DNA of 64,000 nt. Source: Nitrospirota bacterium (GTDB lineage: Bacteria; Nitrospirota; UBA9217). The notes under the pieces are model-generated. The model did no database searches and was not told where the DNA came from. It saw only the letters and a list, made by a program, of their open reading frames with translations. The translations under genes were made by a program, and so were the position numbers. This document shows, piece by piece, positions 1 through 64,000 of this stretch (its first letter is position 1; every line of letters begins with the position of its first letter). The stretch spans positions 1-64,000 of the forward strand of contig JAOUEV010000003.1 in assembly GCA_029858565.1 (NCBI GenBank), given 5' to 3'.

Positions 1-101
1 GCCACGGCTACGCGGTCGCGGGCACCGCCTCGCGGGGAGAGGATGCTGTGGCCCGGATCGAGGCGGCGCCGCCGCCGGACCTGATCCTGATGGACATGAA
101 G
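1..101 (+). repeat. 101-bp exact repeat, copy 1 (window edge)
   Basis: Bases 1-101 are identical to 3708-3808, and identity stops abruptly at base 102. The repeat may extend left of the window. Copy 2 is the native one, inside an intact receiver domain. Confidence 0.9.
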
Positions 102-464
102 GACGCGCAGGCGGTCCCGGGGGCCGGGTTCCTGCACGCTACGCTCGAAACGCGCGACGAACTCCTGGCGAAGAAACCGAAAAAGGCCGAGTTGATGGTG
201 CGCATCATGCGGCGCACGCTGGAATGGATGGCAAAGGCACCACCCGACGAAATCGTCTGGCGGGCGGAGGTCCGCGGCCCCGTGGAGCGCCGCTGGCTGC
301 TTCATACGCTCCGCAAGTACCCGCACAGGTACAGTCCCGACGGCAGGTTCTCGGAAAAACAGCTTGAGGAAACTGGGCTGTTCTTCCGCGAGGCCAATCC
401 CGATCAGTCGGGGTTCGTTCTGAAGGACATGATCGTAGATCTCTGGAGCGGGAGCAGAGGATAG
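1..464 (+). CDS. Chimeric partial ORF: receiver fragment fused to C-terminus of an ABC-type substrate-binding protein
   Basis: The reading frame is open from the window edge. The first about 34 codons encode a piece of a response-regulator receiver (through the LILMDMK phospho-acceptor strand), identical to residues 25-58 of the receiver kinase at 3635. After base 101 the protein changes to a sequence resembling the C-terminal lobe of NMT1/nitrate-sulfonate type periplasmic binding proteins (HATLETRDELLAKKPK, then a helical tail ending DLWSGSRG). The two halves are joined in frame. No natural receiver-SBP fusion of this form is known to me, so either a 101-bp duplication or an assembly join is likely. 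The true 5' end lies outside the window. Identification of the SBP part is from motif resemblance only. Confidence 0.5.
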   Translation, partial: HGYAVAGTASRGEDAVARIEAAPPPDLILMDMKDAQAVPGAGFLHATLETRDELLAKKPKKAELMVRIMRRTLEWMAKAPPDEIVWRAEVRGPVERRWLLHTLRKYPHRYSPDGRFSEKQLEETGLFFREANPDQSGFVLKDMIVDLWSGSRG

Positions 465-488
465 GCGGGACCTGCACGAAGACATGCC

Positions 489-3400
489 ATGATACAATCA
501 CTGCAAAAACAGATAACCATCAGGCTTATCACGGCTCTGGTGACCATGGCCTTGCTGGTCTCCGCAGGCATATATCTGCTCCATGAACGCACATTAGAGC
601 ATACCCGGCAAAATAGAATACGGGTGCTGACCGCATATCACAAGCACTGGATGGCAGCGTACGAGGAAAGAACCGCGCAGACAGCTTTCGCAATTCGCAC
701 CAGCATCGAGTTCTCCGGGGTGCTTGACCTGCCCTCTGGCGCGAGAGAGCGGTTTCAGGCCTACTTCCTGTCCCTGAGCAGCAGCGGTATGCAGTTCACC
801 CACGCGATCGTCGTCGATCAAACAGGCAGAACGGTCGTCCAGGCGGGACCGAAGGACGAACTGCCGGCGATCGGTGCATTCCCGGCACGCTCCGCAGACT
901 GGCATTTTGAGGCCGACCGGGGAACGCTGTACCGAGTAACAAAACAAAATCTCCGGCTCGGTAAAAGGGGAGCAGGTGCGTTGTTCCTGTTCCAGCCCCT
1001 GGGGAACAGCATGCTGGTAGAAGGGGCCCATCCGGAAAGCGTTGTTTATCTGCTCTGGGACGGGAAGGTCATCGCCTCGTCGCGGGGTCAGGAGGGGGGC
1101 GAGAACTTTGTGCGCCGTTCGGGCGAGGTGCATTCAGGACTCAACTACGAGGCGGTGGTGACAATTCCCTGGATCGGCCGCGGAACGGCCGCGGAAAAAG
1201 CCCCTGTCCTGAATGCCTGGATAAGGGTTCCCGATAACTTGCCGTTTCTTGAGGTCACGGGGATCACCCTGGTGGCGCTTGCGGCCATGATCTCGCTTCT
1301 CTACTGGCTGCTTGGTGCGTGGCTGGGGCGCATTTTGCAGCGTGTCGAAGTTCTGAGAAACCGGGCGCGTCTTTTCACCCAGGAACGATCTCCTCCTGCG
1401 CTCTCGGAGGTTCTCCCCGGTGGAGGACCAGGAGGGCTGGACGAGGTAGCAGAGCTTGATGCCGAGTTCTCTATCATGATCGAAGCGGTGCTGGTCAGGG
1501 AACGGGACCTGTGCGCTTCGGAGGAGCAGTACCGGACGATATTCGATGCCGCATCGGACGGGATCATCATTGCCGATCCACGGACGCAGCGATTCATCTC
1601 AATGAACCTTTCCATGATGCGGATGCTGGGGATCGAGTGGGATGACGTGGCGGGGCTGAGCGTCGCCGACATCCATCCTGCGGATGCCTTGTCGCGCGTT
1701 GCGGGCATTTTCGAGCAGATCGTGAAAGGCGAGATCGATCATTTCGATAACATCCCGCTGCTGCACAAGGACGGCAGGGTGGTTATCACGGAAGGATCGG
1801 CATCGTGGCTCCAGATGAAAGGCGACCGCTATCTTGCCGGGTTCTTCCGTGACGTGACGGAGCGGAAGCGTGCTGCCGAGGAGCTTGAGCAGTCTTATGC
1901 GGAGGTCGAACGGTTTCGACTGATGGTCGAATACTCCCAACAGGCGATCGGGACCGCCAACCTGGACGCCTCGATCACCTACGGCAATTCGGCGCTTCTT
2001 GGCCTGCTCGGGATCGCGTCGCTGGAGGAGTTCCGGAAGTACACCTTCAAGGACTTTTACGCGGACGACGATCTGGATTACCTGACGGAGACCATACTCC
2101 CTGCCGTGCAGTCACAGGGCAGCTGGACGGGTGAGGTCCCGCTCCGTGCGTTATCAGGCCGCAGCATTCCGACGATCCATAACCTGTATCTCATCCGGGA
2201 CGGCCAGGGAAATCCAGTCGCTTTTTCGAACATCATCACCGACATCAGTGAGTGGAAGCGCGCCGAGGAAGAGCTCTGGAGCGCGAAACAGTTCAGCGAC
2301 AGCCTGATCCGGACGGCGAATGTCCTTGTGGTGGTGTTGAACTCCCGGCGGGAAGTGCTCCAGTTGAACAAAACAGGAGAGGAGATCACGGGATACCGGC
2401 AGGAGGAGATCTTGGGCCGGTCGTGGTTCGATGTCCTGGCGCCGCGCGACCGGTTCCCCGAGGTTTGGGAAGATTTCCTGCGGCTGACGAAGATGAAGGA
2501 GTTCGCGAGCACGTTCAGCAACCCCATCGTAACGAAGAGCGGCGCTGAGCGCATCATCTCCTGGCAGAACAGCACGCTGGCAACGAATAACGGCATTGTG
2601 ACGGTGTCCTTCGGGATCGACATAACCGAGCGGAAACATGCTGAAGAACGGCACCGGAACATCCTGAAAACCGCCATTGACGGCTACTGGCTCACCGATG
2701 CAAAGGGCCGGCTGCTTGAGGTGAATGACGCCTACTGCCGGATGAGCGGCTACAGCCGCGATGAGCTGCTCACCATGGCCATTCCGGACCTCGAAGCCGG
2801 GGAAAATCCCGAAGAGACACGCGAACACATCGAAAAGATCATGTCGCAGGGCTCCGACCGGTTCGTATCCCAGCACCGACGCAAGAACGGAACGCTCATG
2901 GACATGGAGATCAGTGTGCAGTATTCCAAGGAGCAAGGCGGGATGTTCATCGCCTTCCTGCAGGATGTTACGGAGCGCAAGCGCGCGGAAGACGCGATCA
3001 GAGTGTCGCTCCGCGAAAAGGAGACGCTGCTCAAGGAAGTGCACCACCGGGTGAAGAACAATTTGCAGATCATCTCCAGCGTTCTGTACTTCCAGGCGCA
3101 AAAGATCGTGGAGCCCGCCAGCCTGGCGGTGTTCGAGGAAGCGCGGAACCGGCTGCGGTCCATGGTCCTGGTGCACGAGAAGCTGTACCGGTCCCGGGAC
3201 CTGGCCCACGTCGATATCCGGGACTACCTGCAGAGTCTCGTCGACGAGCTGCGTATCTCTCATGCCGAGAAGAGCCGGGGACTGCAGGTGCACGTGAAGG
3301 TCCCGGAGCTGTACCTGCCGATCGAGACCGCGCTGCCTGCGGGAATGATCATCAATGAGCTCGTGACGAATATCTTCAAGTACGCCTTCCCCTCCGGCAG

Positions 3401-3638
3401 CGGGGGGGATGCCTGGATCCGGATCGATCGGCAGGGCGGAACCGTTCGCATCGAAGTCGGCGACAATGGAGCCGGCATCCCGGTGGGCGTCAGCGCTGAT
3501 CAGCCCGCGACCTTCGGGCTGCAGCTGGTCGGCAATCTGGCGAAGCAGCTGAACGGCTCGGTAGCGATCGAGCGCGGGCAGGGCACGCGGGTCGTCGTTT
3601 CCTTCCCGATCTCCTCGAGCATGGGAGGCAGTGCATGA
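489..3638 (+). CDS. Membrane multi-PAS sensor histidine kinase (HisKA_2/HWE-like)
   Basis: A 1049-aa inner-membrane sensor kinase. TM1 is at about 10-31, followed by a periplasmic sensor of about 220 residues and TM2 at about 255-277. Four PAS domains follow at about 345-460, 475-595, 600-720 and 725-840, several ending in the typical DVTERK linker. The dimerisation/phospho-acceptor segment EVHHRVKNNLQIIS (about 857-870) marks the HisKA_2 family, usually paired with single receivers rather than DNA-binding regulators. The ATPase domain has an N-box (INELVTNIFKYAF) and G-box (DNGAGIP). The next gene, which begins with a receiver, overlaps its stop by ATGA, so the two are probably cotranslated and partners. 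The signal is unknown. The start ATG at 489 has only a weak ribosome site. Confidence 0.88.
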   Translation: MIQSLQKQITIRLITALVTMALLVSAGIYLLHERTLEHTRQNRIRVLTAYHKHWMAAYEERTAQTAFAIRTSIEFSGVLDLPSGARERFQAYFLSLSSSGMQFTHAIVVDQTGRTVVQAGPKDELPAIGAFPARSADWHFEADRGTLYRVTKQNLRLGKRGAGALFLFQPLGNSMLVEGAHPESVVYLLWDGKVIASSRGQEGGENFVRRSGEVHSGLNYEAVVTIPWIGRGTAAEKAPVLNAWIRVPDNLPFLEVTGITLVALAAMISLLYWLLGAWLGRILQRVEVLRNRARLFTQERSPPALSEVLPGGGPGGLDEVAELDAEFSIMIEAVLVRERDLCASEEQYRTIFDAASDGIIIADPRTQRFISMNLSMMRMLGIEWDDVAGLSVADIHPADALSRVAGIFEQIVKGEIDHFDNIPLLHKDGRVVITEGSASWLQMKGDRYLAGFFRDVTERKRAAEELEQSYAEVERFRLMVEYSQQAIGTANLDASITYGNSALLGLLGIASLEEFRKYTFKDFYADDDLDYLTETILPAVQSQGSWTGEVPLRALSGRSIPTIHNLYLIRDGQGNPVAFSNIITDISEWKRAEEELWSAKQFSDSLIRTANVLVVVLNSRREVLQLNKTGEEITGYRQEEILGRSWFDVLAPRDRFPEVWEDFLRLTKMKEFASTFSNPIVTKSGAERIISWQNSTLATNNGIVTVSFGIDITERKHAEERHRNILKTAIDGYWLTDAKGRLLEVNDAYCRMSGYSRDELLTMAIPDLEAGENPEETREHIEKIMSQGSDRFVSQHRRKNGTLMDMEISVQYSKEQGGMFIAFLQDVTERKRAEDAIRVSLREKETLLKEVHHRVKNNLQIISSVLYFQAQKIVEPASLAVFEEARNRLRSMVLVHEKLYRSRDLAHVDIRDYLQSLVDELRISHAEKSRGLQVHVKVPELYLPIETALPAGMIINELVTNIFKYAFPSGSGGDAWIRIDRQGGTVRIEVGDNGAGIPVGVSADQPATFGLQLVGNLAKQLNGSVAIERGQGTRVVVSFPISSSMGGSA

Positions 3639-6562
3639 CAAAAGAACGGATCTTCATTGTCGAGGACGAGGCCCTCATTGCCATGGAGCTGAAGGACCGG
3701 CTCGAGCGCCACGGCTACGCGGTCGCGGGCACCGCCTCGCGGGGAGAGGATGCTGTGGCCCGGATCGAGGCGGCGCCGCCGCCGGACCTGATCCTGATGG
3801 ACATGAAGCTTGCGGGCGAGCTGGACGGCGTGGAGACCGCCGGGCGGATCCGCGAGCGCCGCGACATTCCCGTCATCTTCCTGACGGCCTATGCGGACGA
3901 CCTGCTTCTGGAGCGGGCAAAGCAGATCTCTCCCTTCGGCTACCTGGTGAAGCCTTTCGACGACCGCACCCTGCATTCGACGATCGAGATGGCGCTCCAC
4001 AGGATCGGCCTGGAGCGGCAGGTCCGGGAGAGCGAACTGCGGTTCCGGTCGCTGGTGGCGACCGTGCCCGGCGCGGTGTATACGTTTCGCGTGGACCCCG
4101 CGGGCCTGCGCTCGGTGCCTTTTATCAGCGACGGCATCATCCCCATGATCGGAATGACGCCCGCGGAGATCATGGCCGATGTCGAAGCGGCCTTCCATCG
4201 GGTCCCCGCGGAAGAGCGCGCCGGCATGGAGGAATCGATCGACGCTTCCCGCCAGGCGCTTTCGCCGTGGCTGCACGAATTTCCCTTTCTCACGGCAACG
4301 GGCGAGCGAAAATGGATACGGGGCAATTCCCTGCCGCAGCGGGAGCCCGACGGGTCCACGGTCTGGAACGGCGTTTTTGTTGACATCACCGAACACAAGC
4401 TGGCCGAGGAATCGCTCATCCGCCTGAACCGGGCGCTCCGGACGCTCAGCCGATGCAACGAAAAGCTCGTGCACGCGCAACATGAAGAAGAATTGCTCCA
4501 CGACATCTGCTCGGTCATCGTGACCGAGACCGGCTACCGTATGGCCTGGGTGGGATATGCGGAGCACGATGAGGCAAAGACCGTCCGTCCCGTGCGGTGG
4601 CGCGGATTCGAGGACGACTACCTGAATACCGTGAAAATCAGCTGGGCCGACAATGAATATGGCCGCGGTCCCACGGGAACGGCCATCCGGACCGGCAGGC
4701 ACCTCGTTGTGCAAAACGTGCAGACCGATCCCCGTTTCGCTCTCTGGAAAGAGGAGGCCGCCAAACGGGGGTACGAGTCGATCATCGGGCTGCCGCTGAA
4801 GACCGGGGACACGGTCCTGGGCGCGCTGACGATCTACGACATGGAGCCCGACGCTTTCGACGATGACGAGGTAAAACTGCTGACGGAGCTTGCCGAGGAT
4901 ATCGCTTTCGGCATTGCGGCGATCCGCGAACGGGCTGCCCGCGAAAAAGCGGAAACGCAGGTCCAAAGGAACTACGACACCCAGCGCGTCATCGCCGAGC
5001 TGCTGAACTTCTCCCTGACCGAGGTGACGCTGCAGGCCGTTTTCCAGCGCGCCCTCGACCTGATCCTGTCCATTCCGTGGCTCTCTTTTGAATCGAAAGG
5101 AGGCATCTTCCGCTCCACGGGGGAGGGCGGCGAACTGCTCCTTTTGGCCGAGAAGAACATGGAAGCGTTCCGCCGGGAGCGGTGTTCCGTTGTGCCGCAG
5201 GGGAGATGTCTCTGCGGCCGCGCGGCCGCAACGAAAAAGCTCGTTTTTGCCGACCGGATCGACGAACGGCACGAGATCCGCCATCAGGGCGATACTCCTC
5301 ACGGCCACTACTGCGTTCCCATCCTCCAGGGCGGCGCCCTGCTCGGCGTCATCAATATCTACGTGCGGGAGGGGCATGTGAGAACGGCAATGGAAGAGGA
5401 GTTCCTTGCTACTGTCGCCAATGCTCTTGCCGGGATCATCCAGCGGCAGGAGGCGGAGGATGACCGGGAGCTGCTGGTCAACGATCTCCGGAAGACCGTT
5501 GCCCTGGTCTCCCACTCCCAAAAGGAGTGGCAGCAGACCTTCGACGGCATCGGGGACATGATCTCGATCCATGATACGCAGTGCACCGTGATCAGGGCGA
5601 ACAGGGCATTCGCGGCGTTCCTCGGAAAACAGCCCCAGGAGGTCGTGAACCGGAAATGCCATGAGATCATGCATGGCACCTGTCACCCGCTCACGGGCTG
5701 TCCCCATGTGCGGACCCTGGGCGACGGCAACACCCATACCGAGGAGGTTCACGATCCCAAGTCCGGCAAGACGCTCCAGGTCTCGACCTTTCCCTGGTAC
5801 GACAATGCCGGCGCTGTGGCCGGCAGCATCCACATTGCCAAGGACATAACCGGGGAGAAGGACCGGGAAATGCGCCTGATCCTCGCCGAACGACTCGCTT
5901 CGCTCGGCCAGATGGCATCGGGGATCGCCCATGAGATCAACAATCCGCTGGCGGCCATATCCGGATGCACCGAGGGGCTCCTGGGCAGGATCGGTCAGGA
6001 CCGGTACGACGCGGAATTCTTCGTTCGCTATCTGAACATCATCGGGGAAGAGGTCAGTCGGTGCAAGAACATCACCACGAACATGCTCTCCTTTGTGCGC
6101 ATGGCGAGCCCGGACCGCAAACCGCTCGACCTTCCCGGCCTCATGGACAAGACCCTCGCCATCATCGGCATCCAGGGCAGGCTGAAGAAAGTCGACGTGA
6201 TCAAAAGCTATCAGGACCCGATGCCTGCGGTGCCGGGCAGCGAGGGGGAAGTGCGCCAGTTCCTGCTGGCCATGGTCACGAACGCCGTCGATGCCATGAA
6301 GGACAAAGGCGTGCTCACCATCGGGATCATGGCGGACGGAGGCCGGGCGAAAATCTCGATCGCCGACAGCGGCGCTGGCATCCTGCCTGAGAACCTCTCC
6401 AGGATCTTCGATCCCTTTTTCACCACCAAGACCGAGTCCGGAGGCACCGGGCTCGGCCTGTCCATTGCCAAGAAGATCATTGCCAATCACAACGGCACGA
6501 TAGACGTCCTTTCCGCGCCGGAAAAAGGCACCACCTTCACGATCACCCTTCCGCTCTCCTGA
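3635..6562 (+). CDS. Receiver-PAS-GAF-GAF-PAS soluble histidine kinase
   Basis: A 975-aa protein with no membrane segment. A receiver (about 5-117; phospho-Asp D56, T84, K106) comes first, then PAS (130-255), two GAF domains (about 285-430 and 455-610), a Cys-containing PAS (about 640-745), HisKA with AHEINNPLAAISG and an HATPase ending near the stop (FFTTKT, GLGLSIA). The N-terminal receiver is probably phosphorylated by the kinase just upstream, giving a two-step relay; that is inference from the 4-bp overlap. The second PAS has a C-x6-8-C-x5-CPH pattern shared with the kinase at 7180, and the two kinase cores are clear paralogues. Residues 25-58 are duplicated at the window edge. Confidence 0.9.
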   Translation: MTKERIFIVEDEALIAMELKDRLERHGYAVAGTASRGEDAVARIEAAPPPDLILMDMKLAGELDGVETAGRIRERRDIPVIFLTAYADDLLLERAKQISPFGYLVKPFDDRTLHSTIEMALHRIGLERQVRESELRFRSLVATVPGAVYTFRVDPAGLRSVPFISDGIIPMIGMTPAEIMADVEAAFHRVPAEERAGMEESIDASRQALSPWLHEFPFLTATGERKWIRGNSLPQREPDGSTVWNGVFVDITEHKLAEESLIRLNRALRTLSRCNEKLVHAQHEEELLHDICSVIVTETGYRMAWVGYAEHDEAKTVRPVRWRGFEDDYLNTVKISWADNEYGRGPTGTAIRTGRHLVVQNVQTDPRFALWKEEAAKRGYESIIGLPLKTGDTVLGALTIYDMEPDAFDDDEVKLLTELAEDIAFGIAAIRERAAREKAETQVQRNYDTQRVIAELLNFSLTEVTLQAVFQRALDLILSIPWLSFESKGGIFRSTGEGGELLLLAEKNMEAFRRERCSVVPQGRCLCGRAAATKKLVFADRIDERHEIRHQGDTPHGHYCVPILQGGALLGVINIYVREGHVRTAMEEEFLATVANALAGIIQRQEAEDDRELLVNDLRKTVALVSHSQKEWQQTFDGIGDMISIHDTQCTVIRANRAFAAFLGKQPQEVVNRKCHEIMHGTCHPLTGCPHVRTLGDGNTHTEEVHDPKSGKTLQVSTFPWYDNAGAVAGSIHIAKDITGEKDREMRLILAERLASLGQMASGIAHEINNPLAAISGCTEGLLGRIGQDRYDAEFFVRYLNIIGEEVSRCKNITTNMLSFVRMASPDRKPLDLPGLMDKTLAIIGIQGRLKKVDVIKSYQDPMPAVPGSEGEVRQFLLAMVTNAVDAMKDKGVLTIGIMADGGRAKISIADSGAGILPENLSRIFDPFFTTKTESGGTGLGLSIAKKIIANHNGTIDVLSAPEKGTTFTITLPLS
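3708..3808 (+). repeat. 101-bp exact repeat, copy 2 (inside receiver kinase)
   Basis: This is the same sequence as bases 1-101 in direct orientation. It encodes residues 25-58 of the receiver domain of the kinase starting at 3635, ending just after the phospho-acceptor aspartate. Confidence 0.9.
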
Positions 6563-6574
6563 TATCCGCGGATA
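6563..6574. repeat. 12-bp perfect palindrome TATCCGCGGATA
   Basis: It lies immediately after the stop codon of the upstream kinase. It could be a protein-binding site or chance; it is listed because it adjoins a longer hairpin and a sigma-54-type promoter. Confidence 0.4.
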
Positions 6575-6587
6575 AGCCTGCCATTCA

Positions 6588-6619
6588 GGCAGAATGCCCT
6601 GTGAACAGGGCATTCTGCC
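6588..6619. other. Strong inverted repeat: 14-bp perfect stem, TGAA loop
   Basis: GGCAGAATGCCCTG is followed by TGAA and its exact reverse complement. No T-tract follows, so it is not a standard intrinsic terminator. It lies about 56-87 bp upstream of the sigma-54-like -24/-12 element, where an activator-binding site would be expected. It may instead be an RNA 3'-end hairpin for the kinase message. Confidence 0.6.
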
Positions 6620-6674
6620 ACGTTACCTTGACCGCAGCCGCCTTGAACTCATTGAAAACATGATAAATCGATGC

Positions 6675-6690
6675 GGGCATGGGTATTGCT
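6675..6690 (+). promoter_or_regulatory. Sigma-54-type -24/-12 promoter
   Basis: GGGCAT-N5-TTGCT matches the RpoN consensus TGGCAC-N5-TTGCW, with the invariant GG and GC dinucleotides exactly ten bases apart. Expected transcription start is near 6701, about 87 bases before the receiver gene at 6788. Confidence 0.55.
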
Positions 6691-6787
6691 ATCTTGATAC
6701 AAGAGAGAATCAGTGCGTTTTATCTCTGCATGCATCGTACAAACCACATCCCCGTCAAAAGGGTGCTGTTGCTAAAGGAGATTCTTA

Positions 6788-7180
6788 ATGCTGAACAAGG
6801 TCCTGGTAGTGGATGATTCCCCTCTGATAAGGGAAATGTGCAGGAACATGCTCAAGGGGCGGTCCCGGGAGATTCTCTCCGCGGGGAGCGGGTGCGAAGC
6901 TTTTGAGATGATGAAGCTGCATCCTGACACGGAACTGGTGCTGCTCGATATTCATATGCCTGCGGTAAGCGGTCTGGCCGTACTTGCCGCATTCAAGGAA
7001 ACGGAAGCATTTCGTCATGTTCCGGTCATTCTCCTGTCGCAGCGCGGCGACGAATCAGCTGTTTCGCGCGGCCTTGAACTGGGCGCGTCCGGCGCTGTTT
7101 CAAAGTACGAGAACCTGCGGGAACTGCCCGGCCTGGTGGGACGCACGGTTTCCGCAGCGCGTCCGGCCGGATGCTGCTGA
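6788..7180 (+). CDS. Stand-alone CheY-like receiver
   Basis: A 130-aa single receiver domain: acidic pair VVDDS near residues 8-10, phospho-acceptor in LVLLDIHMP (about 56), switch Ser in ILLSQR and Lys in SKYEN. There is no output domain, so it acts by protein contact or as a relay intermediate. A strong AAAGGAG site precedes the ATG. It overlaps the next kinase gene, whose alternative starts lie at 7171, 7180 and 7204, so the pair is probably coupled and cognate. The sigma-54-like promoter upstream probably drives this receiver together with the kinase behind it. Confidence 0.85.
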   Translation: MLNKVLVVDDSPLIREMCRNMLKGRSREILSAGSGCEAFEMMKLHPDTELVLLDIHMPAVSGLAVLAAFKETEAFRHVPVILLSQRGDESAVSRGLELGASGAVSKYENLRELPGLVGRTVSAARPAGCC

Positions 7181-9753
7181 TGAGGCGCGGGCACGGGTAC
7201 GCTATGGGCATATTGTTTCCCCTGAAAATCAAGATCATCGTGCTGATCCTCCTTCTTGCGCTCATGTCGGGAGGGTACGCATGGTATCACTATACCGACA
7301 TCGTAGAACATGATACCCGGCATTCGCGCATACTGGCACGCGAGGTGACTGCCGACGCGGCGCGAATGCTTGATGAACTTGTCGACCGCACGTTCACGCT
7401 GCTGCGGGCGGTTGCCCGGCATCCCTCGGTGATCGGCCATGACAGCATGGCAAGCCATCGCCTGTTTGTCGATCTGCTCGGCGCGGAGCCGCATCTGCTG
7501 AATGTTATTGCCGTGGATGCAAAGGGCCGCATGTTCGGCAGCGCGGTCCGTCCCCATGCAGCGCAGATGCTGAACCACGGGGATTCGCCGTGGTTCCGAC
7601 AGGCGCTCAAGGGTCCTTTTACGGGCGGTTATCACCGCTCGCGGTTGTCCGAATCAAAGACCGTTATGGTCGCCCTGCCGGTCCGCGACAAAGCAGGCAG
7701 GGTCGCGGGGGCCGTTGCCGCGCCCCTGAACCTTGACAGCGTCGGCGGCGCGCTGAAGACAAAACTCTGGCTGCCCGCAGGCGCTATTCTGCACGTCCTT
7801 GACAACCAGGGCAACATGCTCATTGATACTGAAGAAAAAGGCCCCGGCGATCACAGCATCCCGGTCAATGCCGCCTCGTCCGAAGGGACGATCGAGAATG
7901 ACAGAAACGGCGTACCGCATCTTCTGACCGCTGTTGACACAACCGCGGGCGGGTGGAAGGTCATCATGGCCATCCCGCTCACCGTGGTATATCAGGACGC
8001 CCATGCCTTTGGAAAACGGTTCATCGCGGTCTTCCTTGTCTTGACGTTCGCGTCTCTTACCGCGGGCCTGCTCTTCGCGGAACGGGTCGGAAAGCGGCTC
8101 GCGGAAGTGACGAAGGGGATGCAGCAGATGGAGCAGGGGAACCTGACCGCACGGATCCATTCCGAGGGAAACGACGAACTGCACGCCATCGCCGTACAGT
8201 TCAACGCCATGGCGGACGCCCGGAACCGCGCCGAGGAGGCGCTCAAGGAAACCATGGCCGCGGTCTCCGAGGAAAAAACCAGGACCCAGGAGATCCTCGA
8301 ATCCATCCCCGATGCGATCAGCATCCAGGATACGCAGTTCCGGGTGTTGTACCAGAACGCCGCGCACAAGCAGATCTTGGGCGACCGCACCGGGGAGTTC
8401 TGCTACCAGGCGTACGAGCGGAACGACGGGGTCTGCGACGGCTGCGGGCTCGCCATGGCATTCCGGGACGGGAAGCCCCATGTCGTCGTCCGGTCCGTGC
8501 CGATCGAGGGGCGGGGCATGGTGCATGTCGAGATCGCCACGACGCCGCTCCGGGACGGAGCGGGCAGGATCATGGCCGGCATCGAAGTGGCGCGGGACAT
8601 TACCGGGCGTATGCACATGGAGGCCGAACGCGAACGGCTCATCGGGGAACTGCAGAACCATGTCGAGCAGATATCCCGCGCCAAGAGGGAGTGGCAGGCC
8701 ACCTTTGACGCGATCACCGATCCCGTCTCGATCCACGATAGGCAGTTCCGGGTTATCCGGGCCAACCGGGCGTTCTCGCAACTGGCGGGGATCGAAGCAG
8801 CCTCGATCGTCAATCAAAAATGCTATGACATGATGCGTCTTGCCTGCGACCCCTCGAAGAACTGTCCGCACACTGCGACGCTCCAGGGAGTCGTGTCCTG
8901 CTCCCGCGAGGTGCTCGATCCCCGAACGAACCGGTTGTTCCAGATCACGACCTTTCCGTACCACGGCGAGGACGGCGATTTGCTCGGATCGGTGCATATT
9001 GCCAAGGATGTCACGGAGCAGAAGGACCAGGAGCAACGTCTTGCCATGAGCGAGCGTTTCGCCGCGCTCGGACGGATGGCTTCCGGCATCGCCCATGAGA
9101 TCAACAATCCGCTTGCGGCCATATCCGGCTGTGCCGAGGGTCTTCTGAACCGCATGGAGCGGGAAAGCATTGACCCCGAGATGTTCAAACGGTACCTCTC
9201 GATCATCCAGGAGGAGGTCTACCGGTGCAAGAGCATCACCACCAGCATGCTGTCCTTTACGCGCAAGGAGTCCTTTGAACGGAAATTACTGGACCTGCGG
9301 GATGTCGTGCGAAAAGCGACCGAACTGATCGGTTTCCAGGGAGGACTGAAAAGCGCGGAGGTCGTCCAGGAGATCTCCCCGGACCTTCCGCTCATCTACG
9401 GCAGCGAGGGCGAACTCGGGCAGGTCTTTCTCACGCTCCTGACGAACGCGCTCGATGCCATGGACGAGCGCGGGACCGTGACGATCCAGGCGGCCGCGGA
9501 CAACGGCGCCCTCCGGGTGACTGTCCGGGACACCGGTCCCGGGATCGCTCCGGAAGACCTGGGCCGGCTCTTTGAGCCGTTTTTTACGACCAAAACGGGC
9601 AAGGGGGGGAGCGGGCTGGGGCTGTCCATCGCGAATCGGATCATCGCAAATCATCAGGGCGCCCTTACGGTATCGTCAAAACCGGGCGAAGGCGCGGTGT
9701 TCACGCTCACCTTGCCGGTGCCATCAAAGATACGGGAGGAGATCTCCGGATGA
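7180..9753 (+). CDS. Cache-HAMP-PAS-PAS sensor histidine kinase
   Basis: About 857 aa. TM1 (KIKIIVLILLLALMSGG) is followed by a periplasmic dCache-like sensor (about 35-275, with SKTVMVALPVRD typical of Cache), TM2 at about 275-297, HAMP, two PAS domains, HisKA (GIAHEINNPLAAISG) and HATPase (FFEPFFTTKT-like, GLGLSIA). Both PAS domains carry clustered cysteines (CYQAYERNDGVCDGCG, and CYDMM...C...NCPH). The kinase core is a paralogue of the one ending at 6562. The start is uncertain: 7180 makes a TGATG junction with the receiver stop, while 7171 and 7204 are also in frame and none has a good Shine-Dalgarno. The stop overlaps a tiny Cys-rich ORF that has its own strong ribosome site. Confidence 0.88.
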   Translation: MRRGHGYAMGILFPLKIKIIVLILLLALMSGGYAWYHYTDIVEHDTRHSRILAREVTADAARMLDELVDRTFTLLRAVARHPSVIGHDSMASHRLFVDLLGAEPHLLNVIAVDAKGRMFGSAVRPHAAQMLNHGDSPWFRQALKGPFTGGYHRSRLSESKTVMVALPVRDKAGRVAGAVAAPLNLDSVGGALKTKLWLPAGAILHVLDNQGNMLIDTEEKGPGDHSIPVNAASSEGTIENDRNGVPHLLTAVDTTAGGWKVIMAIPLTVVYQDAHAFGKRFIAVFLVLTFASLTAGLLFAERVGKRLAEVTKGMQQMEQGNLTARIHSEGNDELHAIAVQFNAMADARNRAEEALKETMAAVSEEKTRTQEILESIPDAISIQDTQFRVLYQNAAHKQILGDRTGEFCYQAYERNDGVCDGCGLAMAFRDGKPHVVVRSVPIEGRGMVHVEIATTPLRDGAGRIMAGIEVARDITGRMHMEAERERLIGELQNHVEQISRAKREWQATFDAITDPVSIHDRQFRVIRANRAFSQLAGIEAASIVNQKCYDMMRLACDPSKNCPHTATLQGVVSCSREVLDPRTNRLFQITTFPYHGEDGDLLGSVHIAKDVTEQKDQEQRLAMSERFAALGRMASGIAHEINNPLAAISGCAEGLLNRMERESIDPEMFKRYLSIIQEEVYRCKSITTSMLSFTRKESFERKLLDLRDVVRKATELIGFQGGLKSAEVVQEISPDLPLIYGSEGELGQVFLTLLTNALDAMDERGTVTIQAAADNGALRVTVRDTGPGIAPEDLGRLFEPFFTTKTGKGGSGLGLSIANRIIANHQGALTVSSKPGEGAVFTLTLPVPSKIREEISG

Positions 9754-9803
9754 GGAAATTGAACTGCTGGGAACACAAGAACTGCGGCTATCCAAAGCAC
9801 TGA
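9750..9803 (+). pseudogene. Cys-rich mini-ORF, probably a broken CW-motif protein
   Basis: Starting in an ATGA overlap with the kinase stop and preceded by a near-perfect GGAGGAG site, this frame encodes MRKLNCWEHKNCG and then stops after 17 codons. The opening resembles small Cys-rich proteins that begin KKLNCWE-xx-CG and are often found beside sensor kinases. One frame over, about 45 further residues contain CVPC and four more cysteines, so a single indel near 9795 could have broken a longer gene. It could also be a real 17-aa peptide. No function is claimed. Confidence 0.4.
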
Positions 9804-9983
9804 CCTGCGTTCCCTGCCATCTCCGGGAACGAGGTCCTTGCACCCGGGCAAACACCCTGTCTTTGCACCGGGGACCGGATGCAGGGACTCTCTGTGCCCA
9901 TTCCTGCTATACTTACCTAGAAGTAAGCTGTAAAATCCCGGACCGCGACGGCCGCGTTCCGAAACGAGTATTATCTTATCCGT

Positions 9984-11315
9984 ATGTTGCGCTCAACGAT
10001 CACCTCATTGCTACGCGGTTCCCTGCTTGGAAAAGCGGTCCTGGCCGTGACCCTGGCCCTGCTTCCCCCCCTGGTCTCCTATTTTTTCAGTTTCCATTCA
10101 TCGGAAAACTATCTCCGCTCGAACATCCAGAGCAACCTGGCGGTCATCGCGGAATCCTACGAGGCCCAGGTCTACCAGTTCCTGAACCGGTGCCGGACCC
10201 ACGCGGCTGATTTCGCCACCGATCCCGTGGTCCGGTCCCTTCTGACGGATGTCGCGGACGGCGCGCCTGCCCCGAGACAGGCGTTGAACAGACACCTGGT
10301 GTCGTACAAGCTGCCGGTGGACCGGTCCATCCGGGAGATCCGCGTGCTCACCCTGGACGGCAAGGTCGCGGCGTCAACAGATCCCTCCCGCGCCGGACGC
10401 ACCTATGCGGATCAGCCGGAATTCACGGCCGGCAGACGGGAGCTGCATGTCGGCGAGGAGGGGGGGAATCTCTATGCTGCCGCGCCGATCAGTTCCTCGC
10501 GCACCGGCAATATCATCGGCGTCCTGGTCAATGTGATTTCGCTCCAGGACCTGAACAATATCGTGACCGGCCAGTACGGCAGACTGCTGGGCGCTCTCTC
10601 CTGGGACAAGGGGAGGCCGGCAACGCTGGAAATATACCTGGTCAATCGCGATGGCCGCATGCTGACGCGGTTCCTGCATCAGCCTGACGTCGTCGCAAAC
10701 CAGGGTATCCGCACGGCGCCGGTCGATCGCTGTCTTGCTGACCGTGACGAGTTCACCGGGATCTATGAAAATCACCAGGGCGAAGAGGTCGTGGGCGCTT
10801 CCATGTGCTTCCCCGCGCTCCAGTGGACGCTGCTTGTCGAGGCGGATACGGCCGACGTGCTTATGCCGCCGCTCCGTAAGATGCGCAGGAACATGCTGTT
10901 TGCAGCAGTCGCCGTGTTCGGCGTTCTGGCCGGACTGTTCCTCCTCTATTTCCGCACGGTCGTCAGGCCGCTTCGCGCGCTGACCGAAGCATCCCGCAGG
11001 ATCGCCGGCGGCGACTACGCGGTAACGGCGCCGATCGGATCGACCGATGAGATCGGCACACTTGCCGTCGCCTTCAACGAGATGGCGCGGGATATCAAAG
11101 GCCGGACCGAGCTTGTCCGCGCCAGCGAAGAACGGCTCAGGAAGATCCTGAACAATACCAGCGAGATCATCTACAAGGCCTCGCTCGGCGCGGATCCTCT
11201 TGCCGTCCGTTCGAGTTCATCAGCCTCCGGTGCGAATCCATCACAGGCCGGAACGCCGGCGAGTTCCTGGCCGATCCCGGCCTCTGGAGCCGCCTGGTGC
11301 ATCCCGATGATCTGA
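9984..11315 (+). CDS. N-terminal part of frameshifted Cache-HAMP-PAS-GGDEF-EAL gene
   Basis: 443 aa in this frame. TM1 at about 15-37, a periplasmic dCache-like domain at about 45-300 (AASTDPSRAGRTYADQPEF, then YAAAPISSSRTG), TM2 at about 303-325 and HAMP (about 326-378) lead into the first PAS domain (NNTSEIIYKASLGAD). From about codon 405 the frame yields low-complexity Ser/Ala sequence, while the next frame continues a proper PAS (PFEFIS...ESITGRNAGEFL). The real gene therefore very likely runs 9984-13945 (about 1320 aa) with a -1 shift near 11195-11206. This half would be the sensor for cyclic-di-GMP turnover. Whether the shift is a base-calling error or a true mutation cannot be told here. 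Confidence 0.8.
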   Translation: MLRSTITSLLRGSLLGKAVLAVTLALLPPLVSYFFSFHSSENYLRSNIQSNLAVIAESYEAQVYQFLNRCRTHAADFATDPVVRSLLTDVADGAPAPRQALNRHLVSYKLPVDRSIREIRVLTLDGKVAASTDPSRAGRTYADQPEFTAGRRELHVGEEGGNLYAAAPISSSRTGNIIGVLVNVISLQDLNNIVTGQYGRLLGALSWDKGRPATLEIYLVNRDGRMLTRFLHQPDVVANQGIRTAPVDRCLADRDEFTGIYENHQGEEVVGASMCFPALQWTLLVEADTADVLMPPLRKMRRNMLFAAVAVFGVLAGLFLLYFRTVVRPLRALTEASRRIAGGDYAVTAPIGSTDEIGTLAVAFNEMARDIKGRTELVRASEERLRKILNNTSEIIYKASLGADPLAVRSSSSASGANPSQAGTPASSWPIPASGAAWCIPMI

Positions 11316-13945
11316 TCCTGGCGCGGGCAACGACCATGGAGATAATTAACTCCGGCGCTCCCGGGACCCGGACCTACCGGATCCGGCGGAACGGGAGCGG
11401 TGAAGAGGTCTGGATCGAGGACCGGATCGTGCCCGAGATCGGCGACCAGGGCGCGGTGGTGGGATGGTGGGGCGCCGCCCGGGATATCACCGACCACATG
11501 AAGATGCTCGAGTCCCTCCGGCTGCAGACCGCGCGGCTGTCAGAGTCCCAGCGGATCGCTCATCTGGGGACCTGGGAATGGGACATGACCACCAATGAGC
11601 TGTGGTGGTCCGATGAGATCTACAACATCTTCGGTCTCCGCCCCGGCGAATTCCCCGCCACCTACGATGCCTTTCTTGAACGGGTCCATCCCGACGACCG
11701 GACGCTGGTCCGGGACGGCGTGGACCGGGCGATCCTGGACCGGCTGCCCTACGAGCTCGCGCATCGCATCCTGCTGAGCGACGGCACGGTCCTGTTCGTG
11801 CAGGAAAAAGCCAATGTGCGTTATGACATGACGGGCAGGGCCGTCAAGATGGTCGGGACGGTCCAGGACATCACGACGCGCCAACGGATGGAGGACGCGG
11901 TCCGGGAGTCGGAGCAGCGGTTCCGCGCGATCTTCAACAGCGTGCACGACGGGATCCTGGTCATCGACGCCGAGACCCGCAGGTTCTTCCTGGCCAACGA
12001 AACGATCAGCGCCATGCTGGGCTACGATCTCCGGGAGCTGGCGAACCTCGGCATCGAGGATGTCCATCCGGCCGAGGACCTGCCGTCGCTGTTCGGGCAC
12101 CTGGACAAACTGCGGGCCGGCGAAGTCACCGCGGTCAGTGAACTGCGGCTCCGGCGCAGGGATGGAAGCGATTTCTACGCCGATATCGGGGCGACCCCGA
12201 TGACCCTGAACAACCGGAGCTACATCATCGGCGTGTACCGGGACATCACGGAGCAGAAGAAATCGATGGAGGAGCTCCGCATGCTTTCCGCGGTCATCGA
12301 ACACAGCGTGAACGTGGTGTTCATCACCGACCGCGACGGGAACATCGAATACGTCAACCCGACGTTCGAGCGAACCACCGGCTGGACAAAAGAGGAGGCC
12401 ATCGGCCGTAATCCGCGCATCCTCGCGTCCGGCAAGACGACGCGGGCCGAATACGAGGAACTGTGGAACATCATATCGTCGGGCCGCACCTGGCGGGGCG
12501 CGTTCCAGAACCGGAAGAAGGACGGGCAGTACTACTGGGGTAATTCCGTGGTCACGCCGATCTCGAACGAGAAAGGCGAGATCACCCACTTTCTCGCCGT
12601 GCAGGAGGACATCACCGAGCGGAAGATCGCCGAGGACCGGCTCCAGTACCTCGCTGCCTATGACGAGCTGACCGGCCTGCTGAACCGGAGCAGATTCATG
12701 GAAACGCTCCAGGAATGGATCGGCCACCACGCCGTCTATACCGGAGAACGCGGATGCCTGCTGATCATCGACATCGACGACTTCAAGTACATCAACGAAA
12801 CGCGCGGGCATGCCGCGGGCGACGAGATCATCAAGCAGATGGGGCATCATCTTCAGTCCATGCTCGCCGGGATGGAATCATCGCTGCGCAAGGAGGCGGG
12901 CGGTATCCGACTGGCCCGGCTGGGCGGCGACGAGTTCGCCGTGTTCCTGCCCGGCCTTGAAGCGGCCTCGGGCCAGGAAGCGGCGGAGCGGCTGCGCGCT
13001 TCCATCGAACGATTCCGTCCCGTGGAATTGTCGGCGCCGCTCACGGCCAGCATCGGCGCCGTGGTCTACCCGGACAACGGCAGCACGGTCAAGGAGCTGT
13101 TCACCAAGGCGGACGCGGCGCTCTACCGGTCCAAGCGGCTGGCAAAGAACCAGATCCGCTTCTTCCGGGCCGAGGACCACGATCTGGAGTACGCCCACTC
13201 ACGGCTGCGGCAGAAGGAAAGCATCCAGTCCGCGATCGCCGAGGACCGGTTCCTTCCCTGGTTCCAGCCGATCCTCCGGATCAGCGACGGCGTGGTGAGC
13301 CACTACGAAGCCCTTGCCCGGCTCCGGGACCAGGACGGGAAGATCGTCTACCCGGCGGAGTTCATCGACGCCGCCGAGGCGTTCGGCCTTATCGGGACCA
13401 TCGACCGGACAATCGCGGAAAAGACCATGCTGCTCCAGCGGGAATGCGCGAAACGGGGACAGCACCTCCATTTCGGCATGAACCTCTCGGGCAAGGAACT
13501 GGGGGACGAGGAGCTCCTGGCCTACCTGCAGCAGAAGATCAGCGAGACCGGCGCTGATCCGGGGAACCTGATATTTGAGATCACCGAGACCGCGGCGGTC
13601 CACGATCTCGAACGGGCCCGGAAGTTCATCAACTCCCTCAAGTCCACGGGGTGCCGGTTTTCGCTCGACGATTTCGGCGTCGGATTCACCTCGTTCCTCT
13701 ATCTCCGTGAACTGGGCGTGGACTATATCAAGATCGACGGCTCCTTCATCCGGAACCTGCCGCACAGCAGGAACGACCAGCTCTTTGTAAAGGCGATCAT
13801 CGACGTGGCCCGGGGCATGGGCATCAAGACGATCGCCGAGTTCGTGGAGAACGAGGAGATCCTGAACATGCTGCGCGGCCTTGGGGTGGACTACGCCCAG
13901 GGGTACTTCATCGGGAAGCCGATGTCCGGGATCCTGCGTGTGTAG
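11297..13945 (+). CDS. C-terminal part of the same gene: PAS repeats, GGDEF and EAL domains
   Basis: 882 aa from the first in-frame GTG, though the frame is open and PAS-like back to about 11205. It has the rest of PAS1, then three PAS domains (about 75-195, 205-320, 325-440). A diguanylate cyclase domain follows (DELTGLLNR, IDIDDFKYIN, intact RLGGDEF), then an EAL phosphodiesterase (YEALARL, NLSGKEL, FEITET, DDFGVGFTS, KTIAEFVE) to the C-terminus. Both catalytic signatures look intact, so it could make or degrade cyclic-di-GMP. No RxxD inhibitory site precedes GGDEF. The start given is only where the track begins; alone this protein would lack its membrane sensor. See the upstream half for the frameshift. 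Confidence 0.85.
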   Translation: MHPDDLILARATTMEIINSGAPGTRTYRIRRNGSGEEVWIEDRIVPEIGDQGAVVGWWGAARDITDHMKMLESLRLQTARLSESQRIAHLGTWEWDMTTNELWWSDEIYNIFGLRPGEFPATYDAFLERVHPDDRTLVRDGVDRAILDRLPYELAHRILLSDGTVLFVQEKANVRYDMTGRAVKMVGTVQDITTRQRMEDAVRESEQRFRAIFNSVHDGILVIDAETRRFFLANETISAMLGYDLRELANLGIEDVHPAEDLPSLFGHLDKLRAGEVTAVSELRLRRRDGSDFYADIGATPMTLNNRSYIIGVYRDITEQKKSMEELRMLSAVIEHSVNVVFITDRDGNIEYVNPTFERTTGWTKEEAIGRNPRILASGKTTRAEYEELWNIISSGRTWRGAFQNRKKDGQYYWGNSVVTPISNEKGEITHFLAVQEDITERKIAEDRLQYLAAYDELTGLLNRSRFMETLQEWIGHHAVYTGERGCLLIIDIDDFKYINETRGHAAGDEIIKQMGHHLQSMLAGMESSLRKEAGGIRLARLGGDEFAVFLPGLEAASGQEAAERLRASIERFRPVELSAPLTASIGAVVYPDNGSTVKELFTKADAALYRSKRLAKNQIRFFRAEDHDLEYAHSRLRQKESIQSAIAEDRFLPWFQPILRISDGVVSHYEALARLRDQDGKIVYPAEFIDAAEAFGLIGTIDRTIAEKTMLLQRECAKRGQHLHFGMNLSGKELGDEELLAYLQQKISETGADPGNLIFEITETAAVHDLERARKFINSLKSTGCRFSLDDFGVGFTSFLYLRELGVDYIKIDGSFIRNLPHSRNDQLFVKAIIDVARGMGIKTIAEFVENEEILNMLRGLGVDYAQGYFIGKPMSGILRV

Positions 13946-13995
13946 CAGGTTAATTTCCTTCTCACCCTCAAAGAGCAAGGCAATTTGCCCGACAG

Positions 13996-14014
13996 CTCAG
14001 GCACAGTGCCTGAG
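13996..14014. promoter_or_regulatory. 19-bp palindrome, candidate activator (enhancer) site
   Basis: CTCAGGCACAGTGCCTGAG is a perfect palindrome around a central A. It lies about 80-95 bp upstream of the start predicted from the sigma-54 promoter, the usual position of bacterial enhancer-binding protein sites. Confidence 0.5.
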
Positions 14015-14066
14015 AAATCAAATCTTGCCAAAGCGAATATACCCATTAATTCAATCAGATAGATCA

Positions 14067-14082
14067 TGGCATCAAGATTGCT
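14067..14082 (+). promoter_or_regulatory. Sigma-54 promoter of the chemotaxis operon
   Basis: TGGCAT-N5-TTGCT differs from the RpoN consensus at one position and has the invariant GG-N10-GC spacing. The expected start is near 14093, about 60 bases before cheW. It is the only good promoter seen in the 208-bp gap. Confidence 0.65.
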
Positions 14083-14153
14083 AAATATGATGCGTCAAGA
14101 AGAACAAGCGTTCTTAAGGTCCAGAGGAATCCGGGGACGACAGGGAGGATATT

Positions 14154-14636
14154 ATGGCGAAAGATCTGCAATTGGTGGTGTTCAGCACAGGCAAGGAGCT
14201 CTACGGCGTAGCCATACAGGCGGTGCATGAGATCGTGAAGGTGCCAGAGATCACCGAAGTGCCGGACGCGCCGGTCTTTCTCGAAGGCGTGATCAACCTG
14301 CGCGGCAAAATCGTTCCGGTCATCGATCTCCGGAAGCGGCTGCGGCTCGGGACCGGCGAACGGTCAAAATCCACGCGCATCCTGATCATCGAGAACAGCG
14401 GGAAGCGGATCGGGCTGCTGGTGGATGCGGTATCCGAGGTGATCAAGGTCCCGCCCGAGGCGGTGGAGGCGCCGCCCGAGATGATCGCGTCCGTGGGCGT
14501 CGAGTACATCACCGGCGTGGTCAAGTCCGGCAGCCGGCTGATCGTGCTGATCGACCTTGGCCGGGTGCTGAACGTGGAGGATATGAAGAGGGTCGGAACA
14601 ACCGCTGAGCGGATCGCGGAAGCGAGCGCCGCCTAA
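14154..14636 (+). CDS. cheW: CheW chemotaxis coupling protein
   Basis: 160 aa, the usual CheW length: a single SH3-like double-barrel domain that bridges receptors and CheA in cytoplasmic arrays. Typical motifs are LVVFSTGKELYGVAIQAVHEI, the VINLRGKIVPVIDLRKRL loop and the IGLLVDAVSEVIKV strand. GGGAGG precedes the ATG. It is the first gene of the che operon; the MCP follows after 37 bp. Confidence 0.95.
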   Translation: MAKDLQLVVFSTGKELYGVAIQAVHEIVKVPEITEVPDAPVFLEGVINLRGKIVPVIDLRKRLRLGTGERSKSTRILIIENSGKRIGLLVDAVSEVIKVPPEAVEAPPEMIASVGVEYITGVVKSGSRLIVLIDLGRVLNVEDMKRVGTTAERIAEASAA

Positions 14637-14673
14637 GGGCTCGTTCCGGCGATAACTGATCGAGGAGGATGCT

Positions 14674-16701
14674 ATGTTAAAGGATATGAAGATCGGGAAT
14701 AGGCTGAATCTGGGCTTCGGATTGCTCGTGCTGATGATCGTGATCGTCGGCGCGAGCGCGTTCCTGGGGATCAGCAGCATCAAGACGCAAACGCAGCACT
14801 TGGTCGAGGAGGAGGGGCGTGTTGCCCGCACGGCGGCTGAGGTGCATCCGCACATTCTGAACCTCCGGAGATATGAAAAGGACGTGCTGCTGAACATGGG
14901 TTCGCGGGAAAAGGTGTCCGAATACGGCAAGAAATGGGAGAAAGAGCTTGTCGACCTGGGCGAGCTGCTGAAGTCCCTGGAAAAGGAGGAGCTGAATCCC
15001 GAGCAGACGAAGGCCCTGAAGGAGTTGGCGGAACATCTTGCCAAGTACGCCGAAGGTTTCCGGTCGGTCTTTGCAAAGATCCAGGACGGCACTCTCAAGA
15101 CCGCCCAGGCCGCGAACGCGGCTCTAGGCGCATTCAAGGATAATGTGCGCGGTCTTGAATCGTTGATCGATACTTTTGAGGACCACATCGGCGAGAACAT
15201 GAAAAGAACAGAGGCTGGCGTGATCAAGGGAGCTGAAACCACCCTCCTATTCATCGGCGTGCTGATCATCGTTTCAACGGCTATCGCTTTTGCCGTCAGC
15301 ATCCCCACCTCCAGAAGCATTGTCGTTCCGGTGAAGGAGATCGCCGAGATCGCCGACAGGATCGCAGCAGGCGACCTGTCCGTTGAGATCAAGGCGCAGC
15401 GCAAGGACGAGATCGGCATGCTGGCGGACTCGTTCCGCGCCATGGTCGTCTATCTCAAGGGAATGGCCGGCACGGCCGAAGCCATCGCGCAGGGCGACCT
15501 GCGCGGGGAAGTCACGCCCAAGTCGGATAAGGACGTGCTCGGGAACGCCTTCCACGAGATGGTATCGGGCCTCCGGTCCATCGTGACCGAGATCAAGGGC
15601 GGCGCGGACCAGATCGCCTCGGCGTCGGGCCAGATCGCCTCGACCTCGGAGCAGACGGCGCGGAACAACGAGTCCGCTGCAACGGCGGTGGAGGAGACCA
15701 CCTCGACCATGCACGAGATGTCGGCGAACATCCAGAACGTGGCCAAGAACGCCCAGAACCAGTCCTCGTCGGTGACCGAGACCTCGGCGTCCATCGAGCA
15801 GATGGTGGCGTCGATCCAGCGGATCGCGGACACGGTGAACCAGTTCGTGCAGCTCTCGGCCAAGACGAAGCAGGCCGTGGAGCAGGGCCTCGACGCCGTG
15901 GCGAAATCGGTGAAGGGCACCGATGAGATCAGCCGGTCCATCGTCCGGTCGTCGGACACCATCTCGGCGCTCGGCGCCCGGGTCGAGGACATCGGCAAGA
16001 TCGTGGACGTGATCGACGAGATCGCTGAACAGACCAACCTGCTGGCCCTGAACGCGGCGATCGAGGCCGCGCGCGCGGGAGAGCAGGGCCAGGGGTTCGC
16101 CGTGGTGGCCGACGAGGTGCGGAAGCTCGCGGAGCGGTCCGCCAAGTCGACCAAGGAGATCGCGGAGCTGATCAGCGGCATCCAGCGCGAGGCCCAGGAC
16201 GCGGTGAAGGTGATGGAAAAATCGACCCAACTCGTGGAGCGGGGCGTGGAACTGAGCAGCGAGGTCGGCAACACGCTCAAGGCGATCGAGAACAACGTCG
16301 TGGAGGTGGACCGCTATTCCAAGGAGATCGGCGCGGCAACGCAGGAGCAGTCCAGCGGCAGCACCCAGATCGGGAAGGCGGCGGAGAACCTTCGCGAAGT
16401 GACCCACGAGATCTCCTCGGCCACTGACGAGCAGGCGTCCGCCGCGGAGCAGATCGTGAAGACCATGGAAAAGATGCGCGAGATGATCCACCAGAACGCG
16501 GCGGCGACGACCGAGCTGGCCTCGTCGGCCGAGGAGCTGCGCTCCCAGGCCGAGCGGTTCCAGGACATCATCGGCAGGTTCTCGGTGGGCGACGAGGACG
16601 CGGCCGGCAAGCGTCCCGCCCGGCAGAAGGAACTGCCGCACCACGACGGAAACGGCAGAGACAAAACGCGGGGACAGCATAAGCTGATCGGAGCGGCGTA
16701 A
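14674..16701 (+). CDS. Methyl-accepting chemotaxis protein
   Basis: 675 aa. TM1 at about 12-34, a periplasmic four-helix-bundle-like sensor (about 35-188), TM2 (about 190-212), HAMP (about 213-265), a second HAMP-like segment (GTAEAIAQGDLRGEV), then the long cytoplasmic coiled coil. The hairpin tip carries the nearly invariant AEQTNLLALNAAIEAARAGE. Methylation helices flank the tip. The C-terminus (GQHKLIGAA) lacks a CheR-tethering pentapeptide. It is the only receptor in the operon, so it presumably feeds the cheA encoded below. The ligand is not predictable. GAGGAGG lies before the ATG. Confidence 0.95.
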   Translation: MLKDMKIGNRLNLGFGLLVLMIVIVGASAFLGISSIKTQTQHLVEEEGRVARTAAEVHPHILNLRRYEKDVLLNMGSREKVSEYGKKWEKELVDLGELLKSLEKEELNPEQTKALKELAEHLAKYAEGFRSVFAKIQDGTLKTAQAANAALGAFKDNVRGLESLIDTFEDHIGENMKRTEAGVIKGAETTLLFIGVLIIVSTAIAFAVSIPTSRSIVVPVKEIAEIADRIAAGDLSVEIKAQRKDEIGMLADSFRAMVVYLKGMAGTAEAIAQGDLRGEVTPKSDKDVLGNAFHEMVSGLRSIVTEIKGGADQIASASGQIASTSEQTARNNESAATAVEETTSTMHEMSANIQNVAKNAQNQSSSVTETSASIEQMVASIQRIADTVNQFVQLSAKTKQAVEQGLDAVAKSVKGTDEISRSIVRSSDTISALGARVEDIGKIVDVIDEIAEQTNLLALNAAIEAARAGEQGQGFAVVADEVRKLAERSAKSTKEIAELISGIQREAQDAVKVMEKSTQLVERGVELSSEVGNTLKAIENNVVEVDRYSKEIGAATQEQSSGSTQIGKAAENLREVTHEISSATDEQASAAEQIVKTMEKMREMIHQNAAATTELASSAEELRSQAERFQDIIGRFSVGDEDAAGKRPARQKELPHHDGNGRDKTRGQHKLIGAA

Positions 16702-16703
16702 GC

Positions 16704-17534
16704 ATGCTGACGGACGAGGAGTTCCGGCTGTTCCGGAACATGATCTACGACGAATCGGGAATGTACCTCAAGGAAGCCAAGAAGGACTTCCTGGAGCACC
16801 GCGTCCAGAAACGGATGCAGGCGACCGGGACGGCGACGCCCTACTGGTACTACCGGCACGTCACGGCGAACCGGGAAACGGAGCTGCCCTCGCTCCTCGA
16901 CGCCATGACCGTCAACGAGACCTCCTTCTTCCGGAACGGGCCGCAGATAGACCTGTTCCGGAAGAACATCATGAAGGACCTGCTGGCGCAGAAGGCCACG
17001 ACGGCGTGGCGCAAGCTCCGCATCTGGTCCGCCGGCTGTTCGACCGGCGAGGAGCCCTACACCATCGCCATATGCGTGCTCGAAGCGATCCCGGACCCGG
17101 AGAAGTGGGACATCAGGATCTTCGCGTCCGATCTGAGCATGAAGGCGCTCGAGGTCGCGAGCAGGGCCGTGTACGCGGAGCAGCGGGTGAAACACAACGT
17201 TCCCGATGAGCTGGTGCCGAAATATTTCGACCGCGTCGGGGACGGGTATCGGGTCAAGGACAACGTCAAACGGCTCGTCGTGTTCGACTACCACAATCTG
17301 AAGCACGAGAACGGCCTGACGGCGCTGGATGCGATCTTCTGCCGGAACGTCATGATATACTTTGATGAAGAAGAACAGAAGCGGGTGGTGGAGAAGTTCT
17401 ACCGCAGCCTGAATCCCGGCGGGTATCTGCTGATCGGCCATGCGGAAAGCCTTCAGGGCATGCACACGCAGTTCCAGTTCTTCTACCAGAACAAAGGAAC
17501 AGCCTACAAGAAGCCGGCGCAGGAGGGAGTATGA
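16704..17534 (+). CDS. cheR: CheR protein-glutamate methyltransferase
   Basis: 276 aa, full length for CheR. The N-terminal helical CheR_N region (about 5-60) is followed by a SAM-binding Rossmann domain with WSAGCSTGEEPYTIAI (about 110-125) and the signature IFCRNVMIYF (about 212-221). It methylates receptor glutamates, probably of the MCP just upstream (2-bp gap). Its stop overlaps the next receiver gene by ATGA. There are no TPRs or extra domains. Confidence 0.95.
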   Translation: MLTDEEFRLFRNMIYDESGMYLKEAKKDFLEHRVQKRMQATGTATPYWYYRHVTANRETELPSLLDAMTVNETSFFRNGPQIDLFRKNIMKDLLAQKATTAWRKLRIWSAGCSTGEEPYTIAICVLEAIPDPEKWDIRIFASDLSMKALEVASRAVYAEQRVKHNVPDELVPKYFDRVGDGYRVKDNVKRLVVFDYHNLKHENGLTALDAIFCRNVMIYFDEEEQKRVVEKFYRSLNPGGYLLIGHAESLQGMHTQFQFFYQNKGTAYKKPAQEGV

Positions 17535-17905
17535 AGGTTCTATTGGCGGAAGATGAGAAGAATTTCGGCATGGTGCTGAAGAACGAACTGGCGGACGCAG
17601 GCTACGAGGTGGACCTTGCCGCCGACGGCGTCGAAGCCGTGCTCAGGTTCATTGACAACAAGTACGATTTCGTGCTCCTGGACATCAAGATGCCGAAGCT
17701 CGACGGGATCAACGCGCTCCGGATCATGAAGAAGATCGACCGGGACGTACCGGCCATCACCTATTCGGGCAACGCGGGGAGCGGCGAGATGGCCGATTCG
17801 GTGAAGGCGGGCGCCATCCGGTGCCTGACCAAACCGATCTCGATCGCGACGCTCAGGCAGGAGATCGAAAAGCACCGGGGGCGCCGCGGCGGAGGAGAAC
17901 GATGA
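17531..17905 (+). CDS. CheY-like receiver between cheR and cheA
   Basis: 124 aa, receiver only. The acidic pocket is LLAEDEKN, the phospho-Asp is in FVLLDIKMP (about 55), the switch position is ITYSGN and the Lys is in LTKPIS. ATGA overlaps on both sides bind it tightly to cheR and cheA, so CheA is the likely phosphodonor. With the second receiver at 20977 the operon has two free receivers. One may be the motor signal and the other a phosphate sink, but the sequence does not say which. Confidence 0.88.
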   Translation: MKVLLAEDEKNFGMVLKNELADAGYEVDLAADGVEAVLRFIDNKYDFVLLDIKMPKLDGINALRIMKKIDRDVPAITYSGNAGSGEMADSVKAGAIRCLTKPISIATLRQEIEKHRGRRGGGER

Positions 17906-19917
17906 CCGAGCAGGCCATGCAGTGGAGCGACGAAGAGTACCGGGAGCTCCGGAAGGTCTTTTTCGCCCAGACCCGCGAGATCATCGCGGACCTGCGCGAT
18001 CTCGTCATGTCGCTGGAAACGGAGCCGTCGAACGACGAAGTGCTCAAGACCGTCAAGCGCAATGTCCACACCCTGAAGGGCGATTCGAACGCCATGGGAC
18101 TGACCTTTGTGGGCGCTCTGTGCCATCGCATGGAGGACGCCCTGTCTCACGCGCTCACGACGGGGGGCATCGATCATGAGGCAGCGGACCTGCTGCTTGC
18201 GGCGGTCGATACCATCGAGCGTCTGGTCGCTTCGAGCGAGGCCGGAGGCGAGGAGGCGGGCGGCGAGGACATGCTGGCCCGGATCGACTGCTATCTCGAT
18301 ATCCACTGCTCGGGAGGGCGGAGCACGGCGCCGGCGGAGACGGCCGCGCTGACGGAGTACGAGTTGCTCCAGGTCGCGAACGCGCGGAGCGCGGGCCAGA
18401 CGGTGTTCGACGCCGAGGTGCGCTTCCACCCGCGCTGTGCCGAGCGCGGCGTGGCCGCGCGCATGCTGGCCGCCCGTGTCGCGGCCATCGGGCAGCTGAT
18501 CCGGTCGTTCCCGGCAGTTGAAAATCCCGGGATCGAGCAGGCGGCGGCGATACGCCTGGTGATCGCTGCGACGCGCGAAGCCGCGGCAATCGAACAGGCA
18601 TTGTCCCTGACCGGCATCAGTGAGAGCGTGCGGGTCGGCCTGCTCGGGGAAGAAGCGCAAACGATTTCCCGGCCTGCCGCGGGGACCCCTCTCCCGGCGT
18701 CTGCCGCGGCGCAGAACGACATGGTCCGGATCGAGGCGTCGCGGGTCGACCGCATCATGGACCTGGTGGGAGAACTGATCATCGGGCGCTCGATGATGGA
18801 GCAGGCGACGCGGGAACTCGAGGACGGGCTTGCCGCATCGGACGCCGCGGCCAGATTCTACTCCATCAACACCTACCTGGAGCGCACGGTCGGAGACCTC
18901 CAGAAGGCGGTCATGAAGATGCGCATGGTGCCGATCAACCACGTGTTCCGGAAGTTTCCGAAAATGGTCCGTGACCTGGCAGCGGAGAAGGGCAAGCAGC
19001 TCCGCCTCGAGGTGAAGGGCCGGGAGACCGAGCTCGACAAGGGGATCGTGGACGCGCTGGGCGAGCCGCTGGCGCACATCATCAGAAACCTGATCGACCA
19101 CGGCATCGAACTGCCCGGCGAGCGGAGCGTGCTGGGCAAGCCCGAGGAAGGCGTGATCGCGCTCCGGGCATTTCATGAGGGGTCTCAGTTCGTCATCGAA
19201 GCTTCGGATGACGGCCGCGGGATTGACGCGCCGGCCGTGAAGAAAAAAGCTCTGGAAAAAGGATTCATAGACGCCGCTGCCGCAGCAGCGATGAACGAAA
19301 CGGATGCCATGAACCTCATTTTCCTCTCGGGGCTCAGCACGGCTGCGGTCCTCTCCGGCACCTCGGGCCGGGGCGTGGGCATGGACGCGGTCAAGTCCGC
19401 TGTCGAATCGCTCAAGGGGTCCATCGAGATCGAGTCCGAGATCGGCAAAGGCACGCTGTTCCGGCTGCGGCTGCCGCTCACCCTTGCGGTGATCAAGGCG
19501 CTGCTCTTCCAGGTCGGCGAGCGGCTGTACGCGCTTCCGGTTTCGGTGATCTCCGAGGTCGCCAAGGTCATGGGCAGGGATCTCACGACCGTGGACGGCA
19601 GGAAGACGCTGCTGCTCCGCGACCAGGTGATCTCCATGGTTGACATCAAGGACCTGTTCCATGTTGCCGGGACCGAGGGCGAGCGCAAATACGCCCTGAT
19701 CATCGGCTCCGGCAGCCGCCGGATGGGCCTCCTGATCGACAAGCTCATGTGGCAGCAGGAACTGGTGATCAAAGCAGTGGACGAGGACATGGTCTCATCG
19801 CCCTGCGTGGCCGGCGCCTCGATCCTCGGGAACGGGAAGGTCGTGCTGATCCTGGACGAGCAGGCCATGCTGCGGAAGGCCATCGACGACGAAAAGAGGA
19901 GGCTGGCGGCCGCATGA
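17902..19917 (+). CDS. cheA: CheA chemotaxis histidine kinase
   Basis: 671 aa from the ATG overlapping the upstream stop (the track's longer GTG start is inside that gene). The Hpt domain has phospho-acceptor H56 in NVHTLKGDSNAMG. A P2-like CheY/CheB-binding region is at about 135-230, the dimerisation domain at about 275-340 (MVRIEASRVDRIMDLVGELI), the ATPase at about 345-520 (HIIRNLIDHGIE, DDGRGID, GRGVGMDAV) and the CheW-like regulatory domain at about 525-665. It transfers phosphate to CheY-type receivers and CheB. The cheB start codon overlaps its stop. Confidence 0.96.
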   Translation: MTEQAMQWSDEEYRELRKVFFAQTREIIADLRDLVMSLETEPSNDEVLKTVKRNVHTLKGDSNAMGLTFVGALCHRMEDALSHALTTGGIDHEAADLLLAAVDTIERLVASSEAGGEEAGGEDMLARIDCYLDIHCSGGRSTAPAETAALTEYELLQVANARSAGQTVFDAEVRFHPRCAERGVAARMLAARVAAIGQLIRSFPAVENPGIEQAAAIRLVIAATREAAAIEQALSLTGISESVRVGLLGEEAQTISRPAAGTPLPASAAAQNDMVRIEASRVDRIMDLVGELIIGRSMMEQATRELEDGLAASDAAARFYSINTYLERTVGDLQKAVMKMRMVPINHVFRKFPKMVRDLAAEKGKQLRLEVKGRETELDKGIVDALGEPLAHIIRNLIDHGIELPGERSVLGKPEEGVIALRAFHEGSQFVIEASDDGRGIDAPAVKKKALEKGFIDAAAAAAMNETDAMNLIFLSGLSTAAVLSGTSGRGVGMDAVKSAVESLKGSIEIESEIGKGTLFRLRLPLTLAVIKALLFQVGERLYALPVSVISEVAKVMGRDLTTVDGRKTLLLRDQVISMVDIKDLFHVAGTEGERKYALIIGSGSRRMGLLIDKLMWQQELVIKAVDEDMVSSPCVAGASILGNGKVVLILDEQAMLRKAIDDEKRRLAAA

Positions 19918-20996
19918 AGCGGATACGGGTGCTCGTGGTCGATGATTCGGCCCTGATGCGGAAGATGATCCCCCAGATCCTGGCAACGGACCCGGGCATC
20001 GAGGTGATGGGCACGGCCATGGACGGCATGTTCGCGCTCAAGAAGATCGCGGAGCAGCGGCCCGACGTCATCACCCTGGACATGGACATGCCGAGGATGA
20101 ACGGGATGGAGACGCTCAAGCGCATCGTCGAGGAGTACGGCATTCCGGTCATCGTGGTGAGCTCGCTCACCCTGCAGGGCGCGGAGCTGACCTTCCGGGC
20201 GCTGGAGGTCGGCGCATTCGACTTCGTGACCAAACCAAAGGACGCGATCTCGCTGCACATCAAGGATATCAGCGATGAGCTGATCGGGAAGATCCGCGCG
20301 GCGGTCGACAATCCGCACGCGCGGCTCCGGTTCAAGCGGATCACGCCTCCCGAGGCGTTCCGCCAGAAACGGCGGCAGCCTTTCACCCGGACGGCGGAGC
20401 GGGTCCTGGCGATCGGCATCTCGACCGGCGGGCCGAACGCGCTGAGCTATCTGCTGCCGCTCCTGCCCAAGGAATTTCCCGCGGGGATCGTGATCGTGCA
20501 GCACATGCCGGCCGGTTTCACCGAGATGTTCGCGTCGCGGCTGAACTCGCTTTCGGCCATCGAGGTGAAGGAAGCCCAGGACGGGGACCTGGTCCTTCCC
20601 GGACGGGCGCTGATCGCGCCCGGGGACCGGCATCTGAAAGTGAAGCGTCTTCCGCTCGGCGCCATTGCCGTGCTGTCCGACGGCCCCGCGGTGAGCGGCC
20701 ACCGGCCGTCGGCCGACGTGCTGTTCCGGTCCGTTGCCGCGGAGTACGGGGCGAGCGCGACCGGCCTCATCATGACGGGCATGGGGTCCGACGGCGCGGA
20801 AGGCATCGGGGAGATCAAGGCAAAGGGCGGCCACACCATCGCCCAGGACGAAAAGAGCTGCGTGGTCTACGGCATGCCCAAGTCCGCAGTGGAAAAGAAC
20901 CATATACGACAGACGGTCCCGCTCGACGAGCTGGGTCCGGCGTTGACAGGATTGTTCGCACAGGAGGAGGTCGTTCATGGAACAAACAGTCGCTAA
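19914..20996 (+). CDS. cheB: CheB protein-glutamate methylesterase/deamidase
   Basis: 360 aa from the ATGA overlap with cheA; the track's earlier start runs inside cheA. The receiver (about 1-120) has VVDDSALMRK and phospho-Asp in ITLDMDMP. The C-terminal methylesterase (about 160-350) keeps the catalytic triad: Ser in GISTGGP, His in IVQHMP and Asp in GMGSDGA. It removes receptor methyl groups in adaptation opposite to CheR. Its last 20 bases overlap the next cheY gene. Confidence 0.96.
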   Translation: MKRIRVLVVDDSALMRKMIPQILATDPGIEVMGTAMDGMFALKKIAEQRPDVITLDMDMPRMNGMETLKRIVEEYGIPVIVVSSLTLQGAELTFRALEVGAFDFVTKPKDAISLHIKDISDELIGKIRAAVDNPHARLRFKRITPPEAFRQKRRQPFTRTAERVLAIGISTGGPNALSYLLPLLPKEFPAGIVIVQHMPAGFTEMFASRLNSLSAIEVKEAQDGDLVLPGRALIAPGDRHLKVKRLPLGAIAVLSDGPAVSGHRPSADVLFRSVAAEYGASATGLIMTGMGSDGAEGIGEIKAKGGHTIAQDEKSCVVYGMPKSAVEKNHIRQTVPLDELGPALTGLFAQEEVVHGTNSR

Positions 20997-21387
20997 AACG
21001 GAAGGGAAGTCGTTTCGGTGCGTCATTGCCGACGACTCGGCTTTCGCTCGGAAGAATATCGCCGGTGTCGTGGCCCGGCTCGGCGGCACCGTGGTCGGCG
21101 AGGCCGTGAACGGCAAGGAGGCCGTGGACCTGTACGACAGGCTCCGTCCGGACCTGGTATTGCTCGACATTACCATGCCCTTGCAGAACGGCGTGGACGC
21201 TCTCCGGCAGATCATGGAGAAGGACCAGACCGCCAGGATCGTCGTGGTCAGCTCGATCGGCCATAAGGAGATGATCTGGAAGGCGATCACCCTTGGCGCC
21301 AAGCATTTCATCACCAAGCCCTTTGATCAGGACTATGTGGGGACGATCATCAAGTCCGTGATCGAGGGCAAGGAGACGCAGTCATGA
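20977..21387 (+). CDS. cheY: CheY response regulator
   Basis: 136 aa: a short N-terminal extension and a receiver with VIADDSAFARKNIAG, LVLLDITMP and the switch/Lys motifs VVSSIG and ITKPFDQD. This form is typical of the CheY proteins encoded beside CheX or CheC phosphatases in thermophilic and deltaproteobacterial che loci. It starts inside cheB and its stop overlaps cheX by 4 bp, so CheX is its likely phosphatase. Confidence 0.88.
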   Translation: MEQTVAKTEGKSFRCVIADDSAFARKNIAGVVARLGGTVVGEAVNGKEAVDLYDRLRPDLVLLDITMPLQNGVDALRQIMEKDQTARIVVVSSIGHKEMIWKAITLGAKHFITKPFDQDYVGTIIKSVIEGKETQS

Positions 21388-21845
21388 GATTCGAGTATAT
21401 CGAACCGTTCGTGAACTCCACGAAGAACGTGCTCAAGGGCGTGCTGCGCTCCGAAGTTGCCAGCGGCCGGACATCGCTTGTCGAGGGCGGGGTGATCAAC
21501 GGCGAGGTCATGATCATCGTCCATGTGGCCGGCGAGTCCGAGGGGAGCGTCATCCTGAGCATGGACTCTCCGACCGCCGTCAACGTGTGCTCGGCCATGA
21601 GCGGCGCGCCCTGCGCGTCCCTCACCGGCGAGGGGCTGGACATCATGGCTGAACTGGCGAACATGATCACGGGCAACGCTACGAGCGTGCTGAACGATCT
21701 GGGCTACGATTTCACCATGTCCCCGCCGATCGTGCTGGCGGCGACACAGCTCCGGGAGAAGACGGCGGGCGTGGAGATGGTGCGCATCCCGATCCGGTCG
21801 TCCCACGGCGAGATCTTCGTGAACGTGGCGATGCGGACGAACTGA
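21384..21845 (+). CDS. cheX: CheX-type CheY-P phosphatase
   Basis: 153 aa, CheC/CheX/FliY family. It has one copy of the E-x2-N active-site motif in MAELANMITGNA (about 91-102), as in CheX, where this Glu/Asn pair positions water to dephosphorylate CheY-P. It has the typical YIEPFVNSTKNVLKGVL opening helix. The single motif and length match CheX rather than the two-motif CheC. It ends the tightly overlapping part of the operon. Confidence 0.9.
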   Translation: MRFEYIEPFVNSTKNVLKGVLRSEVASGRTSLVEGGVINGEVMIIVHVAGESEGSVILSMDSPTAVNVCSAMSGAPCASLTGEGLDIMAELANMITGNATSVLNDLGYDFTMSPPIVLAATQLREKTAGVEMVRIPIRSSHGEIFVNVAMRTN

Positions 21846-21874
21846 AGCGGCAGAGAATTGTGCGGAGAACGATG

Positions 21875-22918
21875 ATGGGCGAGTTTCAGGAAAAAATATT
21901 GCTGGTCGATGACGAGCGGAACATCCGGGAGATCTATGCCAGCCTGCTCGCGGACCAGGGCTATTTCACCGCGGGTGCGGCGAGCGCCTCCGAGGCCCTG
22001 GCGCGGATCGGCGAGGAGCGGTTCGACATCGTCTTCGTCGACCACTTCCTCGGCAGCGACCGAGGTCTGGACCTCATCCCTGCCATGGCGGCCAGGGATC
22101 CGCGGCTCTCCTTTGTCATGTTCACGGCCAACGGCAACACCGACCTTGCCGTGGAGGCGCTCAAGCGCGGAGCATCGGATTATATCACCAAGCCCTTCAC
22201 CGTGGCCGAACTTTTGAAGAGCATCGATTATGTGAAGCGCAAGCGGGCGCTCGACGAGGAACGGCGAAGCCTGGAGGACACCCTCCGGCGAACGGTGGAG
22301 CAGAAGACCGAGGAACTGAGCACGATTCATCTGTCCGTGCTGTCCACGCTCGCGCAGACCGTGGAGAAAAAGGACCAGGGCACGTACGGCCACAGCAGAC
22401 GGGTCGCCCATTATGCCATGCTGATCGCCGCGGCCATTGATCTGCCCGAAAGCGAGCGGAACACGCTGCGCGACGCCGCCATGCTCCACGACATCGGCAA
22501 GATCGGCATCACGGACCTGGTCATCGGGAAAAAAGGCCCGCTCACCAGCGCAGAACGCGATCTCATCCGCAGCCATCCCCAGAAGGGGTTCGAGATCCTG
22601 CGGCCGATCAAGCAGTTTGAACGATTCCTCCCCGTCGTTCTGCACCATCATGAGCATTACGACGGTTCGGGGTATCCCTATGGCCTTGCCGGGGAGAATA
22701 TTCCGCTGCTGGCGCGCATCGTCACCATAGCGGACGCCTATGACGCCATGGTCTCGAACAGGCCCTACCGGAGCGGGGGCAGCCATGAGCGCGCGCTTGA
22801 AGAACTCACGGCCTATGCAGGCAAACAGTTCGATCCCCGGATCGTCGAGGTGTTCACGGTCGCCGACAGCCGGTACCGGCATATGTTCAACCTCAGCGGC
22901 TCGGCGTTCCAGCTGTAG
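21875..22918 (+). CDS. Receiver-HD-GYP cyclic-di-GMP phosphodiesterase (RpfG-like)
   Basis: 347 aa. The receiver (about 5-120) has phospho-Asp in VFVDHFLG and Lys in ITKPFTV; a coiled linker leads to the HD-GYP domain (about 150-345). Metal-binding and signature motifs are present: HSRRVAHYA, MLHDIGKIGI, HHHEHYDGSGYP and IVTIADAYDAM. It probably hydrolyses cyclic-di-GMP, linking chemosensory phosphorylation to second-messenger levels. It lies 29 bp after cheX. ATG at 21875 was chosen because GGAGA lies six bases upstream; the track's 21860 GTG and the 21872 ATG are alternatives. Confidence 0.9.
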   Translation: MGEFQEKILLVDDERNIREIYASLLADQGYFTAGAASASEALARIGEERFDIVFVDHFLGSDRGLDLIPAMAARDPRLSFVMFTANGNTDLAVEALKRGASDYITKPFTVAELLKSIDYVKRKRALDEERRSLEDTLRRTVEQKTEELSTIHLSVLSTLAQTVEKKDQGTYGHSRRVAHYAMLIAAAIDLPESERNTLRDAAMLHDIGKIGITDLVIGKKGPLTSAERDLIRSHPQKGFEILRPIKQFERFLPVVLHHHEHYDGSGYPYGLAGENIPLLARIVTIADAYDAMVSNRPYRSGGSHERALEELTAYAGKQFDPRIVEVFTVADSRYRHMFNLSGSAFQL

Positions 22919-22965
22919 CACCCGCTTGCACTCCGGCCGTTCTTTCCTTGGTCTCATTCTAATCC

Positions 22966-22994
22966 TTGACACCGTTCCGGCTTCAGGCTATATT
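22966..22994 (+). promoter_or_regulatory. Sigma-70 promoter of perR, apparently leaderless
   Basis: TTGACA-17-TATATT. The -10 ends only ten bases before the ATG at 23005, so the transcript should start within a few bases of the start codon. No Shine-Dalgarno is present. Confidence 0.75.
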
Positions 22995-23004
22995 TCACTA
23001 CCCT

Positions 23005-23427
23005 ATGCTGAAACAGCTTCGACAAAAGGGCGGCGTCAAGGGATTCAAGCGCACGCCGCAGCGTCTCGCGATCCTGGATTATCTCGACGGGAACACCTCC
23101 CATCCCTCGGCCGAGGAGATCTACAAGTCCGTGGGCCGGAAGAATCCCTCGCTTTCCTTCGCAACGGTCTACAACACGGTCAACACGCTGGTGCAGGCCG
23201 GCGCGATCCGGGAACTGACGATCGATCCCGACCGGAAGCGCTACGATCCCGACACGAGCGACCACCACCACCTGATCTGCCTTGAGTGCCGCACGGTGCA
23301 GGATGTGTTCGCCGAGATCCCCGTGGAGATTCCGCGGAGCATCACAAGCGATTTTACCGTCACGGGAAGCCACATTGAGTTCCGCGGCCTGTGTGGTCAC
23401 TGTAAAAAGAAGAAGCGGAGCAACTGA
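23005..23427 (+). CDS. perR: Fur-family regulator, PerR-like
   Basis: 140 aa. The winged helix (about 8-85; TPQRLAILDYL, SFATVYNTV) is followed by the dimerisation domain with SDHHHLICLEC and a second Cys pair (LCGHC) for structural zinc. The Asp in RYDPDTSD sits where PerR uses Asp and Fur uses Glu, which supports a peroxide sensor. It lies 44 bp upstream of the flavodiiron gene, so it probably controls the oxygen/peroxide defence genes and itself. The ATG at 23005 was chosen over the track start at 22966, which lies in the -35 box. Confidence 0.82.
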   Translation: MLKQLRQKGGVKGFKRTPQRLAILDYLDGNTSHPSAEEIYKSVGRKNPSLSFATVYNTVNTLVQAGAIRELTIDPDRKRYDPDTSDHHHLICLECRTVQDVFAEIPVEIPRSITSDFTVTGSHIEFRGLCGHCKKKKRSN

Positions 23428-23471
23428 GCGGTCCGGACCCGATTTCAGGCCGGTACAGGAGGGAACGCACC

Positions 23472-24728
23472 ATGAGAACGACCGAGATCAAGCCGGGCAT
23501 CCACTGGGTCGGCGCCATAGACTGGGCGGTCCGTGATTTTCACGGGTATGTAACACCCAACGGCACGACCTATAACAACTATCTCATCCTCGACACCCAC
23601 ATCACCCTCATTGACACGGTCAAACACGATTTCGCCGAGTACACGGTCGAGAATATCCGGAGTCTCGCAGATCCCGCGAAGATCGAGAACGTGGTCATCA
23701 ACCACATCGAGAACGACCATATGTCGAGCATCGGCCAGATCATGGAACTTGCGCCGAAGGCAACGATCTACATCACCGATCGCGGCAAGAAGGGCCTCGA
23801 CCGTTTCTATGACACTTCGCGATGGACCTTCAAGATCGTGAAGACCGGAGATACGCTGAGCACAGGCACGAAGACGATCGTCTTCCTGGAAACGCCGATG
23901 CTTCACTGGCCCGACTCGATGATGAGCTATGTGAAAGAGGACAAGCTGCTGATCAGTCAGGACGCCTTTGGACAGCACATCGCCTCGGCAGTACGGTTCG
24001 ATGACGAGTACTGCGACCAGTATTCTGTCACGACACTGGAACATGCGGTGGTGGACTACTACGCCAATATTCTCATGCCCTTCGGCCAGCTCGTCAAGTC
24101 AAAGCTTGCCGAGGTCCAGAAGCTCGGGCTCGACATCGACATGATCGCCCCGGACCATGGCGTGATCTGGCGAAAGGACCCCGCGAAGATCCTGAAGATG
24201 TATCTTGATATGGCCGAGGGCAAAGCCGCGCGCAAGATCGTGATCATCTACGATACTATGTGGCACAGCACCGAGCACATGACGACCCCCCTGGCCGAGG
24301 GTATCAAAGCGGCCGGCGTCGAGGTGGAGGTGGTCAAGCTCCGGTCCACGCCCATGAGCGTGGCGATCAAGAAATTCTGGGAATGCCGGGGAGCGCTGAT
24401 CGGCACGCCGACGCTGAACAACATCATGTTCCCGAGCGTTGCCGAGTTCCTGCAGCACCTGAAGGGACTTCGGCCGAAAAGCAGGATGGTCGGCGCTTTC
24501 GGGAGTTTTGGCTGGGGCGGCGGCGCGGTGAAGGAGGCCTATGAGGTCCTCAAGGCCATGGGGCTCGAGACCGTGGAGCCGGGGATCCAGGTCATGTACC
24601 GGCCGAGCGTTGAGGACGATGAAAAGTGCTTCGCCTTCGGCAAGCAGTTCGCCGAGCGGGTGCTGGAGTACCAGCGAAAGCTGCAGGGAGACGAGCCGGG
24701 CGTGTGCCGGCCCGGGAAACAGCTGTAG
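23472..24728 (+). CDS. fprA: Flavodiiron protein (rubredoxin:oxygen oxidoreductase)
   Basis: 418 aa, class A flavodiiron protein. The metallo-beta-lactamase-like domain (about 1-250) carries the diiron ligands (NHIENDH, LHWPD, SQDAFG, APDHG). A flavodoxin domain (about 255-400) has IIYDTMWHSTEHM for FMN phosphate and GSFGWGGGA. It reduces oxygen to water, and in some members NO to N2O, in the cytoplasm with electrons from rubredoxin. The rubredoxin gene is 81 bp downstream. GGAGGG precedes the ATG. PerR control is likely from position. Confidence 0.95.
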   Translation: MRTTEIKPGIHWVGAIDWAVRDFHGYVTPNGTTYNNYLILDTHITLIDTVKHDFAEYTVENIRSLADPAKIENVVINHIENDHMSSIGQIMELAPKATIYITDRGKKGLDRFYDTSRWTFKIVKTGDTLSTGTKTIVFLETPMLHWPDSMMSYVKEDKLLISQDAFGQHIASAVRFDDEYCDQYSVTTLEHAVVDYYANILMPFGQLVKSKLAEVQKLGLDIDMIAPDHGVIWRKDPAKILKMYLDMAEGKAARKIVIIYDTMWHSTEHMTTPLAEGIKAAGVEVEVVKLRSTPMSVAIKKFWECRGALIGTPTLNNIMFPSVAEFLQHLKGLRPKSRMVGAFGSFGWGGGAVKEAYEVLKAMGLETVEPGIQVMYRPSVEDDEKCFAFGKQFAERVLEYQRKLQGDEPGVCRPGKQL

Positions 24729-24809
24729 GAAACGATTGTAGCCTGTAGCCGGGGTCCCGTGGCAGGAGTAACACAGGCTCCCTCATACCGAACCACCAAG
24801 GAGGACACC

Positions 24810-24938
24810 ATGTGGCGATGCACCGTGTGCGGTTATGTGTACGACGAAGCAAAGGAAGGAAAGAAGTTCGAAGATCTTCCTGATGACTGGACCTGTCCGG
24901 TCTGTAATGCGCCTAAAGAGGCGTTCGTTCGGGCGTAA
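24810..24938 (+). CDS. rd: Rubredoxin (too short for the ORF track)
   Basis: 42 aa. [17 protein letters not shown] and [15 protein letters not shown] give the two C-x2-C knuckles that bind the single iron, at slightly below the usual 50-54 aa because the central loop is short. AAGGAGG lies six bases before the ATG. It is the natural electron donor to the flavodiiron protein upstream. A strong terminator follows after 14 bp. Confidence 0.95.
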
Positions 24939-24952
24939 CGTATCGTTCTGAC

Positions 24953-24989
24953 AAAAAAAGGCCGGAGGGGTTTCCCTCCGGCCTTTTTG
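24953..24989. terminator. Bidirectional intrinsic terminator
   Basis: GCCGGAGGG and CCCTCCGGC form a stem flanked by A-runs on the left and TTTTT on the right. It separates rubredoxin from the convergent FadL gene. Confidence 0.9.
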
Positions 24990-25003
24990 CGTTTCCAGGA
25001 ATG

Positions 25004-26518
25004 TTAGAAACGATAGCTGTACATCAACTGTGCGTTGTTCTGGCTGTGCTTGTTGGTAATACCCGAGCCGGCGTTCACTTTCACTTCCGGCGCGTAGGCG
25101 AGGGAGAGGTTCACTGCCTGCGCCTTGTCGATGTCATACCCGCAGCCAAGGGTGACATGGTTCTTGATGATGGCCGGGAAGAGCGAGTTCAGGTACGTGT
25201 CCGGGATCGGGTTGTTCGCGATGTTCAGACCGCCGCGCACGGTGAACTGGTCGGTCGCCTTGTATCCGGCGCCGAGCATGAACACGTTCTGGTCCTTCCA
25301 GTTCTGGAACAGGGTGGCGTTCAGCGCGGTGCCGCCGAAGGCTGCCGCGAACTGATTGTACTGCGAAGCCGCCGGGTCGGCGGTGAAGGTCATCTGGAAG
25401 TTCTTCATAACGCTTTCCCAGTTGATCCACTTGTAATCAACCACAAGCACAAGCTTGTCCGAGGCATGATAGGCAGCGCCCACGCCGATCGTCTGGGGCC
25501 ACTGGAAGTCCTTGATCGCGATCTTGCCCATGATCGGGATCGTTACGCCCGTATAACCCGCTCCGGTGGGCGCGCCGCCGGCAAGGACATTGTTGTCCAC
25601 ATTGGCATTGAACGCGACCGTTGCTCCAGTTGCTTCGAGATCGCCCAAAGCAGTCTTGCTGTGGTAAGTGGCGCCGAGGGTGAGCTGGCTGTTGACCTTG
25701 TAAACTCCGCCGAGCTTGCCCGCGAAACCCGTGCCTTTTGCCTTGCCTGAGAAGGCGCTGTCATCGGAGAAATCGAACCTGCCCCAGTTTACCGGGTCCA
25801 TCGGATTGATCATGCCTGCAGGAAGGGTGCAGCCTGCGCCACCCATGGTCGCGCAGCCGAAGGCGTCCATCATGCTGCCTGAGACCGTGCCGAAGGTCTG
25901 GGTCGAGCCGGGGAATCCCGCCATATCCATGAACATGCTGCCGGGCATGGCCATCTTGAGGTCCATGGTTGCCCAGACAAAATCGAGAGTCGCGCCGACG
26001 CCCAAGCCGTTGCTGTACTCATGGGCGATCGGGATGAGCAGCCGTCCCACACCGACCTCGGACCGGACCTTGTCCCCGGAACCGGCAGCAAGAAAGGAGC
26101 TTGCGTCAAATTCCGTTCCCATGCCGCCTTGGGCGAATAAGGCGATGCCGTAAGATGTGGAGCCGGACTTCTGTATCCAGCCGATAGCGGGCATGTAGAA
26201 CGCGTCTGCCGATGAATCTGCATCAGGAGCGCCGGTTGCCGACATGGAGACATTCGGCCCCAGGAAGCCCAGGGCCACATCCAGGCGGTTGCCGGGCTTC
26301 ATCAGGGAGAGCGTGGCCGGGTTGTTCATGACCGCGGCGGAGCCGTTGTCATAGGCCATGGACGCGCCGCCCATACCCGCGGCAACAGGGCCATAGCCTT
26401 CGAGGTTCATACCATTGGTTGCGAGAGCAGAGGGAACTGCGATGAACGAGGAGGAAAGGAAGAACGCAATGACGAGCAGTGCTGCAGCCTTTCTAATTCT
26501 GAAATTCAGATGATCCAT
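25004..26518 (-). CDS. FadL/OmpP1/TodX-family outer-membrane channel
   Basis: 504 aa. The signal peptide (about 1-34, ending VPSALA) is followed by the family opening TNGMNLEGYGPVAAGMGGASMAYDNGSAAVMNNPATLS, of which the NPA(T/A)LS hatch motif is diagnostic. The remainder alternates like a 14-strand barrel and ends in the aromatic residue of MYSYRF. It probably admits hydrophobic compounds such as fatty acids or hydrocarbons across the outer membrane. The substrate cannot be assigned. It is a single gene with its own promoter, and it converges on the rubredoxin terminator. Confidence 0.9.
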   Translation of the reverse strand: MDHLNFRIRKAAALLVIAFFLSSSFIAVPSALATNGMNLEGYGPVAAGMGGASMAYDNGSAAVMNNPATLSLMKPGNRLDVALGFLGPNVSMSATGAPDADSSADAFYMPAIGWIQKSGSTSYGIALFAQGGMGTEFDASSFLAAGSGDKVRSEVGVGRLLIPIAHEYSNGLGVGATLDFVWATMDLKMAMPGSMFMDMAGFPGSTQTFGTVSGSMMDAFGCATMGGAGCTLPAGMINPMDPVNWGRFDFSDDSAFSGKAKGTGFAGKLGGVYKVNSQLTLGATYHSKTALGDLEATGATVAFNANVDNNVLAGGAPTGAGYTGVTIPIMGKIAIKDFQWPQTIGVGAAYHASDKLVLVVDYKWINWESVMKNFQMTFTADPAASQYNQFAAAFGGTALNATLFQNWKDQNVFMLGAGYKATDQFTVRGGLNIANNPIPDTYLNSLFPAIIKNHVTLGCGYDIDKAQAVNLSLAYAPEVKVNAGSGITNKHSQNNAQLMYSYRF

Positions 26519-26557
26519 AAGAATACCCCCCTTTCAGTATATGCAAGAACATGCAAT

Positions 26558-26586
26558 TTTGTAACATCGTTTTACTGGTAAGTCAA
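26558..26586 (-). promoter_or_regulatory. Sigma-70 promoter of the FadL gene
   Basis: On the minus strand TTGACT-17-TACAAA, with an AAAGGGGGG ribosome site between it and the ATG. Confidence 0.6.
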
Positions 26587-26692
26587 CAAGTATTTAATAT
26601 TGTAAACCGTTTGTTGCAACAGGGAATATTTCACCTGTCGGGGGGGACAAGGCGGGCTTTTATAAGGGTGTGACAAGAAACAGGATAGTTGT

Positions 26693-26721
26693 TTGACACA
26701 GTGCGCCAAAGCTACTATAAT
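26693..26721 (+). promoter_or_regulatory. Consensus sigma-70 promoter of radC
   Basis: TTGACA-17-TATAAT, a full consensus match; predicted start near 26728, 18 bases before the radC ATG. Confidence 0.85.
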
Positions 26722-26745
26722 CGACAGCACCAATCAGGAAAAATA

Positions 26746-27456
26746 ATGGAAAATAACAGATCGAATCATTTGAAATCCTGGCCAGCGGGCGAGAGACCCC
26801 GGGAACGGCTGCTGCAGCACGGGGCAGAGGCGCTGACAGACGCGCAGCTGCTTGCGATCATCATCCGGAGCGGAGAGGGCGGCAGGACCGCTCTGGACCT
26901 GGGACGGGAACTGCTCGAGCAATTCGGCGATCTCGCGGGGATCGCCCGTGCCGGGACCAGCGAGATCTGCACGGTCAAGGGCATCGGACCGGCCAAAGCC
27001 GCCGAGATCAAGGCCGCTTTCGAGCTTGGACGGCGGCATCAGAAACCGAGTCTGGCCGGCGCGTCGCTCTGCGCCAGCAGCGAGGTGGCGGGATATTTCC
27101 TTCCGCGGCTCAAGGACGCGAAGCGCGAGGAGTTCCGGTGTGTGCTGCTGGATACGAAGAACCGTATCATCAAGGATGAGACCGTATCCATCGGCAGCCT
27201 TACGGCATCGCTGGTCCACCCCCGGGACACTTTCAAGACCGCGGTGCGCGAGTCCGCTGCCGCGGTGATCTTTGTGCACAATCATCCCAGCGGCGATACC
27301 CGGCCGAGCCAGGAGGACATCCTGCTTACGAAGCGGCTCGTGCAGGCCGGCGAGCTCCTCGGGATCAGGGTGCTCGATCATGTGATTGTGGGTAATGAGG
27401 GACATTTCAGCTTCCGGGACAACGGATTGATCACGCAGGCGAGTTTAAAAGAATAA
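26746..27456 (+). CDS. radC: RadC-family JAB1/MPN metalloprotein
   Basis: 236 aa. An N-terminal helix-hairpin-helix region (VKGIGPAKAAEIKAAFELGRR, about 75-95) is followed by the JAMM domain with VHNHPSGDTRPSQED (about 187-201), which supplies the H-x-H-x7-S-x2-D metal site. The family is named for DNA repair, but its biochemical role is unproven. The track start at 26689 lies within the promoter, so the ATG at 26746 is used. It appears to be monocistronic. Confidence 0.9.
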   Translation: MENNRSNHLKSWPAGERPRERLLQHGAEALTDAQLLAIIIRSGEGGRTALDLGRELLEQFGDLAGIARAGTSEICTVKGIGPAKAAEIKAAFELGRRHQKPSLAGASLCASSEVAGYFLPRLKDAKREEFRCVLLDTKNRIIKDETVSIGSLTASLVHPRDTFKTAVRESAAAVIFVHNHPSGDTRPSQEDILLTKRLVQAGELLGIRVLDHVIVGNEGHFSFRDNGLITQASLKE

Positions 27457-27468
27457 AACAAAAGAATC

Positions 27469-27645
27469 GATCTCGCGCAAAGCCGCGAAGACGCAAAGAA
27501 AAGATTAACTATTAAAAGAATAAGCTACTGTGAGAGAAGCGACATATGACCATACGATGACGTAAGTATATACTTATTCTACTCTTCAATATTACGCGGT
27601 TATTGTCTTACTTTGCGACTTTGCGGCTTTGCGCGAGAAATGATC
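27469..27645. repeat. Palindromic intergenic element, GCAAAG type (E1)
   Basis: The left arm is built of near-tandem units (CGCAAAGCCGCGAAGACGCAAAG). An inverted copy (about 28 of 31 positions alike) closes the element before the next gene. The AT-rich centre contains palindrome AAGTATATACTT. No ORF is convincing within. It shares its architecture, not its sequence, with elements at 28515, 30923 and 63134. Confidence 0.75.
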
Positions 27646-27700
27646 TTCTTGTCTTTCTTGTTGTTCCGTCCGAAGATATTTACCCAAAAGAGCTGACTTC

Positions 27701-28516
27701 ATGTCAATCACCACTCATTGCCGTACCGACGCTCACGTGCATCTCACCGGTCCTGATGCTTTGGAATCACTGCGTCGCGCGGGCATCTCCGCCGTCCGTG
27801 ACGCAGGCACGAAGAACAGCGCCGGGCTTGCGCTCCAGAGCGCATCCTCCGAAATCGTCATCCGATCAGCCGGACGGGCGCTTTCCAAAAAGGGCGGCTA
27901 CGGAGGCATGTTCGGCAAGGGCTTTGAAGCAGAAGCGGAGATCAAAGAGGAAATAAGAGCGCTCCGGAATGCCGGAGCTGGTATAATAAAGGTCATGGCA
28001 TCGGGGATCGTGAGCCTTTCTGATCCGGGAACGATCACATCGGGCGGATTCGGAGCTGCTGAACTGGTCGCGATCGTCAACGAGGCCAACGACCTGGGGC
28101 TTGGTGTCATGGCCCATGCCAATGGCGAAGAGGCCGTCATGAGCGCAGCCCTCGCAGGCGTCCGGTCGATCGAGCATGGGTTCTTTATGACCGAACGGGC
28201 CCTTGCGGAACTTGCGAAGGCCGGGATCTGGTGGGTGCCGACTATCGGCGCTCTTGAGCGGGCTGCGGCGGGTGCGAACGTCTCAGGTGACGCAAGGCAG
28301 AAGATCGATACGATCATCATGCAGCACCTGGCAATGATCAGGAAAGCCCATGAACAAGGCGTGAAACTCGCGATCGGCACTGATGCGGTTCTGCCTGATC
28401 CGCGGTATCGCGAGTATTATGAAGCGGAGCTGGATTACTTCCGGCAAGCGGGCATCGCTGATAAAGAAGTGGAAGGGATAGCCTGCGGGAGCGGCAGGGA
28501 ATTGCTAGGATTATAA
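27701..28516 (+). CDS. Amidohydrolase-superfamily enzyme
   Basis: 271 aa TIM-barrel metal-dependent hydrolase. The metal site is H-x-H in DAHVHLTG (about 11-13), possibly with Lys in GIIKVMASG (a carboxylated-lysine position in imidazolonepropionase-like members), His in MAHANG, His in SIEHG and Asp in IGTDA. The N-terminal beta-sandwich seen in full-length family members is missing, so it is shorter than the usual 400 aa. The substrate is not predictable. No strong ribosome site is seen. It lies between two palindromic intergenic elements. Confidence 0.78.
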   Translation: MSITTHCRTDAHVHLTGPDALESLRRAGISAVRDAGTKNSAGLALQSASSEIVIRSAGRALSKKGGYGGMFGKGFEAEAEIKEEIRALRNAGAGIIKVMASGIVSLSDPGTITSGGFGAAELVAIVNEANDLGLGVMAHANGEEAVMSAALAGVRSIEHGFFMTERALAELAKAGIWWVPTIGALERAAAGANVSGDARQKIDTIIMQHLAMIRKAHEQGVKLAIGTDAVLPDPRYREYYEAELDYFRQAGIADKEVEGIACGSGRELLGL

Positions 28517-28600
28517 GGATTAGAGGAGCAAAGGATTAAGAGAGAACCCTCTCGTCCTTTAATCCTGTAATCCTTCGGATCCGTATTTTGTTAATCCTTA
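28515..28600. repeat. Palindromic intergenic element, GGATTA type (E3)
   Basis: Near-tandem AAGGATTA units on the left are mirrored by TAATCCT units on the right, with a short GAGAACCCTCTC centre. It fills the gap between the amidohydrolase and pfkA. A half-copy of the same units lies at 63902-63925. Confidence 0.65.
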
Positions 28601-28622
28601 TTCTTCTTTTCTGGAGGTAATA

Positions 28623-29702
28623 ATGCGCATCGGTGTCCTTTCCGGCGGCGGCGACGCACCGGGGCTGAACGCGGTCATCCGCGCCGTAACCAAAACAGCG
28701 ATCTTCAAGTATGGCTGGGAAGTGACGGGCATCATCGACGGGTTCGAGGGGCTCATGAGCCCGACCAAGACCCGTCAGCTTACCTCCTGGAACACCCGGG
28801 GCATCCTGTTCGTGGGCGGCACGATCCTGGGCACCACGAACCGCGGCAATCCTTTTGCTCACAAGACCATGGTGAACGGCAAGGAGATCACCGAGGACAT
28901 GTCGTCGCTGGTGCTGAACAACATCAAGGAGCTCGGGCTCGACTGCATCGTGGTGATCGGCGGCGATGGATCGCTCAAGATCGGCCACGGCCTGTACAAG
29001 CTCGGCGTGCCGGTGATCGGCGTGCCCAAGACGATCGACAACGACCTCAGGGCGACCTACGTTACCTTCGGTTTCCAGACCGCGGTGGACACGGCCACCG
29101 AGGCCCTGGACAAGCTGCACACGACCGCGGAAAGCCACCAGCGCGTGATCGTGCTTGAGCTCATGGGCCGCTACGCTGGCTGGATCGCGCTCGAAGCAGG
29201 GATCGCCGGCAGCGCGGACGTGATCCTGATCCCCGAGATCCCGTTCAAGTGGGAAAAGGTCGCTGAGAAGCTGCTGGAGAGAAAAAAAGCGGGCAGCAAA
29301 TCGAGCATCGTGGTCGTTGCCGAGGGCGCCAAGCCCGAAGGCGGAGAGATGGCGGTTCGGGAAAAAGCAGCGGACGGGTATGTGCTGCGGCTCGGCGGCA
29401 TGGGCGAGCTCGTGGGCAGCGAGATCGCCAAGCGGACCGGCGTGGATGTGCGCGTCACCGTGCTCGGCCATCTGCAGCGCGGAGGCAGCCCGGACCCCTT
29501 TGACCGCCTGCTCGCCACGCGGTACGGCGCTGCCGCGGTGGAACTGATCGCGCAGAAGAAGTTCGGCCACATGGTCTCGTGGCAGCCGCCGGACATCACC
29601 TCGGTGCCCATCGAGAGCGCCATCGACACCCTTCGGCTCGTGGACCCCGAGGGAGACATGGTGAAGATGGCCGAGGGTATCGGGGTGAGCTTCGGCAGAT
29701 GA
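28623..29702 (+). CDS. pfkA: 6-phosphofructokinase
   Basis: 359 aa, PfkA family: phosphorylates fructose 6-phosphate in glycolysis. It shows MRIGVLSGGGDAPGLNAVIR, the GGDGS loop, PKTIDNDL and the substrate motif LELMGRYAGWIALE. The Gly in GGDGS is typical of ATP use, while Lys in PKTIDND (Gly in E. coli PfkA) is seen in PPi-dependent and actinobacterial-type enzymes, so the phosphoryl donor is ambiguous. GGAGG lies before the ATG. Its stop overlaps the phosphoesterase start by ATGA. Confidence 0.93.
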   Translation: MRIGVLSGGGDAPGLNAVIRAVTKTAIFKYGWEVTGIIDGFEGLMSPTKTRQLTSWNTRGILFVGGTILGTTNRGNPFAHKTMVNGKEITEDMSSLVLNNIKELGLDCIVVIGGDGSLKIGHGLYKLGVPVIGVPKTIDNDLRATYVTFGFQTAVDTATEALDKLHTTAESHQRVIVLELMGRYAGWIALEAGIAGSADVILIPEIPFKWEKVAEKLLERKKAGSKSSIVVVAEGAKPEGGEMAVREKAADGYVLRLGGMGELVGSEIAKRTGVDVRVTVLGHLQRGGSPDPFDRLLATRYGAAAVELIAQKKFGHMVSWQPPDITSVPIESAIDTLRLVDPEGDMVKMAEGIGVSFGR

Positions 29703-30841
29703 CGCTCTTCGTCATAACCTTTTTCTCCATATACGGAGGGATGCATCTCTACGCGTTCCTCCGGGCGCGGGCCGCGCTCGGATTCGGGCCGGTGATCGGT
29801 ACGGCCGTGGCGCTGTTCATGGTCGCCATGACCGTGGTGCCTTTCCTGATCAGGGGACTCGAGCGGGCGGAGTACGAGCTTTCCGCGCGGGTCCTGTCCT
29901 ATGTGGGCTATATCTGGCTTGCGGCGATTTTCCTGTTCTTCATTTTCTCGCTGGCTTTTGATCTGTACAACCTAATCCTCCGCGGAACGTCCCTGTTTGC
30001 CGGCGACCAACTCGCCAGATTTCTGATCGCGCCGCACCTGTCCTTCCTGATCTGCACTGGTCTTTCCCTTTTCATTTGCCTGTACGGCTACTTTGAGGCC
30101 CAGAATATCCGCACCGAACGACTCACCCTGATCACGGACAAGCTTCCTGCTGGTATTGACCGGCTGACCATCGCGCAGATCACTGACGTGCATCTTGGCC
30201 TGATCATCCGGTGCGACCGCCTGGTAAGCATTCTGGAGGTCGTGAATGCGGCAAAGCCCGATATTCTCGTTGCGACCGGTGATATCGTGGACGCCCAGAT
30301 CAACCACCTGCCGGGCCTGCGCGAGCTGCTGCAGGACATCAAGCCGCGCTACGGCAAGTACGCCATCACGGGGAACCATGAGTACTACGCCGGGCTTGAG
30401 AAGGCGCTGGAGTTCATCACCCACGCGGGATTCACCATGCTCCGCGGAGAGTCGCGGGACCTCGGCGTTATCCAGATCGCGGGAGTGGACGACCGTACCG
30501 CGCTCCAGGTGCACGCGCAACGACCGGTTTCGGACTCCGAGGCGCTCAAGCGGACCGACCGCAAAAAGAATTTCGTGCTCTTCCTCAAGCATCAGCCCCA
30601 TCCTGATCCCGACGCTATCGGGCTCTTTGATCTCATGCTCTCGGGCCATACGCACAAGGGGCAGATATGGCCCTTCCGGTATATTGCCGGACGCGTTCAT
30701 CCATTCCTTGCCGGCAAGTATGACGCGGGCAAGGGTTCCATCGTCTACACGTCCCGCGGCACCGGCACCTGGGGCCCGCCGATCCGCTTCCTGTCGCCGC
30801 CGGAAGTGACGGTGATCGAACTGGTGCGGAACAGATCGTGA
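29699..30841 (+). CDS. Membrane-anchored calcineurin-like metallophosphoesterase (YkuE/YaeI type)
   Basis: 380 aa from the ATGA overlap with pfkA (the track start is inside pfkA). Three or four N-terminal membrane segments span about 1-135. The dinuclear-metal phosphoesterase domain (about 150-375) shows ITDVHLG, ATGDIVD, ITGNHEYY and LSGHTHKGQIWPF. Relatives act on membrane phospholipid or UDP-diacylglucosamine-type substrates, but the exact one here is unknown. Coupling to pfkA is probably convenience of transcription. Confidence 0.88.
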   Translation: MTLFVITFFSIYGGMHLYAFLRARAALGFGPVIGTAVALFMVAMTVVPFLIRGLERAEYELSARVLSYVGYIWLAAIFLFFIFSLAFDLYNLILRGTSLFAGDQLARFLIAPHLSFLICTGLSLFICLYGYFEAQNIRTERLTLITDKLPAGIDRLTIAQITDVHLGLIIRCDRLVSILEVVNAAKPDILVATGDIVDAQINHLPGLRELLQDIKPRYGKYAITGNHEYYAGLEKALEFITHAGFTMLRGESRDLGVIQIAGVDDRTALQVHAQRPVSDSEALKRTDRKKNFVLFLKHQPHPDPDAIGLFDLMLSGHTHKGQIWPFRYIAGRVHPFLAGKYDAGKGSIVYTSRGTGTWGPPIRFLSPPEVTVIELVRNRS

Positions 30842-30922
30842 TGTGAACAGTACCTTGCCTTCCGTTTGCTTCTCTCCTATGATGATCGTCAAGTACTACA
30901 CGGAAAGAACCGCACTGCTTTT

Positions 30923-31033
30923 GCTCGCACGAAGCCACGAAGACACGAAGAAAGTCTTAAACCCGGGGATTTGAACGACGTAAATACTTGTTGTCATTTA
31001 TTCTCTGTGGCTTCGTGCCTTCGTGTGAGAACA
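30923..31033. repeat. Palindromic intergenic element, ACGAAG type (E2)
   Basis: Left arm units CACGAAGCCACGAAGACACG are mirrored by a right arm reading CTGTGGCTTCGTGCCTTCG. The architecture matches the element at 27469 with a C/A-shifted core (CGAAG against GCAAAG). Confidence 0.72.
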
Positions 31034-31072
31034 GGGTTCCAGATTCCGCAGTTGATAGCGAGGGAGGGGGGC

Positions 31073-31456
31073 ATGCTCCAGGAAGTATCCCCGGTCAGGC
31101 AGATCGCCAATGAAAATCCCCGCCGCTGGTTCTCGTCTTCGGACATGGACCTGACCGTCTGGGTCGACCGGGAAGGGAAAATCAGCGGATTCGAGCTTTG
31201 CTACGACAAGGGCAAGGACGAGCGCGCAGTGCGTTGGTTCGAGAATGAGGGGTTCATTCACGAACGGATCGATGACGGGGAGAACAGGCCCGGCAGGTTC
31301 AAGGGAACGCCGATCCTGGTGCCCGACGGCATGTTCGCATCGCAAGTGATCGCGGAACGGTTTCATAAAGAAAGTGAGAATATTGAACAGAAGATCGCTT
31401 CCTTTGTGTATGGAAAACTGCTTGAGTACCCTTTGAGGAACCATCGAACTGTTTGA
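31073..31456 (+). CDS. Conserved hypothetical protein
   Basis: 127 aa, compact and soluble, with no signal or membrane segment. It resembles a small conserved family I recall from deltaproteobacteria (opening LSPVRQI...RRWF, then FELCYDKGKDERA and DDGENRPGRFK, with an ILVPDG segment), whose function is unknown. GAGGGAGGGGGG precedes the ATG at 31073; the track start at 30866 would run through a palindromic repeat and is not believable. It is followed by a strong terminator, so it is monocistronic. Confidence 0.75.
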   Translation: MLQEVSPVRQIANENPRRWFSSSDMDLTVWVDREGKISGFELCYDKGKDERAVRWFENEGFIHERIDDGENRPGRFKGTPILVPDGMFASQVIAERFHKESENIEQKIASFVYGKLLEYPLRNHRTV

Positions 31457-31472
31457 CGAACAGCAAAACAAT

Positions 31473-31505
31473 AGCCGGCTGAATTTCTTCAGCCGGCTTT
31501 TTATC
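31473..31505 (+). terminator. Intrinsic terminator
   Basis: AGCCGGCTGAA, loop TTTC, TTCAGCCGGCT, then TTTTTAT. It ends the hypothetical gene; the hibernation-factor gene converges from the right. Confidence 0.9.
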
Positions 31506-31540
31506 TTCGCAAAACCGGGTCGAAACCCGGGCATCAAGTC

Positions 31541-32071
31541 TTACCGCGCTGCCACCCGTACGGCCTGCGGTCCTTCCTTGCCCTGCTCCTCAAGGAATGC
31601 TACCTCCGCTCCCTCTTCCAGGCGGTCAAAGGTCGGCTCGATCACGCTGTTCCGGTGAAAGTAGATCTCCCTGCCGTCATGCGTTGCGATGAACCCGTAG
31701 CCGTCAAAGGGAAATATTTTGGCGACCTTTCCGCGCGGGGCCTCCACATGGGTCTTCACATCGCCCCGCCGCTTGCGGGAGTGCTCTTCCAACTGGCGCT
31801 TTGCCGCGTTAAAAGCGTCCCGCACAGCTACATACAGGTCTTCGTTCTCCACTTTATTGACCACCAGTTCCTTGCCCGGGGTCGTGATATCTATATGCAC
31901 CGAGAACAGCTTGCCCTGATGCTGGCGGCGCTGGGATTCTTCGACCGTAACCTTGCAGCCCATGATCCTGTCGGAGAACTGCTCTAGTTTTTGCAGTTTT
32001 TCCAGTATCTTAGCTTCAACGGCTGCTGAGTGGGGCACATTCTTCATCGTGATCTGAGGTGCGATCTTCAT
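31541..32071 (-). CDS. hpf: Ribosome hibernation factor with C-terminal cold-shock domain
   Basis: 176 aa from the ATG that follows GGAGG (the track's extra 14 residues lack a ribosome site). The HPF/YfiA sigma-54-modulation domain (about 1-95) is followed by a linker and a cold-shock-like domain (about 112-175; GKVAKIFPFDGYGFI, YFHRNSV). The first part docks in the ribosomal decoding centre during dormancy. The second replaces the dimerising tail of long HPF and should bind RNA. The fusion occurs in other deltaproteobacterial-type genomes. Confidence 0.88.
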   Translation of the reverse strand: MKIAPQITMKNVPHSAAVEAKILEKLQKLEQFSDRIMGCKVTVEESQRRQHQGKLFSVHIDITTPGKELVVNKVENEDLYVAVRDAFNAAKRQLEEHSRKRRGDVKTHVEAPRGKVAKIFPFDGYGFIATHDGREIYFHRNSVIEPTFDRLEEGAEVAFLEEQGKEGPQAVRVAAR

Positions 32072-32112
32072 GGTGATGCCTCCCTGCACTAAAGATGTTT
32101 GGCTTTGATTCA

Positions 32113-32141
32113 AAAGTAGCAGAAAAATGCGGTACTGTCAA
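32113..32141 (-). promoter_or_regulatory. Sigma-70 promoter of hpf
   Basis: Minus strand TTGACA-17-TACTTT, about 35 bases upstream of the predicted leader and the GGAGG site. Confidence 0.7.
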
Positions 32142-32317
32142 TTTGACCAAATGGGCGTTTGACAGACGGCGATGCATGGTCAAACAATTTAACGCAGATT
32201 TTCGTTGAGTTGTTCATGCTCGCTTCTGATGAAAATTGCTGCAGCGTTCAAATCCTCGAACAGGTTTGGATAGACGCTCCCTGCAGCAAGCTGCGGAGAA
32301 TGCGCTCGCTGCTGGAT

Positions 32318-32728
32318 TCAATAGGGGTGACAAACCAGACAGAGATCGGTTTCCTGCCTCCTGAGAAGAGCGTCGTACTTGTTGCTGTGAGGATCGTGGC
32401 AGGTGAGGCAGGTCATCTTGCCGTCCAGGAGCGGAAGACCTTTGACCTGCATGGTCGGTACGATGTCCACCTTGTGTTCCTGCGGCGCGATGCGGTCCGG
32501 ATGGCAGTCGAGGCAGAGCGCCGAGCCTTGCTTCTTGACGCTGTCGGTCCTGCGGGCCCCTTCCATGATGTGACAGGTGGAGCAGTCTTTCTTGATCTCG
32601 GGAAGCGGCAGCGGGAGCCTTGTCCTGGTCCGGACGGCAGCCTGGGCGCAGCCGAAGAGGGTGAACGTGAAGCAGATCATCATGACGATGAGAAAGATGC
32701 GGTTTGCTGACGGTCCTGTAAGAACCAT
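32318..32728 (-). CDS. Four-CXXCH cytochrome c-type lipoprotein
   Basis: 136 aa. A lipoprotein signal ends in TLFGC. Four haem-binding motifs follow: CSTCH, CLDCH, CLTCH, CLVCH (the last at the C-terminus), in the doubled-CXXCH arrangement. It is expected to be a lipid-anchored periplasmic multihaem electron carrier or a scaffold for one. AAAGGAG lies before the ATG at 32728; the track start 15 codons earlier has none. No cytochrome oxidase or reductase gene is adjacent, so its partner is unknown. Confidence 0.85.
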   Translation of the reverse strand: MVLTGPSANRIFLIVMMICFTFTLFGCAQAAVRTRTRLPLPLPEIKKDCSTCHIMEGARRTDSVKKQGSALCLDCHPDRIAPQEHKVDIVPTMQVKGLPLLDGKMTCLTCHDPHSNKYDALLRRQETDLCLVCHPY

Positions 32729-32763
32729 GATTGCTCCTTTGCGGTCATCTGCCGCTTTCATTG

Positions 32764-32792
32764 AGGCTAACACTCTCCTTGTGCTTTGTCAA
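32764..32792 (-). promoter_or_regulatory. Promoter of the cytochrome lipoprotein gene
   Basis: Minus strand TTGACA-17-TAGCCT. Two more TTGACA-like boxes lie 23 and 49 bases further upstream inside the tandem repeat. Confidence 0.55.
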
Positions 32793-32795
32793 GGC

Positions 32796-32847
32796 GCGCT
32801 AAAGCCGGGTGTCAAGCCGGTGCGCTAAAGCCGGTTGTCAAAGCGGT
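32796..32847. repeat. Two tandem 26-bp repeats
   Basis: Units begin GCGCTAAAGCCGG and differ at two positions; each contains TGTCAA, i.e. TTGACA on the minus strand. A partial third copy overlaps the active -35 box. Confidence 0.8.
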
Positions 32848-32897
32848 GAGCTGGTTGCGCGAAACAGCGTAAGTACGCGGCAGGATGGGCCTTTTTC

Positions 32898-32926
32898 TTG
32901 CACAATAAATCGGGTTATGTTACTAT
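32898..32926 (+). promoter_or_regulatory. Sigma-70 promoter of the amidase gene, apparently leaderless
   Basis: TTGCAC-17-TACTAT. The -10 ends ten bases before the ATG at 32937, as in perR, with no Shine-Dalgarno in between. Confidence 0.65.
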
Positions 32927-32936
32927 GCCTGCCGAT

Positions 32937-33947
32937 ATGCGGACTTTGTCAGTGATCTTCTGTGTGCTCATGCTGTGCTGCTTTTCCGCGGCTTTTGCCG
33001 CGGAAAAGGGGGTCACGGTCAAGGGAATCCGGTTCTTTTCCTATCCCGATTTCACCCGTGTGGTGTTCGAGATCGATGCCGCGGCGCCGTATGTGCTGAC
33101 GCGCTCCGGCGACGGACGCACGCTGTCCTTCAGTTCCTACGGCGGTCCTTTTGCGGTCTCCGCGGCCCAGCTTCCGGTCATCAACGACGGCGTGGTGAAG
33201 CAGCTCGAGAACCGGCAGGACGGCGACCGGAGGACGATCGCCATAGTGCTGGCCCAGGGCGCGGGCGAGGCAAAGGACTTCGTGCTGCGCGGACCCGACC
33301 GCATTGTCGTTGATATCCTGCGGGGCACGCCTGCTGTGACTGCCGTGGGCGCGGTTCCCGTGGTCGTGATCGACGCCGGACACGGCGGCCAGCAGAACGG
33401 CCTGGTGACCGGACAGGGTGTGGAAAAATCCGCAACTCTGGAAATGGCCCTTGCCGTTCGCAGGATCCTGCGCGGCGCCGCGGTAAAAATGAAGGTTCTT
33501 CTGACGCGAGACTCCGACCTGGCCCTGTCGCTGGATGAACGGGCCGCGGCTGCGAACGCCGGCGAGGCAACGGTGTTCGTGAGCCTGCATATGGGGCAGG
33601 GGACGGAAGCCCGTGTGCTCCTCCTTGATCCCGACGAGGGACAGGCGGTGACCTTGGGCGGAGGGCCCGCGGATTTCATGGGTTTTGACGCGGTGAGCGA
33701 ACAGCAACAGATGCTCTGGGGCTCCCAGCAGGCGCGCCACGCACCGGAGAGCGGCCGCCTTGGCCGGGCGATCATCCGTTCGCTCTCCCTGCGCGAGGAA
33801 GCCGAGCCGGACCAGGCGCCCCTGGCGCTGCTTCGTCCGGTGGATGCGGCGGCGGTGCTTGTGGAGACGGGCTTCGGCATGGACCGCGCAGCCGCTGCCA
33901 AACGTATTGCCCAGGGGATCGAACGGTATGTTCACGAAAAGCGATAG
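32937..33947 (+). CDS. AMIN-domain N-acetylmuramoyl-L-alanine amidase
   Basis: 336 aa. Signal peptide (about 1-22, SAAFAA), AMIN domain (about 27-130) for envelope targeting, Amidase_3 domain (about 140-335). Zinc ligands and catalytic residues: IDAGHGG, Glu in GVEKSATL, His in VSLHMGQ (usually SIHxN) and Glu in LVETGF. It cleaves peptidoglycan stem peptides in the periplasm, as AmiC does in cell separation. The track's 13 extra residues overlap the promoter. The GerMN gene starts 4 bp after it. Confidence 0.9.
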   Translation: MRTLSVIFCVLMLCCFSAAFAAEKGVTVKGIRFFSYPDFTRVVFEIDAAAPYVLTRSGDGRTLSFSSYGGPFAVSAAQLPVINDGVVKQLENRQDGDRRTIAIVLAQGAGEAKDFVLRGPDRIVVDILRGTPAVTAVGAVPVVVIDAGHGGQQNGLVTGQGVEKSATLEMALAVRRILRGAAVKMKVLLTRDSDLALSLDERAAAANAGEATVFVSLHMGQGTEARVLLLDPDEGQAVTLGGGPADFMGFDAVSEQQQMLWGSQQARHAPESGRLGRAIIRSLSLREEAEPDQAPLALLRPVDAAAVLVETGFGMDRAAAAKRIAQGIERYVHEKR

Positions 33948-33951
33948 AAGC

Positions 33952-34524
33952 ATGGGCACGAGCGGACCGCTGCGGATACTCATGGTTCTTGCGGCGCTGG
34001 CCGTTGCGACAGCAGTGGGGTACTTTTTCTGGAATCACTACCGCCCTGTCGCTCCCGGAGCGCCGCTGTCTCCTGCTGCTGATGCGGTCCCGGCCGCGGC
34101 GGTCCCGGGTGAGCAGCTGCCCGTGACCCTGTTCATTCCGGAGAATGACACGCTCCATGCGGTGGCCACAACGATCACCAGGCAGCCCGATATGCGGCTG
34201 GAGGCTCGGGGGGCGGTCAACGCGCTGCTCGGTGCGGGGCCGGATGCACCGCCGGTGCTCCGGGACCTGTCACTGCGCGGATGGTATCTTGGCGCGGGCG
34301 GGACAGCGTATGTTGATCTTGCGCCCACGGGACAGCGGGAGATCCGCGCATCGGCACGGGAGGAACTGCTGGCCATCTATGCTGTGGTGAACACGCTCAC
34401 CCAGAATTTCACGGAAGTGCGGCAGGTCAGGATCCTTGTGGACGGCAGAGAAGCACAGACCCTGGCCGGGCATATTGATCTCTCCCGGTTCCTGAGCAAA
34501 AGGATGGACCTGGTGAGACCGTGA
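33952..34524 (+). CDS. GerMN-domain membrane protein
   Basis: 190 aa. One TM segment at about 8-27 (ILMVLAALAVATAVGYFFW), a Pro/Ala-rich linker, then the GerMN domain (about 60-185; VTLFIPEND, YVDLAPTG, RQVRILVDGREAQTLAGHIDLS). Gram-negative relatives are usually encoded right after an AMIN amidase, as here, and presumably sit in the periplasm helping control the amidase; a spore role is not implied. The start is 33952, or 33928 with a 20-bp overlap. Confidence 0.82.
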   Translation: MGTSGPLRILMVLAALAVATAVGYFFWNHYRPVAPGAPLSPAADAVPAAAVPGEQLPVTLFIPENDTLHAVATTITRQPDMRLEARGAVNALLGAGPDAPPVLRDLSLRGWYLGAGGTAYVDLAPTGQREIRASAREELLAIYAVVNTLTQNFTEVRQVRILVDGREAQTLAGHIDLSRFLSKRMDLVRP

Positions 34525-34525
34525 T

Positions 34526-34560
34526 CCAAGTGCGGAATGCGGAGTGCAAAGTGCGGAGTA
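34526..34560. repeat. Short near-tandem repeat (GTGCGGA units)
   Basis: AAGTGCGGAATGCGGAGTGC and a second half form four imperfect 7-9 bp units in the gap before murI. There is no inverted partner nearby. Confidence 0.6.
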
Positions 34561-34638
34561 AGTGACGGGATACCGTGGAACATACGAATGGCGTTGAGGA
34601 AAACAGTCACGGTGCGGCGGTAGGGTGATTTATTGACC

Positions 34639-35442
34639 ATGCAAAAAGCGATCGGCATATTCGACTCGGGTATCGGCGGGCTCACGGTGCTGAAGGAGCT
34701 CATCGCGGCGCTGCCCCGGGAGCACACGATCTATCTCGGGGACACGGCGCGGGTGCCCTACGGCATCCGTTCCGCGGAGACGGTGACTCGGTACAGCTTT
34801 GAGAACACCCGGTTCCTCCTGGCGCAGGAGATCAAGATGCTCGTGGTTGCCTGTAATACGGCATCGGCGATCAGTCTTGACGCGGTCAAGCATGAGTTCC
34901 CCCTTCCCGTGATCGGCGTGCTCGAGCCGGGTGCTCGCGCCGCGGCCGCAGCCACGGGCAACAAGAAGGTCGGCATCATAGGCACCGAGGCCACGATCGC
35001 AAGCGGCGCCTATGAACGGGCGGTCAAGAAGATCGATCCCGCGATCGATGTCTTCAGCATGGCCTGTCCGCTCTTTGTTCCGCTGGTCGAGGAAGGATGG
35101 TTCGACAACGATGTGGCGGAGCTGGTGGCGAACCGGTACCTTGCGCCGCTCAAGGCGCGGGGGATCGATACCCTGGTGCTGGGGTGCACGCACTATCCGA
35201 TCCTGAAAGGGGTCATCAGCCGCGTGCTCGGCAGCGGCATCCGTCTTATCGACTCGGCCACCGAAACAGCGAAGGAAGTGTCCGAGGTCCTGGACAAGCT
35301 CAAATGGAAGAGGACCGATGGGGGAACGGCGGTGCGCAAGTTTTTCGTGACCGACACCCCGGCCCGGTTCGAAAAGATCGGAACGCTCTTTCTCGGAGAA
35401 GGAAGCCTGAAAGCCGAGCAGGTGCGTGTCGGAGGAGTGTAA
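34639..35442 (+). CDS. murI: Glutamate racemase
   Basis: 267 aa, full length: converts L- to D-glutamate for peptidoglycan. It shows IGIFDSGIGGLTVLKEL, YLGDTARVPYG, the first catalytic Cys in VACNTASA and the second in LGCTHYP. The ATG at 34639 is preferred; TTG at 34633 is in frame. It lies downstream of the amidase/GerMN pair, forming a small cell-wall cluster. Confidence 0.95.
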   Translation: MQKAIGIFDSGIGGLTVLKELIAALPREHTIYLGDTARVPYGIRSAETVTRYSFENTRFLLAQEIKMLVVACNTASAISLDAVKHEFPLPVIGVLEPGARAAAAATGNKKVGIIGTEATIASGAYERAVKKIDPAIDVFSMACPLFVPLVEEGWFDNDVAELVANRYLAPLKARGIDTLVLGCTHYPILKGVISRVLGSGIRLIDSATETAKEVSEVLDKLKWKRTDGGTAVRKFFVTDTPARFEKIGTLFLGEGSLKAEQVRVGGV

Positions 35443-35486
35443 GGACCGTCCCGGGCATCGTCTGCGGGTCGAGAATAGTGGGGACC

Positions 35487-36389
35487 ATGAATACAGCGTG
35501 TGAATATACCCGGAGCCGTCTATCCCGGTACCAGACCGGGCACCTGTTCAAGCTGCAGCAGTCCCGGATCGAACAGCATCTTGCGGAGTGTCCGGTGTGT
35601 CGTTCCGAGTTCGATGCGCTCAACCGCATCCGGGAGACCGAGCGGTTCCTTGTCGATCTTGAAGGGACCGGCGGGGTCCCCGGCAAGGTGCGTTCTCTCG
35701 CGTCGGCCGGGTCCCGTCTCCTGTTCCGCCCCCTCTGGGCGGCGCTGATCGTCATTGCGGTGCTGGCAGCCTATCGCTACGTCGTGGACCCGATCCTCCA
35801 CGACCCCGATCTTGAGAAGCTCGACACCGGATCCGTGACCTTGGCGCCAGCCGTGCCGCAGGCTGCGGTGCAGACCGCTCCCACACCCACGACCTCTCCC
35901 GCGGTACAGCAGGCAAGGCCCGAGCAGATGAAGGAGCCTGCGCCGGCTGCAGATTCGCTTGTGGTCACTATTTCCGTGGAAAAAGAGCACGAGAAGGAAA
36001 GCCTCAAACAGATCAACGATGCCATGAAAGAACATGCGCTCCTCCGCACCATGCGGTTTAGCGACAAGGTGCGCGAGGTCGCGGGCAATCTCACCGCAGA
36101 TGAACTGCACACCTTCTTCAACCGCATTCAGGGGGCGGCGAAGGTCCTGTATAAGCGCTCCCGTCTTACGTCCCTGGCCCAGGGCGAACTGGTACCTGTT
36201 GTGATCAAATTGCAGACCCACGCGGCTCCCGCGCGCAGGGAAAGCGAACAGCAGCAGCCGAAACCTGGGGAAAAACCTGTACAGAACCCTGTGCAAAAGC
36301 CTGTTGATATCCCTGTGGAGAATCCTGTGGGGAAACCGTTGAAAACCATTGACGAACAGGCCGCTGCTCCAGCCCAACCTGCTCGCTGA
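35487..36389 (+). CDS. Zinc-finger (anti-sigma-like) membrane protein with tandem-repeat tail
   Basis: 300 aa from the ATG after GGGG at 35487 (the track start lies in murI). The N-terminal zf-HC2 motif is H-x3-C-x2-C in IEQHLAECPVC (about 32-42). One TM segment lies at about 84-102, and a periplasmic region follows with Pro-rich linkers and a conserved-looking helical stretch (about 165-240). The C-terminus repeats a four-residue KPV-x/NPV-x theme. Such proteins often bind a sigma factor, but none is encoded here. Its target and role are unknown. Confidence 0.7.
   Translation: MNTACEYTRSRLSRYQTGHLFKLQQSRIEQHLAECPVCRSEFDALNRIRETERFLVDLEGTGGVPGKVRSLASAGSRLLFRPLWAALIVIAVLAAYRYVVDPILHDPDLEKLDTGSVTLAPAVPQAAVQTAPTPTTSPAVQQARPEQMKEPAPAADSLVVTISVEKEHEKESLKQINDAMKEHALLRTMRFSDKVREVAGNLTADELHTFFNRIQGAAKVLYKRSRLTSLAQGELVPVVIKLQTHAAPARRESEQQQPKPGEKPVQNPVQKPVDIPVENPVGKPLKTIDEQAAAPAQPAR
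36273..36341 (+). repeat. 12-bp tandem repeat within the zinc-finger gene
   Basis: Five to six imperfect AA(A/G)CCTGTxxxx units encode KPVQNPVQKPVD-type tetrapeptides. It lies in frame, so slippage would alter tail length without frameshift. Confidence 0.8.
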
Positions 36390-36402
36390 AACCGGAAAGA
36401 GC

Positions 36403-37737
36403 ATGTCCTATCAGGAAACCATCGAATATCTCTTCGGTCTTCAGAAGCACGGCATCAAGTTCGGCCTATCCAACAGCTACAAGCTTATGGCGCTGATGGG
36501 CGACCCACAGCAGCGGTTCCGGTCCGTGCATATCGCAGGGACCAACGGCAAGGGATCCACCGCCGCGTTTCTCTCGTCCATGCTGCGTGCGGGAGGGTAC
36601 CGTGTGGGCTTGTATACCTCACCGCATCTCGTCAGTTTCACGGAGCGCATCCGGATCAACGGCGTCCCGATCTCCGAATCCCGTGTTGTCGAGCTCGCGT
36701 CCGAGATCAGGTCCCGTGCCGCCGGATTGCCTGCCGAGAAGGACGGCGGCGCGTTCTCTCCCACGTTCTTTGAGGTGACTACCGCATTGGCCTTTGCTTA
36801 TTTTGCCGAGCAGGCTGTGGACATTGCCGTGGTCGAGACCGGGATGGGCGGGAGGCTCGACTCCACCAATGTGATCATTCCGCTGGTGTCCGTGATAACC
36901 ACGATCGATCTGGAGCATACCGAGTTCCTGGGAACGACCCTTGGACAGATCGCCGCGGAAAAAGCAGGTATCATCAAGCAGGGCGTTCCTGTCGTGACCG
37001 GTGTTCTGCAGCCCGAGGCACTTGCCGTGCTTCAAGCGGAAGCAGGACGTCAGGGAGCGGTCTTGTACCGCATGCCGGCAGACATTGGGCCGGCCGATAT
37101 CATGCCCGGCGCTCCGCAGCAGTTCCGGTATCAGGGATTCTCATCGTCCTACAGCGATCTTCGCATCACCATGCGGGGAAAGCACCAGATAGGGAACGCC
37201 TCCCTTGCACTGGGTGCGCTTGAGTGTCTTCGGCACGGGGGATTTTCGGTGCCCGAACAGGCGATGCGGTCGGGGCTCGAGCGGGCGTCGTGGGAAGGCC
37301 GGCTGGAACAGGTTGCCGAGGGCCCGGCGGTCTTTCTGGACGGCGCCCATAATCCAGCTTCAGCGGCCGTCCTTGCCGAGGCGCTTCAGGACCTGCGCAG
37401 GGGATACGGCCGGTGCGTGCTCGTCATCGGGATACTGAAGGATAAGGACTGGCAGGGAATCCTCGACCGGCTCCTTCCGCAGGCCGACCAGGTGGTCGTG
37501 ACGAAGCCGCAATACGCGCGGGCGATGGATGTCGATGTGCTGGCCGCGGAGGTCCGTCGCAGGACGAAGAATGCGGTGACAGTCAGCGAGCTGCCTGATG
37601 CGATCACCCGTGCGAGGCACGAGGCCGGAACAGATGGACTGGTCGTGGTCACCGGCTCCCTTTACACGGTGGGTGACGCGCGCGCCGCGCTGTGCAATGA
37701 CCCGTCTCCGGGTCCCTTTAAGGAGCTGAAGGGTTGA
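36403..37737 (+). CDS. folC: Folylpolyglutamate/dihydrofolate synthase
   Basis: 444 aa, Mur-ligase family. It has P-loop GTNGKGSTAAF (about 46-56), TSPHLVSFTERI, VVETGMGGRLDSTN and the C-terminal LDGAHNPAS. It adds glutamate to dihydropteroate or tetrahydrofolate in the cytosol. The start 36403 lies behind GGAAAGA; the track start overlaps the upstream gene. Its stop abuts lptD. Confidence 0.93.
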   Translation: MSYQETIEYLFGLQKHGIKFGLSNSYKLMALMGDPQQRFRSVHIAGTNGKGSTAAFLSSMLRAGGYRVGLYTSPHLVSFTERIRINGVPISESRVVELASEIRSRAAGLPAEKDGGAFSPTFFEVTTALAFAYFAEQAVDIAVVETGMGGRLDSTNVIIPLVSVITTIDLEHTEFLGTTLGQIAAEKAGIIKQGVPVVTGVLQPEALAVLQAEAGRQGAVLYRMPADIGPADIMPGAPQQFRYQGFSSSYSDLRITMRGKHQIGNASLALGALECLRHGGFSVPEQAMRSGLERASWEGRLEQVAEGPAVFLDGAHNPASAAVLAEALQDLRRGYGRCVLVIGILKDKDWQGILDRLLPQADQVVVTKPQYARAMDVDVLAAEVRRRTKNAVTVSELPDAITRARHEAGTDGLVVVTGSLYTVGDARAALCNDPSPGPFKELKG

Positions 37738-37739
37738 TC

Positions 37740-39791
37740 ATGGACCGAGCGTCCCTCCTCCATACCTGGCTGATCAGAAAAGGGTCATTGCCTCTTCTGA
37801 TCGCTATCTGCGTGCAGGCATTTGCCGGCTTGTCCGGCGGAGCATCAGCCGAAGAGCTTCCGAAGAAGATCCCCGTGGCGGTCACGGCGGACAAGCTCGA
37901 TTACGATCGCGCCAGCGATGTCTATACCGCGGTAGGGCATGTTAAGATCGAGCAGCAGGACATCCGTCTGGAGGCCGACCGCGTCGTACTGAACAACAAG
38001 ACCGGCGAGGCGATCGCTGAAGGCAACGTTTATCTGCAGGACAAGGGCGACGTTCTGACCGCTGACCGGGTGGAGATCAACGTGAACACCCGGTCAGGGA
38101 TCATTTCCCGCGGCGACCTGTTCATGAGCAAGGACAACTATCACCTGAAGGGGGAGCGGATCGAACGGCGGTCGGAAACGGTATATCACGTCGAGAACGG
38201 CAGTTTTACGACCTGTGATGATGATGAATGGTATCTCAAGGCCCGGGAGATCGACGTGGACCTCGGCAGGAACGCAAGCGGCAGCGGCGTCTCGTTCAAC
38301 ATGGGGGGACTGCCGGTCCTGTACACGCCCTATCTGATGTTCCCGGTCCGGAGGCAGAGCGGTCTGCTCATCCCCGAGATCGGCTTCAGCAGCAAGGACG
38401 GATTTCTCATGAAGAACTCCGTGTTCTGGGCGATCTCCGATTACCAGGACATGACGTTCACCTCGGATTACCGGGCGCGGACCGGTCACGGCACCGGCAT
38501 CGAGTATCGCTATGTGAACTCGCGCGATTCCTCGGGAAGGGCCTATTACAATTATTTCGACACGTTCCATGACGATACGGCGCGCTGGGAACTCCAGTTC
38601 CAGCACCGCGAGGAGTTTGCCGAGGACCTCTCCCTGCGGTCCGATGTGAACCTGGTGAGCGACGAGTTCTATTATCGCGACCTGGAGCGGAAACTCTCCC
38701 TGCGGTCGCTGCCGTCGCTTGATTCCAATGTCTTTTATGTCGAACGCTGGAACACTGCATCTCTTTACCTGCTGGGCCAATACACGACCGATCTCACGCA
38801 GGGGAACGACAAGACGATCCAGAAGGTTCCCGAGCTTCGGTACACGCTCTACAGCGAACGACTGGCGCCGTTCCTGTACCTGGACTTTACCGGCGCCGCA
38901 GCGAACATGACCGCCCGGGAAGGGGAAACGGTCCGCCGCGCCGATTTCCAGCCTGAGTTGAAAACCGTGCTCAGCGCCGGCGGCCTGAGCCTTACCCCTC
39001 GTGTGGGCGGGCGGGCGACCTACTACGACCGGGGCGCCACGACGATCGAGCCGACGGACCGGAAATATTATTACGCCGCCGCCGACCTGAACGCGCGCTT
39101 GTCCCGGGTCTACGGCAATGACGAAGAAACCGGCATCGGGCGCATCCGTCACTCGGTCGAGCCCACGATCTCCTATCTCTATCTCCCGAAGATCGACAAA
39201 GGGGATGTCCCGCTCCTCGATTCGACCGAGGATGTGCTGGTGCAGAACGTGGTGACCCTGTCCATCATCAACCGCCTGACGGCGCGCTATCGCGATGGGG
39301 CCGGGGTCCGGACATTCGATCCCCTTGTGTTCCGGCTGGCCCAATCCTATGATGTCAATGAGGCGCGGGACCGCGCGATCGTCGATGCCCGGCCCCGCTC
39401 GGAGATACGGGCCGAGCTGTCGGTGAAGACGCCCAGGGTCCTTGCGGTCTCCGCAAACGGCAACTACAATACCTATACCGACCGTCTTTCCTCGTCATCG
39501 GAGACCGTTATGGTCAAGGGAGACGTGGTGCAGTTCGATATCACCCACCGGTATCTGCGCGAACCCCGAACAGCATTCCTGATCGGAGGGCTGGGATTCA
39601 AGATCGCCAAGTGGACCTTGAGCGGTCAGGTCTGGCGTGATGTGGAGAACCGTATGACCACTCAGCAGGAATATAAGACCCACTACGCATCGCAATGCTG
39701 GGGCTTGGGTTTATCCTATATTACCAAACCCGGGGAGACCCAGTATCTTCTGGTCCTGGACCTGAAGGGGCTGGGAGCAGTGAAATTCTGA
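37740..39791 (+). CDS. lptD: LPS-assembly outer-membrane protein LptD
   Basis: 683 aa from ATG 37740 (TTG 37734 is in frame). Signal peptide (about 10-38), OstA/LptA-like jellyroll (about 45-165; VTADKLDYDRASDVYTAVGHV), then the LptD barrel (about 200-683; RRQSGLLIPEIGFSSKDG), ending ...GLGAVKF. It inserts lipopolysaccharide in the outer leaflet with LptE. Mature cysteines are few (FTTCDDD, SQCWG), allowing one long-range disulfide instead of the two in E. coli. It is shorter than the 784-aa E. coli protein. It shows that the cell makes LPS. Confidence 0.92.
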   Translation: MDRASLLHTWLIRKGSLPLLIAICVQAFAGLSGGASAEELPKKIPVAVTADKLDYDRASDVYTAVGHVKIEQQDIRLEADRVVLNNKTGEAIAEGNVYLQDKGDVLTADRVEINVNTRSGIISRGDLFMSKDNYHLKGERIERRSETVYHVENGSFTTCDDDEWYLKAREIDVDLGRNASGSGVSFNMGGLPVLYTPYLMFPVRRQSGLLIPEIGFSSKDGFLMKNSVFWAISDYQDMTFTSDYRARTGHGTGIEYRYVNSRDSSGRAYYNYFDTFHDDTARWELQFQHREEFAEDLSLRSDVNLVSDEFYYRDLERKLSLRSLPSLDSNVFYVERWNTASLYLLGQYTTDLTQGNDKTIQKVPELRYTLYSERLAPFLYLDFTGAAANMTAREGETVRRADFQPELKTVLSAGGLSLTPRVGGRATYYDRGATTIEPTDRKYYYAAADLNARLSRVYGNDEETGIGRIRHSVEPTISYLYLPKIDKGDVPLLDSTEDVLVQNVVTLSIINRLTARYRDGAGVRTFDPLVFRLAQSYDVNEARDRAIVDARPRSEIRAELSVKTPRVLAVSANGNYNTYTDRLSSSSETVMVKGDVVQFDITHRYLREPRTAFLIGGLGFKIAKWTLSGQVWRDVENRMTTQQEYKTHYASQCWGLGLSYITKPGETQYLLVLDLKGLGAVKF

Positions 39792-39815
39792 CCTTGCCCG
39801 CAGCAGGAGGTTCCC

Positions 39816-40136
39816 ATGACTGATGCCGTTGTTGTGCTGATCACCGCGGGATCTGAAGAGGAGGGCGCGAAGATCGCCGATGCGCTCGTGGCCGAGCATT
39901 TGGCGGCTTGCGTAAATCTCATTCCAGGCATACAGTCGCGGTTCTTCTGGGAAGGGAGGGTCCAGCAAGCAGCGGAGTGCCTGCTCATCTGTAAAACCGC
40001 GGCATCTGCTGTTGACCGCCTTATTGCCAGGATCAGGGAACTTCACTCCTATTCCGTGCCCGAGGTCATCGCCATACCTGTTATAGCAGGCCTCCCGAGC
40101 TATCTGACCTGGGTGAGCGAGTCGACGATATCCTGA
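39816..40136 (+). CDS. cutA: CutA1 divalent-cation tolerance protein
   Basis: 106 aa, typical CutA1 trimer subunit (ferredoxin-like fold). It has VLITAGSEEEGAKIADALVAEHLAACVN, FFWEGRVQ, ECLLICKT and HSYSVPEVIAIPV. The family is linked to copper tolerance in E. coli; its molecular role is unsettled. AGGAGG precedes the ATG. It is probably cotranscribed with lptD (24-bp gap). Confidence 0.93.
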   Translation: MTDAVVVLITAGSEEEGAKIADALVAEHLAACVNLIPGIQSRFFWEGRVQQAAECLLICKTAASAVDRLIARIRELHSYSVPEVIAIPVIAGLPSYLTWVSESTIS

Positions 40137-40256
40137 CATTGCATGAACATGGTTCCGCGAAGCGGATCTCGGATGAATGGAGTATCTAGATATAGACGTG
40201 TATCAGCGGCCCCTACTACAGATTGTGGGTAAGCAGTTGCCGCAACAAAGAAAATG

Positions 40257-40286
40257 TTGACAACGGGATAGCCACTATGCTAATCT
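40257..40286 (+). promoter_or_regulatory. Possible sigma-70 promoter of the M23 peptidase gene
   Basis: TTGACA-18-TAATCT; the -35 is perfect, the -10 weak. Confidence 0.4.
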
Positions 40287-40325
40287 TTATGTGGAGATAG
40301 GTGCGTCTTGGCACCTGGAGGGATA

Positions 40326-41261
40326 ATGAAGGCTCGCAGCACCCGGCATATAAAGAAGAAAGAGTACTTTACGATCATGATCGTGCCGGGTCCGAACTCC
40401 CGTGTCCGCACGATCCGTATATCCAAGTCCGCTATAAAATCAACCCTTTATTCACTGCTCGGCATTTTTCTGCTTTCCTTTTATCTTGCATACGAATATC
40501 ACGATGTGAAGGGCAAGGTTGGCGAGCTGCAGTCCGTTCGTGAAGAGCTGATGGAGCAGAAGGCCCAGGTGCAGAACTTCGCCCTGAACCTTCTCGACTA
40601 TAAACGTCAGATGTTCCTGCTTCGTGATCTGGATACGAAACTGCGGCGTGTGGTCAGTCTGGGACCCCGTGACAAGGCCCAGCAGGTCCTGGGTATCGGA
40701 GGTCCTGACGAGTTGGGACTCCAGAACCTTGCCGCGTTGGGAGAGAAGAGGCAGGCTGACGCGCTCAAGGAGATGAGCCAGGAGCTGTCCCAGTTAAAGG
40801 GCGCGGCGTCGCGGCAGGAAGCAAGCCTGCAGATGCTGATAGAATATTTCGAGGATAAGCGTTCGCTGTATGCCTCCACGCCGTCGGTCTGGCCGGTCCG
40901 GGGCTGGGTGACCTCCCGCTACGGCACACGTACGTCGCCATTCAGCGGTATCCTGAAGTTCCATGAGGGTATCGATATCGCCGCCCAGACAGGCACCCCG
41001 GTAGCTGCATCGGCCGACGGGGTGGTGATCAAGGCGGGATTCAGCACGGGATACGGCAACATGGTCGAGATCAGTCACGGTTACGGGATAAAAACCCTGT
41101 ATGCTCATAATTCCCGGCTTAATGTAAAAGCGGGGCAGCGGGTCCATCGCGGCGATGTGATCGCTTACGCCGGAGATTCCGGTTCCAGCACCGGTCCCCA
41201 TCTGCATTACGAGGTCAAGATCAACGGTCTGCCAGTCAATCCTGCGAAGTACTTGAACTGA
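40326..41261 (+). CDS. M23 (LytM) family metallopeptidase, membrane-anchored
   Basis: 311 aa. One TM segment (about 40-59), a coiled-coil region (about 62-175), then the LytM domain (about 195-310) with FHEGIDIAA, HGYGIKTLYAH and HLHYEVKING, so all zinc ligands are present and it should be an active peptidoglycan endopeptidase. GGAGGG precedes the ATG at 40326. Similar coiled-coil LytM proteins in Gram-negatives activate amidases or trim cross-links; which applies here is not known. Confidence 0.9.
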   Translation: MKARSTRHIKKKEYFTIMIVPGPNSRVRTIRISKSAIKSTLYSLLGIFLLSFYLAYEYHDVKGKVGELQSVREELMEQKAQVQNFALNLLDYKRQMFLLRDLDTKLRRVVSLGPRDKAQQVLGIGGPDELGLQNLAALGEKRQADALKEMSQELSQLKGAASRQEASLQMLIEYFEDKRSLYASTPSVWPVRGWVTSRYGTRTSPFSGILKFHEGIDIAAQTGTPVAASADGVVIKAGFSTGYGNMVEISHGYGIKTLYAHNSRLNVKAGQRVHRGDVIAYAGDSGSSTGPHLHYEVKINGLPVNPAKYLN

Positions 41262-41489
41262 CGTTTGTTGTCATGCAGGGGGTGTTCCTACCATAAGTCA
41301 TTCTTCCACAGAGCAGTTATTCCCCAACAACGGAAATGCACGGGATCGTCAGGGAATTGAGCGCGGGGGACGTACCAGGCTCAGCCCTGTTGTTCTAAAC
41401 CGCATTTCCGCACCTGGTCCGATGCGCGGTACGCTCGTCACGCACGGATGAACCGGGGCGGAGGCACACGCAAGGAGGGAACTGGCATT

Positions 41490-41696
41490 ATGTCGAATGG
41501 GAAAGTGAAGTGGTTCAACGAGGCAAAGGGATACGGATTCATCGAGCCTGATGGCGGCGGCCGCGACGTGTTCGTGCATTATTCCGCCATCCAGGGCGAG
41601 GGCTTCAAGACGCTGTCGGAAGGTCAGCAGGTATCCTTCGATGTCGTCCAGGGTGAAAAGGGACCGCAGGCTGCCAACGTTTCGAAGTCGGCCTAA
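41490..41696 (+). CDS. Cold-shock protein (CspA family)
   Basis: 68 aa, one OB-fold. RNP1 is KGYGFIEP and RNP2 is VFVHYSAI. It binds single-stranded nucleic acid as an RNA chaperone. AAGGAGGG lies before ATG 41490 (the track's 14 extra residues lie in the leader). A 228-bp gap upstream without ORFs may be a long regulated leader, as for E. coli cspA. A terminator follows. Confidence 0.93.
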
Positions 41697-41776
41697 CGAC
41701 CAGTACCATCGGGACACGGACTGAACGCGCGATCGCACGCAGTTCACACCGTGGCTGCCGAATACCAAGCATACCG

Positions 41777-41813
41777 AAAACCTCGGAGAATCCCCCTCTT
41801 CGAGGTTTTTTTA
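41777..41813 (+). terminator. Intrinsic terminator of the cold-shock gene
   Basis: AAAACCTCG and CGAGGTTTT form a 9-bp stem with a 15-base loop, followed by a T-run. Confidence 0.85.
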
Positions 41814-41857
41814 TTTCGGGGAAAGGGACATCCGACCGGATGTCAGTTGATCTTGTC

Positions 41858-42196
41858 TCAACAGGGGAGATAATTGATGTCGTAGCCGTTCCTGCGGAAT
41901 GCCTGCCTGAGGTCTTTTCGCTGCTCCGGTGACATGGTTCCGTAGAGTTCCTTCACCTTCGTTCCCGATCGTTCCTCAGCGCATGTCGCGCGAAAGAGCC
42001 TGTCCCGTGTTTCCTGCGGCAATTTCGTGTCGTTCAGTATCCTGGCCATATCCCCGGACTTGCAGAACATCTCAAACGCCGCGTCGGAACCGCTTCCGAT
42101 ATGGTATCCTTTCCCGTCCTTGCTGGCCAGAAAGGTCGACGAGCACCCGACAAGGCCGAGCAGGGCAGCGATCATCCAGGTAATACCTGTTCTCAT
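41858..42196 (-). CDS. Small hypothetical lipoprotein
   Basis: 112 aa. A lipoprotein signal ends in LVGC at about residue 18; the mature part is helical and charged (EMFCKSGDMARIL, QETRDRLFRATCAEERSG) with three further Cys. I do not recognise the family. Its start overlaps the stop of the thioredoxin-like gene by 4 bp (ATGA on the minus strand), so it is coexpressed, and its Cys residues may be clients of that protein. Confidence 0.72.
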   Translation of the reverse strand: MRTGITWMIAALLGLVGCSSTFLASKDGKGYHIGSGSDAAFEMFCKSGDMARILNDTKLPQETRDRLFRATCAEERSGTKVKELYGTMSPEQRKDLRQAFRRNGYDINYLPC

Positions 42197-42717
42197 CGTG
42201 TTTTCTCCTTTCCGTCGAGCAGGCCGGCTATCCGTGCCCGCACCGCGGCGTCGTCCCAGTTGATCTCACCAACGAGCCTCTCCGCTATGACGCCGTTGCG
42301 GTCGATAAGGAAGGCCGCGGGAAGGGCCGTGACCGCATAGAGATCGAAAGACACCTCTTTCTCGACATCGACGAGAACGGGAACGGTGACTCCTTTCTTC
42401 TCGATAAAATCCCTGACCTTCTTCGGGTATTCATCAACGGAGATCGCGATAACGGAAAATCCTTTTTCCCGAAAGGTCGTGTGCATGCGGCCCAGTGCCG
42501 GCAGTTCCGCGACACAGGACGGACACCAGGTGGCCCAGAAGACAACGAGTACCACTCCGCCCCGATAATCCGCAAGGGACCGGCGTTTTCCCTCAAGGTC
42601 GGAAAGGGCGAAGAGCGGCGCTTCCTTTCCCGCGACGGGAACCTGCGCCATTGCCGGGACCGGAAGTACACCTGCGAGCAGGAGGACGAGGACGACTAGG
42701 GTGAGTGCTTTGTTCAT
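42193..42717 (-). CDS. TlpA/ResA-like periplasmic thiol-disulfide oxidoreductase
   Basis: 174 aa. Signal peptide (about 1-24, PAMA), thioredoxin fold with the active site WATWCPSC (about 62-69) and the cis-Pro loop ALPAAFLID. ResA/TlpA proteins keep periplasmic Cys reduced, often for cytochrome c maturation. That would suit the multihaem lipoprotein elsewhere in the window, but no ccm genes are adjacent. Confidence 0.9.
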   Translation of the reverse strand: MNKALTLVVLVLLLAGVLPVPAMAQVPVAGKEAPLFALSDLEGKRRSLADYRGGVVLVVFWATWCPSCVAELPALGRMHTTFREKGFSVIAISVDEYPKKVRDFIEKKGVTVPVLVDVEKEVSFDLYAVTALPAAFLIDRNGVIAERLVGEINWDDAAVRARIAGLLDGKEKTR

Positions 42718-42720
42718 GGT

Positions 42721-42754
42721 AAAGAAAAGCGGGGAGGGGGCATCCCCTCCCCGC
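42721..42754 (-). terminator. Intrinsic terminator of the DUF3373 gene
   Basis: GCGGGGAGGGG, loop, CCCCTCCCCGC; read on the minus strand it is followed by TTTTCTTT. Confidence 0.8.
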
Positions 42755-42765
42755 GTGAGAGACGA

Positions 42766-44253
42766 TTAGAAACGAACGTTGAAGGTAAGGTATACATCCG
42801 TGGCTTTTTCCAGCGGAGCATACATTTGCGTGGCCATGACATCGGTCATGGACGTCGGGTTCGAGGTCAGGTCGGAGATCTTTTTCGGTTCTCCGAGCCA
42901 GCTGTTGCTGCCTGTGTACTCGAACTTGTAGAGCTGATAGCCGAGGCGGAAGAAGGCGCTGCCTTTTTTCGCTACCGGGGCCTGGTTCAGCTCCTGGATC
43001 ACATAGATCTCGTAGACCTGGCCGCGGGTGCCGACCTTGCTCGCGATCATATCGTCCGAAGCCGGTGCAAAAGCGATCCAGTTCTTCGAGCCCTGGTTGT
43101 ACTCCAATCCGATCTTGGTGCGGGTCTTGGTGATGTCATACCGCGCGCCGACAAAGATCGCAGAGCCGGTCTTGCTTTCAACCGCGGCGCCGCCATCGTA
43201 CAGCAGACCGAACCGCGCCATCTGCGGAGCGCCGCCCATGTCATAGAACGGAGCATCATATCCATTGTCATTCGGGCTGGTTTTGCTCACTGCGCCCGAC
43301 AGGAACCAGTTCAGTGCATTGCCGCCGCCCGCATTATCGACTTTGCCGACCAGCAGCACACCGTACTGCTCGATGTCGCCGAGGTTTGACTGTACCGGGC
43401 CGAAAGCGTCGATCGGCGGGTTGGACATCATGTTGAAGGCTTTGTCGTACTGGAATTCCACATGGAGTGCCGTTGTGTCGTAGGGAACGACGTTCACGCC
43501 GACCATATCGACGTCCTTGAGATAGGTCGGATTGTTGATGGACTTGTAACCGCTCTCATAACCGCGGCCGTAGCAGACCTTTGCGAATGCGCCGGGAAGA
43601 GCTTCGATGTCCGGAGCATAGCCGACCGTCATGCCGTCAAAGGCGTAATCGATCAGGAAGGAGGGGACGCCTGCTGTGCCGCTCTTCTCCGAGTTCGCCT
43701 TGAGGTTCGACGGGGTGCCGCCGGTCGAAGGACGACGACCGACCGAGAACCATGCCGGCAGGCCGCCGACATTGCTCCAGGTCGCGTAGGCGTAGTCCAC
43801 GCGGAGCGCGTTGTCCTCGGGAACATGGCTGGTATTGCCGTCAAAAACACCCGACTTCTCGGGCGAGAAGAACGGGGAGGTGACTGCCGACGAATCGCCG
43901 CTGCCCCAGACCTTGTACATGTCGAACTTCGCCTTCACCGTGACGTCTTCGGTCGCTTTTGCTTTCAAGTGGAGGCCGAACTTGTTGGTCATGAGCGAGT
44001 TGTTCTTCACCTCGTAGCCCGGAACGCCCATGGTGTAGATGTTCATATCCGGATATCCTGCGCCCATGGGATTCGGGAAGGTCATAAAGCTCTGCCCTCC
44101 CGTGTACTGCATGTACTCGTGGACCGTGCCCTTGAGTGCATCATAGCGGAACTGGTACTCACCGCCAAGCTCGAGCCATGATGCTTCTTCTGCAACCGCG
44201 ATCCCCGCGGTCAACAGCGCCATAGCGGTAATGACAAACAGAACCTTCTTCAT
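42766..44253 (-). CDS. DUF3373-family outer-membrane beta-barrel protein
   Basis: 495 aa from ATG 44253, behind AAGGAGG. Signal peptide (about 1-21, GIAVAEEA). The mature protein is rich in alternating beta strands and ends YLTFNVRF, a typical barrel C-terminus. WLELGGEYQFRYDALKG and the overall form match the DUF3373 porin-like family of deltaproteobacteria and Nitrospirota. The substrate is unknown. It is monocistronic, with a 220-bp gap upstream holding an imperfect GAAACCG/CGGTTTTC hairpin. Confidence 0.85.
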   Translation of the reverse strand: MKKVLFVITAMALLTAGIAVAEEASWLELGGEYQFRYDALKGTVHEYMQYTGGQSFMTFPNPMGAGYPDMNIYTMGVPGYEVKNNSLMTNKFGLHLKAKATEDVTVKAKFDMYKVWGSGDSSAVTSPFFSPEKSGVFDGNTSHVPEDNALRVDYAYATWSNVGGLPAWFSVGRRPSTGGTPSNLKANSEKSGTAGVPSFLIDYAFDGMTVGYAPDIEALPGAFAKVCYGRGYESGYKSINNPTYLKDVDMVGVNVVPYDTTALHVEFQYDKAFNMMSNPPIDAFGPVQSNLGDIEQYGVLLVGKVDNAGGGNALNWFLSGAVSKTSPNDNGYDAPFYDMGGAPQMARFGLLYDGGAAVESKTGSAIFVGARYDITKTRTKIGLEYNQGSKNWIAFAPASDDMIASKVGTRGQVYEIYVIQELNQAPVAKKGSAFFRLGYQLYKFEYTGSNSWLGEPKKISDLTSNPTSMTDVMATQMYAPLEKATDVYLTFNVRF

Positions 44254-44473
44254 GAAAAATACCTCCTTAGGATTTGTGGTATTGCAGGGCAAACTGATAC
44301 GCATGTGAGAAGCGCTCCCACCTCCCTTCGGCCATGGAGTTCCTGAAAACCGGATGCGGTTTCAGTAATTATAGGTTGTTAGGCTTGAAATTGGGCGCAT
44401 CTTACTGCACAGAGCCAATTTTCGCGCCCCAACCTATGGTTAAACAGTTTCTAATAACTGCAACTTTAAGCCC

Positions 44474-44501
44474 AAAAAAAAACGAGCTGTTTGCTCGTTT
44501 T
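44474..44501 (-). terminator. Intrinsic terminator of the ArsR-family gene
   Basis: AAAACGAGC, TGTTT, GCTCGTTTT; on the minus strand an eight-T run follows. It lies directly after the stop codon. Confidence 0.88.
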
Positions 44502-44831
44502 CTATTCACCCACTGTTTTTTTCCTGGACATATGCTGCTCAAAAAGGACTTCCTTCATGAGAGCGCAGGCCTCAATGACCTTGGGATTGGCAACGCGGTA
44601 GTAGATGTTTACACCGTCCCGTCGCGTGGCAAGGATGCCTTTATGTCGCATGACCGCAAGATGCTGTGAAACATTGGCCTTTGACGCTCCCAAGACATTG
44701 ACAAGTTCGGTCACCGTTTTCTCCTCATTCTTGAGGGTATTCAGGATCTCGATGCGCTTGGGATTGGTCAGGGTCTTACAAATCTCGGCCTGCATCTCAT
44801 AGAGAGATTTGTCCGTAATCACCACTTTCAT
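44502..44831 (-). CDS. ArsR/SmtB-family transcriptional regulator
   Basis: 109 aa winged-helix protein: LTNPKRIEILNTL, recognition helix VLGASKANVSQHLAVMRHKGIL, wing ATRRDGVNIYYRV. The classic Cys pair ELCVCDL is absent and there is no Cys cluster for a metal beyond two lone Cys, so the signal may be redox, sulfide or something else. AAAGGAGCC lies before the ATG. It is a single gene, divergent from secA, with a palindromic operator candidate between them. Confidence 0.88.
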   Translation of the reverse strand: MKVVITDKSLYEMQAEICKTLTNPKRIEILNTLKNEEKTVTELVNVLGASKANVSQHLAVMRHKGILATRRDGVNIYYRVANPKVIEACALMKEVLFEQHMSRKKTVGE

Positions 44832-44864
44832 GGCTCCTTTTTAACTTATTGCAACGATGTTTGT

Positions 44865-44880
44865 CAAGTTATAAAACTTG
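44865..44880. promoter_or_regulatory. Candidate ArsR operator (inverted repeat)
   Basis: CAAGTTATAAAACTTG has perfect 6-bp arms and lies 34 bp upstream of the regulator's ATG over the likely promoter. Autoregulation is the usual arrangement. Confidence 0.5.
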
Positions 44881-45107
44881 TAAACAATGCCTAAGTAGAT
44901 TAATAACAGCTGTTTTGTTGCGCCCTGTGGCTCACTAGAACTGCACTATTATACACTATTCTGAACCTACTGTTTCAACAAGTAGATGGTGAAAGGGGAC
45001 GCACAGTTTCGGCAGTGGATTTTACCGACGCTCTGCATCTACCGATGCAACCTGCCCTGCGGCATGTGTGTTCAAGCACTGCAGGGTTCAGCAAAAACAC
45101 ATTTCCC

Positions 45108-45136
45108 TTGAATTTACATGCTAAAGTGATTAACAT
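45108..45136 (+). promoter_or_regulatory. Sigma-70 promoter of secA
   Basis: TTGAAT-17-TAACAT, 31 bases upstream of the secA ATG. The remaining part of the 336-bp gap between the ArsR gene and secA shows no gene. Confidence 0.55.
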
Positions 45137-45167
45137 TGTAAAATTTTTCAATTGGGACGGAGCATAC

Positions 45168-47840
<2,673 letters not shown>

Positions 47841-47877
47841 TATTGAACTGATTGTAAATAAAGGTGAGTATAGAAGG

Positions 47878-47912
47878 AAAGGGTTTAGAGAATGATCTCT
47901 AAACCCTTTTTT
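47878..47912 (+). terminator. Intrinsic terminator of secA
   Basis: A 14-bp perfect stem (AAAGGGTTTAGAGA, loop ATGA, then the complement) followed by TTTTTT. Confidence 0.92.
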
Positions 47913-48212
47913 ATTAGGCTGTATCGATCACCGTGCGGAATGCAAATAACACCTACAAGTGTGCAATATCAGTCGACTTACAATATCATCAGATACTGAT
48001 TGAAATTTGCAGATGAACGCACGGGTGAGACTCGCGTTTCTTGCGCATCAGATTTGATCCGCAGGTTGGGCGCTTATTCAGTGCGGATTTTTCTCTTATT
48101 TGTCGCTACTACAAGAAACAGAGATATGCCCAATGATAGTAATATATAGCCCATGGAGCAAAAACGCTGAAAAAACCAGTCCGTACTTGTTCAATCTGCT
48201 CTTGTACCCGTA
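47913..48212. other. Non-coding left margin of the accessory island
   Basis: Base composition drops in this stretch. It contains a TCCGCA/TGCGGA inverted pair near 48060-48090 but no tRNA, integrase or att-like direct repeat that I can find. No convincing ORF. Confidence 0.4.
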
Positions 48213-49904
48213 CTACTTGGCTAGCTTAATTAACAGCTCAGTCTCGCTTTCTGCCTTAAATTGCTTTTGTGACAAGTCAAGCCCTGATTTTTTAAAAATT
48301 GCAGTGCACTTGTTAAACAATGCTATACATTTGTTTTCATCGTTTAGTTCAGCAATAAACAAATCACAAAGGCTTTCGATTTTATTACTATTAAAAGGCG
48401 GCAAGTCCCTTCCAATAGACACTAGCCGTGCTAGCATCAACAGATGAAATCTTACTTTCTTAAATTCAGGATCAACAGAACCAGTTCTAAAATGTCCTTC
48501 TAGTTTATTAAAACATAAGGCGCTTGCGTAATATGGTGAATACTTGTGATCTGAACCAAATATTTTCCCCTTAAAGCTTTTGGCAATAGTTCCATAGTAA
48601 CCGCTAACGGCATGAGGAACACCAAGGAATACCGAGGCAAAAGACTTGATTTGAACGGGAATAGATATTATCTGAGTTTTTTTAATTCCGACTGCAGAAT
48701 GATACTGCTGTGATCGTCTTTCATAATACAATCGGCCCTCTCCCTTAATGGCATTGTAATATTGTTCTAACTTTTTCTGAAATTGTGTTAAGGCTTCAAG
48801 TTGTTCGGGTTTGACCTCTGTTTGACTGTTTGTTGCAAGCGTGATTTCATTTTTTATTTCTTCATCTTCCGTGACAACTATTTTTACCGGGACATTCACG
48901 CCGTTGATACCGTTAATATTTCTGCACTCATGCAATACATTGCTAGTCTGGCAACCGTTAACTACTTGATAGTCACGTAATGTGAACCTATTACCTGCTG
49001 GCGTTACAGACGAGGCAACTATTGTTATGCCGTTATTTAATACCGAGAAAATATCAAATTTGCCTGATTGGAGTGTTTCTTTGATTTTTCTATTCACGTC
49101 ATTATCGCCTTGGAAGTCTCTAACGTTGTCATCGAATATGCTATAAATTGTCTGATTTTCATCCTGCACAAGACTGATAAATTCAAGATAGGGAAGGATG
49201 CCAAGATAAGCTTCTTTTACTCCAGCAATATCTGGTAAAGTTATTCTGTTTTGGAAAGTAATTGTTGCTGACAACTTGTTGCGTGTTTCATGGTATAGCT
49301 TCTGTATTTCATTTGCACCTAAGGGGAAAAAAGAAACTTCATTAAAAAGCTCGCTATCGTCAACTTCTTTCTTCCCACCATTTACTATGGCTTTTAAATT
49401 CTGATCATTAGTCCACTTACCAGTTGTCACGTAAAATAACTTACAGTTAGGACGTCTATTGACCATATAAGCAGATTTGGCAATAATATGCTCCCAGATT
49501 TCTTTAAATGACTTCAATCTAGAATTATGAACAAGCTTTGATTGATCAGAAAGAAAATCTTTTACACCGAATACGAAGCTTCCGATTTCTGACCCTTCGA
49601 AACTAGAAGATGTCTTGGATTGTATAAAAACAATATCGCAGTCCAAGTATCCGCTTTCTGCGACAACATCATCCAACTCATCTATCTCAGTTACGAGTTT
49701 TCCATTCACGATTATCGCTAAGCCATCTATAGCAGCATCTCCTCCGCCCCCGGTAAATACGGAATCCAATTCGAAGGTTGTCCTATGCAACTTAGAAATA
49801 ACGGAAAAATTGACGAAGTTCTCGAACTGTTTGTCCTCGGCAAGCTTAACTAACTCATTATCGATCGAAAATGAGTCTAGCAGCGATCTTGTAATTTTGT
49901 CCAT
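48213..49904 (-). CDS. AIPR-family (abortive infection phage resistance) protein
   Basis: 563 aa, strikingly AT-rich against its neighbours. The C-terminal two-thirds matches AIPR: NVRDFQGDNDVNRKIKETL, FSVLNNGITIVA and YQVVNGCQTSNVL (about 255-325). The N-terminal part has GGDAAIDG and CDIVFIQSKTS (about 55-100), arranged like the D...(E/Q)xK core of PD-(D/E)xK nucleases. AIPR proteins occur in abortive-infection and restriction-linked defence; the exact mechanism is not settled. AAAGGAAGG precedes the ATG. A group II intron on the opposite strand lies between this gene and the RusA-like gene, which is upstream in transcription order. Confidence 0.82.
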   Translation of the reverse strand: MDKITRSLLDSFSIDNELVKLAEDKQFENFVNFSVISKLHRTTFELDSVFTGGGGDAAIDGLAIIVNGKLVTEIDELDDVVAESGYLDCDIVFIQSKTSSSFEGSEIGSFVFGVKDFLSDQSKLVHNSRLKSFKEIWEHIIAKSAYMVNRRPNCKLFYVTTGKWTNDQNLKAIVNGGKKEVDDSELFNEVSFFPLGANEIQKLYHETRNKLSATITFQNRITLPDIAGVKEAYLGILPYLEFISLVQDENQTIYSIFDDNVRDFQGDNDVNRKIKETLQSGKFDIFSVLNNGITIVASSVTPAGNRFTLRDYQVVNGCQTSNVLHECRNINGINGVNVPVKIVVTEDEEIKNEITLATNSQTEVKPEQLEALTQFQKKLEQYYNAIKGEGRLYYERRSQQYHSAVGIKKTQIISIPVQIKSFASVFLGVPHAVSGYYGTIAKSFKGKIFGSDHKYSPYYASALCFNKLEGHFRTGSVDPEFKKVRFHLLMLARLVSIGRDLPPFNSNKIESLCDLFIAELNDENKCIALFNKCTAIFKKSGLDLSQKQFKAESETELLIKLAK

Positions 49905-49940
49905 TTTGGTTCCTTCCTTTATTAAATAACGCGGATTTCA

Positions 49941-49964
49941 CACGCCGCGTAGCGCGTCGGCGTG
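49941..49964. other. Stem-loop at the 5' exon of the group II intron
   Basis: CACGCCG and CGGCGTG enclose a 10-base centre that itself can pair (CG...CG). It ends nine bases before the intron. Class C introns characteristically insert after such hairpins. Confidence 0.6.
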
Positions 49965-50526
49965 GAACGACTTGTGTACGCCCGGCACGGGCGTGAACTA
50001 ATGGGGTGCAAGTCCCCTGTACGAGAACCACAGTAGCACAAGTACCAGCCCAAGGCAAGGGCGGAAGGGCGACCGACCGTCCGAAGGAAGCCTACGGCAA
50101 ACGTGCGAGCCGACGAACAGAAACCGCATATAAGGCTCAGTCCCCGGGCGAGTCAGCACTACATGACGAAGCCCGCCGGTTCAGGGGATAGGGTAAATGC
50201 GGCGGTTGTGCACGGACAGTTCACGTTCTTATCCGGGGAGATCTGCACGCCATGCGATAGGACCGTCATGAGAGATTCCGGATCGGGCCAACCGGTATAA
50301 GGCCCCGGCGTATCAACGGCTGTCGCTTGATACGAGTCCCTCGGGAAACACGAAACAGACAGCATCTCATGATGATTCCCTATAGCGCCGTCTCTGGAAA
50401 CAGAGGCGGTGTGCGCGCAGAAGTCAGCAGACGGCATAGTACCCGGAATCCGCTCCGGGGAAGGCCAGAACGCGGAAAGGAGGAACGGCAGTCCATAAGC
50501 TTCGGCACGGTGATGAGTTCGTCAGG

Positions 50527-51834
50527 ATGAGCCGCGTCCGGGCGCGTTGTGGAACAAAGCCCCCTCAAATGACCACAGTGGAACAAGTAGTAAGCAGTGA
50601 GAACATGAAGCTCGCATGGCAACAGGTCAGGACGAACGCAGGAGCAGCCGGCATCGACGATATGTCGATTACGGACTATCCCGTCTTCGCCCGAGCCAAC
50701 TGGGCGCGGATCAAAGACTCTTTGCTGGACGGGACCTATGTTCCCGCTCCGGTCAAAAGGGTCGAAATCCCCAAAGACAACGGGGGAACCAGGCCACTCG
50801 GTATCCCCACGGTCTCCGATCGCGTGATCCAGCAGGCGATCACCCAGATACTCGTCCCCGTTTTCGATCCTCAGTTCTCGGAGTCGAGCTATGGATTCAG
50901 GCCAGGCCGTTCGGCGCACCAGGCGGTAAAGAAGGTGGTTGAGTCGATCAACCAAGGATACCATTACGCCGTGGACATCGACCTTGCCAAGTTCTTCGAC
51001 ACGGTCGATCACGATGTGCTGATGCAGAGAGTCAGCCGTCGGGTAACGGACAAAGGCATTCTGAAGTTGATCGGCAAGTACCTTCGGGCCGGGGTGGTCG
51101 TAAACGGAAGGCTGAACCAGACATCCAAAGGAGTGCCGCAGGGCGGGCCGTTATCACCGCTCTTGAGTAATATCCTTTTGGACGATCTCGACAAAGAACT
51201 GGAGAAGCGAGGGCATCGGTTCTGCCGATACGCCGACGACCTCATCGTTCTGGTGAAGTCCAAGCGCAGCGGAGAGCGCGTGATGGAGAGCATCAGCCGG
51301 TTCCTTGAAAAGAAGCTCAAGGTGCAGGTCAACCGAGACAAGAGTCGAGTGGTGCGGTCCGAGAAGAGCACCTTTCTCGGGTTCACATTCACCGGCAGGA
51401 GACTGACGGTCTCGGAAAAGTCCCTCACGCGCTGCAAGAACGAGCTGCGCCGCCTTACGTGGCGCAGTTGGGGCGTTGCCATGGAATACCGGTACCGGAA
51501 AATCCGCACCTACGTGCAGGGGTGGATGAACTATTTCGGTATCGGGATGAGGTACAAGACCGCCAACGAGTGGGATCAATGGTTCCGCCGCCGCGTTCGG
51601 ATGTGCTACTGGAAACAGTGGCGCAAGACGAGGACGCGGGTCAGGGAAATGATGAAACTCGGGGTCGGTGAGCGGCACGCGGTCAAGGCCGGGATGAGCA
51701 GGAAAGCGTACTGGCATCTTGCGAAGACCGAGGCCTTGAACGTGGCATTGTCCAATCGCTATCTCAAAGAGCAGGGACTCACGTCGCTACGAACACTGTG
51801 GATCAAGATACACCACCCGGCCACGGCCCGGTGA
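50527..51834 (+). CDS. ltrA: Group II intron reverse transcriptase/maturase
   Basis: 435 aa (ATG 50569 would give 421). The finger/palm RT has GTRPLGIPTVSDRVIQQAI, SSYGFRPGRSAHQAV, the VDIDLAKFFDTVDHD motif, GVPQGGPLSPLLSNI and catalytic CRYADDLIVL (about 238). Then comes the thumb/X maturase domain (about 300-400; YVQGWMNYFG, WFRRRVRMCYWKQW). There is no C-terminal HNH endonuclease, as expected for class C introns that use nicked or single-stranded targets. The ORF looks intact, so the intron may still be mobile. Confidence 0.95.
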   Translation: MSRVRARCGTKPPQMTTVEQVVSSENMKLAWQQVRTNAGAAGIDDMSITDYPVFARANWARIKDSLLDGTYVPAPVKRVEIPKDNGGTRPLGIPTVSDRVIQQAITQILVPVFDPQFSESSYGFRPGRSAHQAVKKVVESINQGYHYAVDIDLAKFFDTVDHDVLMQRVSRRVTDKGILKLIGKYLRAGVVVNGRLNQTSKGVPQGGPLSPLLSNILLDDLDKELEKRGHRFCRYADDLIVLVKSKRSGERVMESISRFLEKKLKVQVNRDKSRVVRSEKSTFLGFTFTGRRLTVSEKSLTRCKNELRRLTWRSWGVAMEYRYRKIRTYVQGWMNYFGIGMRYKTANEWDQWFRRRVRMCYWKQWRKTRTRVREMMKLGVGERHAVKAGMSRKAYWHLAKTEALNVALSNRYLKEQGLTSLRTLWIKIHHPATAR

Positions 51835-51842
51835 TTTCCGCG

Positions 51843-51875
51843 AACCGCCTAGTGCGTACCCGCATGCTAGGTGGT
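51843..51875 (+). ncRNA. Domain V catalytic hairpin of the group II intron
   Basis: ACCGCCTAG pairs with CTAGGTGGT (one G-U), TGCG with CGCA, with loop TACC and the canonical two-base bulge (TG) on the 3' side. CGC near the 5' base could be the catalytic triad, as in class C introns. Confidence 0.75.
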
Positions 51876-51927
51876 GTGGGGGCTGGGGGAGAGAATCCCC
51901 CGGCTACCCGATTGGAATTCTGCATTA

Positions 51928-52482
51928 TCAAGAGAAAGCAAAATTACCCATTGTTTGGCGAGTGACATTTGTAGTCACATTAATAAACAGATCCACATGA
52001 GTCGAATCTACATTTGGCTCGAGTAACTGTTCGGTTCTAACTGCAACAGCAGTTACCAAGTTGTCGTCTTCCAACAAGCAAAAAAATGGATTTTCATCCG
52101 TAGTCGGGCTTGACTCTCGTGGTAGGGCATTTTCATGCCGCGGCATTGTTAAAGCGTCAAATAGGGTCTTTAGTCTATTATCAATATCTCCACCCTGCGT
52201 AATTAAATGCCCCGGTGATTCAGGTCGCAGAAGTGTTATGGAAAGCTCAGCAACAACGTTCATTTCATTTGTAATAAGAGGCGCAAAGATAAAAGAACCT
52301 AGTGGACGAAGCAGGGAATACTCACCTGTTCTCCTTTCACCAAGCAATCCTGGTTGATCAGAAAGAGGTGCTTGTTTCCACAGCGTTGCAAGCTGTTGAT
52401 GGAAATGCCTACGCAGATCGTGCTTGTGATCTGGCTTGCCATTTGCGTTCAACTTACCACGATAGTGCAGTACAAGTTTCAT
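51928..52482 (-). CDS. RusA-like putative nuclease
   Basis: 184 aa. GGDIDNRLKTLFDAL (about 96-110) and CLLEDDNLVT (about 135-145) resemble the D-x-DN-x2-K and DD motifs that supply metal-binding aspartates in RusA Holliday-junction resolvases. The rest does not match RusA closely; it agrees better with a larger uncharacterised family in accessory regions. If active it would cut branched or structured DNA. It lies upstream (minus strand) of the intron and the AIPR gene. Spacing to the HEPN-like gene upstream is 72 bp, so a shared transcript is possible. Confidence 0.55.
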   Translation of the reverse strand: MKLVLHYRGKLNANGKPDHKHDLRRHFHQQLATLWKQAPLSDQPGLLGERRTGEYSLLRPLGSFIFAPLITNEMNVVAELSITLLRPESPGHLITQGGDIDNRLKTLFDALTMPRHENALPRESSPTTDENPFFCLLEDDNLVTAVAVRTEQLLEPNVDSTHVDLFINVTTNVTRQTMGNFAFS

Positions 52483-52554
52483 TGTTTATTTCTCTCAAAC
52501 AAAATCGCCTGACGCGGTTCGGGCAATGCACTGATGCTGTGTTTGCTGGTAACT

Positions 52555-53310
52555 TTATATGCCATGCATAATTCTTGACCAGTCAATGGCTTTGCCCTGA
52601 TCACGATAGCTATATCCTGTACCCGTGTATCCGCAGTCTTCACGTTGAATTACATCATGGAGCTGATGTAGAAGTTCCACATGAGCTTTGTAGAACTTGT
52701 CAAAATCTCTGTCATCTAAGATTACCGGGCATGGCTTAGTCTGGTCAGCTTTCCATTCAACATAGTCTTTATGCAGATCAAACTTTCCGCGTATCGGAAG
52801 TGCGGTGGTCTCGTATTTCGAATTGTACAATCCGTTGTTGTGAAGATAGCAATTCCGAAACCGTCTAACGTGGTCAACGTCTCTCCTGTTTTGATCTAAA
52901 CGTGCCAACATGCCCTGCGACCCGTATGTTGTTTTAGTCAGTCTGTCAAAAGCCCAGTCTAGCCGTGGCTTGTAATCGGGATTGCTGCCCTTTGCTTGAT
53001 GAATATTTCTAGACTCCAATAGCTCCCAGAAATCGGCAAGGACGCCTTCGAATATCGCTGCAATTGCAATAAGGCAACTGCGGACATGGTAGTATGGGAA
53101 AGTACTTCTCATCACGGCCACTAGGGCAACGGGGTCATAAGCTCTACTCCAATCATTCGTCATTGGATGAAGAGGAGGCAATTTAGACACAAGGTCACTA
53201 TCTTTGGTGCAACTATAGGAGGCTGCGGCAAACGCAAAATAAGCCCAAACGCCATGAAGCGCATCATCCGCTCTTTCAAATAAAACTTGGGCATCTGGGT
53301 CGAAATCCAT
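52555..53310 (-). CDS. HEPN-like hypothetical protein
   Basis: 251 aa, helical, with no signal or TM. VRRFRNCYLHNNG (about 152-164) contains R-x4-H, the ribonuclease motif of HEPN domains, preceded by a helix pair (CLIAIAAIFEGVLADFWELL). HEPN proteins are common RNases in toxin-antitoxin and anti-phage systems. The assignment rests on this motif and helical pattern only. An unclear alternative is a structural hypothetical protein. It is coded with the RusA-like gene downstream; an MNT-type antitoxin partner was not seen nearby. Confidence 0.5.
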   Translation of the reverse strand: MDFDPDAQVLFERADDALHGVWAYFAFAAASYSCTKDSDLVSKLPPLHPMTNDWSRAYDPVALVAVMRSTFPYYHVRSCLIAIAAIFEGVLADFWELLESRNIHQAKGSNPDYKPRLDWAFDRLTKTTYGSQGMLARLDQNRRDVDHVRRFRNCYLHNNGLYNSKYETTALPIRGKFDLHKDYVEWKADQTKPCPVILDDRDFDKFYKAHVELLHQLHDVIQREDCGYTGTGYSYRDQGKAIDWSRIMHGI

Positions 53311-53330
53311 ATCTCACCCTCATCAAAACG

Positions 53331-53602
53331 GACTAATACGCGCCTGACGCGCCGCCTTCAGTTCGTCGCCGTCGAGGCGCTGGTTGTGATTAGTCGTAGG
53401 TTGGGCTGAGTTACACGAAGCCCAACACTCCTATTCGCGACCCTATCGCAGCTTCCAGTCAGGCAGGGTAAAAGCTTACCCTGCCCACAATTTCTCGAAC
53501 ATGATTCGTTGGGCTTCACACGAACCGTTCAGCACAACCTACGACTGATGCACTCAATAATCAATCACGTCGGATTTCGCCTGGCTCTATCCGACCTACG
53601 AC
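53331..53602. repeat. Composite REP-like palindromic cluster
   Basis: Three nested or adjacent hairpins fill the gap. GACTAAT/ATTAGTC arms span 53331-53395. TCGTAGGTTGGGC...AAGCCCAAC units sit inverted at 53394 and 53508-53544, around GGCAGGGTAA/TTACCCTGCC. GTCGGAT/ATCCGAC lies at 53569-53595. The final CTACGAC runs into the neighbouring gene and supplies its stop codon (TAG). Confidence 0.7.
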
Positions 53603-54603
53603 TGGTCAATATTATCTTCCAAGTAGGTTTTGATGATTTCTTTTTTTGAAATCGGCCTCACTTGGCCTCTTTCAATAATAATGTCCATTTTTACGTGGCT
53701 GACTCCAACAGTTTCCTTCCAAGGCAATTCGAAAGTCTCACTAGTTTCCGGATTTTCAAAACGACACTTGTCTCCCGAGATCCCATTTATCATACGGAGC
53801 CAGCTAATCACATTATTGATGGATGCTGATATCAGTAGAAGCCCATTGGCTAAATTGACTGGGTTCCAGTTATGCGCGTGCCTGCTTGGTCGGAAATTAT
53901 ACTTGTCGCTCGGGTCAATACGATCCGGAACAAAGTATGACGACCCATACAGACTACTTCCTATCAATTCCATTTTTTCTGGTGCTGCCGGGACACCCGG
54001 TTTATCTTCTATTCCAAATGCTAGATGAAAGCCACCTGGCCTCACTCGGAATCCATGTTTTAATCCGTTATATTCTAAAATCATATCGGCATTGACAAAA
54101 TCACTTGCAAAGTGTCGCCATAACCTCCCAAACCCAGATTGAATCCATTCTTTCTTTTCTTCATCATATTTAAGATAGGTGTGGACAAGCTTAGCCAAAT
54201 ACTCCCACGTAACCGGCCGGTCCTTCATTCTTGTATAAATTGATTTATCAAGTGATATTTTTCTGACAAGATCCACAAGATCATTATTTCGATAGCAGAG
54301 AATCCATCCAAGCGAGCACTGAGGGGCCTGTACTGCTGAACAGAGTAACGCGAATAGAGTTTCCAAACCATGGTAATAGGCAAGTCGCAACGACAAAGCC
54401 GCCTTTTGTTTGTCTGCCCCTTCCAGATGATCTGACTGCGTCCTTACAATATAGTCGAAATAATCGGGTTCGAATCCTTCAAGAAACTCTAGATTCTTTT
54501 TCACCAATTCCATATCCCAAAAGGCAAAAGGTGTTTCATTGACTACAAACCTAATCACTTCCATAATCATATTCCTCGTAGAGTCTGATAACGGGGTAGC
54601 CAT
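53596..54603 (-). CDS. Hypothetical protein of the accessory island
   Basis: 335 aa, soluble, mixed helical N-terminal half (SLRLAYYHGLETLFALLCSA) and a segment EYNGLKHGFRVRPGG (about 184-198). The [N/Y]xLKHG pattern is seen in some HEPN-like proteins, but this is weak. I do not recognise the family. The ATG at 54603 lacks a ribosome site; internal Met codons at 54567 and 54561 are alternatives. It is AT-rich like the island and is transcribed towards the HEPN-like and RusA-like genes. Confidence 0.6.
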   Translation of the reverse strand: MATPLSDSTRNMIMEVIRFVVNETPFAFWDMELVKKNLEFLEGFEPDYFDYIVRTQSDHLEGADKQKAALSLRLAYYHGLETLFALLCSAVQAPQCSLGWILCYRNNDLVDLVRKISLDKSIYTRMKDRPVTWEYLAKLVHTYLKYDEEKKEWIQSGFGRLWRHFASDFVNADMILEYNGLKHGFRVRPGGFHLAFGIEDKPGVPAAPEKMELIGSSLYGSSYFVPDRIDPSDKYNFRPSRHAHNWNPVNLANGLLLISASINNVISWLRMINGISGDKCRFENPETSETFELPWKETVGVSHVKMDIIIERGQVRPISKKEIIKTYLEDNIDQS

Positions 54604-54885
54604 GGGATCGCTTTTTGATAGGCTAATTCCGGGACGTTGATGCTTTTAATGCATTGCGACCAAAATTACGGAATGTAATCTGTATCAGCCTATCACGTTC
54701 GTCCGCTGTAGCTTACAGGAAGTTATCTTGGTTAGTGGTTCGCGACGGTTAGGAGTATATCAGAAACCTACGAACGGATAAAGCGAAATAATGGGAGTAT
54801 GCCGGGACTTCGGTCACGATCGGAGAGCTTGCATAAACGTTGAGCGCGGACTGCGGACGGTCGGGCAGGGACTGCGATTTAGCTC
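54604..54885. other. Non-coding right margin of the accessory island
   Basis: No gene, tRNA or integrase visible. Composition returns to host-like GC in its last 100 bases. No direct repeat matching the left margin was noticed. Confidence 0.4.
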
Positions 54886-54915
54886 TTGTAAACACACGAT
54901 ACTATCAGGTAAAAT
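54886..54915 (+). promoter_or_regulatory. Promoter of the nitrilase gene
   Basis: TTGTAA-18-TAAAAT, with predicted start about 16 bases before the ATG and GGAGGGGG between. Confidence 0.5.
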
Positions 54916-54937
54916 CTTCATCGTTGGAGGGGGACCC

Positions 54938-55783
54938 ATGCGGATCGCGGGCATACAAACAGGCGCTTCTCACGACGTGGACAGGAACATCACCCACGCT
55001 GTGGAGCTTGCCGAGATAGCGGCGGAAAAAGGCGCAAAGTCCATTTGCTTCTCCGAACTGTGCCTCACGCCGTGGTTCCTGCGGCATGAGGACAAGAAAT
55101 ACCTGGAGCTTGCCCGTGAGCGTTCCAGCGGCATCCTTGATCCTTTCCTGGCATCATCGCTCAAGACCAAGACCGTCATCGTACTCCCCTTTTTCGAGAG
55201 GTATGATGGCAGGTTTTTCAGCAGCGCGGCCGTCATGGACTGCGGCGTTCTGAAGGGTGTTTACCGCAAGGTCCATATTCCCGATCTTCCCCTGTACAAG
55301 GAGCGGTTCTATCTCAGCTCCGGAGACGGCGACTTTCCGGTCTTCGAGACCTCGCACGGCAGGATCGGCGTGCAGCTCTGCTGGGACAACCTGTTCCCCG
55401 AAGGAACGCGCATCCTGGCGCTCAAGGGCGCGGATTTGGTCTTTGCTCCCACGGCCGCGTCGCAGGATACCCATGCGCACTGGGAACGGGCGATCTCCGC
55501 GAACGCTTTTGCGAACAACCTGACCGTGTTCCGGGTGAACCGCGTGGGGACCGAGGACGGGCTTGTGTTCTACGGCAGGAGTTTCTGCGCAGGACCCTGG
55601 GGAGACATGGTCTCGGAGCTGGCAGGCAGCAAGGAGGCGATCGTGATGGCCGAGGTCGACCCTCGCGAGCGCGACACGGCGCGGGAGACCTGGGGATTCC
55701 TGAACCATCGGCAACCGTCAGCGTACAGGGATATTATCAATGACCGGCCGGGGCCGGGCGCATCAAGGGAGCAGAAGAACTGA
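54938..55783 (+). CDS. Carbon-nitrogen hydrolase (nitrilase superfamily)
   Basis: 281 aa. The Glu-Lys-Cys triad is in CFSELCLTP (about 45), YRKVHIPD (about 112) and QLCWDNLFPE (about 148). The overall form is like N-carbamoylputrescine amidase or beta-ureidopropionase-type amidases (polyamine or nitrogen recycling); the precise amide is not predictable. GGAGGGGG precedes ATG 54938, and the track's 49 extra residues overlap the promoter. A methyltransferase starts 2 bp after it. Confidence 0.85.
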   Translation: MRIAGIQTGASHDVDRNITHAVELAEIAAEKGAKSICFSELCLTPWFLRHEDKKYLELARERSSGILDPFLASSLKTKTVIVLPFFERYDGRFFSSAAVMDCGVLKGVYRKVHIPDLPLYKERFYLSSGDGDFPVFETSHGRIGVQLCWDNLFPEGTRILALKGADLVFAPTAASQDTHAHWERAISANAFANNLTVFRVNRVGTEDGLVFYGRSFCAGPWGDMVSELAGSKEAIVMAEVDPRERDTARETWGFLNHRQPSAYRDIINDRPGPGASREQKN

Positions 55784-55785
55784 TC

Positions 55786-56454
55786 ATGGGAAATGTCCAG
55801 CAGATAGAGTTCATGAAAGACCTTGCCCCGAGACTCCGGGGGCCTATCCTCGAGATCGGCAGCAAGCGCTATGGCGGCTACCCGATGTTCTTTGACTACC
55901 GGACCCTCTTCCCCGAGGGTACGAAGTATGTTGGCGCGGACATGGAGGCAGGCGACGGTGTCGATGCGGTTGCCGATCTGACGGAGGATATCGAGGTGAT
56001 CCGTCAGAAGCTTGGTACGGCGAGCTTCCAGACCATTATCTGCTTGAGCGTAATGGAGCACGTCGGCGACATAGCGGCTTTTTCCCGCAACGTGGAAGCC
56101 TTGCTGGAGCCCGGCGGCACGCTGGTGCTCTCGGTGCCCTTTGTCTGGGAGATCCACGCGTATCCTTACGATTACTGGCGCTTCACGCCCCGCGCCATCG
56201 AATTCCTCTACCGGAACATTGCATTTGATCCCGCGATCAGCCGCCTGCATACTGACACCGGGCGGGTGGCGAGCCTGCGTGATGTCGGGGATGACATGAA
56301 CCGGTTCGTGAAGATGATCTACAAGCCCGGCGGCAAGAAGACGATCGGCCAGCGGGTCCGGATCATGGGCTACTCCCTGTTCCGCAGGATGCTCGGCCTT
56401 GGCAAGAATCCCCTCTATAACACCCATATCGAGATGGTCGGACGCAGGAAGTAG
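55786..56454 (+). CDS. Class I SAM-dependent methyltransferase
   Basis: 222 aa. Methyltransf_11-type Rossmann fold: GPILEIGSKRYGG (SAM site, about 19-31), VGADMEAGDGVD, ICLSVMEHVGD and LLEPGGTLVLSVPF. HAYPYDYWRFTPRAIEFL is common in enzymes acting on cell-surface sugars or lipids. The substrate is unknown. Together with the nitrilase upstream it forms a two-gene unit. Confidence 0.85.
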   Translation: MGNVQQIEFMKDLAPRLRGPILEIGSKRYGGYPMFFDYRTLFPEGTKYVGADMEAGDGVDAVADLTEDIEVIRQKLGTASFQTIICLSVMEHVGDIAAFSRNVEALLEPGGTLVLSVPFVWEIHAYPYDYWRFTPRAIEFLYRNIAFDPAISRLHTDTGRVASLRDVGDDMNRFVKMIYKPGGKKTIGQRVRIMGYSLFRRMLGLGKNPLYNTHIEMVGRRK

Positions 56455-56524
56455 GGTCCGCAGCAGTACACGCCTCAGCTTAATTACGGGTTTACATTCC
56501 CTCCATGCTATGTTACAAATCATC

Positions 56525-59302
56525 ATGACGCAGTTTCTCCGTCTGTGCTCCGCTCTCTGCCTTACCCTGCTGCTCCTTCCCGTCTCCGCCGCGGCCGGGG
56601 ATCTCTTTGGCCTCCCCATACGATCGATCATGCATGTTGATGAAGACGGCGCGCCCTGGCCCGAGGCAGACAGTCTTCTGCCGCTTCTCATGGTCAAGCC
56701 GGGCGATCGCCTCGACGCTGAGACGGTCCGCGAAGGGATCACGAACCTCTATCTCAAGCGGCAGTTCCGGGACGTCCGGGTCGAGGCCTATGGGGAGAAC
56801 GGCGGCGTGGCGCTTGTTGTACACTTGACACCAGTCACCATCGTGGACAAGATCGTTCTGCGGGGCAACCACTCCCTGTCCGATCGGGCGATCAAGGATG
56901 CCATGGCCGGCATGGTAGGCAGGGAGCTTCGCGAGGAACAGTATCCCGACATCAGGATGAGCATCCAGGCGCTTTATCAGGCTGAGGGCTTCTACGGCGT
57001 GCGCGTGAACTTCAGGTCGGAGAAAGCCTCCCGGCCCCATGCCGTGCATCTGTATGTCTATGTGATCGAACCGAAGCGGACGGTTATCGAGAAGGTCCGT
57101 TTCAGGGGAAATACCGTGTTCGCGGAGAAGGAACTGGCTTCCGCGATGCAGAACAGGGCAGGGACACCGCTCCTGACCAATGTCCTGTTCGAGCAGGACC
57201 TGCCCGCGATCCAGCGGATATATGCAGAGGCCGGGTACCCGGCTGCCCAGCCCGGACCGGTCAGCATGAGCTTTAAGGAGGAGCGGGCGTTCCTGGATAT
57301 CGGCGGCAGTGAGGGGCCGAAGGTGACGGTTTCCTTTGGCGGCAACCGGGTGTTCAGCGATAGAGAGCTCGGGGAGCTTCTGATACTGCGTCAGGAGCAT
57401 GATGTGTCGGACACGGTGATCGAGAGCAGCGCGGAAAAGATCCGCAACGCCTACCGGGACGAAGGCTACGCCGATGTGAAGGTCGAAACAGCAAAAAGGA
57501 CCGGCAGTCCGGCGGCATTGCACATTCACTTCGCGGTCACCGAAGGCCCGCGGGTGATCGTGGAAACCGTGCGCGTGGAGGGCAACAGCAGTCTGGGCAC
57601 CACGGAGATCCTCGACATCATGGAGACCAAGGGTACCCGCTGGTACCGTCGAGCAAGGCCTTTTCGCGAAGACCTGCTTGAAAAGGACCGTGATCACGTC
57701 CTGGACCGTTATAATGCCGCCGGCTTTCTCAACGCCGAGGTCAAGATTATCGTAGCGCGGTCCGCGGATGGGAAAACAGCGACCATCACGCTGAAGATCG
57801 TTGAGGGGATGAAGACCCTGGTGGGGAACATTTCCTTTGAAGGAAATGCACTTTTCCCGAGGGAAGAACTGGCCTCGATTGTGGCTGTCAAGTCCGGAAT
57901 GCCCTACAGCGACCGCATGGTGGAGGAGGATAAATACCGCCTGCTGACGCGCTACGCTGCAAAAGGATACCTCTATGCCCGGGTGGATGCGGAAAAGCGA
58001 TCCGTTGCCGGAGAAGGCCAGACAGAGGTAATGGACATCCAGTTCCGCATCACCGAGGACAAGCTGGTCACGGTCGGCACGGTCATCCTTCGGGGAAACG
58101 CCTATACCCGCGACTGGGTCCTGATGCGGGAGCTGGAGCCGAAAAAAGGCGAACCTTACAGCTACGAAAAGATACTGCAGAGCCAGCAGCGGGTCTACCG
58201 GTACGGTTATTTCAGCCAGGCGCGATACGAGCCCATAAAACCCTTTGAACGGACCTACCAGAAGGATATGCTTTTCACAGTGGAGGAGCGCCCCGCAGGC
58301 GCCGTGGAGTTCGGCGTGGGGTACGGCGACCTGGACCGCTTGCGCGGGTTCGTGGAGCTGTCCCACCGCAACCTCTGGGGCACGGCGCGTTACGCGAGCC
58401 TGCGGCTCGAGGGAAGCGATATCCTGAAGCGCGCGGCGGCAACGTTCCAGGAGCCCTGGTTCCTGGGACATCGGCTCCAAAGCCACCTTACCCTTGCATG
58501 GTCGGACCGTAAGAACATCAACCAGGACACGCGGGACGTGAACTACCAGACCAGGAAGACCACCGCGGCCTACGGTATTGACAAGCTCTACAACGGTTTC
58601 AAGAGCTCCCTGACCTACCAGTTCGAGAACGTGGACAACTACAACGTCAAGCCCGAGGCGCAGCTCAGCTTCGAGGACAGCGGCAGGGTCCTGATCTCCA
58701 GCCTGAACCCGGCGGTCATCTGGGACCTGCGCGACGATCCTTTCAATCCTACCCGCGGCGGCATTCACGGCATCGTGGTGAAGGAATCAATGAAGGAGCT
58801 GGGTTCCGAGGCGGTATTCACCAAGGCTTCGGTCCAGAGCTCCTGGTTCTTCGGGCTTTTCGGCAGATCCGTTCTTGCCCTGTCGGGCCGCGCCGGAATG
58901 GCCTGGGCCCACCAGGACACCGAGGTCGTCCCCATCCACGAGCGGTTCTATCTTGGCGGCGGTACCACGATCCGGGGCTACACGCAGGATTCCGTCGGGC
59001 CCTACATCGTTGATGCGGCAGGCGAGCGGATCCCGACCGGCGGCTCCAGCATGGCGCAATTGAACGCCGAAGTCCGGGTGAACAGTACCACCGGAGGAGG
59101 GGGGATCGTCCTTTTCACCGACGGAGGCAACGTGTGGATCGACAAGAAGATCCGGCCCGACGATCTCCGGGCATCCTACGGCATCGGTCTCCGGTACAAT
59201 ACGCCGGTCGGCCCGCTGCGCGTGGATTACGGCCAGAAGATCCACCGGAGGTCGGGCGAGACACCCGGGGAACTGCATTTCAATATCGGCCATGCGTTCT
59301 GA
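56525..59302 (+). CDS. bamA: Omp85/BamA-family outer-membrane protein with seven POTRA domains
   Basis: 925 aa from ATG 56525. Signal peptide (about 1-24, VSAAAG). Seven POTRA-like repeats span about 28-560; six open with a V/I-x-x-V/I-x(F)-x-GN motif (e.g. DKIVLRGNHSLSDRAI, VGNISFEGNALFPREEL, VGTVILRGNAYTRDW). The barrel (about 575-925) has RFYLGGGTTIRGYTQDSVGP, the VRGY-type plug motif, and ends HFNIGHAF. E. coli BamA has five POTRA. It should insert outer-membrane barrels or be a TamA-like paralogue; only one such gene is visible here, and lptD, fadL and DUF3373 would be clients. Confidence 0.9.
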   Translation: MTQFLRLCSALCLTLLLLPVSAAAGDLFGLPIRSIMHVDEDGAPWPEADSLLPLLMVKPGDRLDAETVREGITNLYLKRQFRDVRVEAYGENGGVALVVHLTPVTIVDKIVLRGNHSLSDRAIKDAMAGMVGRELREEQYPDIRMSIQALYQAEGFYGVRVNFRSEKASRPHAVHLYVYVIEPKRTVIEKVRFRGNTVFAEKELASAMQNRAGTPLLTNVLFEQDLPAIQRIYAEAGYPAAQPGPVSMSFKEERAFLDIGGSEGPKVTVSFGGNRVFSDRELGELLILRQEHDVSDTVIESSAEKIRNAYRDEGYADVKVETAKRTGSPAALHIHFAVTEGPRVIVETVRVEGNSSLGTTEILDIMETKGTRWYRRARPFREDLLEKDRDHVLDRYNAAGFLNAEVKIIVARSADGKTATITLKIVEGMKTLVGNISFEGNALFPREELASIVAVKSGMPYSDRMVEEDKYRLLTRYAAKGYLYARVDAEKRSVAGEGQTEVMDIQFRITEDKLVTVGTVILRGNAYTRDWVLMRELEPKKGEPYSYEKILQSQQRVYRYGYFSQARYEPIKPFERTYQKDMLFTVEERPAGAVEFGVGYGDLDRLRGFVELSHRNLWGTARYASLRLEGSDILKRAAATFQEPWFLGHRLQSHLTLAWSDRKNINQDTRDVNYQTRKTTAAYGIDKLYNGFKSSLTYQFENVDNYNVKPEAQLSFEDSGRVLISSLNPAVIWDLRDDPFNPTRGGIHGIVVKESMKELGSEAVFTKASVQSSWFFGLFGRSVLALSGRAGMAWAHQDTEVVPIHERFYLGGGTTIRGYTQDSVGPYIVDAAGERIPTGGSSMAQLNAEVRVNSTTGGGGIVLFTDGGNVWIDKKIRPDDLRASYGIGLRYNTPVGPLRVDYGQKIHRRSGETPGELHFNIGHAF

Positions 59303-59394
59303 GCTAATTTCCCCTTAGAGATCACGTCATGATCCAGCTTTTCCAATCCTGGCAGTAGAGCTTCAAAAACATTGACTCCGCTCCCTTGCCCAAC

Positions 59395-59423
59395 TGGACG
59401 TTCCTCCCAGGCGGTGGTATTAT
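59395..59423 (+). promoter_or_regulatory. Possible promoter of the HisKA protein
   Basis: TGGACG-17-TATTAT, predicted start near 59430, 36 bases before the ATG. Confidence 0.4.
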
Positions 59424-59465
59424 TGAGTACGCGGACCCGCTGTCCGGTCCCTTCCCTATTACAAT

Positions 59466-61397
59466 ATGAAGATCCATAGAAGACTGATCGTCCTTGTCGG
59501 CCTCGGTATGCTGCTCATCATGAGCATCACCGTGCTGTCGCTGCTCAACATAACGGCCGAGTTTACGGCGTCCATGCGGCGGATGGGGCAGATATCGCTG
59601 GAGGTCAAGCGGATATGGACCATCGAGCAGAGGATCGGCGACGCGACGCGGGCGGTGCGCAGATACGTTGAGACCGGCGACAGCCGCTTCAAGGCGAACT
59701 ATGCGAGCTTTCATGACGAGATCAAGCGGGAGCTGGACGAGACCCGTTCCCTGACGCTGGTCGACCGGGAACTTGTGCTCATTACGGCTTTGATCAATGA
59801 TTTCCGCACGATGGAAGAGCAGGCGGAGCGGATCTTTTCACTGCCCCTGAATTCTTCCCGCGACCGCGCAGCTGCGAAGCCCATCCTTGCGGACCTGGAC
59901 AATCTGGTCATCTGGACGCAGCACGATATCGAACGCTACCGCGAGGACAATGCCACCAAGCTCGACGAGGTTGCATCGGAGCTGGGCGGGACGAAAGTCC
60001 GCATCAGTTTCCTCTTTGGTCTGATCCTGGTCACCATGGTCGGGCTTCTTTTCGCTTTGGGGATCTATCTCTACCGCAAGGTCTCCCTGCCGTTGTCCCA
60101 GCTCTGGGCCGGCACCGGCGAGATCAGCCGGGGAAACCTTGATTATCAGGTGCAGGTCCGCGGCGAGAACGATATTGTGCACCTTGCTGAACGGTTCAAT
60201 GAGATGTCGCAAAAGCTCAAGGTCTCCTATGCGGCCCTTGAAGATCGGCTCCTGGATCGGACAAAGCAGCTCACCGCGCTGAACTCGGTCTCCCTGACCC
60301 TGGGCCAGGGCGGCTCCCTCCGTGAGGTGCTGCAGCGTTCGCTGACAACGGTCCTCCAGAGCTTTGCGGACATGGCGCCGCGCGGCGGCATCTTTTTGTG
60401 CGAACCCGACGGCGAAACGCTCCATCTCGTCGCCCATGTGGGCCTGCCCCGCGATTTCGCGGTCAAGGAAGAGCGGATCCGGATGGGTGAATGCCTCTGC
60501 GGCATCGCGGCCCAGACCGGCGAGGTCATCTACACCGAGCAGGGATGCAGCGATCCCCGCCATACGCGGCAGGCCTGGTCTGTGGCCGGGGCTCATATCG
60601 TCGTGCCGATAAAATCACGCGGGATCGTGCTGGGCGTCATGTTCCTCTATCCGGCGCGACAGTTCAGCCTGAAGCAGTCCGACCTGCAGCTGTTCGATAC
60701 TATCGGCGCCGGCCTCGGCATGGCCGTGGAGAACCTGCGGCTCTACGGCGAGGTGAAGCAATCCAGCCACCGCTACTGGGACCTTTTTGAAAAGTCCCGT
60801 GACATCCTGTTCACCATGGACATGGAGGGACGGCTTACCTCGGCGAACGAGGCAATGGAGCATTTCACCGGCAGGCCCAAGTCCGGCATCATCGGCGCCA
60901 ACATCGTCGATTTCCTTGCCGATGACGGGAAAGCGCTGATCCGCCGCATCCTGATCGGAGAGGAGCCCCTTGCCGACCGGATCCATGAGATCGAGATGAC
61001 GCGGCCCAACGGGGAGCGGGCGTTCCTCGAGATCAGCGGCAGGAGCCTGTTCCAGCTCAATAAGCCGCTGGGATTCCAGATCGCCGCGCGGGACGTGACC
61101 GAGCAGAAGATCCTTCGCGAATTGGTGGTCCAGGCGGAACGGCTCGCGGCCATCGGACAGATCATGGTCACGGTCCGGCACGAGGTCAACAATCCGCTCA
61201 CCACCGTGATCGGGAATATCGAGCTTCTGATCGACCGGTACGGACAGGGCGACGGCGATCTCAAAAGGCGCCTCGAGACGGTGCTGGACAATTCGCTGCG
61301 CATCTCCGAGATCATCAAACGGCTTCAGGAGATCAAGGAGGTCAAGACCGTTGACTATGTGAAGGGTGTGAAAATGACCGATCCGGGGTCCCGCTAG
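59466..61397 (+). CDS. HAMP-GAF-PAS-HisKA sensor protein without ATPase domain
   Basis: 643 aa. TM1 (about 10-29), a periplasmic four-helix-like sensor (about 30-178), TM2 (about 180-203), HAMP (about 205-258), coiled coil, GAF (about 278-425), PAS (about 430-545) and a HisKA helix pair with phospho-acceptor VRHEVNNPLTTVIG (about 575). The protein ends 60 residues later (VKMTDPGSR); no N-box or G-box follows in any frame. It cannot phosphorylate itself in cis. It may serve as a phosphorelay partner, phosphatase or dimeric scaffold. A truncation artefact is less likely, because the following gene starts immediately. Confidence 0.82.
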   Translation: MKIHRRLIVLVGLGMLLIMSITVLSLLNITAEFTASMRRMGQISLEVKRIWTIEQRIGDATRAVRRYVETGDSRFKANYASFHDEIKRELDETRSLTLVDRELVLITALINDFRTMEEQAERIFSLPLNSSRDRAAAKPILADLDNLVIWTQHDIERYREDNATKLDEVASELGGTKVRISFLFGLILVTMVGLLFALGIYLYRKVSLPLSQLWAGTGEISRGNLDYQVQVRGENDIVHLAERFNEMSQKLKVSYAALEDRLLDRTKQLTALNSVSLTLGQGGSLREVLQRSLTTVLQSFADMAPRGGIFLCEPDGETLHLVAHVGLPRDFAVKEERIRMGECLCGIAAQTGEVIYTEQGCSDPRHTRQAWSVAGAHIVVPIKSRGIVLGVMFLYPARQFSLKQSDLQLFDTIGAGLGMAVENLRLYGEVKQSSHRYWDLFEKSRDILFTMDMEGRLTSANEAMEHFTGRPKSGIIGANIVDFLADDGKALIRRILIGEEPLADRIHEIEMTRPNGERAFLEISGRSLFQLNKPLGFQIAARDVTEQKILRELVVQAERLAAIGQIMVTVRHEVNNPLTTVIGNIELLIDRYGQGDGDLKRRLETVLDNSLRISEIIKRLQEIKEVKTVDYVKGVKMTDPGSR

Positions 61398-62060
61398 ATG
61401 ACCTGGAGGCGCGGCAAGAGGGACAGGCCGTGGACCGGTCTGCTCGCGGCGGTGGCGGCTGTTGCGCAGCTCCTCATCGCGGCACCTGCCGGCGCGGAGC
61501 TGGTCGACCGGGTTATCGCCGCGGTGAACAACGATGTGATCACCCGCAGCGAGCTCCGGCAGGCGGTCATGTTCAACCTCAGCCTGTCCGGCGGGAGCGA
61601 GGCCGGCCGCAAGGTCGAAGCAGAGACGCTGGAAGGCCTGATCAACCGGAAGCTGCTGCTGCAGGAAGCCTATCGTCTGCGCTATGTCGAGGTGACCGAT
61701 CAGGACGCGGCTGAGGAGGTCAAGAAGCTCCGCGCCAGGCTCGGAACGGAGCAGGCGTTCCAGGACCTGCTGGAGCGCACCGGCATGACCGGGGACAGGC
61801 TTGCCCGCCTTCTGGGAGAGCGCCTCCTGGTGGAGCGTTTCATTGACAAGAAGATCGGGATCTTTGCCCGTGTCAACCGCGACGAGGTCGAGCAGTACTA
61901 CCGCGAGCATGGGACGGAATTCAGCGGCAAGCGTTTCCCCGAGGTCCAGAAGCAGATCACCGCTTTCCTGACCCAGCAGAAGACGCTCCAGCAGCTCGAT
62001 CTGTATATCGCTGAACTGCGGGGCAGGGCGGATATACGGATCAATGGGATGGAAGAGTGA
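61398..62060 (+). CDS. SurA N-terminal domain-like periplasmic chaperone
   Basis: 220 aa. Signal peptide (about 1-34, APAGA), then VDRVIAAVNNDVITRSELRQAV and LEGLINRKLLLQEAYRL, the core of SurA/PpiD chaperone domains (about 36-160), and a C-terminal helix. There is no parvulin (rotamase) domain, so it is roughly half of E. coli SurA. It probably escorts outer-membrane proteins. The start ATG directly follows the upstream stop, so translation should be coupled. The BamA-like gene lies upstream in the same neighbourhood. Confidence 0.85.
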   Translation: MTWRRGKRDRPWTGLLAAVAAVAQLLIAAPAGAELVDRVIAAVNNDVITRSELRQAVMFNLSLSGGSEAGRKVEAETLEGLINRKLLLQEAYRLRYVEVTDQDAAEEVKKLRARLGTEQAFQDLLERTGMTGDRLARLLGERLLVERFIDKKIGIFARVNRDEVEQYYREHGTEFSGKRFPEVQKQITAFLTQQKTLQQLDLYIAELRGRADIRINGMEE

Positions 62061-62094
62061 CTAGTGACGAGAGACGAGTGAGGAAAAGGGCTTT

Positions 62095-63033
62095 ATGAAA
62101 AAAATCATCATATCCGCGGTCGCGATTGCCCTGCTTGCCGGTCTGTCCGGTTGCACGTTGCTCAAAGTGAACGTTCTGGAGGAGCTCCAGCCCTTTGAAG
62201 AGAAGGTCATCGCCGGCAGCGGCAGCGACAAGGTCCTGGTCATCGACCTCACCGGCGTGATCATGAGCGGCGACAGCGGCGGGATCGGCGACCGGAAAAA
62301 ACCCGGCCTTCTGGCAAAGATGCGCGAGACCCTGGATTGCGCGCGGTCGGACAAGAGCATCAAGGCTGTGGTACTCCGGATCAGCAGCCCCGGAGGCGGG
62401 GTCACGGCATCGGACACGCTCTATCATGAACTGAAGCGTTACAAGCAGGAAGCCGGGGTGACCCTGGTCGCCCATATCATGGATGTGGGGGCTTCAGGCG
62501 CCTATTACGCCGCGCTCGCGGCGGACGCGATCACAGCCCAGCCTACGAGCATTACCGGCAGCATCGGCGTGATCATGTACCGCGTGGATGCCACCGCGCT
62601 CATGCAGAAGATCGGGGTCCAGGCCGTTGCCATCGCTTCGAACGAGCGCAAGAGCATGGGTTCTCCCTTCCGTCCCTTTACCGAGGAAGAGCGCAAGCAT
62701 TTCCAGGGAGTGATCGACACGCTCTACGGCCGCTTCGCAGGTCTTGTTGCCGAGGAACGCAAGATGACCCCCGATGCGGTGAAGCTGGTGGCCGATGGCA
62801 GGATCCTTATGAGCGATGAGGCGCGCAAGGCCGGCCTGATCGACGGGATCGGATATCTCGATGATGCGGTCGCGCTGGCGAAGAAGAAGGCCGGGCTCAA
62901 GGAAGCATCGGTCGTCATGTACCATCGCCCGGGTGAATACCGCGCCAACCTCTACTCCCAGAACCTGGTATCCATAGACATGGGCGCATGGACCGATGCC
63001 GGCGCGCAGTTCCTCTATCTGTGGTGGCCCTGA
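62095..63033 (+). CDS. sppA: SppA-like S49 peptidase, predicted lipoprotein
   Basis: 312 aa. Lipoprotein signal with LSGC (about residue 20), then a S49 serine peptidase domain (about 42-270): SSPGGGVTASD, catalytic Ser in DVGASGAYYAAL, Lys in NERKSMGSPFRP and the ITGSIGVIM strand. It degrades leftover signal peptides or membrane peptides. Short length matches the archaeal/Bacillus type rather than the 618-aa E. coli SppA. Being lipid-anchored is unusual for SppA. GAGGAAAAGG precedes the ATG. Confidence 0.88.
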   Translation: MKKIIISAVAIALLAGLSGCTLLKVNVLEELQPFEEKVIAGSGSDKVLVIDLTGVIMSGDSGGIGDRKKPGLLAKMRETLDCARSDKSIKAVVLRISSPGGGVTASDTLYHELKRYKQEAGVTLVAHIMDVGASGAYYAALAADAITAQPTSITGSIGVIMYRVDATALMQKIGVQAVAIASNERKSMGSPFRPFTEEERKHFQGVIDTLYGRFAGLVAEERKMTPDAVKLVADGRILMSDEARKAGLIDGIGYLDDAVALAKKKAGLKEASVVMYHRPGEYRANLYSQNLVSIDMGAWTDAGAQFLYLWWP

Positions 63034-63133
63034 CCTGCATAAGCCGGAAGCAAAGCGCTTGTGACCACGGGCGTCGACGCCGCGCATTGATGGCAACGAA
63101 ATCTGGGCACCACTTTTTAACAAGATGCCGGTC

Positions 63134-63219
63134 AGCCACAAAAAGCACATAACGCGCAAAAGGGATTAAAGGCAACAATTGGCTGCCTTTTTTTTGTGAA
63201 TTCTGTGCCTTTTGCGGCC
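63134..63219. repeat. Palindromic intergenic element, CACAAAA type (E4)
   Basis: Left arm GCCACAAAAAGCACATAAC and its continuation are mirrored by GTGAATTCTGTGCCTTTTGC. The centre holds the sppA terminator. Architecture as at 27469, 28515 and 30923. Confidence 0.6.
63168..63195 (+). terminator. Intrinsic terminator of sppA
   Basis: AAAGGCA and TGCCTTT enclose ACAATTGGC, followed by a run of T. It lies inside the palindromic element at 63134. Confidence 0.75.
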
Positions 63220-63266
63220 AATCCCGTTCCCTCCTCCTTCCTGTTCACTACAATCCAAGATATTTC

Positions 63267-63295
63267 TTGCAGAGGTCTGGGGTATTGTGTAAAAT
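63267..63295 (+). promoter_or_regulatory. Sigma-70 promoter of the TPR gene
   Basis: TTGCAG-17-TAAAAT, followed by a leader with AAGGGAG before the ATG. Confidence 0.7.
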
Positions 63296-63322
63296 TCGAC
63301 ACAGTCTGTTCAAGGGAGCGCG

Positions 63323-63883
63323 ATGATGAAAAAAGGTGTATGTTCGCTATTGTTCATCCTGTTCCTGTGGTCCGGTGTTGCCGGCGCGGCCGTAAGCCGT
63401 CCGACGTCGGACTATAAACAGGCTGACGAGCTTTTTTCCGGACAGCAATACGAAAAGGCCCTTGCCCTGTATCAGCGGGCGCTCACCACTCCTCCCGCCG
63501 GCATCCCTGCCGGCGACATTCACACCAAGATCGGGGACAGCCATTTCCGGCTCGGCCGATATGCGTCAGCGCTATCAGCCTACCGCGAAGCGGACAAGGA
63601 CCGCCGCACCTCGGACCGCGCAAGGGTCCAGTACTGGATCGGTTTCTGCTGCTTTCTCACCGGCCGCGATGCCGAGGCGGTATCAGAGCTGCTGAAGGTT
63701 CCCAAGCTGTACCCTGACGCCGGCATGTGGGTCAGCACCTCCTACTACTGGGCAGGCAAGGCCAGCGAGCGCATGGGACGGAAGGACCTTGCGGCGGAGT
63801 ATTATAAAAAAGCAAGCGGCAACGGCAAGTCGGCACAGGGGAAGTACGCGATGAAGAAGGCGGAAGCTGCGAGAGGAAAATAA
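63323..63883 (+). CDS. Secreted TPR-repeat protein
   Basis: 186 aa (ATG 63326 also possible). Signal peptide (about 1-23, SGVAGAA). About three tetratricopeptide repeats, e.g. YKQADELFSGQQYEKALALYQRAL, HTKIGDSHFRLGRYASALSAYREAD, and VSTSYYWAGKASERMGRKDLAAEYYKKA. It resembles the periplasmic TPR proteins associated with YbgF/CpoB or trimming complexes of the envelope; the partner is unknown. It appears to be a single gene. Confidence 0.8.
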   Translation: MMKKGVCSLLFILFLWSGVAGAAVSRPTSDYKQADELFSGQQYEKALALYQRALTTPPAGIPAGDIHTKIGDSHFRLGRYASALSAYREADKDRRTSDRARVQYWIGFCCFLTGRDAEAVSELLKVPKLYPDAGMWVSTSYYWAGKASERMGRKDLAAEYYKKASGNGKSAQGKYAMKKAEAARGK

Positions 63884-64000
63884 AGGAGTATAAGTAAGAA
63901 CAAGGATCAAAGGATTAGAGGGCTAAGTATAGAAGCAATAAATTGAAGCGACAAACAATTAGCAAACAAAGACTTACCTGATGATTAAACGGCAGGAGTA
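63884..64000. other. Window end, non-coding
   Basis: Contains AAGGATCAAAGGATTAGAGG (63903-63922), a half-copy of the GGATTA-type units at 28515. An inverted partner may lie beyond the window. Confidence 0.45.

What the first reader, a model, noticed from the sequence alone, without database searches (positions are those of the whole stretch)
47913..54885. AT-rich minus-strand island: AIPR, RusA-like, HEPN-like and an unknown protein as a candidate defence system
Four minus-strand genes lie between secA and a nitrilase gene, all with lower GC and different codon use from the flanks. Seen: AIPR motifs with an N-terminal nuclease-like D...QxK; a RusA-like pair of aspartate motifs; an R-x4-H HEPN motif; and an unknown 335-aa protein. 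Known: AIPR and HEPN are recurrent in abortive infection. Inferred: the set could be a multi-gene anti-phage module, with HEPN RNase and nuclease effectors. The combination with a RusA-like nuclease is not one I can name.
Basis: partly seen in the sequence, partly recalled or inferred. Interest (0 to 1): 0.75.

Follow-up and report, generated by a model that had tools for sequence, protein, structure and literature searches.

The report
Integron cassette array with defence genes
The four AT-rich genes are not one anti-phage machine but separate mobile gene cassettes captured by an integron (one carries a known type of anti-phage gene), and a self-splicing group II intron has landed in one of the cassettes' recombination sites.

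Summary
The island is real and foreign: 37-46% GC genes in a 58.6% GC window, and absent from the secA-nitrilase junction in two related genomes. (1) A complete group IIC intron (49976-51912, + strand) lies between the RusA-like and AIPR genes. (2) It sits at TTGT/T inside an integron attC site. (3) An attC model trained only on sites beside integron integrases of the same bacterial family finds exactly three significant sites in the 64 kb window, all on the genes' strand, one after each of three transcription units (E = 2e-6, 8e-5, 6e-4; next best 0.56). The genome carries two intact integron integrases elsewhere. The island is therefore a CALIN, a cassette array without its own integrase: [unknown 335-aa gene], [HEPN-like + RusA-like], [AIPR/AbiU]. 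The four genes do not co-occur elsewhere, so "one multi-gene defence module" is not supported. AIPR is a solid AbiU-type protein with a conserved D...QxK motif. RusA-like is supported by fold and active-site residues. HEPN is unproven (Rx4H alone occurs in 54% of shuffles). Integron-borne defence genes and IIC-attC introns are both known, so this is a new member of a known kind; the HEPN-like/RusA-like cassette is the only candidate for something new.

The parts
53596..54603 (-). Cassette 1: unknown 335-aa protein
   Evidence: ORF; no hit in four family libraries apart from a weak NCBIfam match at E=0.15; one relative, 34% identity over 97%, on a Deinococcus radiophilus plasmid next to an MmeI-type methylase
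53331..53389 (-). attC site after cassette 1
   Evidence: R2 model 28.3 bits, E=8.3e-5 over the whole 64 kb window, filters off; R1 23.6 bits
52555..53310 (-). Cassette 2, gene 1: 251-aa HEPN-like protein (RNCYLH motif; fold unproven)
   Evidence: ORF; no relatives in plasmids, phages, viral contigs, 60 related genomes or 399 Pseudomonadota
51928..52482 (-). Cassette 2, gene 2: 184-aa RusA-like nuclease (D99, D101, K105, D139/D140)
   Evidence: Conserved residues; model pLDDT 86; best PDB match E. coli RusA 2h8c E=9.5e-4, 1q8r second; best viral-structure matches include phage RusA proteins
51913..51919 (-). attC R'' end of cassette 2, in the 3' exon of the intron
   Evidence: Joining the exons gives CCAACAAGTCGTTC across the junction, identical to an attC of the same genome's integron, L073:5450-5508
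49976..51912 (+). Group IIC intron inserted at TTGT/T in the attC, opposite to the cassette genes
   Evidence: Rfam RF02001 50063-50227, RF01998 50386-50466, RF00029 51843-51912; a single full copy in the genome; 5' boundary read by eye from the attC join
50527..51834 (+). Intron-encoded reverse transcriptase/maturase, class IIC
   Evidence: TIGR04416 2e-126; best PDB matches GsI-IIC RT 457 bits and 7uim 373 bits, against LtrA 162 and 6me0 126
49924..49975 (-). Rest of the cassette-2 attC (L'', L', R'), in the 5' exon of the intron
   Evidence: R2 34.5 bits, E=2e-6 even though the intron has cut off its R'' box; 87% identical over 54 nt to an attC about 1.2 kb from an intI gene in G009
48213..49904 (-). 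Cassette 3: AIPR / AbiU-type abortive infection protein, 563 aa
   Evidence: PADLOC AbiU 5.5e-136 over residues 2-556; PF10592; phrog_1841 7e-101; E28/D60/QxK invariant
48012..48071 (-). attC site after cassette 3
   Evidence: R2 25.1 bits, E=5.9e-4; weaker with R1, E=0.86

Best explanation
The island is a short integron cassette array without its own integrase (a CALIN), inserted between secA and a nitrilase gene and read on the minus strand. Each unit is a gene or gene pair followed by an attC recombination site: [335-aa unknown]-attC, [HEPN-like + RusA-like]-attC, [AIPR/AbiU]-attC. Integrases encoded elsewhere in this genome could have placed and moved them (inferred). A group IIC intron then retrotransposed into the folded bottom strand of the middle attC, splitting its R'' box, which probably impairs excision of that cassette (inferred). 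AIPR most likely acts alone as an AbiU-type abortive-infection protein, using an N-terminal PD-(D/E)xK-like nuclease (motif shown, activity inferred). The RusA-like protein is probably a structure-selective DNA nuclease. With its HEPN-like neighbour it may form a two-gene defence or toxin-antitoxin cassette (speculative).
For: attC model R2 was built from 14 sites found beside intI genes or in a cassette region of the same family, with no window site used. It gives exactly three significant hits in 64 kb, all minus strand, each after one of the units; the fourth best is E=0.56. The training sites fall between ORFs in line with intI. Two intact integron integrases over the curated cut-off are in this genome, C137 and C128. 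The intron lies at TTGT/T of the attC bottom strand, opposite to the genes, as reported for group IIC-attC introns (PMC7923331), and its RT is closest to class IIC enzymes. secA and nitrilase are adjacent in G003 and G016. Among eight held-out RusA-like loci (90 kb) the top three attC hits all lie beside the RusA gene: L008 6 nt after its stop, L011 and L004. Integrons carrying anti-phage genes are reported by Darracq 2025, Getz 2025 and Kieffer 2025, as cited in PMC12444791.
Against: The R''/R' boxes of the window attC sites are degenerate, and the third site was weak (E=0.86) with the smaller model. No integrase was listed on the window's contig. AIPR relatives on plasmids show no attC, so that family is not generally cassette-borne. 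Most RusA-like relatives also lack a detectable attC, although the model is lineage-specific.
Confidence: 0.87

Rival explanations
1. The four genes are one co-inherited multi-gene anti-phage operon with HEPN RNase and nuclease effectors.
For: Same strand and similar low GC. With the intron removed, gaps are 72 and 86 nt between HEPN-like, RusA-like and AIPR.
Against: attC sites lie between the units. No two of the four genes co-occur in any other locus found. RusA-like genes sit beside polA and other unrelated host genes. AIPR relatives sit alone beside mobile elements.
Confidence: 0.05
2. HEPN-like and RusA-like form a genuine two-gene defence or toxin-antitoxin system, transferred as one cassette. 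This is compatible with the best explanation.
For: They share one cassette: 72 bp gap, no attC between, one attC after RusA-like. A different Rx4H-containing 266-aa gene lies about 50 bp upstream of a RusA-like gene in L010. RusA-like neighbours in the Nitrosococcus plasmid include a CAP12/Pycsar TIR gene and a sub-threshold Mrr-like match.
Against: No relative of the HEPN-like protein is known. Nearly all other RusA-like genes have no such partner. Fused cassettes can arise when an attC is lost.
Confidence: 0.25
3. The island is an ordinary transposon, prophage or plasmid remnant, and the attC-like hairpins are chance or repeats.
For: The spacer 53311-53595 holds other inverted repeats.
Against: No phage or plasmid core genes were found among the island's ORFs. 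Three hairpins match family attC sites at E<1e-3 in the right places and strand, with the rest of the 64 kb as a negative control. The class IIC intron is at the exact attC target.
Confidence: 0.08

Closest known systems
CALIN / sedentary chromosomal integron cassette arrays carrying anti-phage genes (Darracq 2025, Getz 2025 and Kieffer 2025, cited in PMC12444791)
   Same: ORF-attC units on one strand, at least one unit matching a known defence family, integrases elsewhere in the genome
   Different: Short, no adjacent integrase, in a non-Vibrio lineage; no defence activity tested
Group IIC-attC introns (PMC7923331 and references therein)
   Same: TTGT/T insertion in the attC bottom strand, opposite to the cassette genes; class IIC RT
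   Different: No clear difference seen; only one full copy in this genome
AbiU (PADLOC) / AIPR family abortive infection protein
   Same: Full-length match 5.5e-136; invariant D...QxK
   Different: Sits in an attC-flanked cassette; five plasmid relatives checked do not
RusA Holliday-junction resolvase (Pfam PF05866; PDB 2h8c, 1q8r)
   Same: DxDxxxK ... D motif order and best structural match
   Different: 184 aa with a conserved N-terminal stretch (HKH...R...HxQLxxLW); sequence profile only E=0.12, below the Pfam cut-off; low TM-score (0.3-0.5)
HEPN RNases, including the integron cassette HEPN (PDB 3jrt; PMC3710099)
   Same: RN-x3-H motif; integron context
   Different: No detectable sequence similarity; fold not demonstrated

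Membership tests
Integron cassette array without integrase (CALIN) | Two or more attC sites in line with ORFs | tested here: met
   Three sites at E=2e-6, 8e-5 and 6e-4 in the window, all on the gene strand
Integron cassette array without integrase (CALIN) | No integron integrase beside it | tested here: met
   No TIGR02249 match listed on contig C62; two intact ones on C137 and C128
Integron cassette array without integrase (CALIN) | attC sites are recombined by IntI | not testable with these tools
   Needs a recombination assay
Group IIC-attC intron | Catalytic intron RNA domains present | tested here: met
   RF02001, RF01998 and RF00029 ending at 51912
Group IIC-attC intron | Class IIC RT | tested here: met
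   GsI-IIC RT 457 bits against 162 (LtrA) and 126 (6me0); no tree with the attC lineage was made
Group IIC-attC intron | Insertion at TTGT/T in attC bottom strand, antisense to cassettes | tested here: met
   Exon join; rule from PMC7923331
AbiU / AIPR | Full-length profile match | tested here: met
   PADLOC 2-556 of 563, 5.5e-136; PF10592 over cut-off
AbiU / AIPR | Phage protection | not testable with these tools
   Needs a plaque assay
RusA | Profile match over Pfam cut-off | tested here: not met
   PF05866 13.4 bits, cut-off 22.8; hence called RusA-like, not RusA
RusA | Active-site DxDxxxK ... D | tested here: met
   Invariant in nine homologues; compared with RusA D70/D72/K76/D91 from general knowledge
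RusA | RusA fold | tested here: met
   Foldseek top PDB hits 2h8c and 1q8r, E=9.5e-4 and 1.2e-2; top viral-structure hits include phage RusA proteins; TM-scores are low
HEPN | Rx4-6H motif with polar residue after R | tested here: inconclusive
   RNCYLH present, but 12% of shuffles also have R[NDH]x3H; rule from PMC3710099
HEPN | Four-helix HEPN fold | tested here: inconclusive
   Single-sequence model pLDDT 43, unusable

The most novel reading that the evidence does not exclude
The HEPN-like + RusA-like cassette is a new two-gene anti-phage system in which a DNA-junction nuclease of an uncharacterised, integron-travelling RusA-like family is paired with an RNase; the intron in its attC would then have fixed it in the chromosome by blocking excision.
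Probability: 0.18. Interest if true: 0.65.

Novelty: new member of a known kind. Interest (0 to 1): 0.42.

Why it matters
It shows how a plausible multi-gene defence island can be a set of independent cassettes, and it gives a test (attC sites between genes) that should be run before neighbouring genes are called one system. It also adds a case of AbiU-type defence inside an integron array outside Vibrio. It nominates an uncharacterised RusA-like family, found in about 1% of genomes sampled in two phyla, as a candidate defence nuclease.

Tried and rejected
Rejected: the idea that RusA-like is a conserved partner of swappable upstream genes. The upstream genes are unrelated host genes (polA, a PQQ-repeat protein, a polysaccharide-synthesis gene) or shadow ORFs. 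Rejected: the L013 'fusion', whose N-terminal part appears to be a shadow frame (by eye). Failed: finding relatives of the HEPN-like protein and modelling it. Failed: a hand-written attC pattern scan that missed known sites; replaced by covariance models. Rejected: a secA-nitrilase defence hot spot. The 10 kb between them in G007 holds ordinary sensor kinases and response regulators. The 335-aa protein could not be placed.
Full report
WHAT IS THERE. Their GC is 37.4, 43.4, 45.6 and 41.9%, against about 60% in the flanking genes and 58.6% for the window. In related genomes G003 and G016 the secA and nitrilase genes lie about 190 bp and a few bp apart, so the island is an insertion. G007 has other, host-like genes between them. 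No relative of the 251-aa or 335-aa protein was found in 60 related genomes.

Between the RusA-like gene and AIPR lies a + strand group II intron with its reverse transcriptase/maturase at 50527-51834 (TIGR04416 2e-126). Catalytic domains match Rfam at 50063-50227 and 50386-50466 and at 51843-51912 (RF00029), which fixes the 3' end. The RT is closest to class IIC enzymes: 457 bits for GsI-IIC RT and 373 for 7uim, against 162 for LtrA and 126 for 6me0 (the class of 7uim is from general knowledge). It is the only full copy in the genome.

THE INTRON SITS IN AN attC SITE. The 44 nt before the intron are 93% identical to a site in G007 and, over 54 nt, 87% identical to a site in G009 about 1.2 kb from an integron integrase gene. 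Joining the two exons on the gene strand reads TTCCAACAAGTCGTTCCACGCCGACGCGCTACGCGGCGTGTGAAATCCGCGTTATTT. CCAACAAGTCGTTC, which crosses the junction, is identical to part of an attC in this genome's own integron (L073:5450-5508). The insertion is at TTGT/T on the bottom strand, opposite to the cassette genes. That is the published rule for group IIC-attC introns (PMC7923331).

OTHER attC SITES. I built covariance models only from attC sites of the same bacterial family, nearly all next to intI genes: R1 from 8 sites and R2 from 14. R1 on the whole window, both strands, no filters, gave 6.8e-6, 0.0018, 0.33 (inside a coding gene) and 0.86. R2 gave 49980-49924 at 2e-6, 53389-53331 at 8.3e-5 and 48071-48012 at 5.9e-4, then a gap to 0.56. 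All three are on the minus strand and follow the RusA-like gene, the 335-aa gene and AIPR. The rest of the window served as a negative control. The training sites lie between ORFs in line with intI. The genome has two intact integron integrases over the curated cut-off, on other contigs. So the island is a CALIN with three cassettes, the middle one holding two genes. The third site rests mainly on R2 and is the weakest. Infernal E-values here are rough (short calibration).

THE PROTEINS. AIPR: PADLOC AbiU 5.5e-136 over nearly the full length, PF10592 1e-45, phrog_1841 7e-101. Relatives on plasmids are single genes, mostly beside recombinases and transposases. RusA-like: the Pfam RusA match is below cut-off (E=0.12), but D99xD101xxxK105 and EDD are invariant in nine relatives. 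A model with pLDDT 86 has E. coli RusA structures as its two best PDB matches and phage RusA proteins among its best viral matches. There are no relatives, no profile hit and no usable model. The label stays a guess. The 335-aa protein has one relative, next to an MmeI-type methylase on a Deinococcus plasmid.

DO THE FOUR GENES BELONG TOGETHER? No. In the RusA-like loci from genomes and plasmids none of the three other genes appears, and in these and in five further loci from about 800 sampled genomes the neighbours are unrelated genes. In held-out RusA-like loci the three best attC hits in 90 kb are beside the RusA gene: 6 nt after its stop in L008 (E=0.01), about 140 nt beyond it on the other strand in L011 (0.054), and just upstream in L004 (0.43). 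This suggests the RusA-like gene itself travels as a cassette in several lineages. The evidence is moderate, and other loci showed nothing.

MECHANISM. Shown: island insertion, attC sites, intron class and target, AbiU-type protein, RusA-like fold and residues. Inferred: integrases encoded elsewhere in the genome placed the cassettes; the intron, by splitting R'', impairs excision of the middle cassette; AIPR is a stand-alone abortive-infection nuclease. Speculative: HEPN-like and RusA-like act together.

NOVELTY. Integron arrays carrying anti-phage genes are known (references cited in PMC12444791), a HEPN family in integron cassettes was described in 2013 (PMC3710099), and IIC-attC introns are known (PMC7923331). 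This is a new member of a known kind, with one uncharacterised gene pair worth testing.

Noticed in passing
L010:6629-6884: A group II intron (RF02005) also begins just downstream of a RusA-like gene in an unrelated Pseudomonadota MAG, whose upstream neighbour is a 266-aa protein with RSTYIH (Rx4H). No attC was recognised there.
   Followed up: partly
window 53420-53514: A perfect GCCCAAC...GTTGGGC pair enclosing a strong hairpin in the spacer between the 335-aa gene and HEPN-like; possibly a second, degenerate attC or a repeat. Not found by the attC models.
   Followed up: partly
window 53389-53549: Inverted copies of GTAGGTTGGGCTGA / TCAGCACAACCTAC (90% complementary), resembling dispersed proteobacterial repeats.
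   Followed up: no
L004:6396-12233: Nitrosococcus halophilus plasmid: RusA-like gene in a run of same-strand genes with a sub-threshold Mrr-like match, a CAP12/Pycsar TIR protein and an HNH gene, with an attC-like site upstream; possibly another defence cassette array.
   Followed up: partly
L036:1541-1597: G007 has an attC site without a nearby integrase about 2.5 kb beyond its nitrilase gene, on the other side from secA.
   Followed up: no
L073 (G000 contig C128) and L072 (C137): Two intact integron integrases with short cassette arrays in the window's own genome; the cassette proteins were not annotated.
   Followed up: no
L106:4063-6101: RusA-like gene in a same-phylum genome flanked on the same strand by two small unknown genes (210 and 225 aa), possibly another cassette-like group; no attC detected.
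   Followed up: no
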